The notes under the pieces: generated by a model
What the model saw: the letters and a program-made list of their open reading frames with translations, nothing else
What the model was told of the DNA's origin: nothing
Database searches by the model: none
Assembly (NCBI RefSeq): GCF_014196625.1
Contig: NZ_JACIDZ010000001.1
Location: 62,001-126,000 of the forward strand
Reading direction: 5' to 3'
DNA length: 64,000 nucleotides
DNA from: Martelella radicis
GTDB taxonomy: Bacteria > Pseudomonadota > Alphaproteobacteria > Rhizobiales > Rhizobiaceae
Made by a program: the position numbers and the translations under genes
Shown here: positions 1-64,000 of the stretch, in pieces
How the letters are laid out: each line of letters begins with the position of its first letter
Numbering within the stretch: the stretch's first letter is position 1

Positions 1-79
1 TGCCGCGGATGGGCTGGAGGGCAAGAGCAGGCCCGGCAATCAAACCGGTGAGGGCGATGGAAGCGATGAGCGTTTTCAT
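1..79 (-). CDS. N-terminus of a secreted protein, cut by the window edge
   Basis: Twenty-six residues are visible, beginning MKTLIASIALTGLIAGPALA: two positively compatible residues, a hydrophobic core and an ALA-type signal peptidase I site, so the product is exported. An AGGAA ribosome binding site precedes the ATG by a suitable distance on the minus strand. The rest of the gene lies off the left edge, so no function can be assigned. Confidence 0.6.
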   Translation of the reverse strand, partial: MKTLIASIALTGLIAGPALALQPIRG

Positions 80-168
80 TCTACTGTTCCTTTCTCGATA
101 GCGCCGGAGAACCATTCCCCGACGACTGCTCTATCGTCGCCGAAACAGCATTTCTTCTATTGTAGCTA

Positions 169-480
169 TCACGCGATTTTGGCTGATCGGCGCATGCGCT
201 CCTTCTCGTCGAGATAATGCCGCCGCGTGTCCAGATCCGTCGAATGACAATGAAGGGGCGACGGTCAAGGCGGATGAAGTCGTGCCAGGACAGGCATTCG
301 ATGACGCCGACGGAAAGGCGCTCGTGGACGTCCTTCAGCGTCGAGGCGAGCTTCACCAGGTTGAAGCGGGAGCCGGTGGTCTTGCTGACGCCGAGATTCC
401 AGGCCGCCGCCTTGCCGCCGAAGGCGAGGCGCTGGAGGTAGAGGGAGCGGGCGGCGCGTTCGAGATCGGTCCGCGTCCGT
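169..480 (-). pseudogene. Decayed remnant of a D12-class (Dam-like) DNA adenine methyltransferase
   Basis: Read on the minus strand between a stop at about 480 and about 240, one frame gives segments such as DLERAARSLYLQRLAFGGKA, NLGVSKTTGSRFNLVKL and LKDVHERLSVGVIECLSWHD. These resemble the middle of phage or plasmid D12-class N6-adenine methyltransferases. The DPPY catalytic motif and the N-terminal SAM-binding region are absent. The sequence then slips to another frame that ends LDTRRHYLDEKERM and stops at about 169. No full-length frame exists, so this is a broken gene, probably left from an old mobile element. The family call rests on recalled motif similarity and is moderate. Confidence 0.4.
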
Positions 481-740
481 CATCCGGAACGGCCAGATGA
501 TGAAATGATCGCACCAGCCAGGCGCGAAATCGCCGCTGTCGTCGCGCCGAGGAACAAATTGCCGGTGAATGCCGGGTGCGTCTGTCCAAAAAATCATATC
601 AATGCGCCACCGCCAAAGCGCGGGTTACGACGGAAATTAGACATTCACGTTCAATGGCTTGGCGTATCAGGGCAGGGCGCGCGGGAGAAGTTGCCACCGC
701 CGGCCGACCAGGTACGAGAGCAAAAAGAGTTGTTCCACAC

Positions 741-769
741 TTGCGAGGAGAACAAAAAAGAAACATAAT
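741..769 (+). promoter_or_regulatory. Candidate promoter with an embedded LexA (SOS) box
   Basis: A -35-like TTGCGA (741-746) and a -10-like CATAAT (764-769) are separated by exactly 17 nt. Within the spacer lies GAAC-N7-AAAC (750-764), one mismatch from the alphaproteobacterial LexA site GAAC-N7-GAAC. A transcript starting near 776 would lead straight into the Shine-Dalgarno sequence of the small gene at 798. The placement is that of a LexA-repressed promoter; the box itself is imperfect. Confidence 0.4.
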
Positions 770-797
770 AAAAACATAGAGCGAATTGGAGGCAAAA

Positions 798-884
798 ATG
801 ACCGAACTTCTGCGCGATGCTGCTGCATTCTTCTCAATCACATTGTTTTTGACCAGCATGGCGTTGATCGTCAGTTCACTGTAA
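798..884 (+). CDS. 28-residue predicted membrane peptide, possibly SOS-induced
   Basis: The reading frame ATG...TAA encodes 28 residues starting MTELLRDAAAFFSITLFL and ending in SSL: a short amphipathic start followed by one hydrophobic helix of about 18 residues. A consensus GGAGG (788-792) sits 5 nt before the ATG, which is strong evidence of translation for so small a frame. A promoter-like sequence with a LexA-type box is 30-55 nt upstream. Caulobacter SidA, an SOS-induced division inhibitor of 29 residues, has the same architecture; that comparison is by size, topology and context only. It ends 128 bp before dnaE and may share its transcript. Confidence 0.5.
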   Translation: MTELLRDAAAFFSITLFLTSMALIVSSL

Positions 885-1012
885 AGCCGGCGCTTCGTTT
901 TCCCATGTCGGCCCACGGGCGAGCTTTCTGTGCAAATGTTTCGTTTGCGTTGCGCCGGCCGTTCCGGCCTGCGAAAATCAACCGATAACGACAAGGCGTG
1001 ACGGAGCAGGCG

Positions 1013-4000
1013 ATGGTGGATAGTGGAGACAAGAGCGGGCACGGCATGGTGGAAAACGCAGCGTTCCGCTTTGTGCACCTGAGGGTCCACTCGGCCTATT
1101 CGCTGCTCGAGGGGGCCTTGCCGCTCAAGAAGGTGCTGAAGCTTGCCACGGAGGACCGGCAGCCGGCCGTCGCCGTGACCGACACCAATAATCTGTTCGG
1201 TGCGCTTGAATTCTCCCAGAAGGCGATTGGCGAGGGATTGCAGCCGATTGTCGGCTGCCAGCTTTCGATCGACATGGAAGACGGCGGCGACGGCGAACGG
1301 CGTGGCGGGTCTCATCTGCCTGTCAAGCTGCCCTCCATCGTCGTCCTTGTGGCCAATGAAACCGGCTATGCCAATCTGATGCATCTTGTCAGCGAGGCCT
1401 ATCTCGCAGGCGAGGCCCATGAGAGCGTCTACATTCGCAAATCGTGGCTCGAAGGCCGGTCTGACGGCCTGATCGTGCTGACCGGTGGTCCGGGCGGCCC
1501 GGTCGACCAGGCCCTTGCCTCCGGCTTCGAGCTGAAGGCCAGCGAGCGCCTGGAGGCCTTGAAGGCGCTTTTCGGTGACCGTCTCTATGTAGAATTGCAG
1601 CGCCAGGGCACATTCGATGTCCAGCGTGAACGCCATGTGGTCAACCTCGCCTATGAGCTGGAACTGCCGCTGGTGGCGACCAACGAGCCCTTCTTCCCGG
1701 CGCGCGAGGATTTCGAGGCGCATGATGCGCTGATGGCCGTCGCCCACAACGCCATTGTTTCCGACGACCGGCGCTTCCGTTTGACGCCGGATCACTACAT
1801 GAAATCGCAGGCGGAGATGGCCGCGCTGTTTGCCGACCTGCCGGAGGCGCTCGACAATACGATCGAGATTGCCCGGCGTTGCAGCTTCATTCTCCATACG
1901 CGCAATCCCATCCTGCCGCGGTTCACCGGCGCCTCCGACGATCCGGAAGAGGCGGAGAAAGCCGAGGCGCTTGAGCTTCGCCGTCAGGCGGTCGAGGGAC
2001 TCGAAGCGCGGCTTTCCCACGTGGGCTTGAGCGAGGGGCATAGTCGCCAGGACTATGTCGAACGGCTCGACTATGAGCTCGGCATCATCGAGAGCATGAA
2101 GTTTCCGGGCTACTTCCTGATCGTTGCGGACTTTATCAAATGGGCCAAGGAGCACGATATTCCAGTCGGCCCCGGGCGCGGTTCGGGCGCGGGTTCGCTT
2201 GTCGCCTATGCGCTGACGATCACCGATGTCGATCCTTTGCGGTTTTCCCTGCTGTTCGAACGCTTTCTCAACCCCGAGCGCGTATCGATGCCGGACTTTG
2301 ATATCGATTTCTGTCAGGATCGCCGCGAGGAGGTCATCCGCTACGTCCAGCAGAAATACGGGCGCGCCCAGGTGGCGCAGATCATCACGTTCGGTTCGCT
2401 GCAGGCGCGCGCTGCGCTGCGCGATGTGGGGCGGGTTCTGGAAATGCCTTACGGGCAGGTGGACCGGATCAGCAAGCTGGTTCCCAACAATCCGGCCAAC
2501 CCGGTCACGCTTGCCAAGGCGATCGAGGATGAGCCGAAGTTTCAGGAGGCGGCCGAGGAGGAGCCGATCGTCGGCCGTCTCCTGGCGATCGCGCAGAAGA
2601 TCGAGGGGCTCTACCGGCATGCCTCAACCCATGCCGCGGGCATCGTGATCGGTGATCGGCCGCTTTCACAGCTTGTGCCGATGTATCGCGATCCGCGTTC
2701 GGACATGCCGGTCACGCAGTTCAACATGAAGTGGGTCGAGCAGGCCGGCCTGGTCAAGTTCGACTTTCTTGGACTGAAGACGTTGACCGTGCTGAAGACC
2801 GCGGTCGATTTCATCGGTCGGCGCGATATCAAGGTCGACCTGTCGCTGGTGCCGCTCGATGATCATGACACATATGAAATGCTGGCGCGCGGCGAGACGG
2901 TCGGTGTGTTCCAGGTGGAAAGCGCCGGCATGCGCAAGGCTCTGATCGGCATGAAGCCCGACCGGGTCGAGGACCTGATCGCGCTCGTCGCGCTTTACCG
3001 GCCGGGGCCGATGGAGAATATCCCGGTCTATAATGCGCGCAAGCATGGCGAGGAGGAGATCGAGTCGGTGCATCCGATGATCGACCATCTTCTCGCAGAG
3101 ACCCAGGGCGTCATCATCTACCAGGAGCAGGTGATGCAGGTCGCTCAGGTGCTCTCGGGCTATTCTCTTGGTGAAGCCGACCTTCTGCGCCGCGCGATGG
3201 GCAAGAAGATCAAGGAGCAGATGGACAAGCAGCGCGTCCGCTTCGTCGAGGGCGCGGTCGAAAAGGGCGTCAAGAAACAGCGCGCCGACGAGATCTTTGA
3301 TCTTCTGGCGAAATTCGCCAATTACGGCTTCAACAAGTCGCATGCTGCCGCCTATGCGATCGTCTCCTATCATACGGCTTACCTGAAGGCGCATTATCCG
3401 GTGGAGTTCCTCGCCGCGTCGATGACGCTCGACATGGCCAATACCGAAAAGCTGAATGACTTCCGGCACGATGCCCGCAGGCTCGGCATCGACGTGGTCG
3501 CGCCGTCGGTTCAGACGAGCTACAGACATTTCGAGCCGGGCGAGGGGCGCATCTATTATGCGCTTGCCGCCATCAAGGGGGTTGGAGACGCGGCCGTCGA
3601 TCATATCGTCGAAATGCGCGGCGATCGGCCTTTCGCCGATCTCGACGACTTCTGCCAGCGCATCGATCCGAAACTGGTCAATCGCCGGGTTCTGGAAAGC
3701 CTCATCTGTGCGGGCGCGTTCGATTGCTTCGGTCACGACCGGGCGGCGCTTCTCGCCGGCCTCGACCGGATCATCGGCCTTGCCCAGCGCACGCAGGAGG
3801 ACCGCGTCAGCGGCCAGGCCGATATTTTCGGCAGTGCCGGTCAGGTTTCGAAGATCCTTCTGCCGGACTATACGCCGCTGTCTGATTCGGAGCGATTGAT
3901 GCGCGAGTATCAGATGCTTGGCTATTATCAGACCGCGCATCCGCTCGATGCCTATTCCGAGATTCTGGCGAAGATGCGCGTGCAGGCCTTTTCGGACTTC

Positions 4001-4504
4001 CAGCTCTCGGTGAAGAACGGCTCGGACCGGGGGCGTCTTGCGGGCACGGTGGTCGCAAAGCAGGAGCGCAAGACCCGCACCGGCAATCGCATGGGCATCG
4101 TTACCTTCTCCGACGCCACGGGACAGTTCGAGGCGGTGCTTTTTTCGGAGATGCTCTATCAGTATCGCGATTTGCTTGAACCAGGCACATCGGTTGTCAT
4201 TACCGTTTCCGCTGAAATGCGCCCCGAAGGAATCGGAATGCGGATCCAGACGGTTCAGTCCCTGGAGGAAGAGGCTGTGCGCCAGCAGCGCGCGATGCGA
4301 ATCTTCCTGCGCGACGATTCGCCGATCGCTTCCCTTGCCCGTCATCTCAATGAAAATGGCGAGGGCCTGGTGTCATTTGTCGTCATACAGAATCACGGCC
4401 TTCGGGAAATCGAGGTCGAATTGCCGGGCAAATACCGTTTGTCACCGGAAGTCGCCTCAGCAATGCGCGCCGTCGCAGGCGTTGTGGATGTGGAGCTGGT
4501 CTAG
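1013..4504 (+). CDS. dnaE: DNA polymerase III alpha subunit
   Basis: The replicative polymerase catalytic subunit, 1163 residues, the usual length for DnaE1. An N-terminal PHP domain begins near residue 20 (FVHLRVHSAYSLLEGALPL, TDTNNLFGALEFSQ). The polymerase active site shows PDFDIDF with aspartates 428 and 430 and a third aspartate near 584 in KFDFLGLKTL. The VGPGRGSGAGSLVAYAL and YRPGP segments are intact, and an OB-fold region lies in the last quarter. A GTG in frame at 998 exists, but ATG 1013 has a good GGAGCAGG ribosome site and matches the family N-terminus better. It resembles DnaE1 rather than the shorter ImuC/DnaE2, and no imuA/imuB is nearby. Confidence 0.95.
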   Translation: MVDSGDKSGHGMVENAAFRFVHLRVHSAYSLLEGALPLKKVLKLATEDRQPAVAVTDTNNLFGALEFSQKAIGEGLQPIVGCQLSIDMEDGGDGERRGGSHLPVKLPSIVVLVANETGYANLMHLVSEAYLAGEAHESVYIRKSWLEGRSDGLIVLTGGPGGPVDQALASGFELKASERLEALKALFGDRLYVELQRQGTFDVQRERHVVNLAYELELPLVATNEPFFPAREDFEAHDALMAVAHNAIVSDDRRFRLTPDHYMKSQAEMAALFADLPEALDNTIEIARRCSFILHTRNPILPRFTGASDDPEEAEKAEALELRRQAVEGLEARLSHVGLSEGHSRQDYVERLDYELGIIESMKFPGYFLIVADFIKWAKEHDIPVGPGRGSGAGSLVAYALTITDVDPLRFSLLFERFLNPERVSMPDFDIDFCQDRREEVIRYVQQKYGRAQVAQIITFGSLQARAALRDVGRVLEMPYGQVDRISKLVPNNPANPVTLAKAIEDEPKFQEAAEEEPIVGRLLAIAQKIEGLYRHASTHAAGIVIGDRPLSQLVPMYRDPRSDMPVTQFNMKWVEQAGLVKFDFLGLKTLTVLKTAVDFIGRRDIKVDLSLVPLDDHDTYEMLARGETVGVFQVESAGMRKALIGMKPDRVEDLIALVALYRPGPMENIPVYNARKHGEEEIESVHPMIDHLLAETQGVIIYQEQVMQVAQVLSGYSLGEADLLRRAMGKKIKEQMDKQRVRFVEGAVEKGVKKQRADEIFDLLAKFANYGFNKSHAAAYAIVSYHTAYLKAHYPVEFLAASMTLDMANTEKLNDFRHDARRLGIDVVAPSVQTSYRHFEPGEGRIYYALAAIKGVGDAAVDHIVEMRGDRPFADLDDFCQRIDPKLVNRRVLESLICAGAFDCFGHDRAALLAGLDRIIGLAQRTQEDRVSGQADIFGSAGQVSKILLPDYTPLSDSERLMREYQMLGYYQTAHPLDAYSEILAKMRVQAFSDFQLSVKNGSDRGRLAGTVVAKQERKTRTGNRMGIVTFSDATGQFEAVLFSEMLYQYRDLLEPGTSVVITVSAEMRPEGIGMRIQTVQSLEEEAVRQQRAMRIFLRDDSPIASLARHLNENGEGLVSFVVIQNHGLREIEVELPGKYRLSPEVASAMRAVAGVVDVELV

Positions 4505-4935
4505 GTCCGGTCGTCAGGAGAATGCGCGCGTCTGGTGCGATTCCCGAATGGAGCGCGAGGGGCTGCCGAGGAGCCTCGTCGCGTTCCTCTTTCGGTCCGA
4601 ATCCGGCTTGCATGGACGTTGATTTGGCATTTCGGTTCGGATTCGCCCGGGAGCGAGCCGCGTAGATGCTCTGTTTCGCGCTTGTTTTCTTTACCTTTTG
4701 TAAAGATTTGACCTCCTGGAGGGGCGACTTGTTGCCAATCCGCAACAGCAAGCGGGTAAGGACGGCCCGATGGCGATAAACCGGGTGATTGGTGATTGCG
4801 ATCGCGACGCGGTCTTGTATGTTCAACCTCGGAAGCGAGGGCGAGACGGCCCAGTCTTCTTGAAACCAGGGGATGGGGCAGGGAACGCCTCGGCGAAAAT
4901 CCCAGACCCGCTTTAAACCTTATTTGGAGGTCATT
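4505..4935. other. Intergenic region upstream of the porin gene
   Basis: This 431-bp stretch holds no convincing gene; the frames crossing it lack ribosome sites and family resemblance. It includes a short T-rich segment around 4681-4715 followed by a CCTCCTGGAGG palindrome. It presumably carries the porin promoter and an untranslated leader, but I could not identify a specific -35/-10 pair with confidence. Confidence 0.4.
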
Positions 4936-6030
4936 ATGAACGTGAAGAGCCTTCTCCTCGGCTCCGCTGCAGCAGTAGCAGCAGCTTCCGGCGCACAGGC
5001 TGCCGACCCGGTTGTGGTCATCGAGCCTGTAGCTGCCAACTACGTCGAAGTCTGCGACACCTTTGGTGCCGGCTACTTCTACATCCCGGGCACCGAAACC
5101 TGCCTCGACATCGGCGGTTATGTCCGTTTCCAGGTTAGCGCTCTGAGCAAGCAGACCCCGATGTGGGCCGCTTCGACCCCGGGCACCTGGGACGTATACA
5201 CCAAGGCTCAGATTGACATCGCCAGCAAGACGGAAACCGAACTCGGTGTTCTGACCGGCGTTATCAAGATGAACGCTGAAGCGCACAGCGCCGGCGGTTC
5301 GGCCACGACCTTCGGTCTCGACCAGACCTACCTTGCTCTCGGCGGCTTCCAGGCTGGTTATTTCCAGAGCTACTGGGATGAAGGTCTCGTTGGCGAAATC
5401 GACGACCTGTCGGGCAACACCAAGTTCAACTCGATGCGTTACGTCTTCACGGGCGATGGCTTTGTGGCCGGTGTCTCGCTTGACGCTCTGACCGCTTCGC
5501 AGGTTGGCTACACGGGCAACCCGGACCTGGCTCGCCTCGGCGTTTCCGGTCGTGTCGGCTTCCAGGCCGGTGGCCTCGGCTTCAAGGTTGACGGTGGCTA
5601 CGACACCTACAACGAAGACGGTTCGGTTCGTGCGATGACGTCGCTCGCACTCGGCCCGGGCCAGCTTGACCTCGGTGCTTCGTGGGCTTCCGGTTGGAAC
5701 GCTTACGCCAACACCTTCGATGATTGGTTCGACAGCTACCCCTTCGCTGGTGCTCCGGCTGCGAACTCGATCTACGCCGAATGGCAGCTGGCTGCCGGTT
5801 ACGCTCTTGACGTTACCGACAAGTTCACCATCACGCCTGCCATTCAGTGGACTTCGGTCAACATCCCGACCGCTTCGAACAAGAGCTTCTACACCTTCGG
5901 CGCTCTGTTCGACTACGAGATCGTCGACGGTCTGTCGGCCAAGGTCAACTTCAACTATGCTGACCTGCCGAACTCCTACTTCAAGGACGACACCTGGGGC
6001 GGTTGGTTCCGTCTGCAGCGCGACTTCTAA
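4936..6030 (+). CDS. Outer-membrane porin, RopA/Omp2b type
   Basis: A general diffusion porin of the alphaproteobacterial porin_2 family, 364 residues. A signal peptide (MNVKSLLLGSAAAVAAASGA) is followed by QAADPVVVIEP, the usual mature start in this family. The body alternates polar and aromatic residues as in a 16-strand barrel. It contains the conserved N-terminal YVEVCDTFGAGYFYIPGTET cysteine loop and ends WFRLQRDF with the C-terminal phenylalanine needed for BAM-dependent insertion. The ATG at 4936 has a GGAGG at 4926-4930. Codon use is visibly biased (AAC, GGC, CTC, TAC), as for a very highly expressed protein. A strong terminator follows, so it is monocistronic. Confidence 0.92.
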   Translation: MNVKSLLLGSAAAVAAASGAQAADPVVVIEPVAANYVEVCDTFGAGYFYIPGTETCLDIGGYVRFQVSALSKQTPMWAASTPGTWDVYTKAQIDIASKTETELGVLTGVIKMNAEAHSAGGSATTFGLDQTYLALGGFQAGYFQSYWDEGLVGEIDDLSGNTKFNSMRYVFTGDGFVAGVSLDALTASQVGYTGNPDLARLGVSGRVGFQAGGLGFKVDGGYDTYNEDGSVRAMTSLALGPGQLDLGASWASGWNAYANTFDDWFDSYPFAGAPAANSIYAEWQLAAGYALDVTDKFTITPAIQWTSVNIPTASNKSFYTFGALFDYEIVDGLSAKVNFNYADLPNSYFKDDTWGGWFRLQRDF

Positions 6031-6054
6031 GAAGCGCTCAGGTTCAGTTACGAG

Positions 6055-6084
6055 AAACCCGGTCCTGGTGGCCGGGTTTTTCTT
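6055..6084 (+). terminator. Rho-independent terminator of the porin gene
   Basis: An 8-bp perfect stem AAACCCGG/CCGGGTTT with a 9-nt loop is followed by TTTTTCTTT, 24 nt after the porin stop codon. Confidence 0.85.
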
Positions 6085-6142
6085 TGTCTGGGGTTCGCCG
6101 GGGACCGGCTTTTTCGGGCGTTCAGGCGAAGGCCAGGCCTAT

Positions 6143-6182
6143 AGAGCGCCGTGCGTCCATTCGGATGCACAAAGGACGCTCT
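6143..6182. repeat. Palindromic intergenic repeat unit 1
   Basis: Nested inverted repeats: outer AGAGCG (6143-6148) with CGCTCT (6177-6182), and inner GTGCGTCC (6151-6158) with GGATGCAC (6163-6170) around an ATTC loop, with one G-T mismatch. Sequences of this kind, with CAAAGGACGCTCTA on the right flank, recur between genes in Rhizobiaceae as I recall; only one copy is present here. Confidence 0.55.
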
Positions 6183-6197
6183 AACATATTGAATCTA

Positions 6198-6247
6198 CGC
6201 ATCGTGCTTTCCGAAAATCGATTCCGATTTTCGGAAAGCACGATGCG
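6198..6247. repeat. Long perfect palindrome, rhizobial intergenic repeat unit 2
   Basis: A perfect 23-bp inverted repeat (6198-6220 with 6225-6247) around the loop ATTC. Its arm includes GTGCTTTCCGAAAATCG. Together with unit 1, 15 bp upstream, it forms a composite element between the porin terminator and tRNA-Leu. There is no U-run, so it is not a simple terminator. As RNA it would fold into a very stable hairpin. The motif GCTTTCCGAAAATCG is familiar from dispersed repeats in rhizobial genomes. Confidence 0.65.
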
Positions 6248-6476
6248 CTAGAGAGCTCGTCTTTGGGTTTCTATGCCGCAGTTCTCCGGTTGCGTGGACG
6301 CCGCATTGCCTGATCTGGCGCGTGTTGTCGGAATGCAGGGCAACCGGAGCGCTTTGACGATGCGCCGACTGGCTGAGAAACGGTTTCAGCGGCCCTGTTA
6401 AGGGGAGGCGTTTTCCGCTTTGAATGCGCGTGCGGGATGTTTGCGGCTGGTTCGCTTCGGGGCGTGGGGAGAAGAT

Positions 6477-6563
6477 TGGTGCGGACGGCGGGGCTCGAAC
6501 CCGCATGACCAATCGGTCGAGGGATTTTAAGTCCCTTGCGTCTACCTGTTTCGCCACGTCCGC
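6477..6563 (-). tRNA. tRNA-Leu, anticodon TAA
   Basis: On the minus strand the sequence starts GCGGACG and ends CGTCCGC-A-CCA, a perfect 7-bp acceptor stem with encoded CCA. The D-arm is GTGGCGAAACAGGTAGACGC, the anticodon stem AGGGA/TCCCT encloses CTTAAAA (anticodon TAA), a long class II variable arm follows, and the T-arm is GCGGGTTCGAGCCCCGC. Confidence 0.95.
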
Positions 6564-6913
6564 TTCGGCTTGAGATTTATTATGGCGGTGCGCGTTAGGC
6601 AACAGTAGATCGCGTGATCGGGTGGCGGTTTTCACGGCCGGGAGCGTTGACCTAGCCTTGACCCTGTCTCTGTCGTTTTCTCTGTTTTGGCTTTGTTTTC
6701 AATATCAAACTCGCCAGTGTGTCGCTTGCGTCACAGTATTTCAGCATATTTTCACGTAAAAGCGTTTGGGGGAAAGTCGTCCATTTCCCGCCACAAACGA
6801 AGAGCATCAGAAAGGTCTGGTGCCGAGCGTGACGGCTCTCGGCCTTTCGCAAGAGCGAACTTGCGCGTGGCGGCGTGTTTTTTTGCCGGGCATTTATCCG
6901 GCCAGGTGTTTCG
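6564..6913. other. Intergenic region between tRNA-Leu and exoR
   Basis: A 350-bp stretch that holds the divergent promoters of tRNA-Leu and exoR. Short frames crossing it have no ribosome site or recognisable similarity. No specific regulator site was identified. Confidence 0.35.
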
Positions 6914-7735
6914 ATGAAGAAACGTTCGATGATGATGGAAAAGACAGGTCATAGACAGGTTGGCCTCGTTCTGGTGCTGGCTAGCCTGGTGGTTGGCTAT
7001 GGCGATGCGCGTCTTGCCCACGCTTTCGATATCACCACCGAGGTTCCGAAGGAATCAGGCCGGTTCGATCTCTTCCGCTTCGGCTTCAAGGCTTACCAGA
7101 ACGGCGACAAGAAGAAGGCTGTCGAGGCCTACCGCTATGCCGCCGAAAAAGGACACACCGGCTCGCGCTGGGCGCTGGCCAATATGTATGCCTATGGCGA
7201 CGGCGTGCCGGAGAACGACTATGAGGCCTTCAAGGCCTATGCCGAGATTGTCAATCATGATGTCGAGCCGGGTTCGCCTGATACCGGATTTTACGTGAAT
7301 GCGCTGCTGGCGTTGGCTGGCTATTATCAGACGGGCATTCCCGATACGCCGGTTGAAAAGGATCTTGTTCAAGCCAGGCAGCTCTATTTCCAGGCGGCTT
7401 CCGTCTTCGGCAGTCCCGAAGCGCAGTTCCGGCTCGCCCAGATGATCCTCAATGGCGAGGGAGGGGCTAAGAATGTGCGCCTCGCCAAGAAATGGCTCAA
7501 TCTCTCGCGTAAAAACGGCAATATCGGCGCCATGGCCGTCTTTGGCGACCTGATCTTCAACGAAGGCCAGCCGGTGCTGGGGCTTGCCTATCTGACCATG
7601 GCGGCGGACCGTTGCGCGCCGGGCGAATGCTCCTGGATCAGGGAGCTTCAGGAAAAGTGTTTCTCCGTCGTTGATGAGAATGATCGTCGCGGTGCGATCG
7701 CTCTTGCGCAAAATATGGGCACGACCAACCCCTGA
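6914..7735 (+). CDS. exoR: ExoR, periplasmic negative regulator of exopolysaccharide synthesis
   Basis: A 273-residue Sel1-repeat protein. ExoR in rhizobia binds the periplasmic side of the ExoS sensor kinase and holds ExoS/ChvI off, restraining succinoglycan and promoting motility; proteolysis of ExoR releases the system. After a signal peptide (cleavage near AHAF) comes FDITTEVPKESGRFDLFRFG, then helical repeats with ALANMYAYGDGVPEND, NALLALAGYYQTGIPDTPVE, AQFRLAQMILNGEGGAKNV and LAYLTMAADRC. Order and spacing match ExoR along the whole length. ATG 6914 was chosen because it leaves a normal n-region; upstream in-frame starts would add residues before the signal peptide. Confidence 0.88.
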   Translation: MKKRSMMMEKTGHRQVGLVLVLASLVVGYGDARLAHAFDITTEVPKESGRFDLFRFGFKAYQNGDKKKAVEAYRYAAEKGHTGSRWALANMYAYGDGVPENDYEAFKAYAEIVNHDVEPGSPDTGFYVNALLALAGYYQTGIPDTPVEKDLVQARQLYFQAASVFGSPEAQFRLAQMILNGEGGAKNVRLAKKWLNLSRKNGNIGAMAVFGDLIFNEGQPVLGLAYLTMAADRCAPGECSWIRELQEKCFSVVDENDRRGAIALAQNMGTTNP

Positions 7736-8149
7736 TTGTTGCTTCCGTAAGCAGGAGTGTCCGAACGATCAAACGCAGAGCAGCCGGAGCCTTACTCTTT
7801 CTCGATAGATGAATCTCAAGCTGGAGCGTCGGCCGTCGCTTTCCCTTGCGGGATCTTTTCGCGTCCAAGTGCCTTTTCTCGTGCCAGGGCCGGCAACGTT
7901 CTCTTCCGGCATAAGGTTTACAAAAACAACGCGATAGGCCGGTCTTCCGTTTCCGGATGCCACGGTTCGGCACGGCGGTGAACCGTTGGACCCAATGTGA
8001 GACAACAGCCTTGCTCTTCATTTGGATTATCGCCCTTCGCGGCATTTGCGCGAAGGTGAGGTCGGGTTGGCCGGCGCATGCCTCCAGCGTTCATGGCAAA
8101 GCACATTGCCTGAGGCCTGCAAGTTGTTTTCTGCTCTTTTCCTTGGACC
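7736..8149. other. Intergenic region between exoR and xthA
   Basis: A 414-bp gap between two convergent genes (exoR plus, xthA minus). I see no RNA gene and no convincing terminator or reading frame; short frames across it look random in composition. It could hold an unrecognised small RNA. Confidence 0.3.
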
Positions 8150-8941
8150 TTATGCCCAGTCGAAACTGAATTCGGCCACGAGCGGTACATGATCGGACGG
8201 CTTTTCCCATCCGCGCACATTTTTGTCGATGATGGTGGTTCGCAACCTGTCGGCCGCCTCGCATGAGAGAAGCATGTGGTCGATGCGGATACCGTTATTC
8301 TTCTGCCAGGCGCCAGCCTGATAATCCCAGAATGTATATTGTCCGGCGGCATCGTCCGTGCTCGTGACAGCATCATAGAGACCAAGCGCGCAAAGGGTGT
8401 TGAACGCATCGCGCGTCGCTGGAAGAAAAAGTGCGTCGCCGGCCCAGAGGTCAGGGTCATGGCAGTCGCCCGGGCGGGGAATGACATTGTAATCGCCTGC
8501 CAAAATCAGCGGCTCCTCGAGCGCAAGCTGTTGTGAAACATGATCTTTCAGGCGGGACATCCAGGCAAGTTTATAGGGGTATTTGTCGCTGTCGACGGGA
8601 TTGCCGTTCGGAAGATAGATCGAGGCGACACGTACGACACCGCCGGCCACGCTGAAGACGCCTTCGATATAGCGTGATTGGATATCATCCTCGGCGCCCG
8701 GCAAGCCGCGGCATGTCTCGTCCGGCGCCTTCTTGGAGATCAGCGCCACCCCGTTGAAACCCTTCTGCCCGTGGGTCTCCACGTGATAGCCGAGGGCTTC
8801 GATCGGTGCGCGCGGAAAGCTTTCGTCCTGCGACTTGATCTCCTGAAGGCAGAGGATGTCGGGGCTTTCCGCCGAGAGCCAGGCCAGAAGATTGTCCTGT
8901 CGCGCTTTGATGCCGTTGATGTTCCAGGTCGCGATTTTCAT
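8150..8941 (-). CDS. xthA: Exodeoxyribonuclease III
   Basis: An AP endonuclease and 3'-5' exonuclease of base-excision repair, 263 residues. It starts MKIATWNINGIKARQDNLLA and carries the exonuclease-endonuclease-phosphatase fold motifs in order: catalytic Glu in CLQEIKSQD, IYLPNGNPVDSDKYPYKLAW, GDYNVIPRPGDCHDP, the WDYQAGAW region, IRIDHMLLS and the C-terminal SDHVPLVAEF histidine. An upstream in-frame start near 9001 would add 20 non-homologous residues, so ATG 8941 is preferred. Confidence 0.93.
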   Translation of the reverse strand: MKIATWNINGIKARQDNLLAWLSAESPDILCLQEIKSQDESFPRAPIEALGYHVETHGQKGFNGVALISKKAPDETCRGLPGAEDDIQSRYIEGVFSVAGGVVRVASIYLPNGNPVDSDKYPYKLAWMSRLKDHVSQQLALEEPLILAGDYNVIPRPGDCHDPDLWAGDALFLPATRDAFNTLCALGLYDAVTSTDDAAGQYTFWDYQAGAWQKNNGIRIDHMLLSCEAADRLRTTIIDKNVRGWEKPSDHVPLVAEFSFDWA

Positions 8942-9149
8942 GGGGCCGCCTTTTCGGTGCTTCGACATCACTCTTATGCAGAGGACGACCTTGATTTGCA
9001 AACATCAACGCCGCGCCGATACGTGTAACGAATGGCTATTGCAAGACTTTCGGGAAATGTGACGATTTCGTGGCACGGAATTTGCATCGATGAAAACGCT
9101 AGCAGCAGGGGACAACGCGCGGTTTCGACCGCCTTCGAAAGAGAAATTC

Positions 9150-10517
9150 ATGAGTGAACAAAATCCGAGTGCGGAGCACCATCACATCATCTTCAAGCTC
9201 AACGACGTGCCTTCGCCGCACGCATCGTTTCTGGCGGCCTTCCAGCATATTCTCGCCAGCATTATCGGGATTGTCACGCCGACGCTGATCATTGGCGGCG
9301 CACTGGGTCTCGGCGAGAACATGCCTTACCTTCTGGCGATGGCGATGTTTGTGTCCGGCGTAGCGACCTTTATCCAATGCCGGCGTATCGGCCCGGTCGG
9401 CTCCGGGCTCCTGAGCGTCCAGGGAACGAGCTTCGCCTTTCTCGGGGTCATCCTGGCCGCGGGTTTCGCGGTGAAGGGCAGGGGCGGCACGCCGGAGGAT
9501 ATCCTGGCGATGATTTTCGGGCTCTGCCTCGTCGGTTGCCTGGTCGAGGTCGTCCTCAGCCAGTTCATCACCAAGATGGGGCGTATCGTGACGCCGACCG
9601 TCACCGGGATCGTCATCACGGTCATCGGCCTTTCGCTCGTGAAGTCGGGCTTCACCGATTTCGCAGGCGGCGCGGGGGCGGGGGAAAACCTCGGCGCACC
9701 GGTCAACATCTTCCTTGGCCTGCTTGTCGTCGCGGTCATCATCTTCTTTTCCTTCTCCAAGATCCCGATGGTGCGGATTGCCGCGATCATGCTCGGGCTG
9801 GTCGCCGGTTTCGTCGTATCGATCTTCTTCGGCATGGTGGATTTCTCGCGGCTCGGCGCGCAGCCGATGTTTGCCATTCCCCAGCCGCTCCGTTACGGGC
9901 TTGATTTCGATATCGGCCTGTTCATTCCGATTGCCTTCGTCTACCTGATCACCGCGATCGAGACGACGGGCGACCTGACCGCGAACTCGGTCATCTCCGG
10001 CGAGCCGGTCCAGGGCGATGTCTATCTCAACAGGATCAAGGGCGGCGTTCTGGCAGACGGCATCAATTCCGGTCTCGCTGCGCTGTTCTGCACCTTCCCG
10101 AACACCACATTCAGCCAGAACAACGGCGTGATCCAGATGACGGGCGTGGCAAGCCGTCATGTCGGCTTCTATATCGCCGGCATTCTCGTGGTCATGGGCT
10201 TCTTCCCGGTCATCGGCGGGGCCTTTCTGCTGGTGCCCAAGCCGGTGCTCGGCGGCGCCACCGTCGTTCTGTTCGGTTCGATCGCGGTCGCCGGCATCCG
10301 TATCCTTGCCTCGGAGCCGATCGACCATCGCAAGGTCTACATCATGGCCGTTTCCTTTGGCCTTGGCCTTGGCGTCACCCTGGTGCCCCAGTCGATGCAG
10401 CAGATGCCCGACATCATCCAGAAGGTGTTCGCCACGCCGATCACGCTTTCGGGTCTGTCAGCGATCATTCTTTCCCTGGTCATTCCGGAAAGCGCGGGCA
10501 AGGCGATCAAGGACTGA
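9150..10517 (+). CDS. NCS2-family xanthine/uracil (purine) permease
   Basis: A proton-coupled nucleobase symporter of the nucleobase-ascorbate transporter family, 455 residues from ATG 9150, with about 14 hydrophobic segments. The family signature appears as SQNNGVIQMTGVASR, and the TM8 region carries YLITAIETTGDLTANS with the substrate-binding glutamate. The sequence groups by eye with xanthine and urate carriers (XanP/UacT) more than with UraA, so purine transport is the better guess. An in-frame ATG at 9090 lacks a ribosome site; 9150 is preceded by a modest GAAAGAGAA. It ends at a terminator shared with erpA. Confidence 0.85.
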   Translation: MSEQNPSAEHHHIIFKLNDVPSPHASFLAAFQHILASIIGIVTPTLIIGGALGLGENMPYLLAMAMFVSGVATFIQCRRIGPVGSGLLSVQGTSFAFLGVILAAGFAVKGRGGTPEDILAMIFGLCLVGCLVEVVLSQFITKMGRIVTPTVTGIVITVIGLSLVKSGFTDFAGGAGAGENLGAPVNIFLGLLVVAVIIFFSFSKIPMVRIAAIMLGLVAGFVVSIFFGMVDFSRLGAQPMFAIPQPLRYGLDFDIGLFIPIAFVYLITAIETTGDLTANSVISGEPVQGDVYLNRIKGGVLADGINSGLAALFCTFPNTTFSQNNGVIQMTGVASRHVGFYIAGILVVMGFFPVIGGAFLLVPKPVLGGATVVLFGSIAVAGIRILASEPIDHRKVYIMAVSFGLGLGVTLVPQSMQQMPDIIQKVFATPITLSGLSAIILSLVIPESAGKAIKD

Positions 10518-10535
10518 CGGCCTGATAAAACGAGA

Positions 10536-10566
10536 AGAGGCCGCGCTTTCGGGCGCGGCCTCTTTC
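10536..10566. terminator. Bidirectional terminator between the permease gene and erpA
   Basis: An 11-bp perfect stem AGAGGCCGCGC/GCGCGGCCTCT (10536-10546 with 10553-10563) with a 6-nt loop. It is followed by TTT on the plus strand and by a T-rich run on the minus strand (complement of TAAAACGAGA). It lies between two convergent genes and can serve both. Confidence 0.8.
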
Positions 10567-10587
10567 ATTCCGAGAGTTTGGCTCGGA

Positions 10588-10920
10588 TCAGATCGCGAAG
10601 CTGGTGCCGCAGCCGCAACTGGCCACGGCGTTCGGGTTCTGGATCTGGAAGGACTGGCCGAGAAGGTTGTCGATGAAATCGATCTCCGCGCCGGCCATGT
10701 AGACAAGCGAGATGCTGTCGATCAGCACTGTCGCGTCGTCCTTGGTGATAACCACATCGTCCTCTTCCGGCCCTTCCACAAGGTCAAACTTGTAGGAAAA
10801 GCCGGAGCAGCCGCCGCCTTCCACGGAAACCCTGAGGGCGTGCTTGTCGTTCTCGCTGTTGATGATCGAGGCGATCCGCCGGGCGGCCGCGTCGGAAAGC
10901 GTCACTGTCTGGGCATCCAT
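10588..10920 (-). CDS. erpA: Iron-sulfur cluster insertion protein ErpA (HesB/A-type carrier)
   Basis: A 110-residue A-type carrier that passes Fe-S clusters to apoproteins. The three ligand cysteines are present: GGGCSGFSY in the middle and CGCG near the C-terminus (NAVASCGCGTSFAI). The start ATG has GGAGAATTGAG immediately upstream. It is divergent from dgt; the 207-bp space between them should hold both promoters. ErpA and related carriers are hard to separate by eye, but the short length and NPNAVASCGCG tail fit ErpA. Confidence 0.88.
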   Translation of the reverse strand: MDAQTVTLSDAAARRIASIINSENDKHALRVSVEGGGCSGFSYKFDLVEGPEEDDVVITKDDATVLIDSISLVYMAGAEIDFIDNLLGQSFQIQNPNAVASCGCGTSFAI

Positions 10921-11127
10921 CTCAATTCTCCAATACCGGGGCGTGCCGGGCCTGGCAGTCAGACCCTAAATCCGCGGGCATGTGCTTGTCCATCGCGCGC
11001 CAGCGGCCGCGATGTCTTTCAATGACTTCCAATCTTAGTTAAGAACGGCATTGAAGGCCGTCAACGGTCTATTTGCATCCGGGTTCTCCGTGTTCCGCAA
11101 AACATGCCTCGCGCAACAGGATAGAAA

Positions 11128-12345
11128 ATGACAATCGACAGATCGGCTCTGGGCTTTGGCGACGTGGCGCTCGCGGTCTATGCCTGCGATCCCTGGACAA
11201 GCCGCGGCCGGCTATTTCCCGAAGCCGACAGCCTTACGCGCTCGCCCTTCCAGCGCGACAGGGACAGGATCATCCATACCACGGCCTTTCGGCGGCTGAA
11301 ACACAAGACCCAGGTCTTCATCGCCCAGGACGGTGATCATTACCGCACGCGGCTGACGCATACGATCGAGGTCGCCCAGGTTGCCCGCTCGCTCGCGCGC
11401 GCGTTAAGGCTCGACGAGGACCTCGCCGAGGGCGTTGCGCTGGTGCATGATTTCGGCCACACGCCCTTCGGCCACACGGGCGAGGATGCCCTGCACGAAA
11501 AGATGACAGATTATGGCGGGTTCGACCACAATGCCCAGTCGCTGAGGATCGTCACCAGCCTGGAACGCCGCTATGCCGATTTCGACGGGATCAACCTCAC
11601 CTGGGAAGCGCTTGAAGGCCTCGTCAAGCATAACGGGCCGCTTCAGACGGCGGATGGCGAGGGCCTCGACGGCCCGGTGCCGCAGCCGATCATCGATTAC
11701 AGCCGGCGTCACGACCTCTGGCTTTCCACCCATGCGAGCCTTGAGGCCCAAGTGGCTGCGATTGCCGATGACATTGCCTATAACACCCATGATATCGATG
11801 ACGGGCTGCGCTCGGGCTATCTGACCTACGAGATGCTGGAGGAGGTGCCGTTCCTCGCCGGCCTGATGCGCGAAGTGCATGACCGCTATCCCGATCTCGA
11901 GGCCGCGCGCTTCACCAACGAGATTATGCGCCGCCAGATCACGGCCATGGTGGAGGATGTGATCGGCGTCACCCAGGCCAACCTGCGCGAAACGCGACCG
12001 GAGAATGCCGACGAGGTGCGTCTTTGCGGGCGCACGCTTGCCGCCTTCTCGCCGGAGATGTCCGAGATCGACCGGCAGATCAAGAAACTGCTGTTCGGTC
12101 ACATCTACCGCCACCCCGACATCATGAAGATCCGCGCCGGCGCGGCGCAGATCGTCAGCGAACTGTTCGACGCCTATTTCGCCGATCCGGCTCTGATGGG
12201 CTCTCACCCCTGGACAGACGGTATCGAGGCGCTCACCCCGGCTCAGCGCGCGCGCCATGTCGCCGATTATCTGGCCGGAATGACCGATACCTATGCCGAG
12301 AAGACCCACCGGCAGCTGTTTGACCATACCCCTGAATTGCGCTAG
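11128..12345 (+). CDS. dgt: Deoxyguanosinetriphosphate triphosphohydrolase-like HD protein
   Basis: A dNTP triphosphohydrolase-family enzyme, 405 residues, hydrolysing dNTPs to nucleoside and triphosphate. HD-domain metal ligands are seen as [14 protein letters not shown], the paired [17 protein letters not shown], and [16 protein letters not shown]-terminal [20 protein letters not shown] is typical of the type 2 subfamily in alphaproteobacteria. It lies just upstream of argS, the order seen in rhizobia. Confidence 0.9.
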
Positions 12346-12368
12346 AGCCGCCGCAAACAGCGCTTTTA

Positions 12369-12384
12369 GCCGCCTTTGGGCGGC
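12369..12384 (+). promoter_or_regulatory. Small hairpin just upstream of argS
   Basis: GCCGCC-TTTG-GGCGGC forms a 6-bp GC stem with a tetraloop 14 nt before the argS ATG at 12399. There is no U-run, so it is more likely a leader structure than a terminator. Confidence 0.3.
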
Positions 12385-12398
12385 CCATGGAACATGAC

Positions 12399-14159
12399 AT
12401 GAACCTCTTCACCGATTTTGAGCAAAGACTGAATGAACGGCTGCTGACGATTGCGGCGATTGCGGAAAAAAGCGCGTCACTCGATTTCTCGCGCCTTGTG
12501 GTGGAACCGCCGCGCGATCCGAGCCACGGCGATATCGCCATCAATGCCGCGCTTGTTCTGGCGAAGCCGCTCGGCAAGAAGCCGCGCGATCTCGCCGGCG
12601 AAATCGTCGCGGCGCTTGAAAGCGATGCGGACATCGCCGAGCTTTCGATCGCCGGCCCGGGCTTCATCAATATCCGTCTTTCGGATGCATTCTGGAAGCG
12701 CATGCTGGTTGCCGCCCTTCGCGAGGCGGAGGATTTCGGCCGCAGCGCCACCGGCGGCGGACGGAAGGTCAACGTCGAATATGTCTCGGCCAATCCGACC
12801 GGGCCGATGCATGTCGGTCACTGCCGCGGCGCGGTCGTGGGCGATACGCTCGCCAATATTCTCGATTATGCCGGTTTTGATGTGACCAAGGAATATTACA
12901 TCAACGATGCCGGCGCGCAGATCGACGTTCTGGCCCGCTCGGTCTTCCTGCGCTACCGCGAGGCTTTGGGCGAGGATATCGGCGCGATCCCCGAAGGTCT
13001 CTATCCGGGCGATTATCTCATTCCCGTGGGAGAGGGGCTGAAGGCCGAATTCGGTCCTTCGCTGCATAACCTGCCGGAAGAGGAGTGGATGCCGATCGTG
13101 AAGGATCGGGCGATCGATGCCATGCTGTCGATGATCCGGGAAGATCTCGAGGCGCTCAATGTCCGCCACGAGGTGTTCTTCTCCGAACGCACGCTCCACG
13201 CCGATGATGCGTCGATGATCCGCACGGCGATCAATGACCTCACCTTCAAGGGGCATGTCTACAAGGGCACGCTGCCGCCGCCGAAGGGGCAGATTCCCGA
13301 AGACTGGGAGGACCGCGAGCAGACGCTGTTCCGCTCCACCGAAGTGGGGGACGACATCGACCGCCCACTGATCAAGTCGGACGGCAACTATACCTATTTC
13401 GCCGCCGACGTCGCTTACTTCAAGGACAAATACGATCGCGGTTTTCACGAGATGGTCTATATTCTCGGCGCGGACCATGGCGGCTACGTAAAGCGTCTTG
13501 AGGCTGTCGCCAAGGCGGTTGCCGGCGCCGATGCCAAGCTGACCGTGCTGCTCTGCCAGCTCGTCAAGCTCTTGCGCAACGGCCAGGAAGTGAAGATGTC
13601 GAAACGTTCCGGCAATTTCGTCACGCTGCGCGAAGTGGTTGACGAGGTCGGCCGCGATTCCGTCCGCTTCATGATGCTCTATCGCAAGAGCAGCGAGCCG
13701 CTGGACTTCGACTTCGCCAAGGTCACCGAGCAGTCCAAGGATAATCCGGTCTTTTACGTCCAGTATGCCCATGCGCGTTCGATGTCGGTGATGCGCCAGG
13801 CTCAGGAAGCCTTTGCCGGGCTCGATATCTCGCAGAAATCTCTGGAAAAGGCCGTGCTTGAAGCGGATTTCGAGCCGGAAGAGCTCAAACTTGTGGCAAA
13901 ATTGTCAGAATATCCGCGAGTCGTGGAGTCGGCCGCACTGATGCGCGAGCCGCATCGACTGGCGTTTTACCTCTATGATCTTGCGTCGAACTTCCATTCC
14001 CACTGGAACAAGGGGAAGGAAAAGAAGGAATTACGCTTTATTAATGAGGGTGATAGACAATCGACGCTTGCAAAACTGGGACTGGTTTCTTCCGTGGCCG
14101 CCGTCCTGCGCTCCGGCCTGACGCTGACGGGCACGGATGCACCGCAGGAAATGCGCTAG
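12399..14159 (+). CDS. argS: Arginyl-tRNA synthetase
   Basis: A class I aminoacyl-tRNA synthetase charging tRNA-Arg, 586 residues. The N-terminal Add-1 domain ([16 protein letters not shown]) precedes the HIGH motif in [28 protein letters not shown] is the KMSKS equivalent, followed by a C-terminal anticodon-binding DALR domain ([31 protein letters not shown]). ATG 12387 is also in frame, but 12399 gives the usual family N-terminus. It lies between dgt and the SPOR gene. Confidence 0.95.
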
Positions 14160-14222
14160 AGACCGTCTCATCCGCACTTATCTCGCGTCGTTGCCGGCGC
14201 GAGGCAGCATCGGTGGTAGAAG

Positions 14223-16439
14223 ATGGCAGATAACAACAAGCCGGATCGTTCAAAGCCTGGTCCCGCACACACGGACGAGGACGATCCCTTCGCCGAACTG
14301 GCGCGGCTGATCGCCCCGCGCGAGGCGGAACGGCCCCGTACGGCAGAGACTGCCGATGACCTGGCCGACGAGTTGCTGCGCGAATTTAACGCCTATCCCG
14401 GTCATTATCCGAGCGCCGAGACCGAACAGCAGGAGCCGGTCGCGTCGGAGCCGGAACCAAGCGCCCCGCCAATGGCGTTCGAAAGCTTCCATCCTGTCGG
14501 CGCTTTTCAATCTGAAGCCCCTCAACCGCCCGATGAGCGGGAGCCCGTGGCGCCCGAGTTCGGCGAGGCGGGCCTTAATGAGGGGTTGCTTGAAGACGAG
14601 CTCCGGCAATCGATCTCCTCTCTCGATCTCTCCGAGGATGAGCAGAACGAACCGCCGTCCGCCGATGAAGGCATTCACCCGGACAAGCTGTTCGCGCCGC
14701 AGGCGTTCGAATTCGAACAGCCTGACGAAGAAACCGTGCCGGAACCCGCAGAAAGCGGAGACTGGGCGTCGTCCTATGCCTTTGGCGAACCGCCGGCGAG
14801 CGATGCCGAGATCGAGCGGGACGAAAATGATCTGGCGCTCGACCTTGATGAGCTGGAACTCGAGCTTGCCGATGTGGCCCGGCCCGAAAATGACGGCCCT
14901 GAACCTTTGGAAGAGGCGGGCGCGGGCGAAGCGGGACGCGATGACGTCTTCGATCCGGCGGCAATCATTCCGACCGACGAAATGCCGCGACCGGTTGATG
15001 AACTCGATCTGCCGCGTATGGGTGATGAGGCTGAAACCGGTCACGAACCGCCGCCGCCGGTCTATGAATTCGATCTCGATGAAGAACTCGCCGATATGCT
15101 GGCGAGCCAGTCGGCTCTCGTCGATCCGTTGAGCGAGACGCCGGCCGAGCCCGAGCCGGTCATTCAGCCCGTTCCGCCGCCGCCGAACGATCGCGTCTAT
15201 GACGACGATATCGAGCGGGCTCTTGAGGAAGGTTTCCAACTTGCCGAAAGCCGGGGAGGAGCCGCGCCGCCGACCTATCCAGACGCCGGCGACGACGTTT
15301 ATTACGATGGGGATGAGCAGGAACAGCGGACGAGCTGGCTTGCCGTCACCTTCATGGGCTATGGTCGCATATTGCTGTTCGGCCTTGCCTTTGTCGTGAT
15401 CGCGGTGCTGGCCGTTTTCGCGAGCCTTCGCTATATCGGCGGAGAAGGAGACAGCGGCCCGGTCATTATCGCTGCGGATGACACGAGCGTGAAGGAAGCC
15501 CCCGAGGATCCGGGCGGCGAGGTCGTTCCCAACCAGGACAATGTGATCTTCAACGACGCATCCGATACGCTCGACGCCGCGCCGCGTCAGGGCAGCCTGA
15601 TCGCTTCGGATCAGGAGCCGGTCGATGTCGATGATATCGCGCCCAATCCGTTGGCCGACAGCGCCTCAAACGCGCCTGCGGACCAGGCCGGAGGAGGCGT
15701 TGTCGAGCCGCGCCGGGTCCGCACCATCATCGTTCGCCCGGACGGCACGCTGGTCGAGCGCGCGGAACCGGAGACCGGAAACACGGGTGAAAGCGGCGTA
15801 AGAGGGCTCGAGACCATCACCGCCATGCCCGATGACACCGGAAGGCTGGTGCCCTCCCAAACGGTGGAGGAGACCGGTAATTCCGACGAGGCCGCGCCCG
15901 ATGATACGCAAAGCCCCTCCGTCGCCGATGTGCTGAATGGCGCTGCCGATACGGATGCTTCATCGGGGGCGACGGACCTGACCGACCAGCAAGCTCTGGA
16001 AGACGCTGCACCGGAAGCCGCGGCTGAGCCGGTGCCCGATTTCGGCATCGCCAATGTGCCGATCCCGACGCCGCGTTCATCGACCGGGGGCGCGCCGTCC
16101 GTTGCCGCGCGGCCAACGCCGGCTGCGCCGAGCCAGCCGACCGTAGCGACTTCTCCCGCAGCCTCCGCCGCTCCTGCGACCAACGCCGCGCCCTCTTCGC
16201 GCTATGCGATGCAGATCGCATCACTGCCGACGGAAGCCGAGGCCCAACAGGCCTATCGACGTCTGGCGGCCCAGTATCCGGCGGTGCTTGGACGCAGGCC
16301 GGTGGAAATCGTCAGGGCTGACATCGCGGGCAGAGGCACCTACTACCGGGTTCGTATCCCGGCCGACAATCTTTCGGACGCCCTGTCGCTCTGCGAGAAC
16401 TTCAAGGCCGCAGGCGGCAGTTGCTTCGTGCCGCGCTAG
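14223..16439 (+). CDS. Single-pass inner-membrane protein with C-terminal SPOR domain
   Basis: A protein of 738 residues in three parts. A strongly acidic, low-complexity cytoplasmic region of about 375 residues is rich in Glu, Asp and Pro. One transmembrane helix follows near residues 378-402 (ILLFGLAFVVIAVLAVFASL). A Pro/Ala/Thr-rich periplasmic linker leads to a SPOR domain over about the last 75 residues (RYAMQIASLPTEAEAQQAYR ... YYRVRIPADNLSDALSLCEN). SPOR domains bind denuded septal peptidoglycan, so a role at the division site is likely. It sits directly before nagZ and scpAB, the arrangement typical of rhizobia. Confidence 0.85.
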   Translation: MADNNKPDRSKPGPAHTDEDDPFAELARLIAPREAERPRTAETADDLADELLREFNAYPGHYPSAETEQQEPVASEPEPSAPPMAFESFHPVGAFQSEAPQPPDEREPVAPEFGEAGLNEGLLEDELRQSISSLDLSEDEQNEPPSADEGIHPDKLFAPQAFEFEQPDEETVPEPAESGDWASSYAFGEPPASDAEIERDENDLALDLDELELELADVARPENDGPEPLEEAGAGEAGRDDVFDPAAIIPTDEMPRPVDELDLPRMGDEAETGHEPPPPVYEFDLDEELADMLASQSALVDPLSETPAEPEPVIQPVPPPPNDRVYDDDIERALEEGFQLAESRGGAAPPTYPDAGDDVYYDGDEQEQRTSWLAVTFMGYGRILLFGLAFVVIAVLAVFASLRYIGGEGDSGPVIIAADDTSVKEAPEDPGGEVVPNQDNVIFNDASDTLDAAPRQGSLIASDQEPVDVDDIAPNPLADSASNAPADQAGGGVVEPRRVRTIIVRPDGTLVERAEPETGNTGESGVRGLETITAMPDDTGRLVPSQTVEETGNSDEAAPDDTQSPSVADVLNGAADTDASSGATDLTDQQALEDAAPEAAAEPVPDFGIANVPIPTPRSSTGGAPSVAARPTPAAPSQPTVATSPAASAAPATNAAPSSRYAMQIASLPTEAEAQQAYRRLAAQYPAVLGRRPVEIVRADIAGRGTYYRVRIPADNLSDALSLCENFKAAGGSCFVPR

Positions 16440-16528
16440 CTGCGGTTTCGGCTCAGGCGCCTGAAGAAAACTGTGCATGAAGCGCGGGCGAATTTCGCGC
16501 TTTCGCGCGGAACCTCTATGATTCGCGG

Positions 16529-17548
16529 ATGACCGAGACACGCAAGGCCATGATTCTGGGATGCGGCGGAACGCGCCTCAGCGCGGAGGAGACAGATTTC
16601 TTCCGCGCCGTTCAGCCGTGGGGGTTCATCCTGTTCAGGCGCAATGTCGAAAGCCTCGCCCAGGTCAGGGCGCTGACGGAGGCGATGCGCGAGGCGGTCG
16701 GTTGGTATGCCCCGGTCTTCGTCGATCAGGAGGGCGGCACGGTGCGCCGTCTGCGGCCGCCGCTGGTGCGCGATTATCCGGCGGCCTCCGTCATCGGCGC
16801 GCTCTATGCGACATCAAGGACGGCGGCGCATGAAGCGGCCTTTCTCAGCGGACGGCTGATGGCCGGCGACCTTCATGCGGTCGGCATCAATTGCGACTGC
16901 GCCCCCGTGCTCGACATCCCGCCGGAACCGGGCACCGGTTTTCTTGCCGACCGGGCCTTCGGCACGGACCCGGACCAGGTGATCGCGCTCGCCACGGCCC
17001 AGGCCGAAGGGCTGAAGGCCGGCGGCGTGCTGCCGGTGATCAAGCACATGCCGGGCCACGGGCGCGGCCTGCTCGATTCGCACCAGCGTCTGCCGGTGGT
17101 CGATGCCTCGCTTGAGACGTTGCGCGAGAAGGATTTTCGTCCGTTCCGGGAAATCCCGGGCATTGCCATGGCGATGACCTGCCATGTCCTGTTTGAGGCG
17201 GTCGACCCGGAAAACCCGGCATCAGCCTCGCGCAAGGTCGTTGAGGATATCATGCGCGGCGAGATCGGCTTCGACGGGCTGATCATATCCGACGATATCT
17301 CGATGAACGCGCTTTCCGGCGATATCGCGATGAGGGCGTGCGCCGTTGCCGCCGCCGGCGTCGACATCGTTCTGCATTGCAATGGCGATATGGATGAAAT
17401 GCGCGCCGTGGCCGAAGAGGCACCGCCACTCGCGGGCGCGGCGCTGGAAAGAGCGGAGCGGGCGCTTGCCGGCGCGCCCGAGGCCGACGACAGCGATCTC
17501 GCGGCATTGTCGCGCCGGTTCGATGATCTGCTTGAGGGGAAGGGGTAG
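16529..17548 (+). CDS. nagZ: Beta-N-acetylhexosaminidase of peptidoglycan recycling
   Basis: A GH3 family cytosolic enzyme removing GlcNAc from anhydro-muropeptides, 339 residues. Motifs: VFVDQEGGTVRRLRPP near the N-terminus, the KHMPGHGRGLLDSHQRLP loop carrying the catalytic His/Asp region, and the nucleophile Asp in LIISDDISMNAL. No signal peptide, as expected. The next gene starts 5 bp downstream, so it is cotranscribed with scpA and scpB. Confidence 0.92.
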   Translation: MTETRKAMILGCGGTRLSAEETDFFRAVQPWGFILFRRNVESLAQVRALTEAMREAVGWYAPVFVDQEGGTVRRLRPPLVRDYPAASVIGALYATSRTAAHEAAFLSGRLMAGDLHAVGINCDCAPVLDIPPEPGTGFLADRAFGTDPDQVIALATAQAEGLKAGGVLPVIKHMPGHGRGLLDSHQRLPVVDASLETLREKDFRPFREIPGIAMAMTCHVLFEAVDPENPASASRKVVEDIMRGEIGFDGLIISDDISMNALSGDIAMRACAVAAAGVDIVLHCNGDMDEMRAVAEEAPPLAGAALERAERALAGAPEADDSDLAALSRRFDDLLEGKG

Positions 17549-17553
17549 GCCGC

Positions 17554-18384
17554 ATGCAGGACGATTTCTTCCCGGAAAATCCGAACGGAACCGTCGAGGT
17601 TCGCGCTGCTGGCGAGGCCGTTCTGGTGATTGATGTCGGCGGGTTCGAAGGCCCGCTCGACCTTCTCCTGCATCTGGCCCGCACGCAGAAGGTGGATCTT
17701 GCGCGCATCTCCGTTCTGGCGCTTGCCGAGCAATATCTCCAGTTCATCGAAAGCGCACGGCGCATCCGCATAGAGCTTGCCGCCGATTATCTCGTCATGG
17801 CGGCCTGGCTCGCCTATCTCAAGTCGCGGCTGCTGATCCCGCGCCGGGCAAGCGACGAGGAACCGTCGGGCGAAGACATGGCGGCAACGCTCGCCCACCG
17901 GCTGAAACGGCTGGAGGCCATGCGCGACGCCGCCGCCAAGATCGTCAATCGCAACCGGCTCGGTCGCGATACCTTCCAGCGCGGCGCGCCGGAGCATATT
18001 CCCGACGAGACCGGATCGTCCTACACGGCGACGCTTTATGAGCTTCTGGATGCCTATGCCAATCTCCGCCAGCGCCAGGCCGTAACCGAAGTGACCATCG
18101 AGAAGCGTCTCGTCTGGTCGCTGACCGATGCGCGCGAACTGCTGCAGGAGTTGATCGGCGAGATCGTCGAATGGACCGCGCTCGATCGTTATCTGCTGCG
18201 CTACCTCACGCGCCCGGAAGAAATGCGCACCGCGATCGCCAGCACCTTTGCCGCGTCCCTGGAACTTGTGCGCGAGGGCCGGCTCGACCTGCGTCAGGAA
18301 GAAGCCTTTTCGCCGATCCTGATGCGGCGCGGCAGCGGCCGATTGCCGCAGTCGGGCGCGATCTCCGGGGAGGCGGCCGAATGA
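17554..18384 (+). CDS. scpA: Segregation and condensation protein A
   Basis: The kleisin subunit of the SMC-ScpAB condensin, 276 residues. The N-terminal SMC-neck contact region shows GGFEGPLDLLLHLARTQKVD and IELAADYLVMAAWLAYLKSR, and the C-terminal winged helix FAASLELVREGRLDLRQEE. It starts 5 bp after nagZ with a GGGGAAGGGG ribosome site and overlaps the scpB start by ATGA, indicating translational coupling. Confidence 0.93.
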   Translation: MQDDFFPENPNGTVEVRAAGEAVLVIDVGGFEGPLDLLLHLARTQKVDLARISVLALAEQYLQFIESARRIRIELAADYLVMAAWLAYLKSRLLIPRRASDEEPSGEDMAATLAHRLKRLEAMRDAAAKIVNRNRLGRDTFQRGAPEHIPDETGSSYTATLYELLDAYANLRQRQAVTEVTIEKRLVWSLTDARELLQELIGEIVEWTALDRYLLRYLTRPEEMRTAIASTFAASLELVREGRLDLRQEEAFSPILMRRGSGRLPQSGAISGEAAE

Positions 18385-19097
18385 GCGACGACGAGATTGA
18401 CGAGACGCAAGAACCGGAAGACGTGGCCGCGACAAGCCCGGAACTGCTGCTCGAGGCCGAGCGCATCGCCGAGGCGCTGGTGTTTGCCTCTGCCGAACCG
18501 GTCAGCGAGGCCTATATCGCCGAACGTATTCCGGGCGGCATCAATGTCGGGGACGTCATGGCGGGGCTGAAGGAGACCTATGCCAATCGCGGCGTCAACC
18601 TGGTGCGCATCGAGGACCACTGGGCGTTTCGTACGGCGCCCGATCTCTCCTTCGTCATCCATCGCGGCGAGCGCGAGGCCCGCAAACTCACGCGCGCGGC
18701 GCTCGAAGTGCTGTCGATCATCGCCTATCACCAGCCGGTGACCCGCGCCGAGATCGAGGAAATCCGCGGCGTCCAGACCTCCAAGGGCACGCTGGACGTG
18801 CTGATGGAGGCGGGCTTTGTGCGTTTTCGCGGCCGCCGCAGAACGCCGGGCCGGCCCGTCACCATGGGCACGACGCGCGCCTTCCTCGACCATTTCGGCC
18901 TTGAGGAAATCCGCGATCTGCCGGGGCTCGAAGAGCTGCGCGGCGCCGGGCTGTTGTCTGGCCGCATTCCACCCGGTTTCCAGATCCCGCTGCCGCTCAA
19001 TGACGACGAGGACCTTGCCGATGACGAGGATCCGCTGGATGCCGCCGATCTTGAGGATCTCGGCCTTTTGACTCCGGGCGGCAAACATGATGAATAA
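18381..19097 (+). CDS. scpB: Segregation and condensation protein B
   Basis: The KITE subunit of SMC-ScpAB, 238 residues from the ATG that overlaps the scpA stop. Two winged-helix units are seen: LLEAERIAEALVFASAEPVS and AALEVLSIIAYHQPVTRAEI with EIRGVQTSKGTLDVLMEAGF. A C-terminal acidic tail (DDEDLADDEDPLDAADLEDL) is common in alphaproteobacterial ScpB. A longer in-frame start at 18171 would overlap scpA by 210 bp and is rejected. Confidence 0.92.
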   Translation: MSDDEIDETQEPEDVAATSPELLLEAERIAEALVFASAEPVSEAYIAERIPGGINVGDVMAGLKETYANRGVNLVRIEDHWAFRTAPDLSFVIHRGEREARKLTRAALEVLSIIAYHQPVTRAEIEEIRGVQTSKGTLDVLMEAGFVRFRGRRRTPGRPVTMGTTRAFLDHFGLEEIRDLPGLEELRGAGLLSGRIPPGFQIPLPLNDDEDLADDEDPLDAADLEDLGLLTPGGKHDE

Positions 19098-19150
19098 GCT
19101 CTAGAAAAATATCGGCCGGAACCGGCCGTATCGCAACTTCTGGAGCGACG

Positions 19151-20236
19151 ATGAACCTTCAGGCGCTGAACCTGGGCGCGAGCGGCACGGCCGCCCGATT
19201 GCGTTTCGAGCATATCCGTCACGGCTATGGCGGGCGCGACGTCGTTCGCGACGTGTCGCTGACGGCGTTTCCCGGCAGGGTGCTGTGCCTTCTGGGACCG
19301 TCCGGATCCGGCAAGAGCACCTTGCTCAGGATCGCGGCCGGGCTAGAAGTGCCGCGCGGCGGGCGGTTGCTCATCAATGACGTCGAGGTCAGCGGCCCTC
19401 ACGCTTTCCTGCCGCCGGAGCAGCGCGGCGTCGGCCTGATGTTCCAGGATTTCGCGCTCTTTCCCCATATGACGGTCGGCGCCAATGTCGCCTTCGGACT
19501 GACGCATCTGTCGAAGGCAGGCCGTCAAGCGGCGGCGGGGGAAGCCCTGGCACGGGTCGGGCTTGCCGGCTACGAGGGCAAGTATCCGCATATGCTCTCA
19601 GGCGGCGAGCAGCAGCGCGTGGCGCTTGCCCGCGCCGTCGCGCCCAAGCCCTCCGTGCTGTTGATGGATGAACCGTTCTCCGGCCTCGATTCGCGGCTGA
19701 AGGACCAGGTGCGGGCCGACACCCTGGCGGTTTTGCGCGAGACCGGCGCGACGGTGGTGATCGTGACCCATGACCCGGAAGAGGCGATGGGCATGGCCGA
19801 CCAGATCGCGCTCTTGAAGGATGGCGAACTGGTGCAGACCGGCAGCGCGCGCGACCTGTTCCTTCATCCCGGCAGCGTTTTCGCCGCTTCCTTTTTCTCA
19901 GAAATCAACCGGTTCGAGGCGGTCGCCCGCAACGGTCTCGTCGAAACGCCGTTCGGCACCCGCCGCGCTCCTGAAAACGTGACCGCGGGCGAAGTGACGC
20001 TTGCCGTGCGGTTCAGCGACATCCGCGTCGCCACGGTGGAGCAGCCGGGCGCGGTGCCGGCCAGCGTCATCGACCGCCGCTATCTCGGCACTTCGGAGCA
20101 TCTGACGCTCGCTTTGGAAGAGGGCGGAGCGACGGTGGAAGCGAGCATCAGCGCCGGCATGCTCGCCGAAGGTATAAGCCGAGTTTTCCTGTTTGTTGCC
20201 GAAGACGCGATTTTGATGTTTGAAAAACAACCGTAA
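19151..20236 (+). CDS. ABC transporter ATP-binding protein, FbpC/PotA-like, without partner genes
   Basis: A 361-residue importer-type nucleotide-binding protein. Walker A LLGPSGSGKSTLLRI, Q-loop VGLMFQDFALFPHMTVGAN, signature MLSGGEQQRVALARA, Walker B VLLMDEPFSGLD and the switch histidine VIVTHDPEEAMGM are all intact. A TOBE-like C-terminal region follows (TLAVRFSDIRVA). This layout matches ferric-iron (FbpC) and spermidine/putrescine importers. It sits alone between scpB and tatA with no permease or binding protein within the window, so its partners are unknown. Confidence 0.82.
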   Translation: MNLQALNLGASGTAARLRFEHIRHGYGGRDVVRDVSLTAFPGRVLCLLGPSGSGKSTLLRIAAGLEVPRGGRLLINDVEVSGPHAFLPPEQRGVGLMFQDFALFPHMTVGANVAFGLTHLSKAGRQAAAGEALARVGLAGYEGKYPHMLSGGEQQRVALARAVAPKPSVLLMDEPFSGLDSRLKDQVRADTLAVLRETGATVVIVTHDPEEAMGMADQIALLKDGELVQTGSARDLFLHPGSVFAASFFSEINRFEAVARNGLVETPFGTRRAPENVTAGEVTLAVRFSDIRVATVEQPGAVPASVIDRRYLGTSEHLTLALEEGGATVEASISAGMLAEGISRVFLFVAEDAILMFEKQP

Positions 20237-20278
20237 ACACCTTACACCAGATACAAAGTGGTAACAGGAGAATTGGCC

Positions 20279-20485
20279 ATGGGTAATCTCGGTATCTGGC
20301 AGTTGCTGATCATTCTCGCGATTGTCGTCCTGCTGTTTGGCCGCGGCAAGATCCCCGAACTGATGGGCGATGTCGCAAAGGGCATCAAGAGCTTCAAGAA
20401 GGGCATTTCCGACGAAGACGAAAAACCGTCGGACAATGACAAGACCGTCGAGCACAGGGCAGACGAAAAGACCAAGCAGGGCTGA
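20279..20485 (+). CDS. tatA: Sec-independent (Tat) translocase protein TatA
   Basis: 68 residues: an N-terminal membrane helix ([20 protein letters not shown]), the FGRGKIPEL hinge and an amphipathic helix ([14 protein letters not shown]), then a charged tail. TatA oligomers form the passage for folded proteins. ACAGGAG lies 8 nt before ATG 20279. tatB follows 43 bp downstream. Confidence 0.95.
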
Positions 20486-20528
20486 CACGGTGTCGGACAG
20501 CCTTGCGGCTGTCTGCAGGAGAATGTGA

Positions 20529-21092
20529 ATGCTTGATATTGGCTGGACGGAGCTTCTGGTCGTCGCGATCGTGCTGGTCGTCGTCGTCGGCCCGAGGGAG
20601 CTTCCGCATGTCCTGCGGACCTTCGGCAAGACCATGACCAAGATGCGGCGCATGGCCACCGATTTCCGTTCGCAGATGGACGACGCGCTGAAAGAGGCGG
20701 ATATGGAAGACGTTTCCTCCGCCATTAGGGATGTGAGAAAACTCAATCCCGCCAATCAGTTGCGTGATGCCGTCAATCCATTGCGTCAAACGGCCCGCGA
20801 TATCCAGTCGGATCTGAAGACCTCGACCTCGCTCGAAAACAAGCCGAAGACGACGACGTCCGACAAGCCGGACCTGCCAAAGGCTTCCTATCCGACGCCC
20901 GGCGCGCAGCCGGCCTTCACGCCGGAGAACGTCTTCCAGAAGGCCGTTCGAAAGGACGAGGAACAGGCCGCCGAGCTTGTATCGAAGCGTCAGGATGACG
21001 GGTTGATGAGCCGACGTCCCGGCTACAGGGGAACGGCGCGGCCGACGAAATCAAGCAAGGGACGCTCAGGCGGGCGGAGGAACGGCCGATGA
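20529..21092 (+). CDS. tatB: Sec-independent (Tat) translocase protein TatB
   Basis: 187 residues. MLDIGWTELLVVAIVLVVVV and GPRELPHVLRTFGKTM give the single membrane helix, proline hinge and amphipathic helix of TatB, which forms the substrate receptor with TatC. A long polar tail rich in Lys, Thr and Pro follows. Its last codons overlap the tatC start by 4 bp (ATGA). Confidence 0.95.
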   Translation: MLDIGWTELLVVAIVLVVVVGPRELPHVLRTFGKTMTKMRRMATDFRSQMDDALKEADMEDVSSAIRDVRKLNPANQLRDAVNPLRQTARDIQSDLKTSTSLENKPKTTTSDKPDLPKASYPTPGAQPAFTPENVFQKAVRKDEEQAAELVSKRQDDGLMSRRPGYRGTARPTKSSKGRSGGRRNGR

Positions 21093-21931
21093 GCGCCGAT
21101 GAGAATATCGACGACAAGCCGCAGCCGCTTGTCGAGCATCTGATCGAGCTTAGAAAGCGGCTGGTGTGGTCGCTCGCCGCCTTCTTTGCCGGTTTCCTGC
21201 TCTGTTTTGCCTTTGCCAAGGACCTCTTCAATCTGCTGGTCCTGCCCTATAAATGGGCGGTGATCTGGTCGGGGCTGGACCCGGACAAGATGCAGCTGAT
21301 CTATACCGCGCCGCAGGAATTCTTCTTCACCCAGATCAAGATTTCGCTGTTCGGCGGCCTGCTGATCGCCTTTCCGGTGATCGCCTTCCAGGTCTACAGT
21401 TTCGTTGCGCCGGGGCTCTACAAGAACGAGCGCTCGGCCTTCCTGCCGTTCCTGGTTGCCTCGCCGATCCTGTTCATCATCGGCGGCGCGATCGTCTACT
21501 TCTTTCTCATTCCCGTTGTCATGCTGTTCTTCCTCGGCATGCAACAGACGCCGGAAAGCGGCGAGGTCGCGATCTCGCTTCTGCCCAAGGTTTCGGAATA
21601 TCTGAGCCTGATCATGTCGCTGGTGCTGGCCTTCGGGCTGGTGTTCCAGCTGCCGGTCGTGACCACGCTTCTGTCGCGGGCGGGCCTCGTGACCGCGGAA
21701 TGGCTTGCCAAGCAGCGCAAGTTCGCCATCGTCATCGCCTTCATCATCGCCGCCGTTCTGACGCCGCCGGATCCGCTCTCCCAGCTTGGCCTGGCGCTGC
21801 CGACCGTACTGCTCTACGAAGTGGCGATCTATGCCGCCAAGCTGGTCGAGCGCCGGCGGAAGGAGGAGCAGGCCGAGGCGGCGAGCGAGGAAACGCCGCC
21901 GGAGGACACGCCGCCAGGGGACGAAACTTAG
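21089..21931 (+). CDS. tatC: Sec-independent (Tat) translocase protein TatC
   Basis: 280 residues with six hydrophobic segments. The conserved N-terminal PLVEHLIELRKRLVWSL contains the Glu/Arg cluster that binds the twin-arginine signal. TAPQEFFFTQIKISLFGGLL and the proline-rich periplasmic loop VAPGLYKNER are also present. A Glu/Ala/Pro-rich cytoplasmic tail closes the protein. Translationally coupled to tatB. Confidence 0.95.
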   Translation: MSADENIDDKPQPLVEHLIELRKRLVWSLAAFFAGFLLCFAFAKDLFNLLVLPYKWAVIWSGLDPDKMQLIYTAPQEFFFTQIKISLFGGLLIAFPVIAFQVYSFVAPGLYKNERSAFLPFLVASPILFIIGGAIVYFFLIPVVMLFFLGMQQTPESGEVAISLLPKVSEYLSLIMSLVLAFGLVFQLPVVTTLLSRAGLVTAEWLAKQRKFAIVIAFIIAAVLTPPDPLSQLGLALPTVLLYEVAIYAAKLVERRRKEEQAEAASEETPPEDTPPGDET

Positions 21932-21981
21932 GCGATATCCTGAAAGCGTGTCTTGCGCTTTGAAGATGAGTTGGGCACAAG

Positions 21982-22020
21982 AGGGCCGCTGACGCAGACG
22001 CGCCGGCGGCCTTTTCTTCG
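21982..22020 (+). terminator. Possible terminator after tatC
   Basis: GGGCCGC and GCGGCC arms around a loop of about 17 nt are followed by TTTTC, between tatC and serS. The loop is long, so readthrough into serS is plausible. Confidence 0.45.
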
Positions 22021-22039
22021 TCATGGGAAAGCAGGAACG

Positions 22040-23323
22040 ATGCTCGATATCAAATGGATTCGCGAAAACCCCGAAGCGCTGGACGCAGCCCTTGCGACGC
22101 GCGGCGCCGCACCGCTGGCGGCGGAGGTCGTCGGACTTGACGAGAAGCGCCGCTCCGTTCTGCAGCGCCTGCAGGAAATGCAGTCCCGCCGCAACGCCGC
22201 CTCTAAGGAAATCGGCGCGGCGATGGGCAAGAAGGACACCGCGCTTGCCGAAAAGCTGAAGGGCGAGGTCGCCGAGATCAAATCGGCCATGCCGACGCTC
22301 GAGGAAGAGGAACGCTCGGTCAGCGCCGCCCTCGAAGAGCTTCTGTCGGGCATTCCGAACGTTCCGCTGGACGATGTGCCGGTCGGCGAGGACGAGGACG
22401 ACAACATCGAAATCCGCAAATGGGGTGAGAAGCCGTCGTGGAACCATGCGCCGAAGGAGCATTACGAGATCGGCGAGGCGCTCGGCGGCATGGATTTCGA
22501 ACGCGCGGCCAAGCTATCCGGTTCGCGTTTCACGGTTCTGACCGGGGCTTTCGCGCGGCTTGAGCGGGCGCTCGGCCAGTTCATGATCGACATGCACACC
22601 GAAAAGCACGGCTACAAGGAAGTCAGCCCGCCGCTTCTGGTGCGCGATGCGGCCCTTTATGGCACCGGCCAGTTGCCGAAATTCGCCGAGGACCTGTTCA
22701 AGGCGTCGGAAGACCGCTGGATGATCCCGACCGCGGAAGTGCCGCTCACCAATCTCGTCGCCGGCGACATTCTTGCCGCCGAGACGCTGCCGCTACGCTA
22801 TACCGCGCTCACTTACTGCTTCCGCTCGGAGGCGGGCTCTGCCGGCCGCGATACGCGCGGCATGCTGCGCCAGCACCAGTTCCTGAAATGCGAGATGGTG
22901 TCGATCACCGACGCCGAGACCTCGCTTGCCGAACTGGAGCGGATGACGTCGGCCGCCGAGGACGTGCTGCAGGCGCTCGGCCTGCATTACCGCGTCGTCG
23001 CGCTTTCGACCGGCGACATGGGCTTTTCCGCCCGCAAGACCTACGACATCGAGGTCTGGCTTCCCGGTCAGGATACCTATCGCGAGATTTCCTCCTGCTC
23101 GGTCTGCGGCGATTTCCAGGCGCGGCGCATGAATGCGCGCTACCGGGCAAAGGACGAGAAGGCCACGCGCTTCGTCCATACGCTGAACGGTTCGGGCGTG
23201 GCGGTCGGTCGCGCGCTGATCGCCGTCGTCGAGAACTATCTGAACGAAGACGGTTCGGTGACGATCCCGGAGGTTCTCGTCCCCTATATGGGCGGCAAGA
23301 CCAAGATCGAAGCCGGGGAGTGA
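22040..23323 (+). CDS. serS: Seryl-tRNA synthetase
   Basis: A class II synthetase charging tRNA-Ser, 427 residues. An N-terminal coiled-coil tRNA-binding arm (about residues 30-105, [20 protein letters not shown]) precedes the catalytic core. The core has motif 2 [20 protein letters not shown] and [10 protein letters not shown], and motif 3 [21 protein letters not shown] 22040 ([15 protein letters not shown]) is the family start; an in-frame upstream start at 21953 would add unrelated residues. Confidence 0.95.
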
Positions 23324-23331
23324 GCCGCGAC

Positions 23332-24087
23332 ATGCGTATTCTGCTGACCAATGACGACGGCATTCACGGCCCCGGCCTTGCCGTGCTCCAGAAGATCGCC
23401 GCGGAACTCTCCGACGATGTCTGGACCGTCGCTCCTGAAACCGACCAGAGCGGTCTTGCCCATTCGCTGACGCTTTCCGAGCCGCTTCGGTTGCGCCAGA
23501 TGGGCGAAAAGCAGTTCGCGCTGCGCGGCACGCCGACCGACTGCGTCATCATGGCCGTGCGCGAGGTCTTGCCGGACGCGCCGGATCTGATCCTGTCGGG
23601 CATCAATTCCGGCGCCAACATGGCCGATGATGTCACCTATTCCGGCACCATCGCCGCGGCAATCGAGGGCACGCTTCAGGGTGTGAAGTCGATCGCGCTC
23701 AGCCAGACCGGGCGCTATGACAATGGCCGCTATTTCCCCTGGGAAGTGGCCGAGCGTCACGCCTTGCCGCTGATTCGCAAGCTCCTGCCGCTGGAACTGC
23801 CGGAAGGCACGTTCTTCAACCTCAACTTCCCGTGCTGCACGCCGGAAGAGGTCCAGGGCGTGCGGGTGACGACGCAGGGCAAGCTCGAATCGGGTCTTTC
23901 GGTCGAAAAACGCACGGACGGGCGGGGTCTGCCCTATTATTGGCTGACGTTCCGCGAGCGGCTGAGCGCCTTTGACCATGACAGCGACCTCAACGCGATC
24001 GGCGAGAACCATGTCTCGGTGACGCCGCTGAAGCTCGACTTGACCGATCACGCGGTTCGCGACAGGATCGCCGAAGCGCTTGCGTAA
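23332..24087 (+). CDS. surE: 5'-nucleotidase SurE
   Basis: A metal-dependent survival-protein nucleotidase acting on nucleoside monophosphates, 251 residues. [15 protein letters not shown] carries the DD metal ligands. [25 protein letters not shown] and [20 protein letters not shown] complete the site. It begins 8 bp after serS and is followed closely by pcm, the classic surE-pcm stress-survival pair. Confidence 0.95.
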
Positions 24088-24103
24088 ATGACGAGGTTGG
24101 ACG

Positions 24104-24757
24104 GTGGCGACGAAGCTTCAGGAACGTGAGGGGTTTGCCGCCCTGGTGATGCGGCTGAGAGCGAGCGGCGTCACCAATCTCGATCTTCTTTCCGCCGTGG
24201 AGGCAACGCCGCGCACTGCCTTCACGCCCTCGCACATGTCGCCCTATGCCTATTCGGGGCGGTCGATCCCGATTGAATGCGGGGCCTTCATGGAAGGCGC
24301 GGATCTTGCCATCCGCCTGATCGATATCCTCAAGGTGAAGCCCGGTCAGCGCGTTCTGGAAGTCGGGACAGGTTCCGGCTACACCGCCGCCATCATGGGG
24401 CGGATCGCCGAGCGGGTGCTGAGCGTGGAACGCTACCGCACGCTTGCCGATCTCGCCCGCAAGCGCATGGCAGACCTCGCGCTCAAAAGCGTGGTCGTGC
24501 GCCAGGCCGACGGCCGCGAGGGCTTGAGCGGCGAGGGGACCTTCGACCGGATCTTCTACACGGTGGCCCTGCCTGAAATTCCGCGCGCGCGCGTCGAACA
24601 GCTCGTCTCCAACGGGGTGATCATGGCCCCGCTGATCCGCGAGGGAGCGCCGCCGCTGATGGTGCGCATGACGCGGATCGGCAGCCGCTTCGAACGTCAG
24701 GACCTGTTCGAGGTTCCCTATCTTCCTGTCGAGCGCGGCCTTTCGAAAGCGCTGTAA
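24104..24757 (+). CDS. pcm: Protein-L-isoaspartate O-methyltransferase
   Basis: 217 residues, GTG start at 24104 with GAGGTTGG upstream. A SAM-dependent repair enzyme that methylates isoaspartyl residues in aged proteins. Motif I is VLEVGTGSGYTAAIMGRIA, the post-I acidic residue follows in VLSVER, and FDRIFYTVALPEIPRA is motif II, where the more usual FDRI(I/V)VTA is slightly altered. It lies 16 bp after surE in the same operon. Confidence 0.92.
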   Translation: MATKLQEREGFAALVMRLRASGVTNLDLLSAVEATPRTAFTPSHMSPYAYSGRSIPIECGAFMEGADLAIRLIDILKVKPGQRVLEVGTGSGYTAAIMGRIAERVLSVERYRTLADLARKRMADLALKSVVVRQADGREGLSGEGTFDRIFYTVALPEIPRARVEQLVSNGVIMAPLIREGAPPLMVRMTRIGSRFERQDLFEVPYLPVERGLSKAL

Positions 24758-24924
24758 GGCCCTTCCAAGCCGGCCGTTGCGCCCTGCCATGCATGCCGCC
24801 TTTCCGGCGTCCCGATCCCCCTTCAAACTGATTTTCTGCATTGTCGTCCGCGCCTTAACCGCACGGTAACTCTGTTAGGGTTAAAAACGGTGCAGTAAAG
24901 AGTTCAAGCGTACAGGGTCGGTTC

Positions 24925-26445
24925 ATGCGTATTTCAGGTGTGCCGGAAGGCGGCAAGGCAACACAGCGTATTCTGCTTGTTTCCGCGTTGGCGGTCATGG
25001 CGGCAAGCTGCAGCTCGCAGAGCGCGCGGCTCGGCAGCAATCCCGATACGATGACGACGGGTTCAGTTTCCGGCGTCCCGCAATACCAGCAGATGGTGCC
25101 CCCGGAAAATGTCGGAACCGGCGGTTACCAGGCGCTTCCTTCACAGAATTCGGCGGTCGTCAGCCGCCAGCCGATCAACACCGCGACCACCGCGGGTTCT
25201 GGCGCACGCATGGCGACCACGCCGGTGGCGGTGCAGAGCGGAAACCTGCCTTCGCCGCAGCCGGTCCAGACCGCGGCCATGACCCAGCCCGCCAATCCTT
25301 CCGCAACCTATAGCCAGCAGCAGGCCACCGTCGGCGCGCCGAGCAACCTTCCGTCGCGCACGCAGGATGTCGCCACCAAGCGGGTGATGATGCGCTCCGA
25401 CGAGACGCTTGCCGCCTTTGCTGCCCGCAACGGTGCGAGCGAACAGGACATCCTGCGGCTGAACGGGTTGACGAGCCCCTCGCAGGTGCGCGCCGGCCAG
25501 GTGCTGCTCGTGCCGCTGGTCTCAAGTCAATCATCCGCTGCCAAGGCGACCGCCGAGGCACAGGGCCTGCCGCCGGCAGCGCCGGTGCCGACGCCTTCCA
25601 ATACGCCCGACCAGCGCGTCGCCGTGCTGCCGACCACGCCGAGCAGCCGCGAAAAGCAGAGCACCGGCGCAAGCGCGACGTCGTCCGCTTCAACCGGCCA
25701 AAGCGGTGACGGGCGAACGCCCGCCAGCGGCAATGTCTATACCGTCAAGAGCGGCGACAGCCTCTACACGATCGCCAAGGCCAACGGCGTGACCGTCGAT
25801 TCGCTGAAGGCGGCCAACGGTTTGACCTCGTCCAATATCCGGATTGGCCAGAAGCTCGCCATTCCGACCGGAGGCGCCGCGCCGGCCCAGCCCGTGACCC
25901 CGGTGCAGACGGCAGAAAAGCCCGCGCCGCAGCAGACGCAGCAGAAAAGCGCTGCCTCGGGCAATCCGAAACCCTACCAGCCGCCGGCGGCCGAGGAGCA
26001 GGAAGTCGTCGTCCAGGAAGTCGCCGTGCGCTCCGATGCCGGCGAGGCCGTTCCGGAAGGCACCGGCATCGCCACCTATCGCTGGCCGGTCAAGGGTGCT
26101 GTCGTGGTCGGCTTCGGCCAGCCGGACGGCGACGATCTCTCCGAGGGCATCGACATTTCCGTGCCGCAGGGCACGCCGATCAAGGCGGCGGAGAACGGCG
26201 TCGTCGTCTATGCCGATGACGGCCTGTCCGACTACGGCAACGCCATCCTCATCCGTCACGACGACGGCCGCGTGACCGTCTACGGTTATGCCGAGGAGTT
26301 GAAGGTCAAGCGCGGCGATAGCGTCCAGCGCGGCCAGACGATCGCCACCTCCGGTATGACCGGCAAGGCGACGCGTCCGATGGTCCACTTCGAAGTCCGC
26401 GACAACACCAAGGCCGTCGACCCGATGCCCTACCTCAACGGTTGA
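24925..26445 (+). CDS. LysM lipoprotein with a degenerate LytM (M23) domain, NlpD-like
   Basis: 506 residues. A lipoprotein signal with lipobox AASC (MAASCSSQS) anchors it to a membrane. A Gln/Pro/Thr-rich linker leads to two LysM peptidoglycan-binding repeats (about 151-195 and 270-315, the second VYTVKSGDSLYTIAKANGVT) and a C-terminal LytM domain (about 385-500). Zinc ligands look lost: the first His of HxxxD is replaced (SEGIDISV), the later HxH reads MVHFEVR with only the second His, and YGYAEEL stands where a YAHL histidine is expected. It is therefore probably an amidase activator like NlpD or DipM, not a peptidase. It follows surE-pcm, the usual nlpD neighbourhood. Confidence 0.85.
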   Translation: MRISGVPEGGKATQRILLVSALAVMAASCSSQSARLGSNPDTMTTGSVSGVPQYQQMVPPENVGTGGYQALPSQNSAVVSRQPINTATTAGSGARMATTPVAVQSGNLPSPQPVQTAAMTQPANPSATYSQQQATVGAPSNLPSRTQDVATKRVMMRSDETLAAFAARNGASEQDILRLNGLTSPSQVRAGQVLLVPLVSSQSSAAKATAEAQGLPPAAPVPTPSNTPDQRVAVLPTTPSSREKQSTGASATSSASTGQSGDGRTPASGNVYTVKSGDSLYTIAKANGVTVDSLKAANGLTSSNIRIGQKLAIPTGGAAPAQPVTPVQTAEKPAPQQTQQKSAASGNPKPYQPPAAEEQEVVVQEVAVRSDAGEAVPEGTGIATYRWPVKGAVVVGFGQPDGDDLSEGIDISVPQGTPIKAAENGVVVYADDGLSDYGNAILIRHDDGRVTVYGYAEELKVKRGDSVQRGQTIATSGMTGKATRPMVHFEVRDNTKAVDPMPYLNG

Positions 26446-26449
26446 TGCT

Positions 26450-26475
26450 CGGGCAGGGCAGGGCTTTCCTGCCCG
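26450..26475. terminator. Hairpin between convergent genes
   Basis: CGGGCAGG (26450-26457) pairs perfectly with CCTGCCCG (26468-26475) across a 10-nt loop, 4 bp after the LysM/LytM stop and 10 bp before the end of the convergent ATPase gene. No clear U-run is present, so it is only a possible terminator. Confidence 0.45.
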
Positions 26476-26484
26476 ACCTCTGCC

Positions 26485-27354
26485 TCAGCCAGCCAGGTGT
26501 TTCCTCTGTCGCCCCGCAACATCCTGAACGAACTGCCAGGCGACGCGGCCTGATCGGCCGCCGCGCGTCGTGGCCCAGGTCAGCGCTTCGGCGTGAAGCG
26601 CTTGCCTACCGCCTTCAAGCCCGAAATGGGCGGCGTAACCGTCAATCATGGCGAGATAGTCGTCCTGGCTGCACTTGTGGAAGCCGAGCCAGAGGCCGAA
26701 ACGATCCGACAGCGAGACTTTTTCCTCGGTTGCTTCCGAAGGATTGATCGCGGTCGAGCGCTCGTTCTCGATCATGTCGCGCGGCATCAGGTGCCGGCGG
26801 TTGGAGGTGGCGTAAAGCAGTACGTTTTCCGGCCGTCCTTCCACGCCGCCATCGAGCGCCGCCTTCAGGGACTTGTAGGCCGCGTCGTCGTGATCGAAGG
26901 AGAGGTCGTCGGTGAAGAGCAGGAACCGGTATTGCGATCCCTTCAATATCTCGAGAAGCGCGCCGAGCGAGCCGATATCCTCCCGGTAAAGCTCCACCAG
27001 CTTCAGCTTCATCGTGGGCTTTTCCGCGATTTCGGCGTGGATTGCCTTCACCAGCGAGGATTTGCCCATGCCGCGCGCGCCCCACAACAGCGCGTTGTTG
27101 GCCGGAAAACCCTCGGCGAAGCGCAGTGTGTTTTCATGCAGGATGTCGCGCACATGGTCGACGCCGCGTATGAGCGGGAGGGGGATGCGGCTGGGGGCGA
27201 CGACCGGCGAGAGATAGCGCTCCTCCGGCTTCCAGACGAAACAGTCGGCGGCATCGAGGTCGTTTTCGCGCGGCCGGACTGGTCCCATACGCTCCAGCGC
27301 GTCGGCCAGGCGTCTGACTTCGGCGATCAGCGCGCTTTCGGATGTCTTGTCCAA
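26485..27354 (-). CDS. DUF815-family AAA-type ATPase
   Basis: 289 residues. Walker A is GARGMGKSSLVKAIH, Walker B FLLFTDDLSFDHDD, sensor region LYATSNRRHLMPRDM, and an arginine-rich tail. The DUF815 family of P-loop ATPases is widespread in proteobacteria with no settled function. It is convergent with the LysM/LytM gene and divergent from yajC. The family call is firm; no specific role is proposed. Confidence 0.85.
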   Translation of the reverse strand: MDKTSESALIAEVRRLADALERMGPVRPRENDLDAADCFVWKPEERYLSPVVAPSRIPLPLIRGVDHVRDILHENTLRFAEGFPANNALLWGARGMGKSSLVKAIHAEIAEKPTMKLKLVELYREDIGSLGALLEILKGSQYRFLLFTDDLSFDHDDAAYKSLKAALDGGVEGRPENVLLYATSNRRHLMPRDMIENERSTAINPSEATEEKVSLSDRFGLWLGFHKCSQDDYLAMIDGYAAHFGLEGGRQALHAEALTWATTRGGRSGRVAWQFVQDVAGRQRKHLAG

Positions 27355-27575
27355 GTCTGCACTCCCATGACTTTGAAAAAAGAGGCGTTATGGCGCACAG
27401 CTTTTCGGTTTTTGCCGCGCTTGCAAGGTCGAAATGACGGTAAAATGATCGCTACCCCCCAAAAAGCACCCTTGTTTTTACGGCTGTTGTTGCATTGAAC
27501 TGGCCTCCGACTATATACCGGCGACACATCCAAGGGGCATGAGCCCCGTTCATGGTCTGAGGAGTTGTAGACAAC

Positions 27576-27926
27576 ATGTTTAGCACGGCTTACGCCCAGG
27601 CAGCGGGCGGCGCAGGCGCGATGGGATCGGGTCTCGAAATGATCTTCCTGTTCGTGCCGTTGATGGCGATCTGGTACTTCCTGCTTATCCGTCCGCAGCG
27701 TCGTCAGGCCAAGAAGCGCCAGGAAACGCTGGCCGCCATTCGTCGCGGCGATCAGGTGGTCACCGGCGGCGGCATCGTCGGCAAGGTCATCAAGGTGGTC
27801 GACGACACCGAGCTCGAAGTCGAGATTGCCGAAGGCGTGCGGATCCGGATCATGCGCAGCTATGTGTCCGAAGTTCGCGTCAAGGGTGAGCCGGTCAAGA
27901 CCGAGGAAACCAAGCCGAAAAGCTGA
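27576..27926 (+). CDS. yajC: Preprotein translocase subunit YajC
   Basis: 116 residues with one membrane helix near residues 21-40 (MIFLFVPLMAIWYFLLIRPQ) followed by the family hallmark RPQRRQAKKRQE and GDQVVTGGGIVGKV. YajC is an accessory of the SecDF-YajC complex that aids Sec-dependent export and YidC insertion. It precedes secDF as usual. Confidence 0.95.
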   Translation: MFSTAYAQAAGGAGAMGSGLEMIFLFVPLMAIWYFLLIRPQRRQAKKRQETLAAIRRGDQVVTGGGIVGKVIKVVDDTELEVEIAEGVRIRIMRSYVSEVRVKGEPVKTEETKPKS

Positions 27927-27937
27927 TGCGCATTGAG

Positions 27938-27976
27938 CCGGCCCGGTATCGCCCAGAAAAAGCGATATTGGGCCGG
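27938..27976 (+). promoter_or_regulatory. Long stem-loop between yajC and secDF
   Basis: CCGGCCCGGTATCGC (27938-27952) pairs with GCGATATTGGGCCGG (27962-27976) over 15 positions, with two G-U pairs, around a CCAGAAAAA loop. It follows the yajC stop by 11 nt and has no U-run, so it may set relative expression of yajC and secDF by RNA processing or partial termination. Confidence 0.5.
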
Positions 27977-28094
27977 TAACGCGTCATGGCATGCCTAGCC
28001 GGGACTGCACTGTCCCGATCGGCTGGCAGAGAACAGAAAGGGCGATGCCGCTGGGCGTCGCCTGCTTCGTGAAAACCGACGAACCGAGACCTCC

Positions 28095-30665
28095 ATGCTG
28101 TATTTTTCCCGTTGGAAGACCCTATTCATCTGGCTCGTTGTGGCGCTTGGGGTGGTCATTGCCATTCCCAACGTTCTCAGCGACCAGCAACTGGCAAAGC
28201 TTCCGGGATGGATGCCAGACAGCAAGGTCACGCTGGGTCTCGACCTTCAGGGCGGTTCCTACATCATGCTGCAGGTCGATCGCAGCGATATCGTCACCGA
28301 CCGCATGAACACGCTGGTCGACGATGTCCGCGCCGATCTGCGCGAGGCGCAGGTGCGCTATACCGGTCTTTCCGGTTCTGGGCAGACGGCGCAGGTGCGC
28401 ATCACTGATCCGGACCAGTATGTGACTGCGGAAGAGGCGCTGCAGCCGCTCGCCGACTATGTCAATGCCGGTACGCTGAACGGCGGCACCTTCCAGGAAG
28501 TGACGATCGATGACGACGGCACTGGGCTGATCCGGCTCGCACTGACCGAGCAGGGGATCGATTATCGCATGCGCTCCGCCGTGCAGCAGTCGATCGAGGT
28601 CATCCGCCGCCGCGTCGACGAACTCGGCACCACCGAGCCGCTGATCCAGCGCCAGGGCGACGATCGCATCATCGTTCAGGTGCCCGGTCTCGATGATCCG
28701 CAGCGTCTGAAGGCGCTCCTGAACAAGACGGCGAAGCTGACCTTCCACATGGTTGACACATCGGTCAATCCGCAGGACGCGATCGAGGGCCGCCCGCCGG
28801 CAGGCGACGAAGTGCTCTACTCGATGGACGATCCGCCGGTTCCTTATGTGATCGAGAAGCGCGCTCTAATTTCCGGCGAGGACCTGGTTGACGCCAAGGC
28901 CGCCTTCGACCAGCGCACCAACGAGCCTGTCGTCAACTTCCGCTTCGATTCGCGCGGCGCTCAGCGTTTTGCCCAGGCCACACAGCAGAATGTCGGCCGT
29001 CCCTTCGCCATCGTGCTCGACGACCAGATCGTGTCCGCGCCGGTGATCAACGAGCCGATCCTCGGCGGTTCGGGGCAGATCTCGGGCAATTTCACCGTGC
29101 AGGGCGCCAATGACCTGGCCGTGCTGCTGCGCGCCGGCGCGCTGCCGGCAACGCTGACCGTTGTCGAGGAGCGCACTGTTGGCCCGAGCCTCGGCGCAGA
29201 TTCGATCCGCGCCGGCGTTCTCGCCTCCGTCATCGGTGCAGGCCTCGTCGTCGTCTTCATGGTCGCCTTCTACGGCATGTTCGGCGTGGTCGCGAACATC
29301 GCGCTGTTCTTCAACATCGTGATGCTGATTGCCCTGTTGAGCATTATCGGCGCGACGCTGACGCTTCCGGGCATTGCCGGCATCGTGCTGACGATCGGCA
29401 TGGCGGTCGATTCCAACGTGCTGATCTATGAACGCATCCGCGAGGAGCGGCGGCGCAACGGCCGCAGCGTGGTCCAGTCGGTCGATGCCGGTTTCCGCAA
29501 GGCCTTTGCCACCATCATCGACGCCAACCTGACGACGCTGATCGCCGCCGTGATCCTGTTCTTCCTCGGCTCCGGCCCGGTGCGCGGCTTCGCCGTGACG
29601 CTTGCCATCGGTATCCTGACCACGATCTTCAGCGCCTTCTACCTGACGCGTTTCATGATTTCCGAATGGGTCCGCCGCCGTCGCCCGAAGGAACTGCCGA
29701 AGGGCATCCGCACCGGCATGTTCGACGGGATCAATTTCTCGTTCATGAACTTCCGCAGGATCTCGTTTGCCGCATCGGCCATCCTGACGGTCGCCTCGGT
29801 CGTCGGTTTCGCCACCCACGGAATGAATCTCGGCATCGATTTTACCGGCGGTTCGGTCGTTCAGGTGGAATCGAAATCCGGCCCCGCCGATATCGGCCAG
29901 ATCCGTTCCGATCTGAACAATCTCAATATCGGCGCGGTGCAGGCTCAGGGCTTCGGTTCCGACAAGGACGTGCTGATCCGCGTTCCCGCGCAGGACGGCG
30001 GCGCGAATGCCGAACAGAGTGCGATTTCGAAAATCCGGACGTCGCTTGAGAGCAGCTATGATTTTGTCCGCGTCGAGGTTGTCGGTCCGGTCGTCTCCGG
30101 CGAGCTGTCGCGCTCGGCCACGATCGGCGTTCTGGCGTCGCTGATCGCGATCCTGATCTATATCTGGTTCCGCTTCGAATGGCAGTTCGCCGTCGGCGCG
30201 ATCATCGCGACCGCGCACGACGTGCTCCTGACCATCGGTATCTTCGTGCTGACGGGCGTCGAGTTCAATCTCACCAGTATTGCGGCGGTGCTGACGATCG
30301 TCGGCTATTCGCTGAACGATACGGTGGTGGTCTATGACCGCGTGCGCGAGAATCTCAGGCGATATCAGAAGATGCCGCTGCCGGAACTGCTCGACATCTC
30401 GATCAACCACACGCTGTCGCGCACCATCCTGACGGCGCTGACGACGATGCTGGCGCTTGCCGCGCTCTATCTCTTCGGCGGCGAGGTGATTCGATCCTTT
30501 ACCTTCGCGATGCTGTTCGGCGTGGCGATCGGCACCTATTCCTCGATCTATATCGCGGCGCCGATCCTGATCGCCTTCAGGCTCCGCCCCGATACCTTCC
30601 AGAAGAAGGACGAGGAGAAGAAGGATACGCCGCCGGAAGAACACGGAACGGTGACGGGGATCTGA
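28095..30665 (+). CDS. secDF: Fused protein-export protein SecD/SecF
   Basis: 856 residues joining SecD (about 1-520) and SecF (about 550-840) in one chain, as in many rhizobia. It is an RND-type, proton-driven factor that completes Sec-dependent translocation. SecD landmarks: VTLGLDLQGGSYIMLQVD, a large periplasmic domain, and the membrane segment with GMAVDSNVLIYERIREE. SecF landmarks: GMNLGIDFTGGSVVQVES and VGYSLNDTVVVYDRVRENLR. Twelve hydrophobic segments can be counted. The next gene starts 4 bp later. Confidence 0.95.
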   Translation: MLYFSRWKTLFIWLVVALGVVIAIPNVLSDQQLAKLPGWMPDSKVTLGLDLQGGSYIMLQVDRSDIVTDRMNTLVDDVRADLREAQVRYTGLSGSGQTAQVRITDPDQYVTAEEALQPLADYVNAGTLNGGTFQEVTIDDDGTGLIRLALTEQGIDYRMRSAVQQSIEVIRRRVDELGTTEPLIQRQGDDRIIVQVPGLDDPQRLKALLNKTAKLTFHMVDTSVNPQDAIEGRPPAGDEVLYSMDDPPVPYVIEKRALISGEDLVDAKAAFDQRTNEPVVNFRFDSRGAQRFAQATQQNVGRPFAIVLDDQIVSAPVINEPILGGSGQISGNFTVQGANDLAVLLRAGALPATLTVVEERTVGPSLGADSIRAGVLASVIGAGLVVVFMVAFYGMFGVVANIALFFNIVMLIALLSIIGATLTLPGIAGIVLTIGMAVDSNVLIYERIREERRRNGRSVVQSVDAGFRKAFATIIDANLTTLIAAVILFFLGSGPVRGFAVTLAIGILTTIFSAFYLTRFMISEWVRRRRPKELPKGIRTGMFDGINFSFMNFRRISFAASAILTVASVVGFATHGMNLGIDFTGGSVVQVESKSGPADIGQIRSDLNNLNIGAVQAQGFGSDKDVLIRVPAQDGGANAEQSAISKIRTSLESSYDFVRVEVVGPVVSGELSRSATIGVLASLIAILIYIWFRFEWQFAVGAIIATAHDVLLTIGIFVLTGVEFNLTSIAAVLTIVGYSLNDTVVVYDRVRENLRRYQKMPLPELLDISINHTLSRTILTALTTMLALAALYLFGGEVIRSFTFAMLFGVAIGTYSSIYIAAPILIAFRLRPDTFQKKDEEKKDTPPEEHGTVTGI

Positions 30666-30669
30666 TCTG

Positions 30670-31056
30670 ATGGCGCGTGGCATCGAGATCCGCGAGGCGC
30701 ATTTTCCCGGAAAGGCGCCGATCGACACCTATGGCAATGGCGGCTTCCGCTTTGCCGACATGTCGCATCGCGGCTCTCTCCTGTGCGTGCCGTCCGGCAT
30801 CCACGGCTGGGACGTGACCGCGCCGGAGGAGATGAGCATTGCCGCCTTCGAGCGGGTGCTGGACCAGGCCGACGAGATCGAGGTTCTGCTGGTCGGAACC
30901 GGTCTCGACATGGTGATCCTGCCGAAGCCGTTGCGCGAGGCATTGCGGGCGAAGAAGATCGTCGCCGATCCGATGAATACCGGGGCGGCGGTCCGGACCT
31001 ACAATATCCTGCTCGGAGAAGAGCGCGCGGTCGCCGCCGCGCTGATTGCCGTTTGA
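30670..31056 (+). CDS. Mth938-like domain protein (NDUFAF3 homologue)
   Basis: 128 residues, single Mth938/DUF498 domain: IDTYGNGGFRFADMSHRGSL, LLVGTGLDMVILPKPLREAL, DPMNTGAAVRTYNILLGEER. Mitochondrial NDUFAF3, a complex I assembly factor, belongs to this family. The gene begins 4 bp after secDF and is followed by the NDUFAF6-like gene, the order long noted in alphaproteobacteria. A complex I assembly role is inferred from homology and context; no activity is known from the sequence itself. Confidence 0.85.
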   Translation: MARGIEIREAHFPGKAPIDTYGNGGFRFADMSHRGSLLCVPSGIHGWDVTAPEEMSIAAFERVLDQADEIEVLLVGTGLDMVILPKPLREALRAKKIVADPMNTGAAVRTYNILLGEERAVAAALIAV

Positions 31057-31093
31057 CGCGAGGAACGGCCTCAACCGCACTGGAGCAAGGCGC

Positions 31094-31945
31094 GTGACCG
31101 ATCACGCCGAAACCGAAACACTTCTGCTTGCCGAACTGCGCGAGGCCGACCGCGACCGCTATCTGGCCGCGCTGCTTTCGCCCGCGGACAAGCGACAGGC
31201 CCTTGTCGCTCTTTATCTTTTCAATGCCGAGCTTGCCCGAGTGCGCGAGCGCGTCAGCGAGCCCCTGCCGGGCGAGGTCAGGCTGCAATACTGGCGCGAT
31301 CTGCTTGAGGGTGCCGACCACGGCTCGACGGCGGCCAACCCGACGGCCGCGGCGCTTCTGGAGGCGATCGAAACGCATCACCTGCCGCGCGACCCGCTCG
31401 TCCGCATGAGCGAGGCACGGATTTTCGATCTTTACGACGATCCGATGGGCGCGACGTCGGAATTCGAAGGCTATGCCGGCGAAACGGCGTCGGCGCTCAT
31501 TCAACTCGCAAGCCTCGTGCTTGATCCAAAGTCAGCCGCTGCAAGCGCCACGGCCGCCGGTCATGCCGGCGTGGCGCAGGCCGTGGCCGGTTCGATCCTG
31601 CTGCTGCCGCGCCACAGGGCCGCCGGCCAGGTTTTCGTGCCCACGGAGATCCTCGGCGCCACGGGGCTTGATCGGGAGAGCTTCCTGATTGCCAGCGATC
31701 GCGAGCGGGTCGGCAATGCGATCCGCGCCTTCGCCGCCTTTGGCCGGTCTCACCTGGAGAAGTTCCGGGCGGAGGGCCCGGTCGCAAAAACACTTGCGCC
31801 GGCCTATCTTCCTATGTCAGCCTTGGAGAACATTCTTGTAAAGGCCGAGGCTTTGGGGGAAAATGCATTGGAACATACGGTGCGGCCTTCGCAGTGGAAG
31901 CGGCAGCTTGCGATGATGCGCTCTTTGCTGTTTCGTAAGTTTTAA
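31094..31945 (+). CDS. Squalene/phytoene synthase-like protein (NDUFAF6 homologue)
   Basis: 283 residues from GTG 31094, which has GGAGCAAGG upstream; an ATG at 31046 would overlap the previous gene. It has the trans-isoprenyl synthase fold with ADKRQALVALYLFNAELARV and GEVRLQYWRDLLEG, but the paired DxxxD metal motifs of true squalene/phytoene synthases are not clearly preserved (FDLYDDPMG is the nearest). NDUFAF6 shows the same loss and acts in complex I assembly. No carotenoid or hopanoid genes are nearby, so the assembly-factor reading is preferred. Confidence 0.8.
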   Translation: MTDHAETETLLLAELREADRDRYLAALLSPADKRQALVALYLFNAELARVRERVSEPLPGEVRLQYWRDLLEGADHGSTAANPTAAALLEAIETHHLPRDPLVRMSEARIFDLYDDPMGATSEFEGYAGETASALIQLASLVLDPKSAAASATAAGHAGVAQAVAGSILLLPRHRAAGQVFVPTEILGATGLDRESFLIASDRERVGNAIRAFAAFGRSHLEKFRAEGPVAKTLAPAYLPMSALENILVKAEALGENALEHTVRPSQWKRQLAMMRSLLFRKF

Positions 31946-32073
31946 CAGGTATGTTGAAGCTCTAGCGCAGGCTTGCGGGCCGCTTCCGGCCGATCTTGTG
32001 GAATATTATCCCTCAGAAGCATTCCCGCGGGACATCGGGCCCCACGCGTCGCAACGGGAGAGGAAACTGGCGA

Positions 32074-32496
32074 ATGGAAACTTGGGTATGGCTTCTCGTC
32101 GCCGTGGTCGCCGCCATCATTGCCTACTATTTCTTCGGACGGTCGAAGGCGCAAAATTCTGATGGCGGATTTTCCGTCGAGGAAGCCAATGGCTGGGCGC
32201 ATCGGGAATTCAACCGCAGCTATCCCGATGAGCGGGTTACCGCCGTCATCGGCGATACGGAGCTTGAGACCTTCTTCCTGAGACTGGCCGATGGCAAGGT
32301 CGGCATGTATCGCTCGCGGCGCGGCAAGGGCCAGGCGATCATCGTCCGGCAGGCCGAATATCGCCTGCGCGCGCTTCCGGAGGCGAACGGCCTCCAGGTC
32401 GACTTCCCCGAAAGCGATTTCTTCAGCGGCAATTATCATTTCCTGACCGAGCAGGAAGCGGCGGACGTCTCGACCTGGATGTTGAACGCCCGCTGA
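32074..32496 (+). CDS. Membrane-anchored protein of unknown function
   Basis: 140 residues from ATG 32074, preceded by GAGAGGAAACTGG. One N-terminal membrane helix (METWVWLLVAVVAAIIAYYF) is followed by a soluble domain of about 110 residues (VTAVIGDTELETFFLRLADG, IIVRQAEYRLRALPEANGLQ). I do not recognise the family. It is convergent with trmFO, 21 bp away. Typical codon use suggests a resident chromosomal gene. Confidence 0.65.
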   Translation: METWVWLLVAVVAAIIAYYFFGRSKAQNSDGGFSVEEANGWAHREFNRSYPDERVTAVIGDTELETFFLRLADGKVGMYRSRRGKGQAIIVRQAEYRLRALPEANGLQVDFPESDFFSGNYHFLTEQEAADVSTWMLNAR

Positions 32497-32517
32497 GCTT
32501 TGCCGTTCAAGCCTGCG

Positions 32518-33930
32518 TCAGGCGTCCAGCCAGGCCTTGCAGGCATCCAGCGCCCGTTTGGCGACGAGCTGCTTTTTCACCGATGACTTCGCCTTGCCGC
32601 GCGGACGTTTGCCCGTCTCCGGATCGATCAGCGCGCCGGGCTCCAGCTCTGGAAACAGGCCGAAATTGACGTTCATCGGCTGGAAGGAGCGTTTTCCGCC
32701 TTCCTCCTCATGCGAGATATGGCCGCCGGTGACATGGCCGAGAAGCGAGCCGAGCGCGGTTTCCGGCGGCGGTGCGACCGGCGCTTCCCCGAGGCGTTCG
32801 GCGGCGGCGAACCGCCCGGCCAGAAGCCCGATGCTGGCGCTTTCCACATAACCCTCGCAGCCGGTGATCTGGCCGGCAAAGCGGAGGCCCGGACGGCCCT
32901 TCAGCGCCAGCGTTCCGTCGAGCAGCGTCGGCGAGTTCAGATAGGTGTTGCGATGCAGGCCGCCGAGGCGGGCGAATTCGGCCTCCTGAAGACCCGGAAT
33001 CATCTTCAGCACGTCCTTTTGCGCGCCGTAGCGCAGCTTGGTCTGGAAACCGACCATGTTGTAGAGCGTGCCGAGCGCGTTGTCCTGGCGCAGCTGTACG
33101 ACCGCGTAGGGCTTTTCGTCCGGCTTGTGGGCATTGGTGAGCCCCATCGGCTTCATCGGCCCGTGGCGCAGCGTCTCGCGGCCGCGTTCGGCCATGATCT
33201 CGATCGGTAGGCAGCCGTCGAAATAGGGCGTGCCCTCCCATTCCTTGAAGTCGGTCTTGTCGCCGGCGATCAGCGCGTCGATGAAGGCGTTGTATTCCGC
33301 CTCGTTCATCGGGCAGTTGATATAGTCCTTGCCCGTGCCGCCGGGTCCGACCTTGTCGTAGCGCGACTGGTACCAGCAGATATCCATGTCCACCGTGTCG
33401 CGATAGACGATGGGCGCGATGGCGTCAAAGAAGGCGAGCGCTTCCTTGCCCGTCCTGGCGCTGATGGCCTCGGCGAGGGCAGGGGCCGTCAGCGGGCCTG
33501 TGGCGATGATCGCCTGGTCCCAGTCTTCCGGCGGCAGCGCGGTGATTTCCTCGCGCACGATCGTAATCAGCGGGTGGGCGGCGAGCTTTTCGGTGACGGC
33601 ATTTGAAAAACCGTCCCGGTCGACCGCCAGCGCGCCGCCGGCCGGCACCTGATGGGCATCGGCGCAGGCCATGATCAGCGAGTTCGCCAGGCGCATTTCG
33701 GCGTGGATGACGCCGACGGCATTGCTGGTCGCATCATCGGAGCGGAAGGAGTTGGAGCAGACGAGTTCGGCAAGGCCGTCGGTCTTGTGGGCCGCCGTCT
33801 CGCGCACGCCGCGCATCTCGTGCAGGATCACCGGGATGCCGCGGCTGGCGATCTGCCACGCCGCTTCCGAACCGGCGAGGCCGCCGCCGATGACGTGGAT
33901 GGGGCTCAGTGATGTGCTGGTGTCGGGCAT
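32518..33930 (-). CDS. trmFO: Methylenetetrahydrofolate-tRNA (uracil-5-)-methyltransferase TrmFO
   Basis: A folate- and FAD-dependent enzyme making m5U54 in the tRNA T-loop, 470 residues. The N-terminal FAD-binding motif is [18 protein letters not shown]. The characteristic [56 protein letters not shown] and [20 protein letters not shown] segments are present. The start ATG at 33930 gives the usual N-terminus. Confidence 0.95.
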
Positions 33931-34370
33931 GATTGTTCAAACCGGAAGGTTGGCCGGCTCTTTGACGCCGGCATGTTTCAGTTTATTCTGCGCGCCGGAG
34001 CGACCGGCGAAACCGGCCCTGCACATGCCAGATCGGCAACGTCGCGTCGAGTACCGAATGACGATTTGCGCCGCAAACAAAATTCTCGGAATTTTCTTTG
34101 GTCGCCAAAAGTCTGTCACGGTTGACGTTATATGATCGCTGCATCAAAGTTTGCAATCGTCAAGTCGTTGAAAGCGCTGGAACAACTGCTATGTCGTTAT
34201 GGGCGAGGCGCGACCGGCGCTTCGCCAGCGATGCAAAATCCCTCGGTTCGAGAGCCGGAAAATCTCTGCCGCCGCGCTTCGGTTGATTTAGGTCATGTGA
34301 TCTCAAACCGGTCTGAGGGATATAGCAAATCGATTTAAACGCCAATTTGATTTCGAAAAGGGGAATCGAC
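33931..34370. other. Divergent intergenic region between trmFO and xfp
   Basis: 440 bp without a convincing gene; it holds the trmFO promoter and, in its last 90 bp, the candidate anaerobically controlled xfp promoter. The middle is plain sequence of slightly lower GC with no repeat that I can see. Confidence 0.4.
34283..34326 (+). promoter_or_regulatory. Candidate FNR/FixK anaerobox and -10 of the xfp promoter
   Basis: TTGATTTAGGTCAT (34283-34296) matches the anaerobox TTGAT-N3-GATCAA at 9 of 11 fixed positions. A TATAGC -10 element lies at 34321-34326, giving a start near 34332, so the box centre (34289.5) is about 42 bp upstream. That is the spacing of class II FNR-activated promoters. 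The leader would be about 40 nt with AAAAGGGG before the ATG. Confidence 0.5.
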
Positions 34371-36770
34371 ATGGAACAGATCACGCCTGATGGAGCCCAG
34401 AATATTCTGGCGCCCGAAGAACTGGATCTGATGAATAGATACTGGCAGGCGGCCAATTACCTGTCGGTTGGTCAGATCTATCTGATGAACAACCCCCTGC
34501 TGAAGGAGCCGCTCGCCGAAGAAGACGTCAAGCCGCGCCTGCTCGGCCACTGGGGTACGACGCCAGGCCTGAACTTCATCTATGTTCACCTGAACCGTAT
34601 CATCAAGAAATACGACGCCAGCACGATCTATATCTGCGGCCCCGGCCACGGCGGTCCCGGCCTGGTGGCCAATGCCTATCTCGACGGCACCTATACCGAA
34701 GTCTATCCGGAAATCACGGAAGACACGGAAGGCATGCAGAAGCTGTTCAAGCAGTTCTCGTTCCCCGGAGGCATTCCGAGCCACGTTGCTCCCGAAACGC
34801 CCGGATCGATCCATGAAGGCGGCGAACTTGGCTACGCCCTGGTCCACGCATTCGGCGCGGCCTACGACAACCCCGACCTGATCGTTGCCTGCGTCGTCGG
34901 CGACGGCGAAGCCGAAACCGGCCCGCTTGCCGCGTCGTGGCACTCGAACAAGTTCCTGAACCCGATCAATGACGGCGCCGTTCTGCCGATCCTGCACCTC
35001 AACGGCTACAAGATCGCCAACCCGACCCTGATGGCTCGCATGAGCAAGAAGGACCTGACGGACCTGTTCCAGGGTTATGGCTACGAGCCCTTCTACGTTG
35101 AAGGCGACGATCCGGAATACATGCATCAGCGCATGGCCGAGGTCATGGAAGAGTGCTACGCCCGCATTCGCGAGATCCAGGAAGAAGCCCGCGCCGAAGG
35201 CACGGTCTACGAAATGCCGCGCTGGCCGATGATCATCCTCCGCAGCCCCAAGGGCTGGACCGGCCCGAAATTCGTCGACAACAAGAAGGTCGAGGATTTC
35301 TGGCGTTCGCACCAGGTTCCGATTTCGGCTGCCCGTGAAGATGCCGACCACCGCAGCCAGCTGGAAGACTGGCTGAAGAGCTACGGCCCGGAAAAGCTGT
35401 TTGACGAAAACGGCAAGATCCTGCCCGAGTTGAAGGCACTGGCGCCGGAAGGCGACCTGCGCATGAGCGCCAACCCGCACACCAATGGCGGCGTTCTTCG
35501 CAAGGAACTGAAGATGCCCGACTTCCGCGAACTCGCGGTTGACGTGAGCCAGCCGGGCGCGGTGATGACCTCGGCCACAAAGCGCCTCGGCATGCTGCTG
35601 CGCGAAGTGATGAAGCTCAACGCCGAAGAGCGCAACTTCCGCCTGATGGGCCCCGACGAAACCGCGTCGAACCGCCTGCAGGACGTCTTCGAAGTCACCG
35701 ATCGCGTCTGGATGGCCGATATCCTCGACTATGACGAAGGCGTCGCCCGCGATGGCCGTGTCATGGAAGTCCTCAGCGAACATCTGTGCCAGGGGTGGCT
35801 GGAAGGCTACCTGCTGACGGGCCGCCACGGTCTGTTCTCGTGCTACGAAGCCTTCATCCACATCATCGACTCGATGTTCAACCAGCATGCGAAGTGGCTG
35901 AAGACCACTCAGCATATGGCTTGGCGCAAGCCGATCTCGTCGCTGAACTACCTTCTGACCTCGCATGTGTGGCGTCAGGACCACAACGGCTTCAGCCACC
36001 AGGATCCGGGCTTCATCGACCACGTCGTCAACAAGAAGGCCGACGTCGTCCGCACCTATTTCCCGCCGGATGCCAACACGCTTCTGGTTGTCGGTGACCA
36101 CATCCTGCGCACCTACAACCGCGTCAACGTGATCGTTGCCGGCAAGCAGCCGCAGCCGCAATGGCTGTCGATTGAGGAAGCAATCGTTCATTGCGACACC
36201 GGTCTCGGCGAATGGAAGTGGGCAAGCAATGTGCCGGAAGGCGAAGAGCCCGATGTCGTCATGGCTGCGGCCGGCGACGTCCCGACGCTGGAAATGATGG
36301 CCGCCGTCGACATTCTCCGTCAGAAGCTGCCGGAAATGAAGGTCAAGGTTGTCAACGTTGTCGACCTGATGGCCCTGCAGCCTAAGGAAGAGCACCCGCA
36401 CGGCATCCGCGACGCGGACTTCGATGCGCTCTTCACCGAGAACAAGCCGGTCATCTTCGCCTATCACGGCTATCCCTGGCTCATTCACCGCCTGGCCTAT
36501 CGCCGCCACAACCACAACAACATCCACGTTCGTGGTTATGTTGAAGAGGGAACGACGACGACGCCGTTCGACATGGTTGTCCAGAACCGCCTCGACCGCT
36601 ACCATCTCGCCATGGATGCGATCGAACGTGCAGGCGGATTTGGCGAAAGAGGTGCGGCCGCATTGAACTATCTCAAGGAAATGCGCGCCAAACACCACGA
36701 TTATGTCCGCGAGCATGGTCAAGACATGCCGGAGATTCTCGATTGGAAATGGCCTTATCCCAAGGGCTGA
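34371..36770 (+). CDS. xfp: Xylulose-5-phosphate/fructose-6-phosphate phosphoketolase
   Basis: A thiamine-diphosphate enzyme that splits xylulose-5-P or fructose-6-P with phosphate to acetyl-phosphate plus a triose- or tetrose-phosphate; 799 residues, the normal length. Motifs: [59 protein letters not shown], ThDP-binding [20 protein letters not shown], and [18 protein letters not shown] 34371 has AAAAGGGGAATC upstream; a start at 34347 has none. Codon use is strongly biased, indicating high expression. Acetate kinase follows, so the pair makes acetate and ATP from pentose or hexose phosphate. Confidence 0.95.
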
Positions 36771-36789
36771 TCCAATTTTCTGAAGCCTC

Positions 36790-36818
36790 GCGCACCGCCT
36801 TCTCCCAGGGCGGTGCGC
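36790..36818 (+). other. Intercistronic hairpin between xfp and ackA
   Basis: A perfect 10-bp stem GCGCACCGCC/GGCGGTGCGC (36790-36799, 36809-36818) with a 9-nt loop and no U-run. It probably stabilises the xfp message or attenuates ackA rather than ending transcription. Confidence 0.55.
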
Positions 36819-36840
36819 ATACCATTTCTGGATAGCGATT

Positions 36841-38052
36841 ATGAATGGCACAGTACTGGCATTGAATGCCGGATCATCCAGCCTCAAATTCCGTCTTTAC
36901 GAAGTCGAGGGTGATCATTTTTCTCTTGTTCTGCGCGGTCAGTTCGACGGCGTGAATGAAAACCCCCGCCTCGTGGTCAAGGAGGCCGGCGGCAAGGAAA
37001 TCTGCAATATGGATCTCGAGATCGGGGAACATATGCAGGAAGACATGCTTGAGCGCATCTTCGGCGTCATCAAGCCCTACACCGCGAACAGCCCGCTGCA
37101 GGCCGTCGGCCACAGGGTTCTGCACGGCGGTGGCCGATTCGCCGATCCGGTGCTGCTGGATGACGAGATCGTTTCCTATCTCGAAACGCTAATCCCGATG
37201 GGCCCGCTGCACCAGCCGGCCAACCTCGCCTCGATCAAGCTTTTCCGTCGCATCCGTCCTGACCTCCCGCAGGTCGCGTGCTTCGACACCGCCTTCCACG
37301 TCAATATCGACGAGCGCGCCGCGCGTTACCCGATTCCGTTGGAATATGAGGCCAAGGGGTACCGCCGCTTCGGTTTTCACGGTCTGTCCTATACCTATAT
37401 CGCCGACCGCCTGCGCGATATCTCGGAATATCTGGTCAAGAAGCGTACCGTCGTTGCCCATCTCGGCAGCGGGTCGTCCATGTGCGCCATGCGCAACGGC
37501 AAGGCCATCGATACCACGATGGGCCTGACGCCGCTCGGCGGCCTGATGATGGGCACGCGCTCCGGGACGGTCGATCCGGGTCTGGTTCTGACTCTGATGG
37601 AAGCAGAAAACCTGTCGCCGGCCGAAATCAAGAACATGCTCTACTACAAGTCCGGTCTGCTCGGCGTCTCCGGCATCTCCGGCGACCTGCGCGTGCTGAT
37701 GGAGAGCGACAATCCGAACGCCAAGAAGGCGATCGATCTCTTCGTCTTCCGCGCCTGCCGCGAACTGTCGATCATGGTTGCCACTATGGAAGGCATGGAA
37801 TCGCTGGTCTTCAGCGCCGGCATCGGCGAGAACTCGCCGGTCATCCGCAAGATGATCTGCGACCGCCTCGGCTGGCTCGGTGTCCAGCTTGACGATGATG
37901 CCAACAATGCCAGCGCAGAAATCATTTCCTGCCCGGAAAGCCGCGTGGAAGTGCGCGTCATCCCGACGGACGAGGAAATCGTGCTGGCCAAGCAGACCGC
38001 CCGCGTCGTCGGCGAAGCCGCCAAGGCCGGCAAGGTGCCCGCCTTCGCTTGA
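36841..38052 (+). CDS. ackA: Acetate kinase
   Basis: 403 residues of the ASKHA fold converting acetyl-phosphate and ADP to acetate and ATP. Phosphate-1 motif LALNAGSSSLKFRLY (NAGSSS at 9-14), GHRVLHGGGRF with the substrate-binding arginine, and CFDTAFHVNIDERAARYPIP carrying the catalytic Asp region. HGLSYTYIADRL, VVAHLGSGSSMCAMRNGKAI and FSAGIGENSPVIR complete the site. It lies 70 bp after xfp and takes its product acetyl-phosphate; a terminator follows. Confidence 0.95.
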   Translation: MNGTVLALNAGSSSLKFRLYEVEGDHFSLVLRGQFDGVNENPRLVVKEAGGKEICNMDLEIGEHMQEDMLERIFGVIKPYTANSPLQAVGHRVLHGGGRFADPVLLDDEIVSYLETLIPMGPLHQPANLASIKLFRRIRPDLPQVACFDTAFHVNIDERAARYPIPLEYEAKGYRRFGFHGLSYTYIADRLRDISEYLVKKRTVVAHLGSGSSMCAMRNGKAIDTTMGLTPLGGLMMGTRSGTVDPGLVLTLMEAENLSPAEIKNMLYYKSGLLGVSGISGDLRVLMESDNPNAKKAIDLFVFRACRELSIMVATMEGMESLVFSAGIGENSPVIRKMICDRLGWLGVQLDDDANNASAEIISCPESRVEVRVIPTDEEIVLAKQTARVVGEAAKAGKVPAFA

Positions 38053-38078
38053 GCGATGTGAGCATTGGTTTTGAGATG

Positions 38079-38110
38079 AAATGCCCGTGCCGGAAGCGCG
38101 GGCATTTTCA
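38079..38110. terminator. Terminator shared by ackA and the convergent permease gene
   Basis: AAATGCCCG (38079-38087) pairs with CGGGCATTT (38099-38107), with A-rich and T-rich flanks on either side, so it can work in both directions between ackA and the minus-strand permease gene. Confidence 0.75.
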
Positions 38111-38983
38111 CGTTCTGCGACGGGCCTCGATCAGGCGCGTGCCCTGAAGGGCGATCAGAATGACCGCGACTCCGAGGAAAATGCGGGGCGGGGGCACCTC
38201 GCCGAAGAAGAAGAAGCCGGCGGCGGCGGCAAAGAACACCGAGAGGTAGCCGAACGGAGCGAGCAGGCTCGCATCGCTCTTTTGATAAGCTTTCAGCCAG
38301 CAATATTGGCCGGCCTGCGCCAGAAGGCCGATCAGCGCCAGCACCGGCCAGTGGGAAAGCGGTACGGGCTGCCAGACAAAGGCGGCGGGCAGGCCGGTCA
38401 GCAGCACGAGGCCGAGCGTGTAGAAAGTCATCATCACGATCGTGCTTTCCTCCGCCAGACGTCGCGTCTGGATGGTCGCCATGGCACCGAAGAGGATGCT
38501 GGCAAGCACCACCAGCAGGCCGGGGTTGAGATCGATCTCGTCTGGCGAGACGATGATCAGCGCGCCGCCAAAGGCGATTGCCGCGCCAAGCCAGCGCAGC
38601 CGGCCGACGCGTTCCCCCAGCAGAAGCGCGGCAAGCCCCATGGTCACCAGCGGGCGGGTGAAGCCGAGCGCATTGACCATCACCAGCGGCAGCATGGCAA
38701 AAGCGAGAAAGTTCGATGTGAGCGCGATGGCGTTGCAGGTCACGCGAAAGGCATTGCGCAGCGGATAGCGCATCGTCTTCAGCGCCGCGCGGTTCTTCAC
38801 GATCATCGGCAGGATGAAGACAAGGCCGATGAGCGCGCGGATGAAGACGAGCTGGATCGCCGGATAGGCAACGCTGTTGGCTTTCACCAGGGCGCTCATG
38901 AAGGTCACCAGCGTCATGTCCGCCATCAGCCAGGCGATGCCCTGGCCGGCGGTGTTCTTCGTCTCTGTTACCTTGTCGCTCAA
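38108..38983 (-). CDS. EamA-family (DMT superfamily) permease
   Basis: 291 residues with about ten hydrophobic helices in two EamA repeats, for example FIRALIGLVFILPMIVKNRA, NFLAFAMLPLVMVNALGFTR and FGYLSVFFAAAAGFFFFGEV. Members move small metabolites, often outward; the substrate cannot be read from sequence. It begins 4 bp after the PIG-L-like gene and is the last gene of the leftward operon that starts with the ROK regulator, suggesting a link to that catabolic locus. Confidence 0.8.
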   Translation of the reverse strand: MSDKVTETKNTAGQGIAWLMADMTLVTFMSALVKANSVAYPAIQLVFIRALIGLVFILPMIVKNRAALKTMRYPLRNAFRVTCNAIALTSNFLAFAMLPLVMVNALGFTRPLVTMGLAALLLGERVGRLRWLGAAIAFGGALIIVSPDEIDLNPGLLVVLASILFGAMATIQTRRLAEESTIVMMTFYTLGLVLLTGLPAAFVWQPVPLSHWPVLALIGLLAQAGQYCWLKAYQKSDASLLAPFGYLSVFFAAAAGFFFFGEVPPPRIFLGVAVILIALQGTRLIEARRRT

Positions 38984-38987
38984 TGTG

Positions 38988-41387
38988 TCATGCCGGCTGC
39001 ACCAGATTGGCCATCAGGCGGAAGGCGCCGGGGATGAGCCGGTCCATCTGGTGGTGGAGCACGAGGCTGGTATGGGTATGCCGGCCCTTGCCGATCCTGG
39101 CGGAAACGAGCGCGCCCTTCAGCGGCTTTTCATCCGCATCATGCATGGCGAGGAGCGGCTGATAGGCATCGTCCCATTCGGCAGCGAAATACAGTCCGCG
39201 TTCCTTGTGCCAGCCCGCCCAGTCATCGGCGGTGATCCGGTTCGGACCGGTGAGGAGCGGGTGGTCGGGTGCCAGAACCTCGACGTCTGCATCGGGGTTG
39301 GTGACGCGCCAGCGCAGCGATGGCGAGCCGATCTTGAGATAAAGCGGCGGCGTTGCCTCGGGCGACCAGCCATCGGAGGGACGGTGGTAGAGTGTCAGCA
39401 GGTGGCCGCCGTCTTCAACGAAGCGATGGAGTGTTGTTGTCGCCGCCGCAAGATCCGGACGGGTGCCGAAGGCGAAGATACCGATGACGATCGTGGTGAA
39501 GGCGGAGAGATCGGCGGAAAGGGCAGCCGCATCAAGCTCGGTGACATCGAGCCCCATGCGTTTCAGCGAGACGAAGACATTATCCGCGCCGCCGCCGACA
39601 TAGCCGATCTTCGCGCCTTCGGGCAGGGCGAGGTCGAGGGTGAGAACGCTCAGAACCTCCGGTCGGACGAAGCGGTTGCGGCCGATATGGGGATAGGCGA
39701 AGGGGGTGATATTGGCGGCAGGGTGACCGTCGATTTCCGGGATGATATGCGCGAGGCCGGGCTCTGCCTGCTGTGGCAGGTCGAGGCGAAAATGCGCGCC
39801 CGTTCCGCTCACCCGAAACCCCTCGGGCGCGCTAAAGTGAATTGCGAGCTTTGGATCATCGCTTTGTGTGGTGAATGAGAAACTATGGTTAATATTCTGT
39901 ATTGGAACGATAAATGTATTCGGCTTCAAGGTGAGGGAGTGGGCCGGAACGACAGGCAAAGCGGTTTCGAGGTCGAAATGACCCGTGGCCCTGCGGCCTG
40001 AAATTTCAGTTTCAAGCCTCACCGAGACCGGACCATTGCCGCCGAGCGATGACCAGAGCGGCGGATACTGGTTGGTCAGGGGCGCATCGTCGGCGACGGC
40101 AAGGGGGAAGCGGAAGATGCCGGCCTTCGTCTCAGGCTTTGACGCCGTGACGCCGCGCGGCAGGTGCGGCGTAATGGCGGTTGTTGACGTGTCGGCATCC
40201 TCGCTGAGAATGACGGTCAGCGTTGTCTCGTCGCCCGGCGTCAGGCACTCGGCCTCGCCATAGGCGCGCTCGAACAGCGCCGCAGCTTCCAGAAGCGCCG
40301 CATCGATCTCGGCGAGCTTGCGGGTAAGTCTGTGTCCCTGGCTTTCGATGAAGGAGGTGGGCGCGGCGTTGAGCGCGGCCTCGATCGTGCCTGCGGCGGA
40401 GACGAGGCTGCGGGTCACGGCCTCGCGATCGGGAAAGGCGGTGACCGCCGCGGCGATCGCTGCATCGGCCGTCACGAGATCATCGGTGAGCGTCTCGGCC
40501 TCGCCGACGCAGAGATCGGCCAGCGTCTTCGGCAGTCCGTCGAGGATGGTCTCCTCCGGCGTGCTGCCGTCGGGGCCGAGCAGCAGGTGCAACTGCCAGG
40601 CATGATCCGGTCGTTCCGGCCACCAGCCCATGCCCTGCGAGGCATGGTAATAGCGCGACCATTCGCCGATGCGATCATAATCCGCGCCTGTTGCCGGGTC
40701 GCGGCCCTTTGCGATGACGGTCACCGTGGCGGGGGGCGGGGGCAGGTCGTCATCATAGGTGCCGCCGCCGCCAGACCATGCGGGAAGGTAGTATTTTGCC
40801 ACCCGCCAGGGCCTCAGGCCCTCGGCGAAGTGTTCAGGGTAAGCGGCCTCGTCGGCGGCAAGGCGGATGGCGGTCTCGGCGGCCCGCGTCATGGCGCGGT
40901 GGTGGCCGTGCTGGCCGGGAACGTCGAGGAAGGTCGGGATGACGATATCGGGGCGTTCGGCCCGGTAAGCGCGCACCAGGCGCTCGACGATCCGCTCCTC
41001 GCCCCAGCGGGCGAAGGTGGCGTCGCCATCCTTGGAAAAGCCGAAATCATGCACCGGGTCGTCCGGGCCATGGCCGAGCCAGTGGATATCGGCATCGAGC
41101 GCGCGGGCCGCTTCCTCCATCTCGCGGGTTCGAAGCACGCCGAGCGCGCCGATGCGCTCTGGGCCAAGAACGTTCTGGCCCCCTTCGCCGCGCGTCGAGC
41201 AACCGACGATCACCCGCATGCCGAGGCCGAAGCGGAAAAAGGCGAGCATGCCGGACTGTTCATCGTCCGGGTGCGCGCCCGTGTTCATCATCGTCACCGG
41301 CGATTTCAGCCGCGAGAGCGCCCGGTGAAGGCGAACGAGCGATGATGAGGCCATTTCCTGTTCGATGCGCTGGCGCGGCGTAAGCAT
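38988..41387 (-). CDS. PIG-L (LmbE)-type deacetylase with C-terminal amidotransferase-like domain
   Basis: 799 residues. The N-terminal PIG-L/LmbE domain, a zinc hydrolase usually acting on N-acetylglucosaminyl conjugates, shows the AHPDDE metal and catalytic motif at residues 38-43, CSTRGEGGQN and VPGQHGHHRAM. A middle beta-rich region (about 390-570) looks like a non-catalytic sandwich. A C-terminal ThuA/GATase-like region (about 590-799, IGYVGGGADNVFVSLKRMGL ... DGGHLLTLYHRP) follows. The extended architecture is far longer than MshB or BshB. It lies 38 bp after the ROK gene and 4 bp before the EamA gene. The substrate is unknown but should relate to the divergent ABC importer. Confidence 0.78.
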   Translation of the reverse strand: MLTPRQRIEQEMASSSLVRLHRALSRLKSPVTMMNTGAHPDDEQSGMLAFFRFGLGMRVIVGCSTRGEGGQNVLGPERIGALGVLRTREMEEAARALDADIHWLGHGPDDPVHDFGFSKDGDATFARWGEERIVERLVRAYRAERPDIVIPTFLDVPGQHGHHRAMTRAAETAIRLAADEAAYPEHFAEGLRPWRVAKYYLPAWSGGGGTYDDDLPPPPATVTVIAKGRDPATGADYDRIGEWSRYYHASQGMGWWPERPDHAWQLHLLLGPDGSTPEETILDGLPKTLADLCVGEAETLTDDLVTADAAIAAAVTAFPDREAVTRSLVSAAGTIEAALNAAPTSFIESQGHRLTRKLAEIDAALLEAAALFERAYGEAECLTPGDETTLTVILSEDADTSTTAITPHLPRGVTASKPETKAGIFRFPLAVADDAPLTNQYPPLWSSLGGNGPVSVRLETEISGRRATGHFDLETALPVVPAHSLTLKPNTFIVPIQNINHSFSFTTQSDDPKLAIHFSAPEGFRVSGTGAHFRLDLPQQAEPGLAHIIPEIDGHPAANITPFAYPHIGRNRFVRPEVLSVLTLDLALPEGAKIGYVGGGADNVFVSLKRMGLDVTELDAAALSADLSAFTTIVIGIFAFGTRPDLAAATTTLHRFVEDGGHLLTLYHRPSDGWSPEATPPLYLKIGSPSLRWRVTNPDADVEVLAPDHPLLTGPNRITADDWAGWHKERGLYFAAEWDDAYQPLLAMHDADEKPLKGALVSARIGKGRHTHTSLVLHHQMDRLIPGAFRLMANLVQPA

Positions 41388-41425
41388 GTCATTCCCCGTT
41401 ATTCTGTTTTCTCGGTTTTGTGGTC

Positions 41426-42637
41426 TCAGGCCACCTGCTGGTCGGGCGGCGATGTTTCGAGTTTCGGCGTCAGAATTTCGAAAAGCGGCAGGGCGGCAGC
41501 CCCGAGGGCGGCAGTGTATTGCCCGGTCTGGCCGCGCATGACGCGCGGATGAGCGCGGTTCGAGCGCGCGGCGACGGAAGGCGGCAGCGTCGGCATGCGG
41601 GCAATCAGCGCGTCCATGACAGCGTCCGAAAACGCGCCGCTCAGAATGATGGTTTCCGGATCGAAAATGTTTTCAAGCAGGCCGACAACGGTGGAGAGAT
41701 GAGACGCGGCTTCGCCAAGCCATTCTTCGACGGTCGGATCGGAATCCGTCAAAAGCGATTCTATTTCAGAGACTTGTGGCCGTTCTCTGCCATTGATGTC
41801 GAATCGTTCATGCAGAGCATGAAGCGAGGCATAACGTTCCAGGCAGCCATGCTGGCCGCAGGGGCATGGCCTGCCGCCGGGCACGACCGGCACATGGCCG
41901 ATTTCGCCGGCATTGCCGAAGGCGCCGCGATAGGGCGCACCGTCCTGGATCATGCCAAGGCCGATGCCGGTGCCGAAATAGAGCATGCAGAAGTGGGAGA
42001 TCGCGTGACCGGCGCCGAACAGCCGCTCGGCAACGGCAGCGGCGGCGGCATCGTTTTCGAGCGTGACATCGACGCCGCAGGCTGTCTCGAGCGCCGCCTT
42101 CACATCGATGCCGCTCCAGCCGGGAAGGGTTGTCGGCCCGACAAAGCTCATGCCCTCGATGCCGAACGGTCCGGGCATCACCACGCCGACGCCGAGAAGC
42201 GGGGCCTCGACCGATTTGCGCGCCCGTTCGACCTCGAGCGCGAACACGGGCAGGGTGCGTTCGGGCGTGGTGTCAGCGAGGGGGACGATGCGCTTGTAGC
42301 GCAGCACGCCGGTCAGATCGAGCACGGTGACGACCATCTGGTCGGTGGCGATCTCGACGCCGATCGTGGCAGCGCCCTCAGGGTTCACCGCAAACTGGAT
42401 CGGCGGCTGGCCACGTCCCGTGCGCCTTCTTCCGGTGGACATCAGCAGGTTCTCGCCGACGAGATCGTCAACGATATTGGCGACAGCCTGCGCCGTCAGA
42501 TGCGTGCGCCGGGCAATTTCCATGCGGCCCAGCATGCCGTGCTGGCGCACCAGGTCCAGGACGACGCGGCGGTTGTGTTCCCTGTTGCGTTCCGGGTTGT
42601 TGCCGATGGCCGAAGGCGCGCGTGTCTTCTCGTTCAT
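41426..42637 (-). CDS. ROK-family transcriptional regulator
   Basis: 403 residues. A winged helix-turn-helix (about 15-75, VVLDLVRQHGMLGRMEIARR ... QAVANIVDDLVGENLL) precedes a ROK sugar-kinase-like domain. The domain has the zinc signature GGRPCPCGQHGCLERYAS and the sugar-binding ENDAAAAAVAE and GNAGEIGH segments. The kinase phosphate loop LGVGVVMPGPFG is present, but regulators of this type usually only sense sugar. It is divergent from the ABC importer and most likely represses both operons through the intergenic site at 42686-42721. Confidence 0.88.
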   Translation of the reverse strand: MNEKTRAPSAIGNNPERNREHNRRVVLDLVRQHGMLGRMEIARRTHLTAQAVANIVDDLVGENLLMSTGRRRTGRGQPPIQFAVNPEGAATIGVEIATDQMVVTVLDLTGVLRYKRIVPLADTTPERTLPVFALEVERARKSVEAPLLGVGVVMPGPFGIEGMSFVGPTTLPGWSGIDVKAALETACGVDVTLENDAAAAAVAERLFGAGHAISHFCMLYFGTGIGLGMIQDGAPYRGAFGNAGEIGHVPVVPGGRPCPCGQHGCLERYASLHALHERFDINGRERPQVSEIESLLTDSDPTVEEWLGEAASHLSTVVGLLENIFDPETIILSGAFSDAVMDALIARMPTLPPSVAARSNRAHPRVMRGQTGQYTAALGAAALPLFEILTPKLETSPPDQQVA

Positions 42638-42685
42638 GTCCGTCCGCTTTCCGATGGTCTCAGTCTGGGGCCGGTCCCTTCTATC

Positions 42686-42721
42686 GTCAATATATTAATT
42701 CAACTAGATTATCTTATTGAC
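42686..42721. promoter_or_regulatory. Inverted repeat in the ROK/ABC divergent promoter
   Basis: GTCAATA (42686-42692) and TATTGAC (42715-42721) form a perfect inverted repeat over a very AT-rich 22-bp spacer, in an otherwise GC-rich region. TTGACA (42717-42722) and, on the other strand, TTGTCA offer -35 elements. This is the likely operator of the ROK regulator; no -10 could be fixed. Confidence 0.45.
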
Positions 42722-42896
42722 AAAGTCCCGATGTCACGCGACCGTAATGAAGAGGCACCGGAAAAAGGTGTCCGGAGGCGCAAGCGCGCCGGAATAAAAG
42801 CGAACAGTGGGCCGACGCGTTGGGCGGGCGGCCTTTCGGGAACAAGAAAAGCCCCGGATGCGGTGGGACGCCGCACATGGGGAAGTGGAGATTTCA

Positions 42897-44147
42897 ATGC
42901 GCAAGGCACTTCTGCTCGCCGGCCTGATGTCCGGCATCAGCATGGTCTCGGTCAATTCGGCGAACGCCGTCGAGATCGAGTACTGGCAGTATATCTACGA
43001 GACCCGCGTCAACGCGATGGACCAGCTGATCGAGAATTTCGAGGCGGCCAATCCGGATATCACCGTCAAGCAGGTCAATTTTCCCTATGCGGACTACCAG
43101 ACCCGCATCGTTGCCGCCAACATGGCCGGCAAGGGTCCGGACGTGATGCAGCTTTTCTACGGCTGGCTCGACAAGTTCGTCGCCGGCGGTCTTCTGCAGC
43201 CGCTGCCTGCGGACGCATTCCCGCATGACCAGATCGAGAGTGAGTTCTTCCCGATCGTGACGGCGATGAAGCGCGACGGCGAATATTACGGCCTGCCGAC
43301 GGCCGTGCGCTCGCTGGCGCTGTTCTACAACAAGAAGCTCTTCGAGGAGAACGGCCTCGATCCGGAAAACCCGCCGCAGACGCTGGATGAACTGGTTGCC
43401 GCCGGCAAGGCGATCGCCAAGTTTGATGATGCCGGCAATATGGTGACCGAGGGCATGACGCTCGACATGGCCGGCCAGGACCACCAGTGGTGGCGCGAAG
43501 TGCTGGTGCGCCAGTTCGGCGGCGTGCCTTATGAGGACGACTACCGCAAGGTGACCTATGACAGCCCGGAAGGCACCGAGGCGCTGGAATTCTACACCGG
43601 CCTGCAGATGAACGAGAAAATCGGCCAGTCCGGCTTCATGGATGAAGGCCAGGCTGCCTTCCGCGCCGGCAAGGCCGGCATGACCATCGACGGCACCTTC
43701 CGTCTCGGCTCCTTCAGCCAGATCGAGGATTTCGACTGGGCCGTGACCGAACTGCCGGCCAATGCCGACGGCATGCGCTCCAACTATTCGAGCTATTTTG
43801 CAAACGGCATCGGCGCCAAGGTCGAAGGCGAGGAGCTCGAGGCTGCGGAAAAGTTCCTGACCTATCTGACCTCGCCGGAAGCCATGGGCATCTGGCTTGA
43901 CGTGGTCGGCGAACTGCCGGCGCGCCGTGCCGTGGCCCTGACGGACGAGAATACCTCGAACCCGATCTACGGCCCGTTCCTCAAGGGGCTCGACTACGCC
44001 CACACCACGCTGTTCGTGGATGAGGCCGCCCAGCGCCAGGTCGCGATCGACATGGTCAACCGCGTGATCCTGAACGGCCAGTCGCCTGCCGACAGCATCA
44101 AGGAAGCGGCCGAGGAAGAACAGGCCATCATCGACGACGCGATGTAA
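42897..44147 (+). CDS. ABC transporter substrate-binding protein, family 1 (sugar type)
   Basis: 416 residues. The signal peptide MRKALLLAGLMSGISMVSVN...SANA is followed by VEIEYWQYIYETRVNAMDQL, the start of a family 1 solute-binding fold. GKGPDVMQLFYGWLDKFVAG, YYGLPTAVRSLALFYNKKLF and FRAGKAGMTIDGTFRLGSF are typical of binding proteins for oligosaccharides, glycerol-phosphate and glycosides. ATG 42897 has AAGTGGAG upstream. First gene of the operon with two permeases, a lyase, an ATPase and a kinase. Confidence 0.9.
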   Translation: MRKALLLAGLMSGISMVSVNSANAVEIEYWQYIYETRVNAMDQLIENFEAANPDITVKQVNFPYADYQTRIVAANMAGKGPDVMQLFYGWLDKFVAGGLLQPLPADAFPHDQIESEFFPIVTAMKRDGEYYGLPTAVRSLALFYNKKLFEENGLDPENPPQTLDELVAAGKAIAKFDDAGNMVTEGMTLDMAGQDHQWWREVLVRQFGGVPYEDDYRKVTYDSPEGTEALEFYTGLQMNEKIGQSGFMDEGQAAFRAGKAGMTIDGTFRLGSFSQIEDFDWAVTELPANADGMRSNYSSYFANGIGAKVEGEELEAAEKFLTYLTSPEAMGIWLDVVGELPARRAVALTDENTSNPIYGPFLKGLDYAHTTLFVDEAAQRQVAIDMVNRVILNGQSPADSIKEAAEEEQAIIDDAM

Positions 44148-44161
44148 GCCGGATCGAGCCG

Positions 44162-45112
44162 ATGTCTTCACAGGCTGACCACACCAAGGGGGCGGCCGCC
44201 GGCCGCCCCGAAGGCGGCGGCTTTGCCGACCGTTTCTCCATGCACACCAAGCGCCTTGTCTGGGTCTGGACCTTTCTGGCGTTGCCCGTGCTGTTTTACA
44301 GCGTCATCCGTTTCTACCCGACGCTCGACGCCTTCCGGCTGTCGCTGACGGACTGGAACCTGATGCGTCCGCCGAAATTCATCGGCTTTGAGAATTACGC
44401 AAAACTGTTCGCCGATCCGGATTTCTGGCAGGTGTTCAAGAACACCTTCGCCTATCTGATCTTCGGCACGCCCATCTCGCTGGTGCTGTCCTTCACCATC
44501 GCCTTTTTCCTCGATCGCGTGCGCTTCGGCCACGGCTTCATCCGCGCGCTCTATTTCATGCCGTTCCTGACGACGGCGGCGGCCATGGCCTGGGTCTGGC
44601 GCTGGTTCTATCAGCCGGCCCCGATCGGCGTCATCAATGACGTGCTCGCCGCCTTCGGACTGCCGCAGCAGCCTTTCCTGCGCTCGACAACACAGGCGCT
44701 GCCGTCAATCATGGTGACGGCCATCTGGGCCGGCCTCGGCTTCCAGATCATCATCTTCATGGCCGGGCTCCGCGCCATTCCGACAACCTTTTACGAGGCC
44801 GCCCGCATCGACGGTCTCGGCGAATGGGCGATCCTGCGCAAGATCACGCTTCCGCTGCTGAAGCCCACCACCGTGTTTCTGGTCGTGCTTTCCTCGATCG
44901 GTTTCCTGAGGATCTTCGACCAGGTCTACAACATGACCACGAATGATCCGGGCGGGCCGCTCGGCACCACAAAGCCGCTGGTGCTGATGATCTACCAGTC
45001 GGCATTTTCGTCCTACCAGATGGGCTACGCCGCGGCGCAAACCGTGGTTCTCTTCCTCATTCTCCTCGTCATATCGCTGCTGCAGCTCTGGATCCTGAGG
45101 GACAAGTCATGA
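44162..45112 (+). CDS. ABC transporter permease, MalF/UgpA type
   Basis: 316 residues, six membrane helices after a polar N-terminus. The EAA loop that contacts the ATPase is YEAARIDGLGEWAILRKITL. It starts 14 bp after the binding-protein gene and overlaps the next permease gene by 4 bp. Confidence 0.9.
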   Translation: MSSQADHTKGAAAGRPEGGGFADRFSMHTKRLVWVWTFLALPVLFYSVIRFYPTLDAFRLSLTDWNLMRPPKFIGFENYAKLFADPDFWQVFKNTFAYLIFGTPISLVLSFTIAFFLDRVRFGHGFIRALYFMPFLTTAAAMAWVWRWFYQPAPIGVINDVLAAFGLPQQPFLRSTTQALPSIMVTAIWAGLGFQIIIFMAGLRAIPTTFYEAARIDGLGEWAILRKITLPLLKPTTVFLVVLSSIGFLRIFDQVYNMTTNDPGGPLGTTKPLVLMIYQSAFSSYQMGYAAAQTVVLFLILLVISLLQLWILRDKS

Positions 45113-45966
45113 CCGAACTTCGCCAACAGGATGCGGTCTCGCGTTACAAGCCGAAGGTGCGGCCGGGCAGGGTGCTGATGTGGACGCTGCTCTTCATCGG
45201 CGGCCTCGTCATGATCACGCCGCTGCTCTTCATGTTCTCCACCTCGCTGAAGCCCGCAAGCCAGGTCTATGACCTGAGGCTGATCCCGCAGGACCCGACA
45301 TTTTCGAACTATGTGAAAGTGCTGACGACCACAGGCTTTGGCCGCTGGTTCTTCAACTCGCTGCTGGTCGCCACCATCGTCACCTGCTCGAACGTGTTCT
45401 TCGACAGCCTCGTCGGCTACACGCTGGCAAAGTTCCGCTTTCGCGGCCGGCGCTTCATCTTCCTCGCCATCCTGTCGACGCTGATGATCCCGACGGAAAT
45501 GCTGGTGATCCCGTGGTATCTGATGTCGGCCAATTTCGGCTGGCTGGACAGCTATTGGGGCATCATGTTTCCGGGCATGATGACCGGCTTCGGCACCTTC
45601 CTGATGCGCCAGTTCTTCGAGGGCGTGCCGGATGACTTCATGGAAGCCGCCCGCATCGACGGGATGAACGAGTTCGTCATCTGGTGGAAGATCGCCATGC
45701 CGCTCGTCGCGCCGGCGCTCTCGGCGCTTGCCATCTTCACCTTCCTCGGCAACTGGACCGCCTTCTTCTGGCCGCTGATCGTCACCACCTCGAGCGAGCT
45801 CTACACGCTGCCCGTCGGCCTTTCGAGCTTTGCCGTGGAAGCCGCGATCCAGTGGGAGATGATCATGACCGGGGCAGCGCTTGCGACCATACCCACACTT
45901 CTCGTCTTCCTCATCTTCCAGCGCTATATCGTGCGCGGCGTGATGCTGGCAGGCGTCAAGGGATAG
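45109..45966 (+). CDS. ABC transporter permease, MalG/UgpE type
   Basis: 285 residues, six membrane helices; the EAA loop is MEAARIDGMNEFVIWWKIAM. The start ATG overlaps the previous stop (ATGA), indicating coupled synthesis of the two channel subunits. The lyase gene begins 4 bp later. Confidence 0.9.
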   Translation: MTELRQQDAVSRYKPKVRPGRVLMWTLLFIGGLVMITPLLFMFSTSLKPASQVYDLRLIPQDPTFSNYVKVLTTTGFGRWFFNSLLVATIVTCSNVFFDSLVGYTLAKFRFRGRRFIFLAILSTLMIPTEMLVIPWYLMSANFGWLDSYWGIMFPGMMTGFGTFLMRQFFEGVPDDFMEAARIDGMNEFVIWWKIAMPLVAPALSALAIFTFLGNWTAFFWPLIVTTSSELYTLPVGLSSFAVEAAIQWEMIMTGAALATIPTLLVFLIFQRYIVRGVMLAGVKG

Positions 45967-45970
45967 ACCC

Positions 45971-47485
45971 ATGAACACGAACGATCCGCAAAAAGACGAT
46001 ACCAGCAAGTTTCCTGATCCGGTTTACAAGGAAACCGTGCTCAAGCCATTGTTTGATGGCGCAAAAACGCATTTCGTCGATGGCTTCAGGGCCATCGACC
46101 GCGCCCATCTCGTCATGCTGGCCGAGACCGGTATCCTGACTGGCGAACAGGCCGGAAAGATCGCAGAGGCGCTCGCCGCCATCGACCGTGAGGTGGACCC
46201 GGCGGCGCTTGAATACACCGGCGAGGTCGAGGACTTTTTCTTTCTCATCGAGAAAGAGCTGAAGGCGCGCCTTGGTCCCGATCTCGGCGGGCGCCTGCAC
46301 ACGGCGCGCTCGCGCAACGACATCGACCATACATTGTTCAAGTTCAACCTGCGTCGCTATATCGATGCTGCGGCAGGCGAAGCCTTGAGGTTTCTGGCGG
46401 CCCTCATCGAAACGGCCGAGCGCGAAAAAACAACGCTGATCGTTGCCTATACGCATGGTCAGCCGGCGCAGCCGACGACCTTTGGCCACTATCTCTCCGC
46501 CGCAATCGAAATGCTGATCCGCGATATCGAGCGTCTTTATGCCGCCCGCAAGATCGTCGACCTTAGCCCGATGGGCGCTGCCGCGATCACGACATCGGGC
46601 TTCCCGATCGACCGGGCGCGTATGGCGGAGCTTCTGGGCTTTGCCGCGCCGTTGCAGAATTCCTATAGCTGCATCGCCGGTGTCGACTACATCACGGCGA
46701 CCTATTCCGCGCTCGAACTCATGTTCCTGCATCTCGGACGCCTGATCCAGGATTTCCAGTTCTGGACCAGTTTCGAGGTCGGCCAGCTTTATGTGCCGAA
46801 CGCGCTGGTGCAGATCTCCTCGATCATGCCGCAAAAGCGCAACCCGGTGCCGGTGGAACATATGCGCCATCTCGCCAGCCAGACGGTGGGCCGCGCCCAG
46901 ACCGTGCTGACGGTGATGCACAACACGCCCTTTACCGACATGAACGACAGCGAGGGCGAAACCCAGGTGATGGGCTATCAGGCATTCGACAGCGGCATGC
47001 GCGTACTGGAACTGATGACGAGCCTGATCGGCCAGGTGCGCATCAACGGCAAGCGCGTTGCCGCCAATCTCGACCGATCCTGCATCACCATCACCGAACT
47101 GGCCGACAGTCTGGTGCGGCGCGAGGCGCTGTCCTTCCGACAGGCGCACGAGATTGCCGCCGACGTGGCCCGTGCCGTGGTCGCCGCCGACGGCGCGCTT
47201 GGAACGGATGGTTTCGCGCCCTTCAAAAAGGCCTTTGCCGACCATGCCGGCCGCGAGACGACGCTCGATGAAGAGGCCTTCCGCGAGATCGTGTCACCGG
47301 AATATTTCGTCGCCGTGCGCAAGCGCTATGGCGGGCCGGCGGCAGAGCCGCTTGATGCCGCCATTGCCGGCTACCGCGAAAATCTGGATGCATTTCAAAA
47401 ACAAGCCGACGACCTTGCCGCCCGCATGGACGCTGCGGCCAGCGAACGCGGTCAATGTTTCGACCGGTTGAGGGGAAAAGCATAA
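45971..47485 (+). CDS. Argininosuccinate lyase-like enzyme in a catabolic operon
   Basis: 504 residues of the aspartase/fumarase superfamily, whose members remove fumarate from N- or C-succinyl substrates. TARSRNDIDHTLFKFNLRRY and YTHGQPAQPTTFGHYL match ArgH, and the flexible signature loop SSIMPQKRNPVPVEHMR carries the catalytic serine. It is about 40 residues longer than housekeeping ArgH and lies inside a sugar-import operon rather than with arginine genes. The family also includes EDDS lyase and related C-N lyases. A substrate bearing an N-succinyl or similar group is therefore likelier than argininosuccinate; that is inference. Confidence 0.78.
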   Translation: MNTNDPQKDDTSKFPDPVYKETVLKPLFDGAKTHFVDGFRAIDRAHLVMLAETGILTGEQAGKIAEALAAIDREVDPAALEYTGEVEDFFFLIEKELKARLGPDLGGRLHTARSRNDIDHTLFKFNLRRYIDAAAGEALRFLAALIETAEREKTTLIVAYTHGQPAQPTTFGHYLSAAIEMLIRDIERLYAARKIVDLSPMGAAAITTSGFPIDRARMAELLGFAAPLQNSYSCIAGVDYITATYSALELMFLHLGRLIQDFQFWTSFEVGQLYVPNALVQISSIMPQKRNPVPVEHMRHLASQTVGRAQTVLTVMHNTPFTDMNDSEGETQVMGYQAFDSGMRVLELMTSLIGQVRINGKRVAANLDRSCITITELADSLVRREALSFRQAHEIAADVARAVVAADGALGTDGFAPFKKAFADHAGRETTLDEEAFREIVSPEYFVAVRKRYGGPAAEPLDAAIAGYRENLDAFQKQADDLAARMDAAASERGQCFDRLRGKA

Positions 47486-48534
47486 TGGCTTCAATCGCAC
47501 TGGAAAAACTGGTGAAGCGCTATGACAAGGTCGAGGCCGTGCATGGCATTGACCTTGAGATTGCCGATGGCGAGTTTGTTGTCTTTGTCGGCCCGTCCGG
47601 CTGCGGCAAGTCGACGACGCTCCGGATGATCGCCGGCCTCGAGGAGATCACCGGCGGCACGCTGAAAATCGGCGAGGCGGTGGTCAACGAGCGGGCGCCG
47701 AAGGCCCGGAACATCGCCATGGTGTTTCAGAACTACGCTATCTATCCGCATCTGACCGTGCGCCAGAATATCGGCTTCGGTCTCTACACCTCCAAGCTTT
47801 CGAAGGAGGAGAAGAATGCGCGGATCGACGAGACGGCGCGCATTCTGGGCCTCACCGACTATCTGGAGCGTCGTCCGGCAGCGCTTTCCGGCGGCCAGCG
47901 CCAGCGCGTCGCCATCGGCCGCGCCATGGTGCGAAATCCGTCGGCCTTCCTCTTCGACGAGCCGCTCTCCAATCTCGATGCCCAGCTTCGCGCGCAGATG
48001 CGCATAGAAATCAAGAAGTTGCATCAGGAACTTAAGACGACGACGATCTATGTCACCCATGACCAGATCGAGGCGATGACCATGGCCGACCGGATCGTGG
48101 TGATGAAGGACGGCTATATCCTGCAGACGGGCACGCCGGTCGATCTCTACGAAAACCCCGCCGATGTCTTCACCGCGCGTTTCATCGGCTCACCGTCGAT
48201 GAACATGCTGCCGGCAGCCGCGCTCGGCGATCAGGCGGCCGCCTTTGGCGGCGAGGACGAAGTGCTGGTTGGCATCAGGCCGCATGATCTTCTGGCGGTC
48301 GTGGACGGCGCGGTGCCCGAGGGCGCGATCGTGACGCTGGAAGGAGAAGTCGAGGCCGTCGAACCGCTTGGTCCGGAGACCATGGTGCATATGAACGTGG
48401 CGGGCAAACCGATGATTGCGACCTCGCCGGGCACGCTGTCTCCCGATGTCGGCAGCAGGATCATGTGCACGGTTCAGCCCGGCAAGCTTTACCTCTTCGA
48501 TGCTGCCACAGAGAAGAGCCTCGGCCGCCGATGA
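47485..48534 (+). CDS. ABC transporter ATP-binding protein, MalK/UgpC type
   Basis: 349 residues. Walker A VGPSGCGKSTTLRMIAG, Q-loop IAMVFQNYAIYPHLTVRQNI, signature ALSGGQRQRVAIGRA, Walker B AFLFDEPLSNLDAQLR and switch His IYVTHDQIEAMTMAD are intact. A regulatory TOBE/OB domain (VLVGIRPHDL) follows. ATG 47485 overlaps the lyase stop by one base. It energises the two permeases encoded just upstream. Confidence 0.92.
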   Translation: MASIALEKLVKRYDKVEAVHGIDLEIADGEFVVFVGPSGCGKSTTLRMIAGLEEITGGTLKIGEAVVNERAPKARNIAMVFQNYAIYPHLTVRQNIGFGLYTSKLSKEEKNARIDETARILGLTDYLERRPAALSGGQRQRVAIGRAMVRNPSAFLFDEPLSNLDAQLRAQMRIEIKKLHQELKTTTIYVTHDQIEAMTMADRIVVMKDGYILQTGTPVDLYENPADVFTARFIGSPSMNMLPAAALGDQAAAFGGEDEVLVGIRPHDLLAVVDGAVPEGAIVTLEGEVEAVEPLGPETMVHMNVAGKPMIATSPGTLSPDVGSRIMCTVQPGKLYLFDAATEKSLGRR

Positions 48535-49454
48535 CACCCGGAGACGACGAAAGGCAGGCGGTCCTCAGCGTGGGGCGGATCTACTGCGACCTCATTTTCA
48601 CCGGTCTCGAGCGCATGCCGGTGCTGGGCCGGGAGGTTTTTGCCGACCAACTGACCATCGCGGCCGGTGGCGGCGCCTTCATCTCGGCGGCCCACTTCGT
48701 CAGGGCCGGCCGCCATGCCGCCCTCGTGGGAAGGCTCGGCCATGATTCCCTTTCGAGTTCCATTGAAGGGCAGCTTGCGGCGGGCGGAATCGATCTTGCC
48801 TTCCTGGAACGCGCCGACGATGCCGGGCCGCAGGTCACCGTCGCGGCGGTTCTCAAGAGCGAGCGCGCCTTTCTCACCAAGCGGGCAGGGCCGGCCGAGC
48901 CTGCCACGCTTGAAGCCGCGCTTTCATGGCCGAAGGCCGGCCATCTCCACATCGCCGAATATGCGACCCTGGCCGAAATGCCGGATCTGGTTACCCGCGC
49001 GAAAGCTGAAGGGCTCACGGTCTCTCTCGATCCAAGCTGGGATGATCAGCTTATCGGAGATCCTTGCCTGCTGGAGGCATGCCGCGGGGTCGACCTGTTC
49101 CTGCCCAATATCGAAGAGGCGCGGGCTATTTCCGGGGTTGGCGAGCCGGAGGCGATGGGCGCCCGCCTTGCCGAGCATTTTCCCGTCGTGGCAATCAAGG
49201 CCGGCGGCGAGGGGGCCTATCTGGCAACTTCTGCCCTGTTTTGCCACGCGCCTGCCGAGCCCGTCAGCGTAGTTGATACCACCGGCGCAGGCGATGCCTT
49301 CAATGCCGGTTTTGTTGACGCCTGGCTGAAGGGTGAGGACCTGCCGCTTTGCATGGCCGCGGCCATTCGAACGGGAAGCCGCGCCGTGCAGGTCGCGGGT
49401 GGCGCGGGCGCGCCCGTCGCCGAGGAAATCTCGGCCTCAGCCGGTCGTCCCTAG
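48531..49454 (+). CDS. PfkB-family carbohydrate kinase
   Basis: 307 residues, ribokinase fold. The N-terminal substrate region includes LTIAAGGGAFISAAHFVRAG, and the C-terminal PfkB signature with the catalytic Asp is VVDTTGAGDAFNAGF (about residues 246-260). The start overlaps the ATPase stop (ATGA). As the last gene of the operon it probably phosphorylates the sugar released from the imported compound. Confidence 0.9.
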   Translation: MTPGDDERQAVLSVGRIYCDLIFTGLERMPVLGREVFADQLTIAAGGGAFISAAHFVRAGRHAALVGRLGHDSLSSSIEGQLAAGGIDLAFLERADDAGPQVTVAAVLKSERAFLTKRAGPAEPATLEAALSWPKAGHLHIAEYATLAEMPDLVTRAKAEGLTVSLDPSWDDQLIGDPCLLEACRGVDLFLPNIEEARAISGVGEPEAMGARLAEHFPVVAIKAGGEGAYLATSALFCHAPAEPVSVVDTTGAGDAFNAGFVDAWLKGEDLPLCMAAAIRTGSRAVQVAGGAGAPVAEEISASAGRP

Positions 49455-49477
49455 GCGCTCCCCTTCAGCGGGAGCGC
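49455..49477 (+). terminator. Hairpin at the end of the ABC/PfkB operon
   Basis: GCGCTCCC (49455-49462) pairs perfectly with GGGAGCGC (49470-49477), starting at the pfkB-family stop codon. No strong U-run follows, so it is a possible rather than certain terminator. Confidence 0.5.
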
Positions 49478-49649
49478 GAACCGCTTTCTCATTGGTTCGG
49501 GCTCATCTGCGCAGACGTCGGGGGAACCGCTCGACGATGAGATGCGTGTTCCGGATCGTGTCCTATGGCGTGGTGTATCTGGATTTCCTAGCCATCGGTG
49601 ATTTTCGGTAGGGTCGGGTTGCTTGTGACCAACCTGAGGGACACCACCG

Positions 49650-50105
49650 ATGACCGACGACATGATGAACCTGCGCTCACACCTAGAGAAGATCCGACGC
49701 CGATCTGCTGCGCGAAATGATCGGCTCTGCCGCCGAGAAGCTGATGGCGCGGGAAGTGGGCACGAAGACCGGCGCGGGTTATGGCGAGAAGAACGGCTTC
49801 CGACTTGCCCAGCGCAACGGCTACCGCGATCGAGACTGGGAGACGCGTGCAGGAACCGTCGAGTTGCGCATTCCCAAGTTGCGCACAGGCAGCTATTTTC
49901 CGAGTTTTCTGGAGCCGCGCCGGAAGGCCGAGAAGGCTGTGCCGGCTGTCATTCAGGAGGCTTATATCCAGGGCGTTTCGACCCGATCCGTTGATGATCT
50001 TGCAAAAGCCTTGGGCATGTCAGGCATCTCCAAGAGCCAGGTATCCCGGTTGTGCGAGGAGATCGACGAGAAGGTGAAGGCCTTCATCTGAACCGCCGCC
50101 AGAAG
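49650..50105 (+). pseudogene. Truncated, frameshifted IS256-family transposase
   Basis: It opens [14 protein letters not shown], then loses one base near 49690, so the rest reads in another frame: [80 protein letters not shown] and [19 protein letters not shown]. This is the N-terminal third of an IS256-type (Mutator) transposase. A second 2-base slip after KAF creates a stop, and recognisable sequence ends near 50105. The DDE catalytic region is missing, so the element is dead. It lies about 0.9 kb before the tRNA-Ser integration site. Confidence 0.8.
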
Positions 50106-50199
50106 CCCCGCATCATGCCTACTCAAACCAATCACCGATTACCCCGATCAGGCCTTCAGGGAAGAGCGAGAGGTGAAGAATTTGCGGTGATCTGCAAAG

Positions 50200-50730
50200 T
50201 TGATCCTTCCTTTGGTTATGCTGCCTTCTGTCGTTTGCGTATCGGAAACAACATATTATGGCGGCCCGAAAATGCAGAAAGCGATTGATCTGGCGAGAGA
50301 GGGAGATTGCCCGGCGGCCTGGCGCGTGGTCTGGCCCATGGCCAAGGCGGGAGACCGGGATGCATTTACATTGTTGGCCGAAGGGCTCGCCGGATTTGAC
50401 ATGAACCCGTCCGGCCAACCCGCGGAGGGTCTGGAATGGCATCGTACATACCGTTTTCTGGTGATGAGAGGATATAATCCTCAGAGCAATTTGCTCGGAT
50501 CAGACTTCCTGGCGATTCTGAACTCAACTCTTGTGGAGCAACCGGCAGGAGAGCAGGTAGCCGACTGCCTCAAAGATCGGAGCGGCATTCGGGAATGCGT
50601 TGCTCTTGCCGAGCAGTTCGGTTTTGTCCCGGCACATGCCGACTTTGTCGTTGAGGTTAATGCTCATCGCAATGACCCCAATGAACCACGTTGTGAAGCA
50701 GGCGGCATTGTGGAGGAGATTGAGCAATGA
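50200..50730 (+). CDS. Predicted secreted protein with one Sel1-like segment
   Basis: 176 residues from TTG 50200, or 170 from ATG 50218. The start (LILPLVMLPSVVCVSETTYY) resembles a short signal sequence. KAIDLAREGDCPAAWRVVWP and MAKAGDRDAFTLLAEGLAGF look like one tetratricopeptide/Sel1-type helical pair. The remainder is unrecognised, with cysteines near DCLKDRSGIREC. It lies between the IS remnant and the tRNA, with weaker start signals than the core genes, so the exact 5' end is uncertain. Confidence 0.5.
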   Translation: MILPLVMLPSVVCVSETTYYGGPKMQKAIDLAREGDCPAAWRVVWPMAKAGDRDAFTLLAEGLAGFDMNPSGQPAEGLEWHRTYRFLVMRGYNPQSNLLGSDFLAILNSTLVEQPAGEQVADCLKDRSGIRECVALAEQFGFVPAHADFVVEVNAHRNDPNEPRCEAGGIVEEIEQ

Positions 50731-51033
50731 AGCCGAGAACATTGACAGAAGCGGAATGAGAACCGGCTGCTCGCGTCACGCCGAAAATAGCGCGTTTCCG
50801 TGTTGCATGTGCAGTGCACGCATTCGTTGGCTCGTGTCACGATAGCGGGCCGAGCAAAGATGCAAACGGTTCCTGGCTGACTGACCGGCTTTTGTGAAAG
50901 AATCCTTGCCGATTCCTGTTTCGTTTCTGCTTTCTTCTGCGGATTTCTGTAGAGCGTGTCAGCCTTGGAAATTGGGTTATTTATGAAAAATATCCTTGAT
51001 CTCTACGGCATTTGACCATAAACGGGCGTCACC
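50731..51033. other. Intergenic region before tRNA-Ser
   Basis: 303 bp with no supportable gene. It should contain the tRNA-Ser promoter; the AT-rich stretch from about 50960 to 51010 (TTATTTATGAAAAATATC) is the best place for it. Confidence 0.35.
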
Positions 51034-51123
51034 GGAGAGGTGGCCGAGTGGTCGAAGGCGCTCCCCTGCTAAGGGAGTATACCAGTGATGGTATCGAGGG
51101 TTCGAATCCCTTCCTCTCCGCCA
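51034..51123 (+). tRNA. tRNA-Ser, anticodon GCT
   Basis: The acceptor stem GGAGAGG pairs with CCTCTCC, then discriminator G and encoded CCA. The D-arm is TGGCCGAGTGGTCGAAGGCG, the anticodon stem CTCCC/GGGAG encloses CTGCTAA (anticodon GCT), a long class II variable arm follows, and the T-arm is GAGGGTTCGAATCCCTT. Its 3' end is the integration target of the adjoining element. Confidence 0.97.
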
Positions 51124-51125
51124 TT
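51107..51125 (+). repeat. attL core of the integrated element
   Basis: TCCCTTCCTCTCCGCCATT, identical to 63201-63219. It spans the last 17 bases of tRNA-Ser including CCA, plus TT, so insertion restores a full tRNA gene. Confidence 0.92.
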
Positions 51126-51168
51126 TGATTTGAAACTTCCAATTAAATCAAACCCTTGTGGGCAAGAT

Positions 51169-51196
51169 TGTCAAACTAGTGTGTCAGGTTTGACAG
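51169..51196. repeat. Inverted repeat and arm-type site between attL and the integrase gene
   Basis: TGTCAAAC (51169-51176) and GTTTGACA (51188-51195) form a perfect 8-bp inverted repeat with an 11-nt spacer. Its right half lies in CAGGTTTGACAG (51185-51196), which recurs exactly at 63157-63168 near attR. A second inverted repeat, TTTGATTT...AAATCAAA, lies closer to attL (about 51124-51152). These are placed where integrase arm sites or excisionase sites are expected. The right half abuts the integrase stop codon. Confidence 0.6.
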
Positions 51197-52237
51197 TTAT
51201 TCGCTAGCTCTCTTTGTATTGAACGTCATCATCGCCTTTTTCGCCATGTCTCTCCTACTTGCGGCAATGGTGTATCGGGTGACTTCAGACAGCGACTTGT
51301 GCCCGCTGATCGCCATTATCTCATGTGGGCTGCATCCGGCTTCCGCGAGGCGTCGGCAGGTCGCTTTGCGTAGGCCATGCGGCGAAAGCCCGTCAGGCAA
51401 ACCGGCCTCTTTCACCATTTCCCGAAACCAGTTTGTGAAGCCCGCCGGGGTAAAAGGCTTGCCTTGTCCGGTCGTGATGAATGTCAGGTTGTCGCGCGGC
51501 AAGGCGTCGATGATTTCTGCCAGCTGATCATGAACGGGAATGGTAACAAGCTGCCCGGTTTTTTGCTGTGTGATCGACAGCCAGCCGTCTTTGATGTGCT
51601 GGCGCCCCATTCTGACAACATCGCTGCGTCGCTGCCCAGTGAAAAGCAAAAGCGACAAGGCGAGGTGAGCCCGTGTGCCATGGGGGTGCTTCTTGATGAA
51701 CGTGGCAATGTGCTCTTCTTCCCATGTTAGGAAGCCGACACTATTGCGACGGACCTTGCGAACGCCACTTGTCGGGTCATCATTGCGCCAGCCTATATCC
51801 ACCGCGTGGCGCATAAGGACGTGGATCATTCGAAGCATGTTGTTTGCGGCGGCAGGCGTTGCGGCCCGTTCGCTAACAATGCGCTGAACATGTTTTCGCT
51901 GAAGGTGGGCAACACGTTTGTCGCCATGTTCAACTCGAAAGCGTTCGATGATACCCCGGTAGGTGGCTTTTGTGGAATCGCTTAATGCTGTGAAATCTGA
52001 AGAGCGATAGAAACTAACAACAAGCGCTGAAACCGTGCCAGGCGTTGTTTTGCCTTGCGCTATTTCCGCCGGTTCGCCCGTTGCTGCTGCCTCATAGGCT
52101 TTCATGAATTCCGGTGTCCACGGCAATCCCGGAAGCGGCGTTCGTTTTAAGCCGGGTTTGCGAAAATACCAGCGGGTTTTGCCATGACGATCGACAAACC
52201 CTTGGCAATACTTCGGAGGTTTTCGGAGTTGTTTCAT
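51197..52237 (-). CDS. Tyrosine recombinase (integrase)
   Basis: 346 residues from ATG 52237. An N-terminal arm-binding segment (CQGFVDRHGKTRWYFRKPG), a core-binding domain (about 70-160) and a catalytic domain are present. The catalytic set is complete: Arg203 in TGQRRSDVV, Lys226, His287 and Arg290 in SPHGLRKATCRR, His313 in SGHKSLSEV and nucleophile Tyr322 in RYTIAASR. It adjoins attL and follows the AlpA-like gene with one base between stop and start, so the two are coupled. A longer frame to 52303 lacks a better start. Confidence 0.93.
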   Translation of the reverse strand: MKQLRKPPKYCQGFVDRHGKTRWYFRKPGLKRTPLPGLPWTPEFMKAYEAAATGEPAEIAQGKTTPGTVSALVVSFYRSSDFTALSDSTKATYRGIIERFRVEHGDKRVAHLQRKHVQRIVSERAATPAAANNMLRMIHVLMRHAVDIGWRNDDPTSGVRKVRRNSVGFLTWEEEHIATFIKKHPHGTRAHLALSLLLFTGQRRSDVVRMGRQHIKDGWLSITQQKTGQLVTIPVHDQLAEIIDALPRDNLTFITTGQGKPFTPAGFTNWFREMVKEAGLPDGLSPHGLRKATCRRLAEAGCSPHEIMAISGHKSLSEVTRYTIAASRRDMAKKAMMTFNTKRASE

Positions 52238-52238
52238 T

Positions 52239-52493
52239 TCAATCCCAATCGTTGTTTTCGGGGATTGAATCATCGTCTTCAGAAGGCAAAGCATCAAGTG
52301 CACAATCTAGCGCCCGGATGTCCCAGACTGTTCGGGCGTATATTCTCTTTGGTTTAGGGACCAGCTTGTCCCGCATCATTTTGTCGAAGGTTGCAGGGCT
52401 AACCCCACAATAGGCCGCCGCCTCAGCACGCGACAACATCCGGGCACAAGGTGCCGGAATAGCGCGCTGTTGTGCTGAGGCGGTGGCGGTCAT
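52239..52493 (-). CDS. AlpA-like helix-turn-helix protein (excisionase/regulator)
   Basis: 84 residues. A compact HTH_17-type domain (ARMLSRAEAAAYCGVSPATF then DKMMRDKLVPKPKRI and RTVWDIRALDCALDAL) matches AlpA and related small excisionase or activator proteins of phage satellites. It directly precedes the integrase gene. In PICIs of Gram-negative bacteria AlpA controls int and satellite induction; here that is inferred from family and position. Confidence 0.75.
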   Translation of the reverse strand: MTATASAQQRAIPAPCARMLSRAEAAAYCGVSPATFDKMMRDKLVPKPKRIYARTVWDIRALDCALDALPSEDDDSIPENNDWD

Positions 52494-52497
52494 TGGT

Positions 52498-52761
52498 TCA
52501 AGCCTTCACCTTGTCGGCAACAGGCATGATATCGGCGGCGACCATGGTTGCATCGCCTTCGGTCACAGAACCGAACGAATTGCCAGCCTTTTCCTTGGCC
52601 TTCGCTTCGGCGGCGGTGATTTCGCCCTTGGTGGCGTTGCGGGCCGAGTTCATCGACAGCAACTGTTTTGCAAGTGCCGGCGTTGCGTCAAAGACCGACT
52701 TCCGGTCGATGGTGGTGTCATTCGGGAGAATGATCTTTTTGAGAGCGTACATTTTCGCCAT
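52498..52761 (-). CDS. Small phage-type protein of unknown function
   Basis: 87 residues, MAKMYALKKIILPNDTTIDR at the start, then a Lys/Ala/Glu-rich helix (ITAAEAKAKEKAGNSFGS). It lies 15 bp after the DUF2190 gene as the last gene of the head module and 4 bp before the AlpA-like gene. I do not recognise the family; a minor head or completion protein is possible. Confidence 0.6.
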   Translation of the reverse strand: MAKMYALKKIILPNDTTIDRKSVFDATPALAKQLLSMNSARNATKGEITAAEAKAKEKAGNSFGSVTEGDATMVAADIMPVADKVKA

Positions 52762-52776
52762 TGAGAGAATCCTTTC

Positions 52777-53106
52777 TTAGAAGCCGGAGAGCCGGACGTT
52801 GACGGTGGCGGTCGAAGCGGCGGCAGCAGCAACAGCAACGCCGATCTTCGTATTGTCGGTCGCCGTCGAGGTTGCGAGCGAGGTGTCGGAGTCGAAGTAG
52901 ACGGGATCGCCCACAGCGAACGCATTGGCGCCCACCTTCGGAACGTCGAAGACACCAGTCGTTCGAACATCGACAGGATTGCCGGTGACAGCATCGCCAA
53001 GGGCAACGCCGATGATTTCATTTTCGATGACGACATCGCCGGAAAGATAGTCGGCGCCGGCCGGAATGGTGAGCGTGTCGCCTGCCTGCACATAGTTGGT
53101 AGCCAT
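52777..53106 (-). CDS. DUF2190 protein (likely capsid decoration/cement)
   Basis: 109 residues, almost entirely beta-strand: MATNYVQAGDTLTIPAGADY, GDVVIENEIIGVALGDAVTG, VDVRTTGVFDVPKVGANAFA, VGDPVYFDSDTSLATST. DUF2190 proteins lie beside major capsid genes in many tailed phages and are thought to stabilise heads. It starts 3 bp after the joining-protein stop. Confidence 0.8.
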   Translation of the reverse strand: MATNYVQAGDTLTIPAGADYLSGDVVIENEIIGVALGDAVTGNPVDVRTTGVFDVPKVGANAFAVGDPVYFDSDTSLATSTATDNTKIGVAVAAAAASTATVNVRLSGF

Positions 53107-53109
53107 GTT

Positions 53110-53325
53110 TCAGAGTCCTTTTGAGCTGTTGAATTTGATGGTTTTGGAGGGTTTGCGGGTGGCGGCTGCAATCTCAGATTCCAATGCCGCCAAAGCCCGC
53201 CCGATTTCTGCCTCTGACCGATACGTGACACGCTCGCCGTTCTGATCGACGAATGTCTGGACCCCGGAAAACCGGGTTTCCAGAAGCTTGTCACGAAAGG
53301 TCAGAAGGTCCGCGAGCGATGCCAT
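53110..53325 (-). CDS. Phage head-tail joining protein (gpW-like)
   Basis: 71 residues from ATG 53325: MASLADLLTFRDKLLETRFS, VQTFVDQNGERVTYRSEAEI and GRALAALESEIAAATRK. Length, the two helices and the VTYRS hairpin match small gpW-type joining proteins. These plug the portal after packaging and accept the tail. It lies 2 bp from the capsid fusion gene. Retaining a joining protein without tail genes fits an element that docks a helper's tail. Confidence 0.72.
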   Translation of the reverse strand: MASLADLLTFRDKLLETRFSGVQTFVDQNGERVTYRSEAEIGRALAALESEIAAATRKPSKTIKFNSSKGL

Positions 53326-53327
53326 GA

Positions 53328-55121
53328 TCAAGCGCCCGTCGATCGGTACGCGCCGCGCCAATCCAGCCAGCCGCAGCCGAAGTCGAGGAAAGCCCGGTAT
53401 TTCAAGCCAAGCGATTCCCACGCTTCCTGGCGCTGGATCTGCACACCCTGAGCGCTTGCAAGGTAGCCATACTGGATCGATGGCACCGAAGCCGGATCGG
53501 CCATGACGAACCACGCGTCGTCTTCGATACGGGGCTCGACAACCAGCGACAGCTTACCGGCGAAAGCGTTCACGTCGTCAGCCGTTGCGGCGTAAATCGA
53601 AGCGAGGAGTTTTTCGCCCGCGGTTTCGAGTTCCGGCCCGACCACCAGATAACGAGGCTTGACGGCGATGATCGTCTTGCCGTCGAGTCCCTTCACCGTG
53701 CGAAGGTGCTGGCGTGCATCCGACAGAGCATTTTCCGACAGCGCGACGGCAACGGTGTTATTCCGGCTTGCATCGAAAACCGGCGTTTCGTCGGAAAGGT
53801 CCGGATTGGCGGTCAGAAGTGCGACCAGTTCTTCGGCTTCCGTCTGGGCTGCTGCTTGGCCCATTGCCGAAGTCATGTCGCCAAGGAGTCCAAGGTCGTC
53901 GTCAATGATCAGCTTGCGGCTGACGTTGATCGCACGCCCGAACGTCTTCAGGGCCATGGACTCGCCGGACTCGGCACGGGACGTGTGCTTGAACTCGCCG
54001 TGTTCCGTCATCTCTTCGAGACGGCCCATTTCGCCAAGGCGGATGGCGGTCGATTTCTTGAAGTTCGAAAGCGTACGCTGGCGAGCCAGTGCCTTCAGCG
54101 GGCTTTCTGCGGCCTGATACGCCTGAGCGGCGACCTTGCCCATGGCATTGGAAACCACGAGGGGGAAGTCAGACGTGCCTACGGTCGAACGCTGCAGAAT
54201 TTCGTCGGCGGTCATGCCGCGAACAGAGATGCCAGAACGTGCAAGCGACTCCTTGGCATGATCGACGAAAGACATGCCGACATATTCGCGGCTCGCTTCC
54301 GGCAGATCACCGCCCGTCATGCGGAAAGCGAGCGCATCGGCGGCGCGCGTCTGGATTTCGACAGGGTTATCACGCTCGCGAGTGACGCGAATGCGCGGTG
54401 CCTGGCGCTTCATCATTTCGGCGCGCGCAGCTTCTCGAATTGCCTCTTCGTCGGCTTCGACATCGAGACCTTCGGCCCAGTCTTCCGACAGCCCACAGGC
54501 AGATCGGATATTTTCCACGAATTCTTCGCGGATTTCTTCAGTTTCGAATGGCATGGAAAGACTCCTTTGGATTGTCGCATTCGGGTCGGCGGGGATCGGG
54601 GTCAGGGAAACTTCGAGGATGCGCCAGCGGGTGGCGGTTTTGGTCCGGTTGCCTTCGGCGTCAGTGCCTTCGCGCCACGACAGAACTTGATAACCGGCAG
54701 ACACATGTTTGAGGGTGCCGTCGCGCACGCGGGCCGCTAGCGGCGCGATGTCTTCGGCAAGGCCGAGCCGAAGCGATGCAGAGACACTGTTCCCGTTGAC
54801 GGCGAAATCATACGCCCGCCCTACCGTCTCGCGGGCAGATTTCTTGTGATCTGTGAGAAGCGGAACGTCAGCACCACGCGCCAGTTCCAGCCCAGCCGGA
54901 TCCAGAACTTCCAGGTACATGCCTTTGCGATCACGGCGAGCGACGGGCGCATCGGTGGCAACGATCGCACTGAAGATCGTCGCCCCGTCTTCTTCCGAAG
55001 GTGCAAACGCCTCGACAGTGCGCGCGAGGAATTCGCCGGACGTGGTGTCGGGAAGTTTTCGCACCTTCGGAGGCGAAACAATGTATGTGGCAAGTGCAGG
55101 ATCACCGACAAGACGGGTCAT
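53328..55121 (-). CDS. Prohead protease/major capsid protein fusion
   Basis: 597 residues. The first 190 or so are an HK97-type U35 protease: catalytic His92 in LLTDHKKSARETVGRAYDF and Ser141 in KHVSAGYQVLSW. After a charged, scaffold-like segment (about 195-260, FETEEIREEFVENIRSACGL) comes the capsid fold: STVGTSDFPLVVSNAMGKVA, LKTFGRAINVSRKLIIDDDL, AVKPRYLVVGPELETAGEKL, DPASVPSIQYGYLASAQGVQ and a C-terminal GLKYRAFLDFGCGWLDWRG. Such fusions are known in some siphophages and would self-cleave to give protease, scaffold and shell. It overlaps the portal stop by 4 bp. Confidence 0.88.
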   Translation of the reverse strand: MTRLVGDPALATYIVSPPKVRKLPDTTSGEFLARTVEAFAPSEEDGATIFSAIVATDAPVARRDRKGMYLEVLDPAGLELARGADVPLLTDHKKSARETVGRAYDFAVNGNSVSASLRLGLAEDIAPLAARVRDGTLKHVSAGYQVLSWREGTDAEGNRTKTATRWRILEVSLTPIPADPNATIQRSLSMPFETEEIREEFVENIRSACGLSEDWAEGLDVEADEEAIREAARAEMMKRQAPRIRVTRERDNPVEIQTRAADALAFRMTGGDLPEASREYVGMSFVDHAKESLARSGISVRGMTADEILQRSTVGTSDFPLVVSNAMGKVAAQAYQAAESPLKALARQRTLSNFKKSTAIRLGEMGRLEEMTEHGEFKHTSRAESGESMALKTFGRAINVSRKLIIDDDLGLLGDMTSAMGQAAAQTEAEELVALLTANPDLSDETPVFDASRNNTVAVALSENALSDARQHLRTVKGLDGKTIIAVKPRYLVVGPELETAGEKLLASIYAATADDVNAFAGKLSLVVEPRIEDDAWFVMADPASVPSIQYGYLASAQGVQIQRQEAWESLGLKYRAFLDFGCGWLDWRGAYRSTGA

Positions 55122-56488
55122 TTGATCACCTTTTGTTCAACTTTCTGTTGACCGGGAGCGCCGCCGAAAGACAGGCCCAGTTCAGTTTCGCGCTGACGAT
55201 CTGTGGCAATTTCCCGATCGACTTGGGTGATGTCGTAGCCCAGTTGGGCGACGGCCTGTCGGCGGCTGATGAGCCCCATGTCCAGCATCTCACGCGTGGC
55301 TTTGGCGTCGGATTCCGGGTCCACCCATTGGGCTTTAGGGAAATGCCATTCAACATCGGCTTCAGGATCAGCGGTGTTCGATCCGCGCAAAGACTCGAGA
55401 AGCTGCCAACGCGCCCAAATTCGATTTAGAGCGGGCACCAGAATCGTGTGCTGCAGGGCTTCGATATGCGCACGGAATTGCACAAGGGCGGTGCGGGCAG
55501 ATGAATAGTTCACACCGCGCATGTCGCCCGAAAGCAGGAATTCCGGTATCTGAAGCCCGGTAGCGATCTGTCGCAAGGAAACCGCAACAAGTTCAACGGC
55601 GCTTTGCATCTGTTGCGGGCTCGAAAACTTCACGTCGTACCCGGCCGGCAGAACGCGCATAACACCGGGCTCCAACGAAACGTCGAGCGGGTCGCCGCCG
55701 TCACCAAACGGATTCGAACCGGTTGCGTTCTGATCGATGAGAAAGCCGCAAAGCATCGATTGCACCTTGGCGTTCACGGCCAACGCGTCCTGAAGCTGTG
55801 AAAGCTCATTCAGCGGCAGAATGACCGGCGCAAACCAGCTTAGGCCGCGTGTTTGCCCTGCCCCCTGTCGGCGGAAGATGTGAAGAACGTCGGATGCTTC
55901 TACGCGGACCGGCGCGCGGAACGCTTGGAAGGCGTCGGTCGGTCGCGCCGGGCGGAAATGGTATGCGACAGGTTCGTCGTCGGAATCGTACTCGATCCCT
56001 GCCGCGATATAGCGCCCGTTACCAAGCTCGCTTGTGAGCGCTTCGTCCAACTGTTCAGCAGGCACATGCTGCAAGCGAAGTTCACCTTCGGCATTGGCTC
56101 GCATGATCACGAGGGATTCGCCATCGGTCGCAAGCGCGTCGGCAACCTCGCCCAGAAGAGCGGGAAAACCGGAATTTTGTGCCCATTCGCTGAAATTTGC
56201 GTCATGGGACTCGCGGACGGACTCGTCATTCTCCGACGACGCGGCGGAAACCCCGAAACCCACCAGCGCCGTTTTCAGGATCTCAACCGCATTGCTTGCA
56301 GTGGGATCGTTGAATCGAAGATGGCGAGCCCGCCCGCGAACTTGCGCGGCACCGGCCAAAACTTCCGCGCCGGTCGTGCCGAATTGAGGCGTATTGTTCC
56401 AGCGCTTGCCGGACGCCCCTTCAAGCATGCGGACATTCGAAGGCTTTTCGGCGCGATTCCGAGAAATGTCGAAGCCGAATAAACGCAT
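55118..56488 (-). CDS. Lambda-type phage portal protein
   Basis: 456 residues. HLRFNDPTASNAVEILKTAL, ADALATDGESLVIMRANAEG, RVEASDVLHIFRRQGAGQTR, GLSWFAPVILPLNELSQLQD and GLQIPEFLLSGDMRGVNYSS are portal motifs. The dodecameric portal is the DNA gate of the head and the docking site for terminase. Its ATG overlaps the preceding stop by one base (TAATG), so it is coupled to the MerR-like gene. Confidence 0.88.
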   Translation of the reverse strand: MRLFGFDISRNRAEKPSNVRMLEGASGKRWNNTPQFGTTGAEVLAGAAQVRGRARHLRFNDPTASNAVEILKTALVGFGVSAASSENDESVRESHDANFSEWAQNSGFPALLGEVADALATDGESLVIMRANAEGELRLQHVPAEQLDEALTSELGNGRYIAAGIEYDSDDEPVAYHFRPARPTDAFQAFRAPVRVEASDVLHIFRRQGAGQTRGLSWFAPVILPLNELSQLQDALAVNAKVQSMLCGFLIDQNATGSNPFGDGGDPLDVSLEPGVMRVLPAGYDVKFSSPQQMQSAVELVAVSLRQIATGLQIPEFLLSGDMRGVNYSSARTALVQFRAHIEALQHTILVPALNRIWARWQLLESLRGSNTADPEADVEWHFPKAQWVDPESDAKATREMLDMGLISRRQAVAQLGYDITQVDREIATDRQRETELGLSFGGAPGQQKVEQKVIK

Positions 56489-57027
56489 TAGTCGACCTCA
56501 TTCAGGGAAGAAAGCAGCTCGACAATGATTGATGAGGCGGGCAACGAGAACCGTGCGATTGCAGGGGCGTTGCTCAAACCGGCTAGCCGAAGCGAATTTT
56601 CAACACGTTCGCTCTTGGGCTGATCTAGCGACCAACTAGCTTCGACACAGTATCTATAATCAGCCCCCAGAACGAGCGAGACAGAGAATTCCTCACCGTT
56701 CTGAACGCGTTCTACGGCTTCGGCCGAATGAGTCACACCCAACCATCCGCCAGTCACTTTGCGGCGACGGGTACCACTCTCGGCAAGCCAACGCGCCAGC
56801 GGATCAATAGCCGTGCGATCTAGGCCGAATTCATTGGCGATCTGTACCAGGCGAATGGCCGAGAGCGCGCCTTCGTCATACATAAAGACACGGCCTCTTT
56901 GATCAGATGGCGGCAAATGGTTCCGTTGGACTAGGTTGCGAAGCGCTTTTTCGTATCGGGCAATATCCTTTGCAGGAACGTTGTCCAGGCTGGCAAATAC
57001 AGGGATGATTTCAGCAAGGGTGAACAT
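56488..57027 (-). CDS. MerR-like winged-helix protein, candidate element regulator
   Basis: 179 residues. The first 85 resemble a MerR-type winged helix: MFTLAEIIPVFASLDNVPAK, DIARYEKALRN, LPPSDQRGRVFMYDEGALSA and IRLVQIANEFGLDRTAIDPL. The rest (WLGVTHSAEAVERVQNGEEF ...) is unrecognised and may sense or bind a partner. It precedes and overlaps the portal gene, while inverted TTGAC/GTCAA repeats lie just upstream at 57067-57078. The MerR resemblance is by eye and moderate; a structural head protein is the alternative. Confidence 0.5.
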   Translation of the reverse strand: MFTLAEIIPVFASLDNVPAKDIARYEKALRNLVQRNHLPPSDQRGRVFMYDEGALSAIRLVQIANEFGLDRTAIDPLARWLAESGTRRRKVTGGWLGVTHSAEAVERVQNGEEFSVSLVLGADYRYCVEASWSLDQPKSERVENSLRLAGLSNAPAIARFSLPASSIIVELLSSLNEVD

Positions 57028-57066
57028 CGATGACTCCTTCGTCTAACTCGTTATCTCATTTGTGAG

Positions 57067-57078
57067 TTGACGAGTCAA
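57067..57078. promoter_or_regulatory. Short inverted repeat upstream of the MerR-like gene
   Basis: TTGAC-GA-GTCAA, a perfect 5-bp inverted repeat 40 bp before the MerR-like start, within a region that also holds CTCA-TTTG-TGAG. It shares the TTGAC half-site with the repeats at 57410 and near both att sites, suggesting one regulator. Confidence 0.4.
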
Positions 57079-57198
57079 ACGAAATCTGCCAATAAGGGAT
57101 TGTCCCAAAGTTCGGCGGTCTCCTTCGCCGAAACCGTGGTCGGGGGCGGTTCTTTCCTCTTCTTCAACCGCCCCCGGCAACCTCTCAGAGGTATAAGG

Positions 57199-57411
57199 AT
57201 GAAAACGCCAACACCCCCAGATTTCATTCCCGAAAAGAAGCGCCGACAGTGGCGCGCGATCTGGCGCGACGCGCGGACGTTCTGGGCTGACAAGGAAACC
57301 GAGTCCGAAAGTTTCTACCTGGCGTGCGAAGTGATTGCCCCCGAAAAAACACGGGAAAAGCTGGGGCCAAAAGAACATTTTCGACTTCCCGAAACACATT
57401 CGGTTGAATAG
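57199..57411 (+). CDS. Small rightward protein of unknown function
   Basis: 70 residues from ATG 57199 with AGAGGTATAAGG upstream: MKTPTPPDFIPEKKRRQWRA, IWRDARTFWADKETESESFY, LACEVIAPEKTREKLGPKEH. It is basic and rich in Trp, with no membrane segment. It reads against the leftward packaging and head genes and sits in the central control region, so an accessory or helper-interference role is possible. Family not recognised. Confidence 0.5.
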   Translation: MKTPTPPDFIPEKKRRQWRAIWRDARTFWADKETESESFYLACEVIAPEKTREKLGPKEHFRLPETHSVE

Positions 57412-57440
57412 TCAACTAATTGTATTTGTTGACTTATAAT
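57410..57440 (+). promoter_or_regulatory. Candidate operator and -10 element in the control region
   Basis: AGTCAAC (57410-57416) and GTTGACT (57428-57434) form a perfect 7-bp inverted repeat with an 11-nt spacer, the same geometry as TGTCAAAC-N11-GTTTGACA near attL. TATAAT (57435-57440) abuts the right arm, so a bound protein would block or contact RNA polymerase at this rightward promoter. Confidence 0.5.
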
Positions 57441-57720
57441 ATGTCGACGTTATGCCTTCTCAACAACGAAAGGCAGCACGATGAATGTTGTATGGGTTGG
57501 CAGGAAAACAGACAGCGGGCAACCAGTTGTTGTCCAACAAGGTAAAGGCTTCAGACCTTATTGGTTGAATCGGAACTGCTTGACTAGCCAAAGAGTAGTT
57601 TCCATGAATCTACAAATTGCTGCAAAACTTGCACGTGAAATGCAACCAAATCCCTTGTCACGGTCGCGGTTGCATGGGAACCTTTGCAACCAAACAACTC
57701 CCTACTTAAAGGAAAGCAAA
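57412..57720. other. AT-richer leader region inside the element
   Basis: 309 bp with the promoter/operator at its left end. A frame from ATG 57481 runs through it into the gene at 57721 (MNVVWVGRKTDSGQPVVVQQ ...), but it has no convincing ribosome site or family resemblance. I treat the part before 57721 as mostly leader. An overlapping small protein cannot be excluded. Confidence 0.35.
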
Positions 57721-57942
57721 ATGGAAGAATTTACGGTTGGTGACCTCAGGCGTCATCTTAAGGTTTTCAGTGACGATACCGTTCTGGAAATTGCAGGAGG
57801 GCTCACGTTCTATCGACTCAAGCTCGTTGACGATAAGGTTGTATTCTTGGAATTTAATGAAGCGGAAGCCGAGTTGAGCCCTAAAGATCGAAAAAATATT
57901 CAAGTTGCATTCATGCGTATACCCGACATGGATGCCAGCTAA
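57721..57942 (+). CDS. Small rightward acidic protein of unknown function
   Basis: 73 residues from ATG 57721, preceded by AAAGGAAAGC: MEEFTVGDLRRHLKVFSDDT, VLEIAGGLTFYRLKLVDDKV, VFLEFNEAEAELSPKDRKNI. It looks like a compact alpha/beta fold. Base composition is AT-richer than in the flanking genes. Its stop overlaps by 4 bp the stop of the leftward 62-residue gene. Family not recognised; an accessory satellite function is possible. Confidence 0.55.
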   Translation: MEEFTVGDLRRHLKVFSDDTVLEIAGGLTFYRLKLVDDKVVFLEFNEAEAELSPKDRKNIQVAFMRIPDMDAS

Positions 57943-58127
57943 CCTAAAGTGATGCCCATCGGCCCACTGCTGTTGTGCTTTTTTAGTTGACCGATCTTGA
58001 CGGTTTTTTTGACCTTGCCGCCACCGCGCAAACACACCGCCTCACCATTCAGAATGGATGCCACCCGATACACATATGGGTCGTCTTTCAGCATGACCTC
58101 ATCGCCAACTTTTATTTCTGCACTCAT
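57939..58127 (-). CDS. Small protein coupled to the terminase gene
   Basis: 62 residues from ATG 58127: MSAEIKVGDEVMLKDDPYVY, RVASILNGEAVCLRGGGKVK, KTVKIGQLKKHNSSGPMGI. A short beta-barrel (SH3/KOW-like) is suggested by KVGDEVMLKDDPYVYRVASI. The start overlaps the large-terminase stop (ATGA), so it is translated with it. A packaging or head-completion accessory is likely from position only. Confidence 0.6.
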   Translation of the reverse strand: MSAEIKVGDEVMLKDDPYVYRVASILNGEAVCLRGGGKVKKTVKIGQLKKHNSSGPMGITLG

Positions 58128-59887
58128 CGGCCCAACCAACTCGATCTGATTACACGTTCCGGTTTCTTCACTAAAGCTTGAGAAGACAACTCTTCAGCAC
58201 GGCGGTCAAGGTTTAGGTTGATGAGAGACCTTGCGGCCCATGCGTAGACCGTCGCGTCAAGCGTTTCTGCCCGCTTGCCTTTCACTCGCTCGAAGCGCGG
58301 TTGCGGCACACCACGCACGTAACGCATGACACGGCGTTCACTTGTCAGTTGCTCAAAGAAGATGGGTTCCAAGTCCTGCGAGAAACGGACGCCTTCTTTG
58401 CGCTGTATGCGATTGAAGAGTTGAGCCTTAACTGCATCGACGCCAACAAGCCAAACCTGCTGACCGCGAGTTTTTGATTTAGCGAGAAACTGGCGCGAAA
58501 AGCCCGGAACACCTTTTGTACTCACGACACGCCTTCCGAAGCGGCTGCGCGTGAAACCGTGGACAATATCAGTATGGCCACCATCCCCGGAGTCTACCGC
58601 ACAGGCATCTATGCCGATGGTGCCGCCGTTGGCGTGCTGCCAGCGTTCCCTCAAGAGGTCGTCCAGTTCCAGCCAAACAGCGTCACCATCAACAGGTCCA
58701 TAGAATACACGGTGATTGAATACGAAAATTTCCGTCGCGCTATGCCCCATAACGACGCACTCGAGTCTATCGTCCTGCACATCGACGCCAACGGTAAGCA
58801 GCAGCACATCAGAAGGGAAAACTTCGAGCGAAAAGTGTTCGCGCCGACCGGTCAATTCGTGTTCGTCTAGGTCTTCGCCTTCGGTTTTCCACGGTTCGCC
58901 CAACACGAGGTTGACGAAAGACTGCAGCCCTTCAGGGGTTTTCTTTGCTTCCAGAAATTCCGCGGCCAGGGCCGACCAGCGGGCGTTAAAGTGGGGGCTG
59001 ACAAGTGAATTGATACGAAAGCCAGCACGAGTCTTCACTTCAGGGCGCGTTGCCCGCCAGCGACCGTTTGCGACCATCTCGACCTTATGCTTTTCCGGGA
59101 CAAGGCATCCGCAACAGGGACAACACCACTCGACGCCTTTGGCGAGGTTCTCAGGATCGAATCGAATGTCTTTCCAGAGAATTTCCGCAAAACCGTCACA
59201 CTCCACACACCGCACCTCGAACACCCGTTGGTCCGAATTCGAATATAGTGTTGTGACAGGCCCGAAATCGAAAATCGGCGTGCCGCCAAAAATCAGTTTC
59301 CGGTCGCGATAAGTCTGGGTGCGCATCTTCAGAAGATCGAGCACCGAACCTTCATCTGTCGGCGGATACGCGTCAATTTCGTCGGCAATCGCCACCTTGC
59401 CCAACTTGCGGCGAAATGCGCGTGGGCTGGAAGCTGACAGGAATTCAAGAGTACCGCCGGGATAGATTCGCCGCATCATCGTCGATCGGCCGGATTCGTC
59501 GGCATCGTCCGAAATCAGACCGCGGAGAGTGGGGCTAGCCTCGAAAAGCGCTTCGGTGTCCACGGAGAAGGCGCGGCTGTCATCACTCGTCGGCTGGGTG
59601 ACCAGAAGAGGTGCCGGATTAACTGCGACACAATGACCGATGTATCCGCTAAGCAGCGCCGTGAAGCCGATGCGGGCTGATTTCTGGATTACTATTTCAG
59701 AAACGTTTGGATCGTCCAGGGCGTCACATATGCCTCTCTGATAGGAGTACAATTTCATACGTCCGGGTGTTGCCGAAGCAGTCGACGGCAGGAACACATT
59801 CTCTTCAACCCAGTTCGCGAGCGGCATATCGGGCGGCGGGCGAAGGACTGCGAGTGCGTTAGCGCGGATCTGCTCAATCTTTCCCAT
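58124..59887 (-). CDS. Terminase large subunit (GpA type)
   Basis: 587 residues. An ATPase domain with Walker A-like QKSARIGFTALLSG, Walker B VAIADEIDAYPP and coupling segment KLIFGGTPIFDFGPVTTLYS. A zinc-ribbon-like insertion carries VRCVECDGF and WCCPCCGCL. The nuclease domain has acidic residues in LTVGVDVQDDRLE, GIDACAVDSGDGGHT and a C-terminal ETLDATVYAWAARSL. GpA-type terminases cut cos sites and drive packaging. It overlaps the small subunit by 14 bp. Confidence 0.92.
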   Translation of the reverse strand: MGKIEQIRANALAVLRPPPDMPLANWVEENVFLPSTASATPGRMKLYSYQRGICDALDDPNVSEIVIQKSARIGFTALLSGYIGHCVAVNPAPLLVTQPTSDDSRAFSVDTEALFEASPTLRGLISDDADESGRSTMMRRIYPGGTLEFLSASSPRAFRRKLGKVAIADEIDAYPPTDEGSVLDLLKMRTQTYRDRKLIFGGTPIFDFGPVTTLYSNSDQRVFEVRCVECDGFAEILWKDIRFDPENLAKGVEWCCPCCGCLVPEKHKVEMVANGRWRATRPEVKTRAGFRINSLVSPHFNARWSALAAEFLEAKKTPEGLQSFVNLVLGEPWKTEGEDLDEHELTGRREHFSLEVFPSDVLLLTVGVDVQDDRLECVVMGHSATEIFVFNHRVFYGPVDGDAVWLELDDLLRERWQHANGGTIGIDACAVDSGDGGHTDIVHGFTRSRFGRRVVSTKGVPGFSRQFLAKSKTRGQQVWLVGVDAVKAQLFNRIQRKEGVRFSQDLEPIFFEQLTSERRVMRYVRGVPQPRFERVKGKRAETLDATVYAWAARSLINLNLDRRAEELSSQALVKKPERVIRSSWLGR

Positions 59888-60404
59888 CGGCGAGTCCTTC
59901 CAGACCGTTTTTAATTTCTGAGTTCAGGTCCGAAATATCGTTCGGCGTCAGGTGTGGGTGATCGGCGCCAAAACGTGACGGCACGGCAAGCATTGCTGCC
60001 CGAACATCTCGCAAAACTGCCTGCCATTCCCGCGTGACGGCCTCGACTTCGATCAGTTCGCCACGTAATGCGGCATTCTTCGTTTCCTCACGTTCTGCCT
60101 GAGCTTTCATCAGCCTGAGTTTTTCCGCCCGTAGATCGTCGCCACCGGCTGAAGGGCGACCAGCGCGTTCAGCGTGAAGACGTAATCGGGCAAGATAATT
60201 GTGGAGCGACTTCCAAAAGTCGTAACGGCCCGGTCGGGTTCGAATGCAAATACCGTCGCGAGCGAGCGTGCGAAGGCGGGCCGACGAAATTGCGAGGGCA
60301 GAGCACATTTCGCTTTCCGTCATTTCTGCCGTGATGGGACCAGATGTTTTTCCGTTATCTGGGATCTGGGGCACAAGGTCTCCAAACAGTTCATCATCGC
60401 TCAT
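59874..60404 (-). CDS. Terminase small subunit (Nu1-like)
   Basis: 176 residues. The N-terminal MerR/Nu1-type DNA-binding helix region is TAEMTESEMCSALAISSARL and RTLARDGICIRTRPGRYDFW. A long coiled helix (LRAEKLRLMKAQAEREETKN AALRGELIEVEAV) and a C-terminal segment for large-subunit contact follow. It recognises the packaging site. It is the first gene of the packaging operon and overlaps the large subunit. Confidence 0.8.
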   Translation of the reverse strand: MSDDELFGDLVPQIPDNGKTSGPITAEMTESEMCSALAISSARLRTLARDGICIRTRPGRYDFWKSLHNYLARLRLHAERAGRPSAGGDDLRAEKLRLMKAQAEREETKNAALRGELIEVEAVTREWQAVLRDVRAAMLAVPSRFGADHPHLTPNDISDLNSEIKNGLEGLADGKD

Positions 60405-60693
60405 CGGGAAATCCCTTTCGAAAAAAGTCTGAAAAGATCGACAAGCCGCGGCTCAGAGTGCCCCGCGATGCCGCCCCGGCGGGAAGGACCCAGATGCCCA
60501 GATGTTGGACCAGACGTAATGCTATCCGGGTTCGTGCTTCCATGCGTGAGACAGCTGAAGTTCTCTAAGTCTTTGATTTTGTTACTTTGAGACAGGGTGA
60601 GACAGGGCTGCCGTATAAGCGCCTTACACACGCACGCACGCGTGAAAAGATTGTACGGAAAGGGTGTCTCGCCCTGTCTCACATCAAATGATT
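60405..60693. other. Repeat-bearing gap between primase and small terminase genes
   Basis: 289 bp without a gene, between two leftward genes. It carries most of the TGAGACAGG repeats described for 60547-60733 and an alternating ACACACGCACGCACGCG stretch near 60627-60642. A packaging (cos) site or replication origin would be expected in such a place; neither is proved. Confidence 0.45.
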
Positions 60694-60733
60694 TCAATGG
60701 GTTAGGCATTTTTCATCTTTCATGCCTGTCTCA
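60547..60733. repeat. TGAGACAGG repeat cluster, candidate origin or packaging site
   Basis: Five copies of TGAGACAG(G): plus orientation at 60547-60554 (eight bases), 60588-60596 and 60598-60606; minus orientation at 60673-60681 and 60725-60733, the last inside the primase gene end. GTGAGACAGGGC (60597-60608) and GCCCTGTCTCAC (60671-60682) make a perfect 12-bp inverted repeat with 62 nt between. Iteron-like sites beside a primase-helicase gene are the usual form of satellite origins. Confidence 0.55.
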
Positions 60734-63078
60734 ACTGTCGATGCGCCCAAATCGTCGAAATCATCAAATTGTTCGGGCTGAGGTGCTATGCGGATACCCG
60801 AATAACCACGAGCGCGCTTTGAACCTATGTTCTTTGCTGTCAGGAAGCCCCTCTCACGCATCCGCTGCGGGAAGTCGCTAAACCTGTTCCCCGGCTCCTC
60901 GCCATTCTGGCGCGCGTACCATGACCACGAGTCAAAGAGGTCTTCAGTCGTTGCGGCATAACGTGGTCCCGTTTCGCAGCGATCCACGAGCCAGTTGCTG
61001 AACAGGTCCATTTCGGCGAAATACTCATTGGTGGTTTCCACCATGACCGCAGGGCGGCAAAGCCCATGCTTCTGCCAGTCGAGGCAACCTTGAATCGCCC
61101 ACGACAAAATCCCGGCGAACTCTGCTTCAAGAGAGGCTTTCAAGCCGTGATCTGCATGAGCGGGTTTGTGGTCGAACGGCATGACGTTGAAGCGCCGCTT
61201 TATCGCGCCATCCACATTCGCGAAGGCAGGCTTATTGTTCCCAATTACAACCAGTTTCAATTGCGGTTTGAACTCGAAATCATCCTGCCGCATGAAACGC
61301 GCTGTCATCACATCTCCACCCGTGAGCTGCTTTATCCTGTTTTCAGCCCATGCGCGGCCTGCCTCCGTTTCGGAAGCATAGGCCATACGGGCACCATGCA
61401 GGCGGGCGATTTCTGTGGAATGCCGTCCATGCTTTTGTGCTGTGATTGTCTCGGGATCGACCGCCGTCGCGTAGTCGCCCAACAGAGCGGCAATAGTGTT
61501 TATGGTGGTTGATTTTCCGCTGCCACCTATTCCATGCACGAAAAGTAGGGCTTCCTCGCGTGTGTCGCCGGTCAGGCTGTAGCCGAACCATTGTTGCAAA
61601 AAGCGGATTGCATCAGCATCCCCGCCGGTAGCGAATTCGAGGAATGCCAGCCAACGTGGGCAGTGTTTGGCGGGGTCAAAAGACTCAGATGGGATCGGGG
61701 CGGCGGCGGTGATTTTGGTGATCATGTCAGTTTGCCGCGCCTCGCGAAGCTCACCTGTGCGAAGATCGACCGTGCCACCCGGTGTGCCCAGCAACCAATG
61801 GTCAGAATCCCACGCATCAGCGGTGACGGCAAACGCACGGTCGGCTTGCGCAAACCTCTCGACAGCCGCAGATGTTGCTGCTTTTGCCAGTGCTTTCGCG
61901 GCGGAAGACTTCACGTCAGCTGCAGCGCGAGCGCGGCAGATTTCGCGCGCCCAGTTGAAGGCGAGTTTTGTTTCTTCTTTACGCCAATGTGAGCCGGTCC
62001 AGACATGCCAGCGCCCGGACGAATGGCAGAAGCGCAATCGATCGGCATGTGCCGCGGCGAAGGCGCGAGCGACTCCGTCTTCCGTCATCGGAAAACCGTC
62101 GATATCCTCGCCCATATCTTCGAATTCGTCTTCAAGGTCTATATCACCGCGCGTACGCTCCCATGCCCGCTTAACTTGCCGCATGTCGTTCGCCCAGTCC
62201 GCAAGGTCTGGATCTTCTGCTAAGTCCGAACGGAATTGTTCAAAGGTCTGACCGGCGCGCCGGCATTCACCTGCAAGCCGGAATGCGCGGCCTGAACGGC
62301 TTTCATCTCGCTTTTCTTTGTCGATGTCTGCCTCACCTTTGAAGCGCGGTCCAGCTTCCTCAATCAGCCAATTCAGCGTTGTTTTCGTGATCAAGGCCAA
62401 CGTGTCGGCATGACCGGGTAAGGCCTGTTCGGTCACGGTGAAATATCGGTTTCCCAGATGCAGGGCGATTTCATGGTGTGAGCCGCGCGACCATGACTTT
62501 CCATGCTTTGTGCCCATAGCTTTCTGCAGGGCTTCCATATCGGCCGCCGCATATCGGAAGAAAACCTTCAGGCCAGTCTGCGAAGGGCTGACTTCGGTGT
62601 AGGAGCCGAACCGCTCGACAATTTCACTCGCCCAGCCAGTCAGGTCGCCGGTTGCCGGGTCGCGGCAGGAATCGAGATCAATGCCGCCCAGGCGGTTCTT
62701 CTTGTCGCCTCCCAGCATGAGGCCCACGCCGCCCTTCCGTCCGCCGGAAAGCAAGTCGAGTGCTAAGGTTTCGGCAGCAGCGCGAGAAAGCCAGGTTGCG
62801 GGGTCGTTGGCCCGTGCCATTTGTCGAGGCGTGGAATAGGGCACCTTAGTCGGCTTGCTATTGCGCTCTTCTTCCCGCCAAGCTACCCAGCGCGCCAGCT
62901 TCGCCAGCGGTGCAATCGCGGCTGGACCTTTGGGCGCTTTATGGTATTGTGTTTCTAGAAGTTGTTCAGCTTCTGTATGCTTTTCAAAGCCGTTGCGGGG
63001 TCCAGCCGCGACGGCTTTATTCGTTTCAGGGTCTGACGCCCCCATCAGATCGCCGAAGATGTTGTCTAGATTTTCCAT
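60694..63078 (-). CDS. Prim-Pol/P4-type primase-helicase
   Basis: 794 residues from ATG 63078, which has GAGGACTCAC upstream; the longer frame to 63105 lacks a ribosome site. The N-terminal archaeo-eukaryotic primase domain shows LGGIDLDSCRDPATG and SPSQTGLKVFFRY. A central D5_N-like domain (HWLLGTPGGTVDLRTGELRE, CPRWLAFLEFATGGDADAIR) precedes a superfamily 3 helicase with Walker A FVHGIGGSGKSTTINTIAAL, then RMAYASETEAGRAW and NNKPAFANVDGAIKRRF. Such proteins start replication of P4 and PICI satellites at their own origin. Confidence 0.88.
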   Translation of the reverse strand: MENLDNIFGDLMGASDPETNKAVAAGPRNGFEKHTEAEQLLETQYHKAPKGPAAIAPLAKLARWVAWREEERNSKPTKVPYSTPRQMARANDPATWLSRAAAETLALDLLSGGRKGGVGLMLGGDKKNRLGGIDLDSCRDPATGDLTGWASEIVERFGSYTEVSPSQTGLKVFFRYAAADMEALQKAMGTKHGKSWSRGSHHEIALHLGNRYFTVTEQALPGHADTLALITKTTLNWLIEEAGPRFKGEADIDKEKRDESRSGRAFRLAGECRRAGQTFEQFRSDLAEDPDLADWANDMRQVKRAWERTRGDIDLEDEFEDMGEDIDGFPMTEDGVARAFAAAHADRLRFCHSSGRWHVWTGSHWRKEETKLAFNWAREICRARAAADVKSSAAKALAKAATSAAVERFAQADRAFAVTADAWDSDHWLLGTPGGTVDLRTGELREARQTDMITKITAAAPIPSESFDPAKHCPRWLAFLEFATGGDADAIRFLQQWFGYSLTGDTREEALLFVHGIGGSGKSTTINTIAALLGDYATAVDPETITAQKHGRHSTEIARLHGARMAYASETEAGRAWAENRIKQLTGGDVMTARFMRQDDFEFKPQLKLVVIGNNKPAFANVDGAIKRRFNVMPFDHKPAHADHGLKASLEAEFAGILSWAIQGCLDWQKHGLCRPAVMVETTNEYFAEMDLFSNWLVDRCETGPRYAATTEDLFDSWSWYARQNGEEPGNRFSDFPQRMRERGFLTAKNIGSKRARGYSGIRIAPQPEQFDDFDDLGASTVETGMKDEKCLTH

Positions 63079-63105
63079 TTGTGAGTCCTCTTTTGAGGCC
63101 CACAA

Positions 63106-63168
63106 AGGTTTGACGATTCATATGGAAAGCTAAAGAAAACAATGGAGTCAAAATCTCAGGTTTGACAG
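63106..63168. repeat. GTTTGAC repeats between primase gene and attR
   Basis: AGGTTTGAC occurs at 63106-63114, about 28 bp before the primase start, and again at 63158-63166 inside CAGGTTTGACAG (63157-63168), identical to the site beside attL. GTCAAA (63147-63152) with TTTGAC (63161-63166) adds an inverted pair with 8-nt spacing. The region likely combines a primase promoter operator with an integrase arm site. Confidence 0.55.
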
Positions 63169-63200
63169 CGCAACTATTTGATTTCACTTGCATATGTCAC

Positions 63201-63219
63201 TCCCTTCCTCTCCGCCATT
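63201..63219 (+). repeat. attR core of the integrated element
   Basis: A 19-bp copy of the tRNA-Ser 3' end, identical to attL at 51107-51125. No tRNA body precedes it, so it is the displaced target end that marks the right boundary. Confidence 0.92.
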
Positions 63220-63696
63220 GCTGTTTGCGCTTTGCCGTCCACCAACCCAAAGCGCATTGGCCCCGAGTTCGAACTTCGTTCTTCACTCCTCGCCAGTTTC
63301 CCTTAAGTGTTTGATGTCCTCAAAATCGTTGCCTGTTCAAAGGGTTGCGTGTAGCGTGGTACAATGATTTGGTACAGAGGGGCGCCAGGCGATGGGGAAG
63401 TGAATAGCCCCGGGAATTGTAGACACCTTCCTGCCTAAAAATGAGGTAAGAAGGTGTAGCGCGCAAAATCCGATGGCCAGACGCGCAACATCGAGTGGCA
63501 TCATTTCTGACGGAGTACAGCTCAGATGTAGTGGCACAGAAAGAGCGCTCGTCAATAAGGCCCGCGCCTCCATGCGGACTCGGGCCGTCTGCTATCAATC
63601 CAGCATTGCTACCGGGTCGATTCAGCGCACTGAAGTTGGCTTCGGGGGCGATTCAGGGCATACCTTGGCTACTGGATAGCGTTCCTGAAGTTGGGG
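63220..63696. other. Chromosomal flank right of the element
   Basis: About 480 bp with short frames only, none with a good ribosome site or recognisable similarity. It may contain degraded gene remnants, as is common next to tRNA integration hot spots, and the promoter of the following gene. Confidence 0.35.
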
Positions 63697-63711
63697 ATGA
63701 GGGCGATCACG

Positions 63712-64000
63712 ATGATGGCAATGTTCTACGCCAAGTCAGTTCACGACATACGGCGTTCAATTCTGATACTGTTGTTCTTCACATTTGCTGTTGTCGGCTA
63801 CGGCATCGACGGCATCGATTTTAGGCAAGCGCTGGAAGCTATCGGTGTCCAAACAGACCGCCCTGTGACGCTGGATGGCGATCACCTTCGCTGGTTTATC
63901 GCGGGCTTGGCAATCTACCTGTATGTGCGGTTGGTCATGCTTGTTCCAACCGATTTGTATAAACTGACCAAAGAGCTTCCCGACCTGTTTGAGAGTGCCA
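63712..64000 (+). CDS. Membrane protein, N-terminal part, cut by the window edge
   Basis: 96 residues are visible from ATG 63712 (GAGGG 8 nt upstream); ATG 63697 is an in-frame alternative. Two hydrophobic helices are seen, ILILLFFTFAVVGYGIDGID and FIAGLAIYLYVRLVMLVP, then a polar stretch (YKLTKELPDLFESA). Composition fits a real gene, but I do not recognise the family. Confidence 0.55.
   Translation, partial: MMAMFYAKSVHDIRRSILILLFFTFAVVGYGIDGIDFRQALEAIGVQTDRPVTLDGDHLRWFIAGLAIYLYVRLVMLVPTDLYKLTKELPDLFESA

Follow-up and report, generated by a model that had tools for sequence, protein, structure and literature searches.

The 12.1-kb element described here is very probably an integrated, tailless, capsid-forming phage satellite that belongs to a long-lived alphaproteobacterial lineage and borrows the tails of siphophages. 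It lies within a 64,000-nucleotide stretch of the Martelella radicis genome, hereafter the window, to which all coordinates refer. The original prediction of a 12.1-kb element with exact att repeats was borne out, since 12,113 bp are seated in a tRNA-Ser(GCT) gene and flanked by an exact 19-bp direct repeat, TCCCTTCCTCTCCGCCATT, whose two copies (51107-51125 and 63201-63219) are spaced 12,094 bp apart. The left copy forms the 3' end of the tRNA gene (51034-51123). The tRNA-Ser segment was present in 13/13 genomes of the genus, and a PfkB gene adjoins it in several congeners. Synteny with congeners covers the left flank (PfkB, tRNA-Ser) but not the right, so comparison of the element's flanks with congener loci recovered no clean empty site. 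A Mutator-family transposase fragment (49717-50091) separates the PfkB and tRNA-Ser genes of the window, two genes that are close together in several congeners. To the right of attR, a stretch at 63401-63454 matches many congener places at 80-100% identity and is a dispersed repeat of the genus.

All genes of the element are on the minus strand except for one small gene (57721-57942) on the opposite strand. Read from right to left in the window, they begin with a primase-helicase, a noncoding stretch, a Nu1-like small terminase subunit (terS), a gpA-type large subunit (terL) and a 66-aa protein. The opposite-strand gene, a 179-aa regulator, a lambda-family portal, a protease-capsid fusion and an Ad1/gpW-type joining protein follow, and the series ends with a DUF2190 cement protein, an 87-aa protein, an AlpA-like protein and the integrase. 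Stop and start codons of the portal, capsid, joining-protein and terminase genes overlap or almost touch. The features are:

51034-51123, plus strand: tRNA-Ser(GCT), the integration site (ARAGORN)
51107-51125, strand not given: attL, 19-bp exact repeat
51197-52237, minus strand: tyrosine integrase (PF00589, 6e-23; ORF open to 52303, probable start ATG 52237)
52239-52493, minus strand: AlpA-like excisionase/regulator, HTH (phrog_25900, 3e-12; phrog_66, 2e-7; Pfam HTH_17 below cut-off)
52498-52761, minus strand: 87-aa protein (no PHROG match; relatives in 7/111 loci)
52777-53106, minus strand: capsid cement protein, DUF2190 (PF09956, 1e-25; phrog_122)
53110-53325, minus strand: head completion/joining protein Ad1, probably gpW-type (phrog_2545, 4e-9 on a longer ORF; start ATG 53325)
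53328-55121, minus strand: prohead protease fused to major capsid protein (PF25209, 2e-46; PF10124, 6e-14; PF04586, 5e-6; phrog_4523, 1e-137)
55118-56488, minus strand: portal protein, lambda family (PF05136, 5e-70; PDB portals 8gtd, 8vhx)
56488-57027, minus strand: MerR-type regulator with CvkR-like fold, 179 aa, first gene of the head operon
57721-57942, plus strand: small gene, 73 aa, candidate switch partner (open frame, AGGAAAG upstream; weak phrog_21180, 5e-5)
57939-58139, minus strand: 66-aa protein (no Pfam match; one similar ORF, in L046)
58124-59887, minus strand: terminase large subunit, lambda gpA type (PF05876, 9e-59; PF20454, 7e-75)
59874-60404, minus strand: terminase small subunit, Nu1-like (phrog_57, 8e-29; PF07471 (Nu1), 4e-5, below cut-off)
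60462-60491, minus strand: putative cos core, between primase and terS (sole window match, conserved in relatives)
60694-63105, minus strand: primase-helicase, D5_N, DUF5906 (PF08706, 5e-28; PF19263, 1e-10; phrog_6088, 1e-111)
63201-63219, strand not given: attR, 19-bp exact repeat

Pfam and PHROG matches confirmed the genes named at the outset (integrase, AlpA-like protein, primase-helicase, both terminases, portal, protease/capsid, joining protein and DUF2190 protein). The accompanying claim that tail, lysis and CI-like genes are absent also held, since the element ORFs scanned against Pfam and PHROGs matched none of these families. In the S78 protease fused to the capsid protein, H92 and S141 are invariant in 14 relatives. 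A PDB search with the capsid profile returned gpT-like capsids only, and a PDB sequence search with the terminase returned no match. The regulator at 56488-57027 has the MerR winged-helix fold. The joining protein is probably of the gpW type because phages carry a gene named Ad1 or gpW-like between terL and portal; it gave no match to Pfam gpW. It is the single connector recognised in the element, and the 87-aa and 66-aa proteins lack an assignment. An ORF at 60401-60709, which has no relatives and overlies the putative cos site, was dropped as a gene.

Relatives were collected in three scans: the element capsid against IMG/VR (11 loci), an alignment of 14 capsids against 84,980 species genomes (55 loci), and the same alignment against IMG/VR again, of which the best 80 of 173 relatives were used. 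The scans gave 135 loci, 19 of them duplicates, and hence 116 distinct loci; L033, the window element's own IMG/VR copy, is counted among these. Among the named hosts from the species-genome scan, Rhodobacterales predominate (Celeribacter, Rhodobacter, Gemmobacter, Paracoccus, Sulfitobacter and others), and Hyphomicrobiales are also represented (Aureimonas, Corticibacterium, Acuticoccus and Rhizobiales bacterium 65-79). Within the window's own family, 40/199 genomes gave a match, mostly distant, and four close places (at least 42%) occurred in three other genomes. Two genomes each carry two different members, namely Corticibacterium sp. UT-5YL-CI-8 (L074 and L090) and Rhodovulum bhavnagarense (L059 and L062).

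The head and packaging genes of the family are under purifying selection. Median Nei-Gojobori omega among close pairs was 0.138 for the capsid, 0.091 for the portal and 0.078 for terL (25 pairs each), 0.094 for the integrase (24 pairs), 0.108 for terS (17) and 0.205 for the primase (8); one pair is counted twice, L058/L060 and L127/L128 being the same genomes. Values for gpW (0.23) and cement (0.19) come from ORFs in partial overlap with other genes. In 11/111 loci the frame of the capsid, portal or terL gene is split, whether in reality or through assembly, and the integrase is split in L039 and L111. Head genes are thus far from disrupted in most copies, and the earlier contention that intact genes speak against random decay of a prophage is supported by the low omega and the few split frames.

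A conserved noncoding site precedes terS. The motif GGGTCCYT occurred in 41 of 53 distinct primase-to-terS intervals, compared with a mean of 1.48 and a maximum of 5 in dinucleotide shuffles, and is followed ~24 nt on by GCGGGG and a conserved block. Ten of the other 12 intervals contain a near version at the right spacing, and those of L041 and L156 contain none. Within the 64 kb of the window the extended pattern matches once, at 60462-60491, against 0.07 matches expected. Because of its position and conservation, this site is probably the cos of the gpA-type terminases. Of the parts of a lambda-type packaging module, gpA is clear, Nu1 is recognised by PHROG (below the Pfam cut-off), and the putative cos is assigned from conservation and place. 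The phages Pben1 (Paracoccus) and MinM1 (Synechococcus) also have the 8-mer ahead of terS; it is missing from RcMamaDuck and LPPA33.

A candidate helper resides in the same genome (G000:C1, ~652-685 kb; L168, L169), a lambda-like prophage with genes for portal, capsid, decoration protein, gpW, tail terminator, tape measure, minor tail proteins, fibre J and integrase. The same cos-like core precedes its terS, 77 bp ahead (L169:9552-9582), making cross-packaging conceivable. Satellite heads might then mainly interfere with or resize helper heads, with satellite DNA partly packaged by the helper terminase into mixed particles, and elements with the same capsid that lack a terminase or portal do exist. 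We consider this very unlikely, however, since the element's own terminase, portal and cos-like site are kept under strong purifying selection, its TerS has no significant similarity to that of the prophage, and the large subunits are 25% identical. Across 21 other satellite-bearing genomes, gpA matches and gpJ-type tail proteins revealed no consistent helper: a second gpA-terminase match was found in 9, some of these being second satellites, and in 12 there was none, while a gpJ-type tail protein was matched in 9. The prototype cf-PICI is described as likewise not mobilised by resident prophages (PMC11389934).

An alternative origin is a decaying prophage that has lost its tail and lysis genes. 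All genes of the element descend from tailed-phage modules, a few members have split genes, and the order up to the cement gene is that of Rhodobacter phage RcMamaDuck. This and similar siphophages share the succession terS-terL-gpW-portal-protease/capsid-next gene, with a capsid ~32% identical. However, they continue with head-tail attachment, tail tube, tape-measure and fibre genes where satellites continue with alpA and/or integrase, and their gpW-type gene lies between terL and portal, whereas that of the satellites is behind the capsid gene. Among seven tailed phages with the same capsid type that were opened, five have annotated neck/tail genes after capsid and cement; in the other two, MinM1 and LPPA33, the genes at that place are annotated hypothetical. 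In 98 of the 116 distinct loci (including the best 80 of 173 from the third scan), an integrase is found directly behind the cement gene, with its start no more than 1 kb away in 87. A head operon running into alpA-int, originally thought unusual, is therefore the norm in this satellite family. A closer look at 15 more loci showed the integrase behind the cement gene in 11 (8 of 10 tested directly, L060 and L089 through 95-99% identity to tested loci, and L111 as a split gene). In L040 and L078 the integrase is upstream of the primase, L037 is circular with RepL, and in L106 none was recognised on the last 1.1 kb of its contig. Nine of the 116 loci end before the integrase region is visible, and five, without a cement gene, are of another kind. 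The seven core genes (primase, terS, terL, portal, capsid, joining protein and cement) are complete in 56 of the 111 cement-bearing loci, many of the rest being cut by contig ends.

A contiguous tail module was not found in the relatives. In the 15 closely examined loci, the ORFs that come after the cement gene, 58 in all, matched no tail family, and neither did 91 representatives of the non-core ORFs of 31 delimited elements. A function is known for neither 16 of 22 PHROG families nor most of the 91 non-core ORFs, so that a wholly unfamiliar tail gene may be among them; one HTH-like ORF of L048 gave a below-cut-off match to a tail-terminator model (E 0.048). The 31 delimited elements, i.e., the window element and 30 relatives with a repeat pair bracketing the gene set, measure 11,483-13,379 bp (median 12,245, sd 423); L074 was left out of this set, its 13-bp repeat pair being off the tRNA. 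In the capsid tree, 53 satellite rows together with L185 form one clade (SH-aLRT 100), and all six tailed-phage rows lie outside it. L185 is itself satellite-like, with terS, terL, portal, capsid, joining protein and integrase. The tree came from a quick search without bootstraps, with 77 of 153 rows kept after an 80% identity filter. Rows L092, L093 and L097, classed as satellites by collection only, fall outside the clade, the satellite label needs 5 changes (at least 3 forced), and two rows, L185 and L190, are very long. Since independent decay would not halt at the same gene every time, the shared endpoint, an intact-looking integrase beside the cement gene, argues against a decaying prophage. 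So do the near-constant size, the low omega, the single capsid clade and the existence of one member as a closed circle, and we regard decay as very unlikely.

The satellite reading is also consistent with the insertion sites. The repeat pair has the same arrangement in the 30 relatives, with a tRNA at the repeat in 27 (none was found for L044, L072 and L136). Repeats of 14-16 bp alone may be chance, but their position at tRNA ends is not. The targets are tRNAs for Ser (10), Arg, Met and Phe (3 each), Trp and Glu (2 each), and Tyr, Thr, Pro and Gly (1 each), with one SeC tRNA prediction, which overlaps a partial copy in L068. Just inside both att sites of L065, L085, L125 and L136 lies the 13-mer AAAAGTGTCCCAC, possibly an integrase arm site. 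A domesticated, host-serving particle such as the head cluster of a gene transfer agent, which alphaproteobacterial head genes without tail genes could suggest, is highly implausible for a mobile element with att repeats, integrase, primase and at least 11 kinds of tRNA target among 27 relatives, and one that is missing, at a threshold of 30% identity, from 9 of 12 congeners, the other three showing 30-31% matches only.

The contig L037/L048 of Falsigemmobacter faecalis (NZ_RRAZ01000057.1, 1-12094) is 12,094 bp long with 45 identical bases at both ends, and is therefore a circle of ~12,049 bp. It has head and packaging genes, no tail gene among its genes, and, in place of alpA and integrase, a RepL-family ORF (PF05732, above cut-off) and an HTH ORF. 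The 12-kb unit can therefore be a whole replicon, and L048 is a satellite-plasmid outside Vibrio. The stretch from terL to portal is variable among relatives. In Wenxinia (L091) it encodes a protein matching the PADLOC models Orf5/HEC-06 and SspE, and a protein encoded there in L122 matched a TIR effector. In L251, an element on a Paracoccus plasmid, it holds a cytosine methyltransferase together with a further methyltransferase and an HNH endonuclease; PADLOC gave no match for 8 of 10 slot proteins scanned. Two smaller plasmids encode protease-capsid proteins, 32% identical to the L048 capsid in Rhodovastum plasmid RHOAph (L250; NZ_OW485609.1, 10,690 bp) and 24% identical in a Synechococcus elongatus plasmid (L252; NZ_CP130604.1, 7,842 bp). 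Both have replication genes and no annotated terminase, portal or tail, and are possible capsid-only satellites. In L176 (G135), L187 (G014) and L190 (G123), a distant capsid of the same kind stands beside an integrase, and a tape-measure protein (PF10145) is also encoded, to which L187 adds a tail assembly chaperone; no gpA terminase or lambda-type portal was recognised in these three, and the combination is unexplained.

The element had been taken for a cf-PICI-like satellite. Like the cf-PICIs as they are described (prototype EcCIEDL933), it is a small, site-integrated element with integrase, primase and AlpA (the last as an HTH/PHROG match only), and has its own capsid, head protease, portal, and small and large terminase and no tail genes; the tail module of tailed phages (Caudoviricetes) is missing from it. 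The cf-PICIs are expected to use helper tails (PMC10690885, PMC10803314, PMC11389934, PMC13230959). Published descriptions give them capsid, protease, portal, connectors, both terminases and an HNH endonuclease (PMC10690885), the last being part of their packaging module (PMC10690885, PMC13230959), and place their capsids in three clades (PMC11389934), with PF05065 as the family used for 900 published cf-PICI capsids (PMC13230959). The capsid of our element, compared by description, is instead PF25209/gpT-like: PF25209, PF10124 and PF04586 matched it and PF05065 did not at E up to 0.1. Its terminase is of the gpA/Nu1 type, and no HNH match was found in the element ORFs or the 91 non-core ORFs of relatives (L251 has one, beside its cytosine methyltransferase). 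One connector, probably gpW-type, was recognised where the published cf-PICI gene list has several, and it is ~12 kb long in Alphaproteobacteria, whereas cf-PICIs are reported to average ~14 kb in mainly enteric and Gram-positive hosts (PMC10803314). Because capsid family, terminase type, HNH and hosts differ while the way of life is common, we judge it to be cf-PICI-like in its working and not a member, representing a separate alphaproteobacterial lineage convergent with the cf-PICIs. The part of the earlier reading that stands is thus a capsid-forming, tailless satellite borrowing tails, and strict membership does not, given the PF25209 capsid and the lack of an HNH match.

Other known systems resemble the family in part. 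The Vibrio cf-PISP/PISP satellite-plasmids are described as likewise tailless, capsid-encoding and episomal, to which L048 is analogous, and PISP carries a MerR-like regulator, as does our element (PMC13230959). They differ in their PF05065 or PF03864 capsids and parA/repA, compared with the gpT-like capsid and RepL of L048, and are said in that account to be absent outside Vibrio (PMC13230959). The Streptomyces phage satellites MulchRoom and MiniFlayer have their own head and packaging genes, like our element, but are described as lacking a primase and as having virulent helpers, direct terminal repeats and, according to the authors, unrelated sequence (PMC10690885). The MulchRoom particle has a small head on a helper-length tail (PMC10690885). 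Among the matches listed in the open full-text literature there was no such alphaproteobacterial family, and the supplements of the cf-PICI and SatelliteFinder papers may contain some members of it. On balance, we lean towards a separate, ancient alphaproteobacterial satellite radiation that did not arise from known cf-PICIs, with a lambda-type gpA/Nu1/cos module and a protease-capsid fusion in ~12 kb, a terL-portal slot often holding anti-phage genes, a RepL plasmid offshoot, and necks and tails taken from siphophages, perhaps from co-resident phages sharing the cos core.

From this gene content we infer a life cycle in which the integrase and AlpA-like protein would move the element into and out of the tRNA gene, and the primase would copy the excised 12-kb circle. 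The element's own Nu1/gpA terminase would recognise the cos-like site that the element carries immediately ahead of terS, and would fill a head, presumably small, built from portal, protease-capsid and cement proteins, which the gpW-type protein would close. A co-infecting or induced siphophage would supply the missing neck and tail proteins as well as cell lysis, and the hybrid particle would bring the satellite's 12 kb into another cell. The MerR-type regulator, which lies ahead of the portal gene and beside the opposite-strand gene, probably controls the head operon.

If this is true, satellites that build their own heads and borrow tails evolved once more beyond the known cf-PICI lineages, among alphaproteobacteria of sea and soil and from a different capsid and terminase family. 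The family would then serve as an independent natural trial of which steps are indispensable (the gpW-type connector alone seems to be kept), of how a 12-kb genome sets head size, and of which tail interfaces are shareable. Searches with models based on PF05065 and HNH could also miss a large class of satellites.
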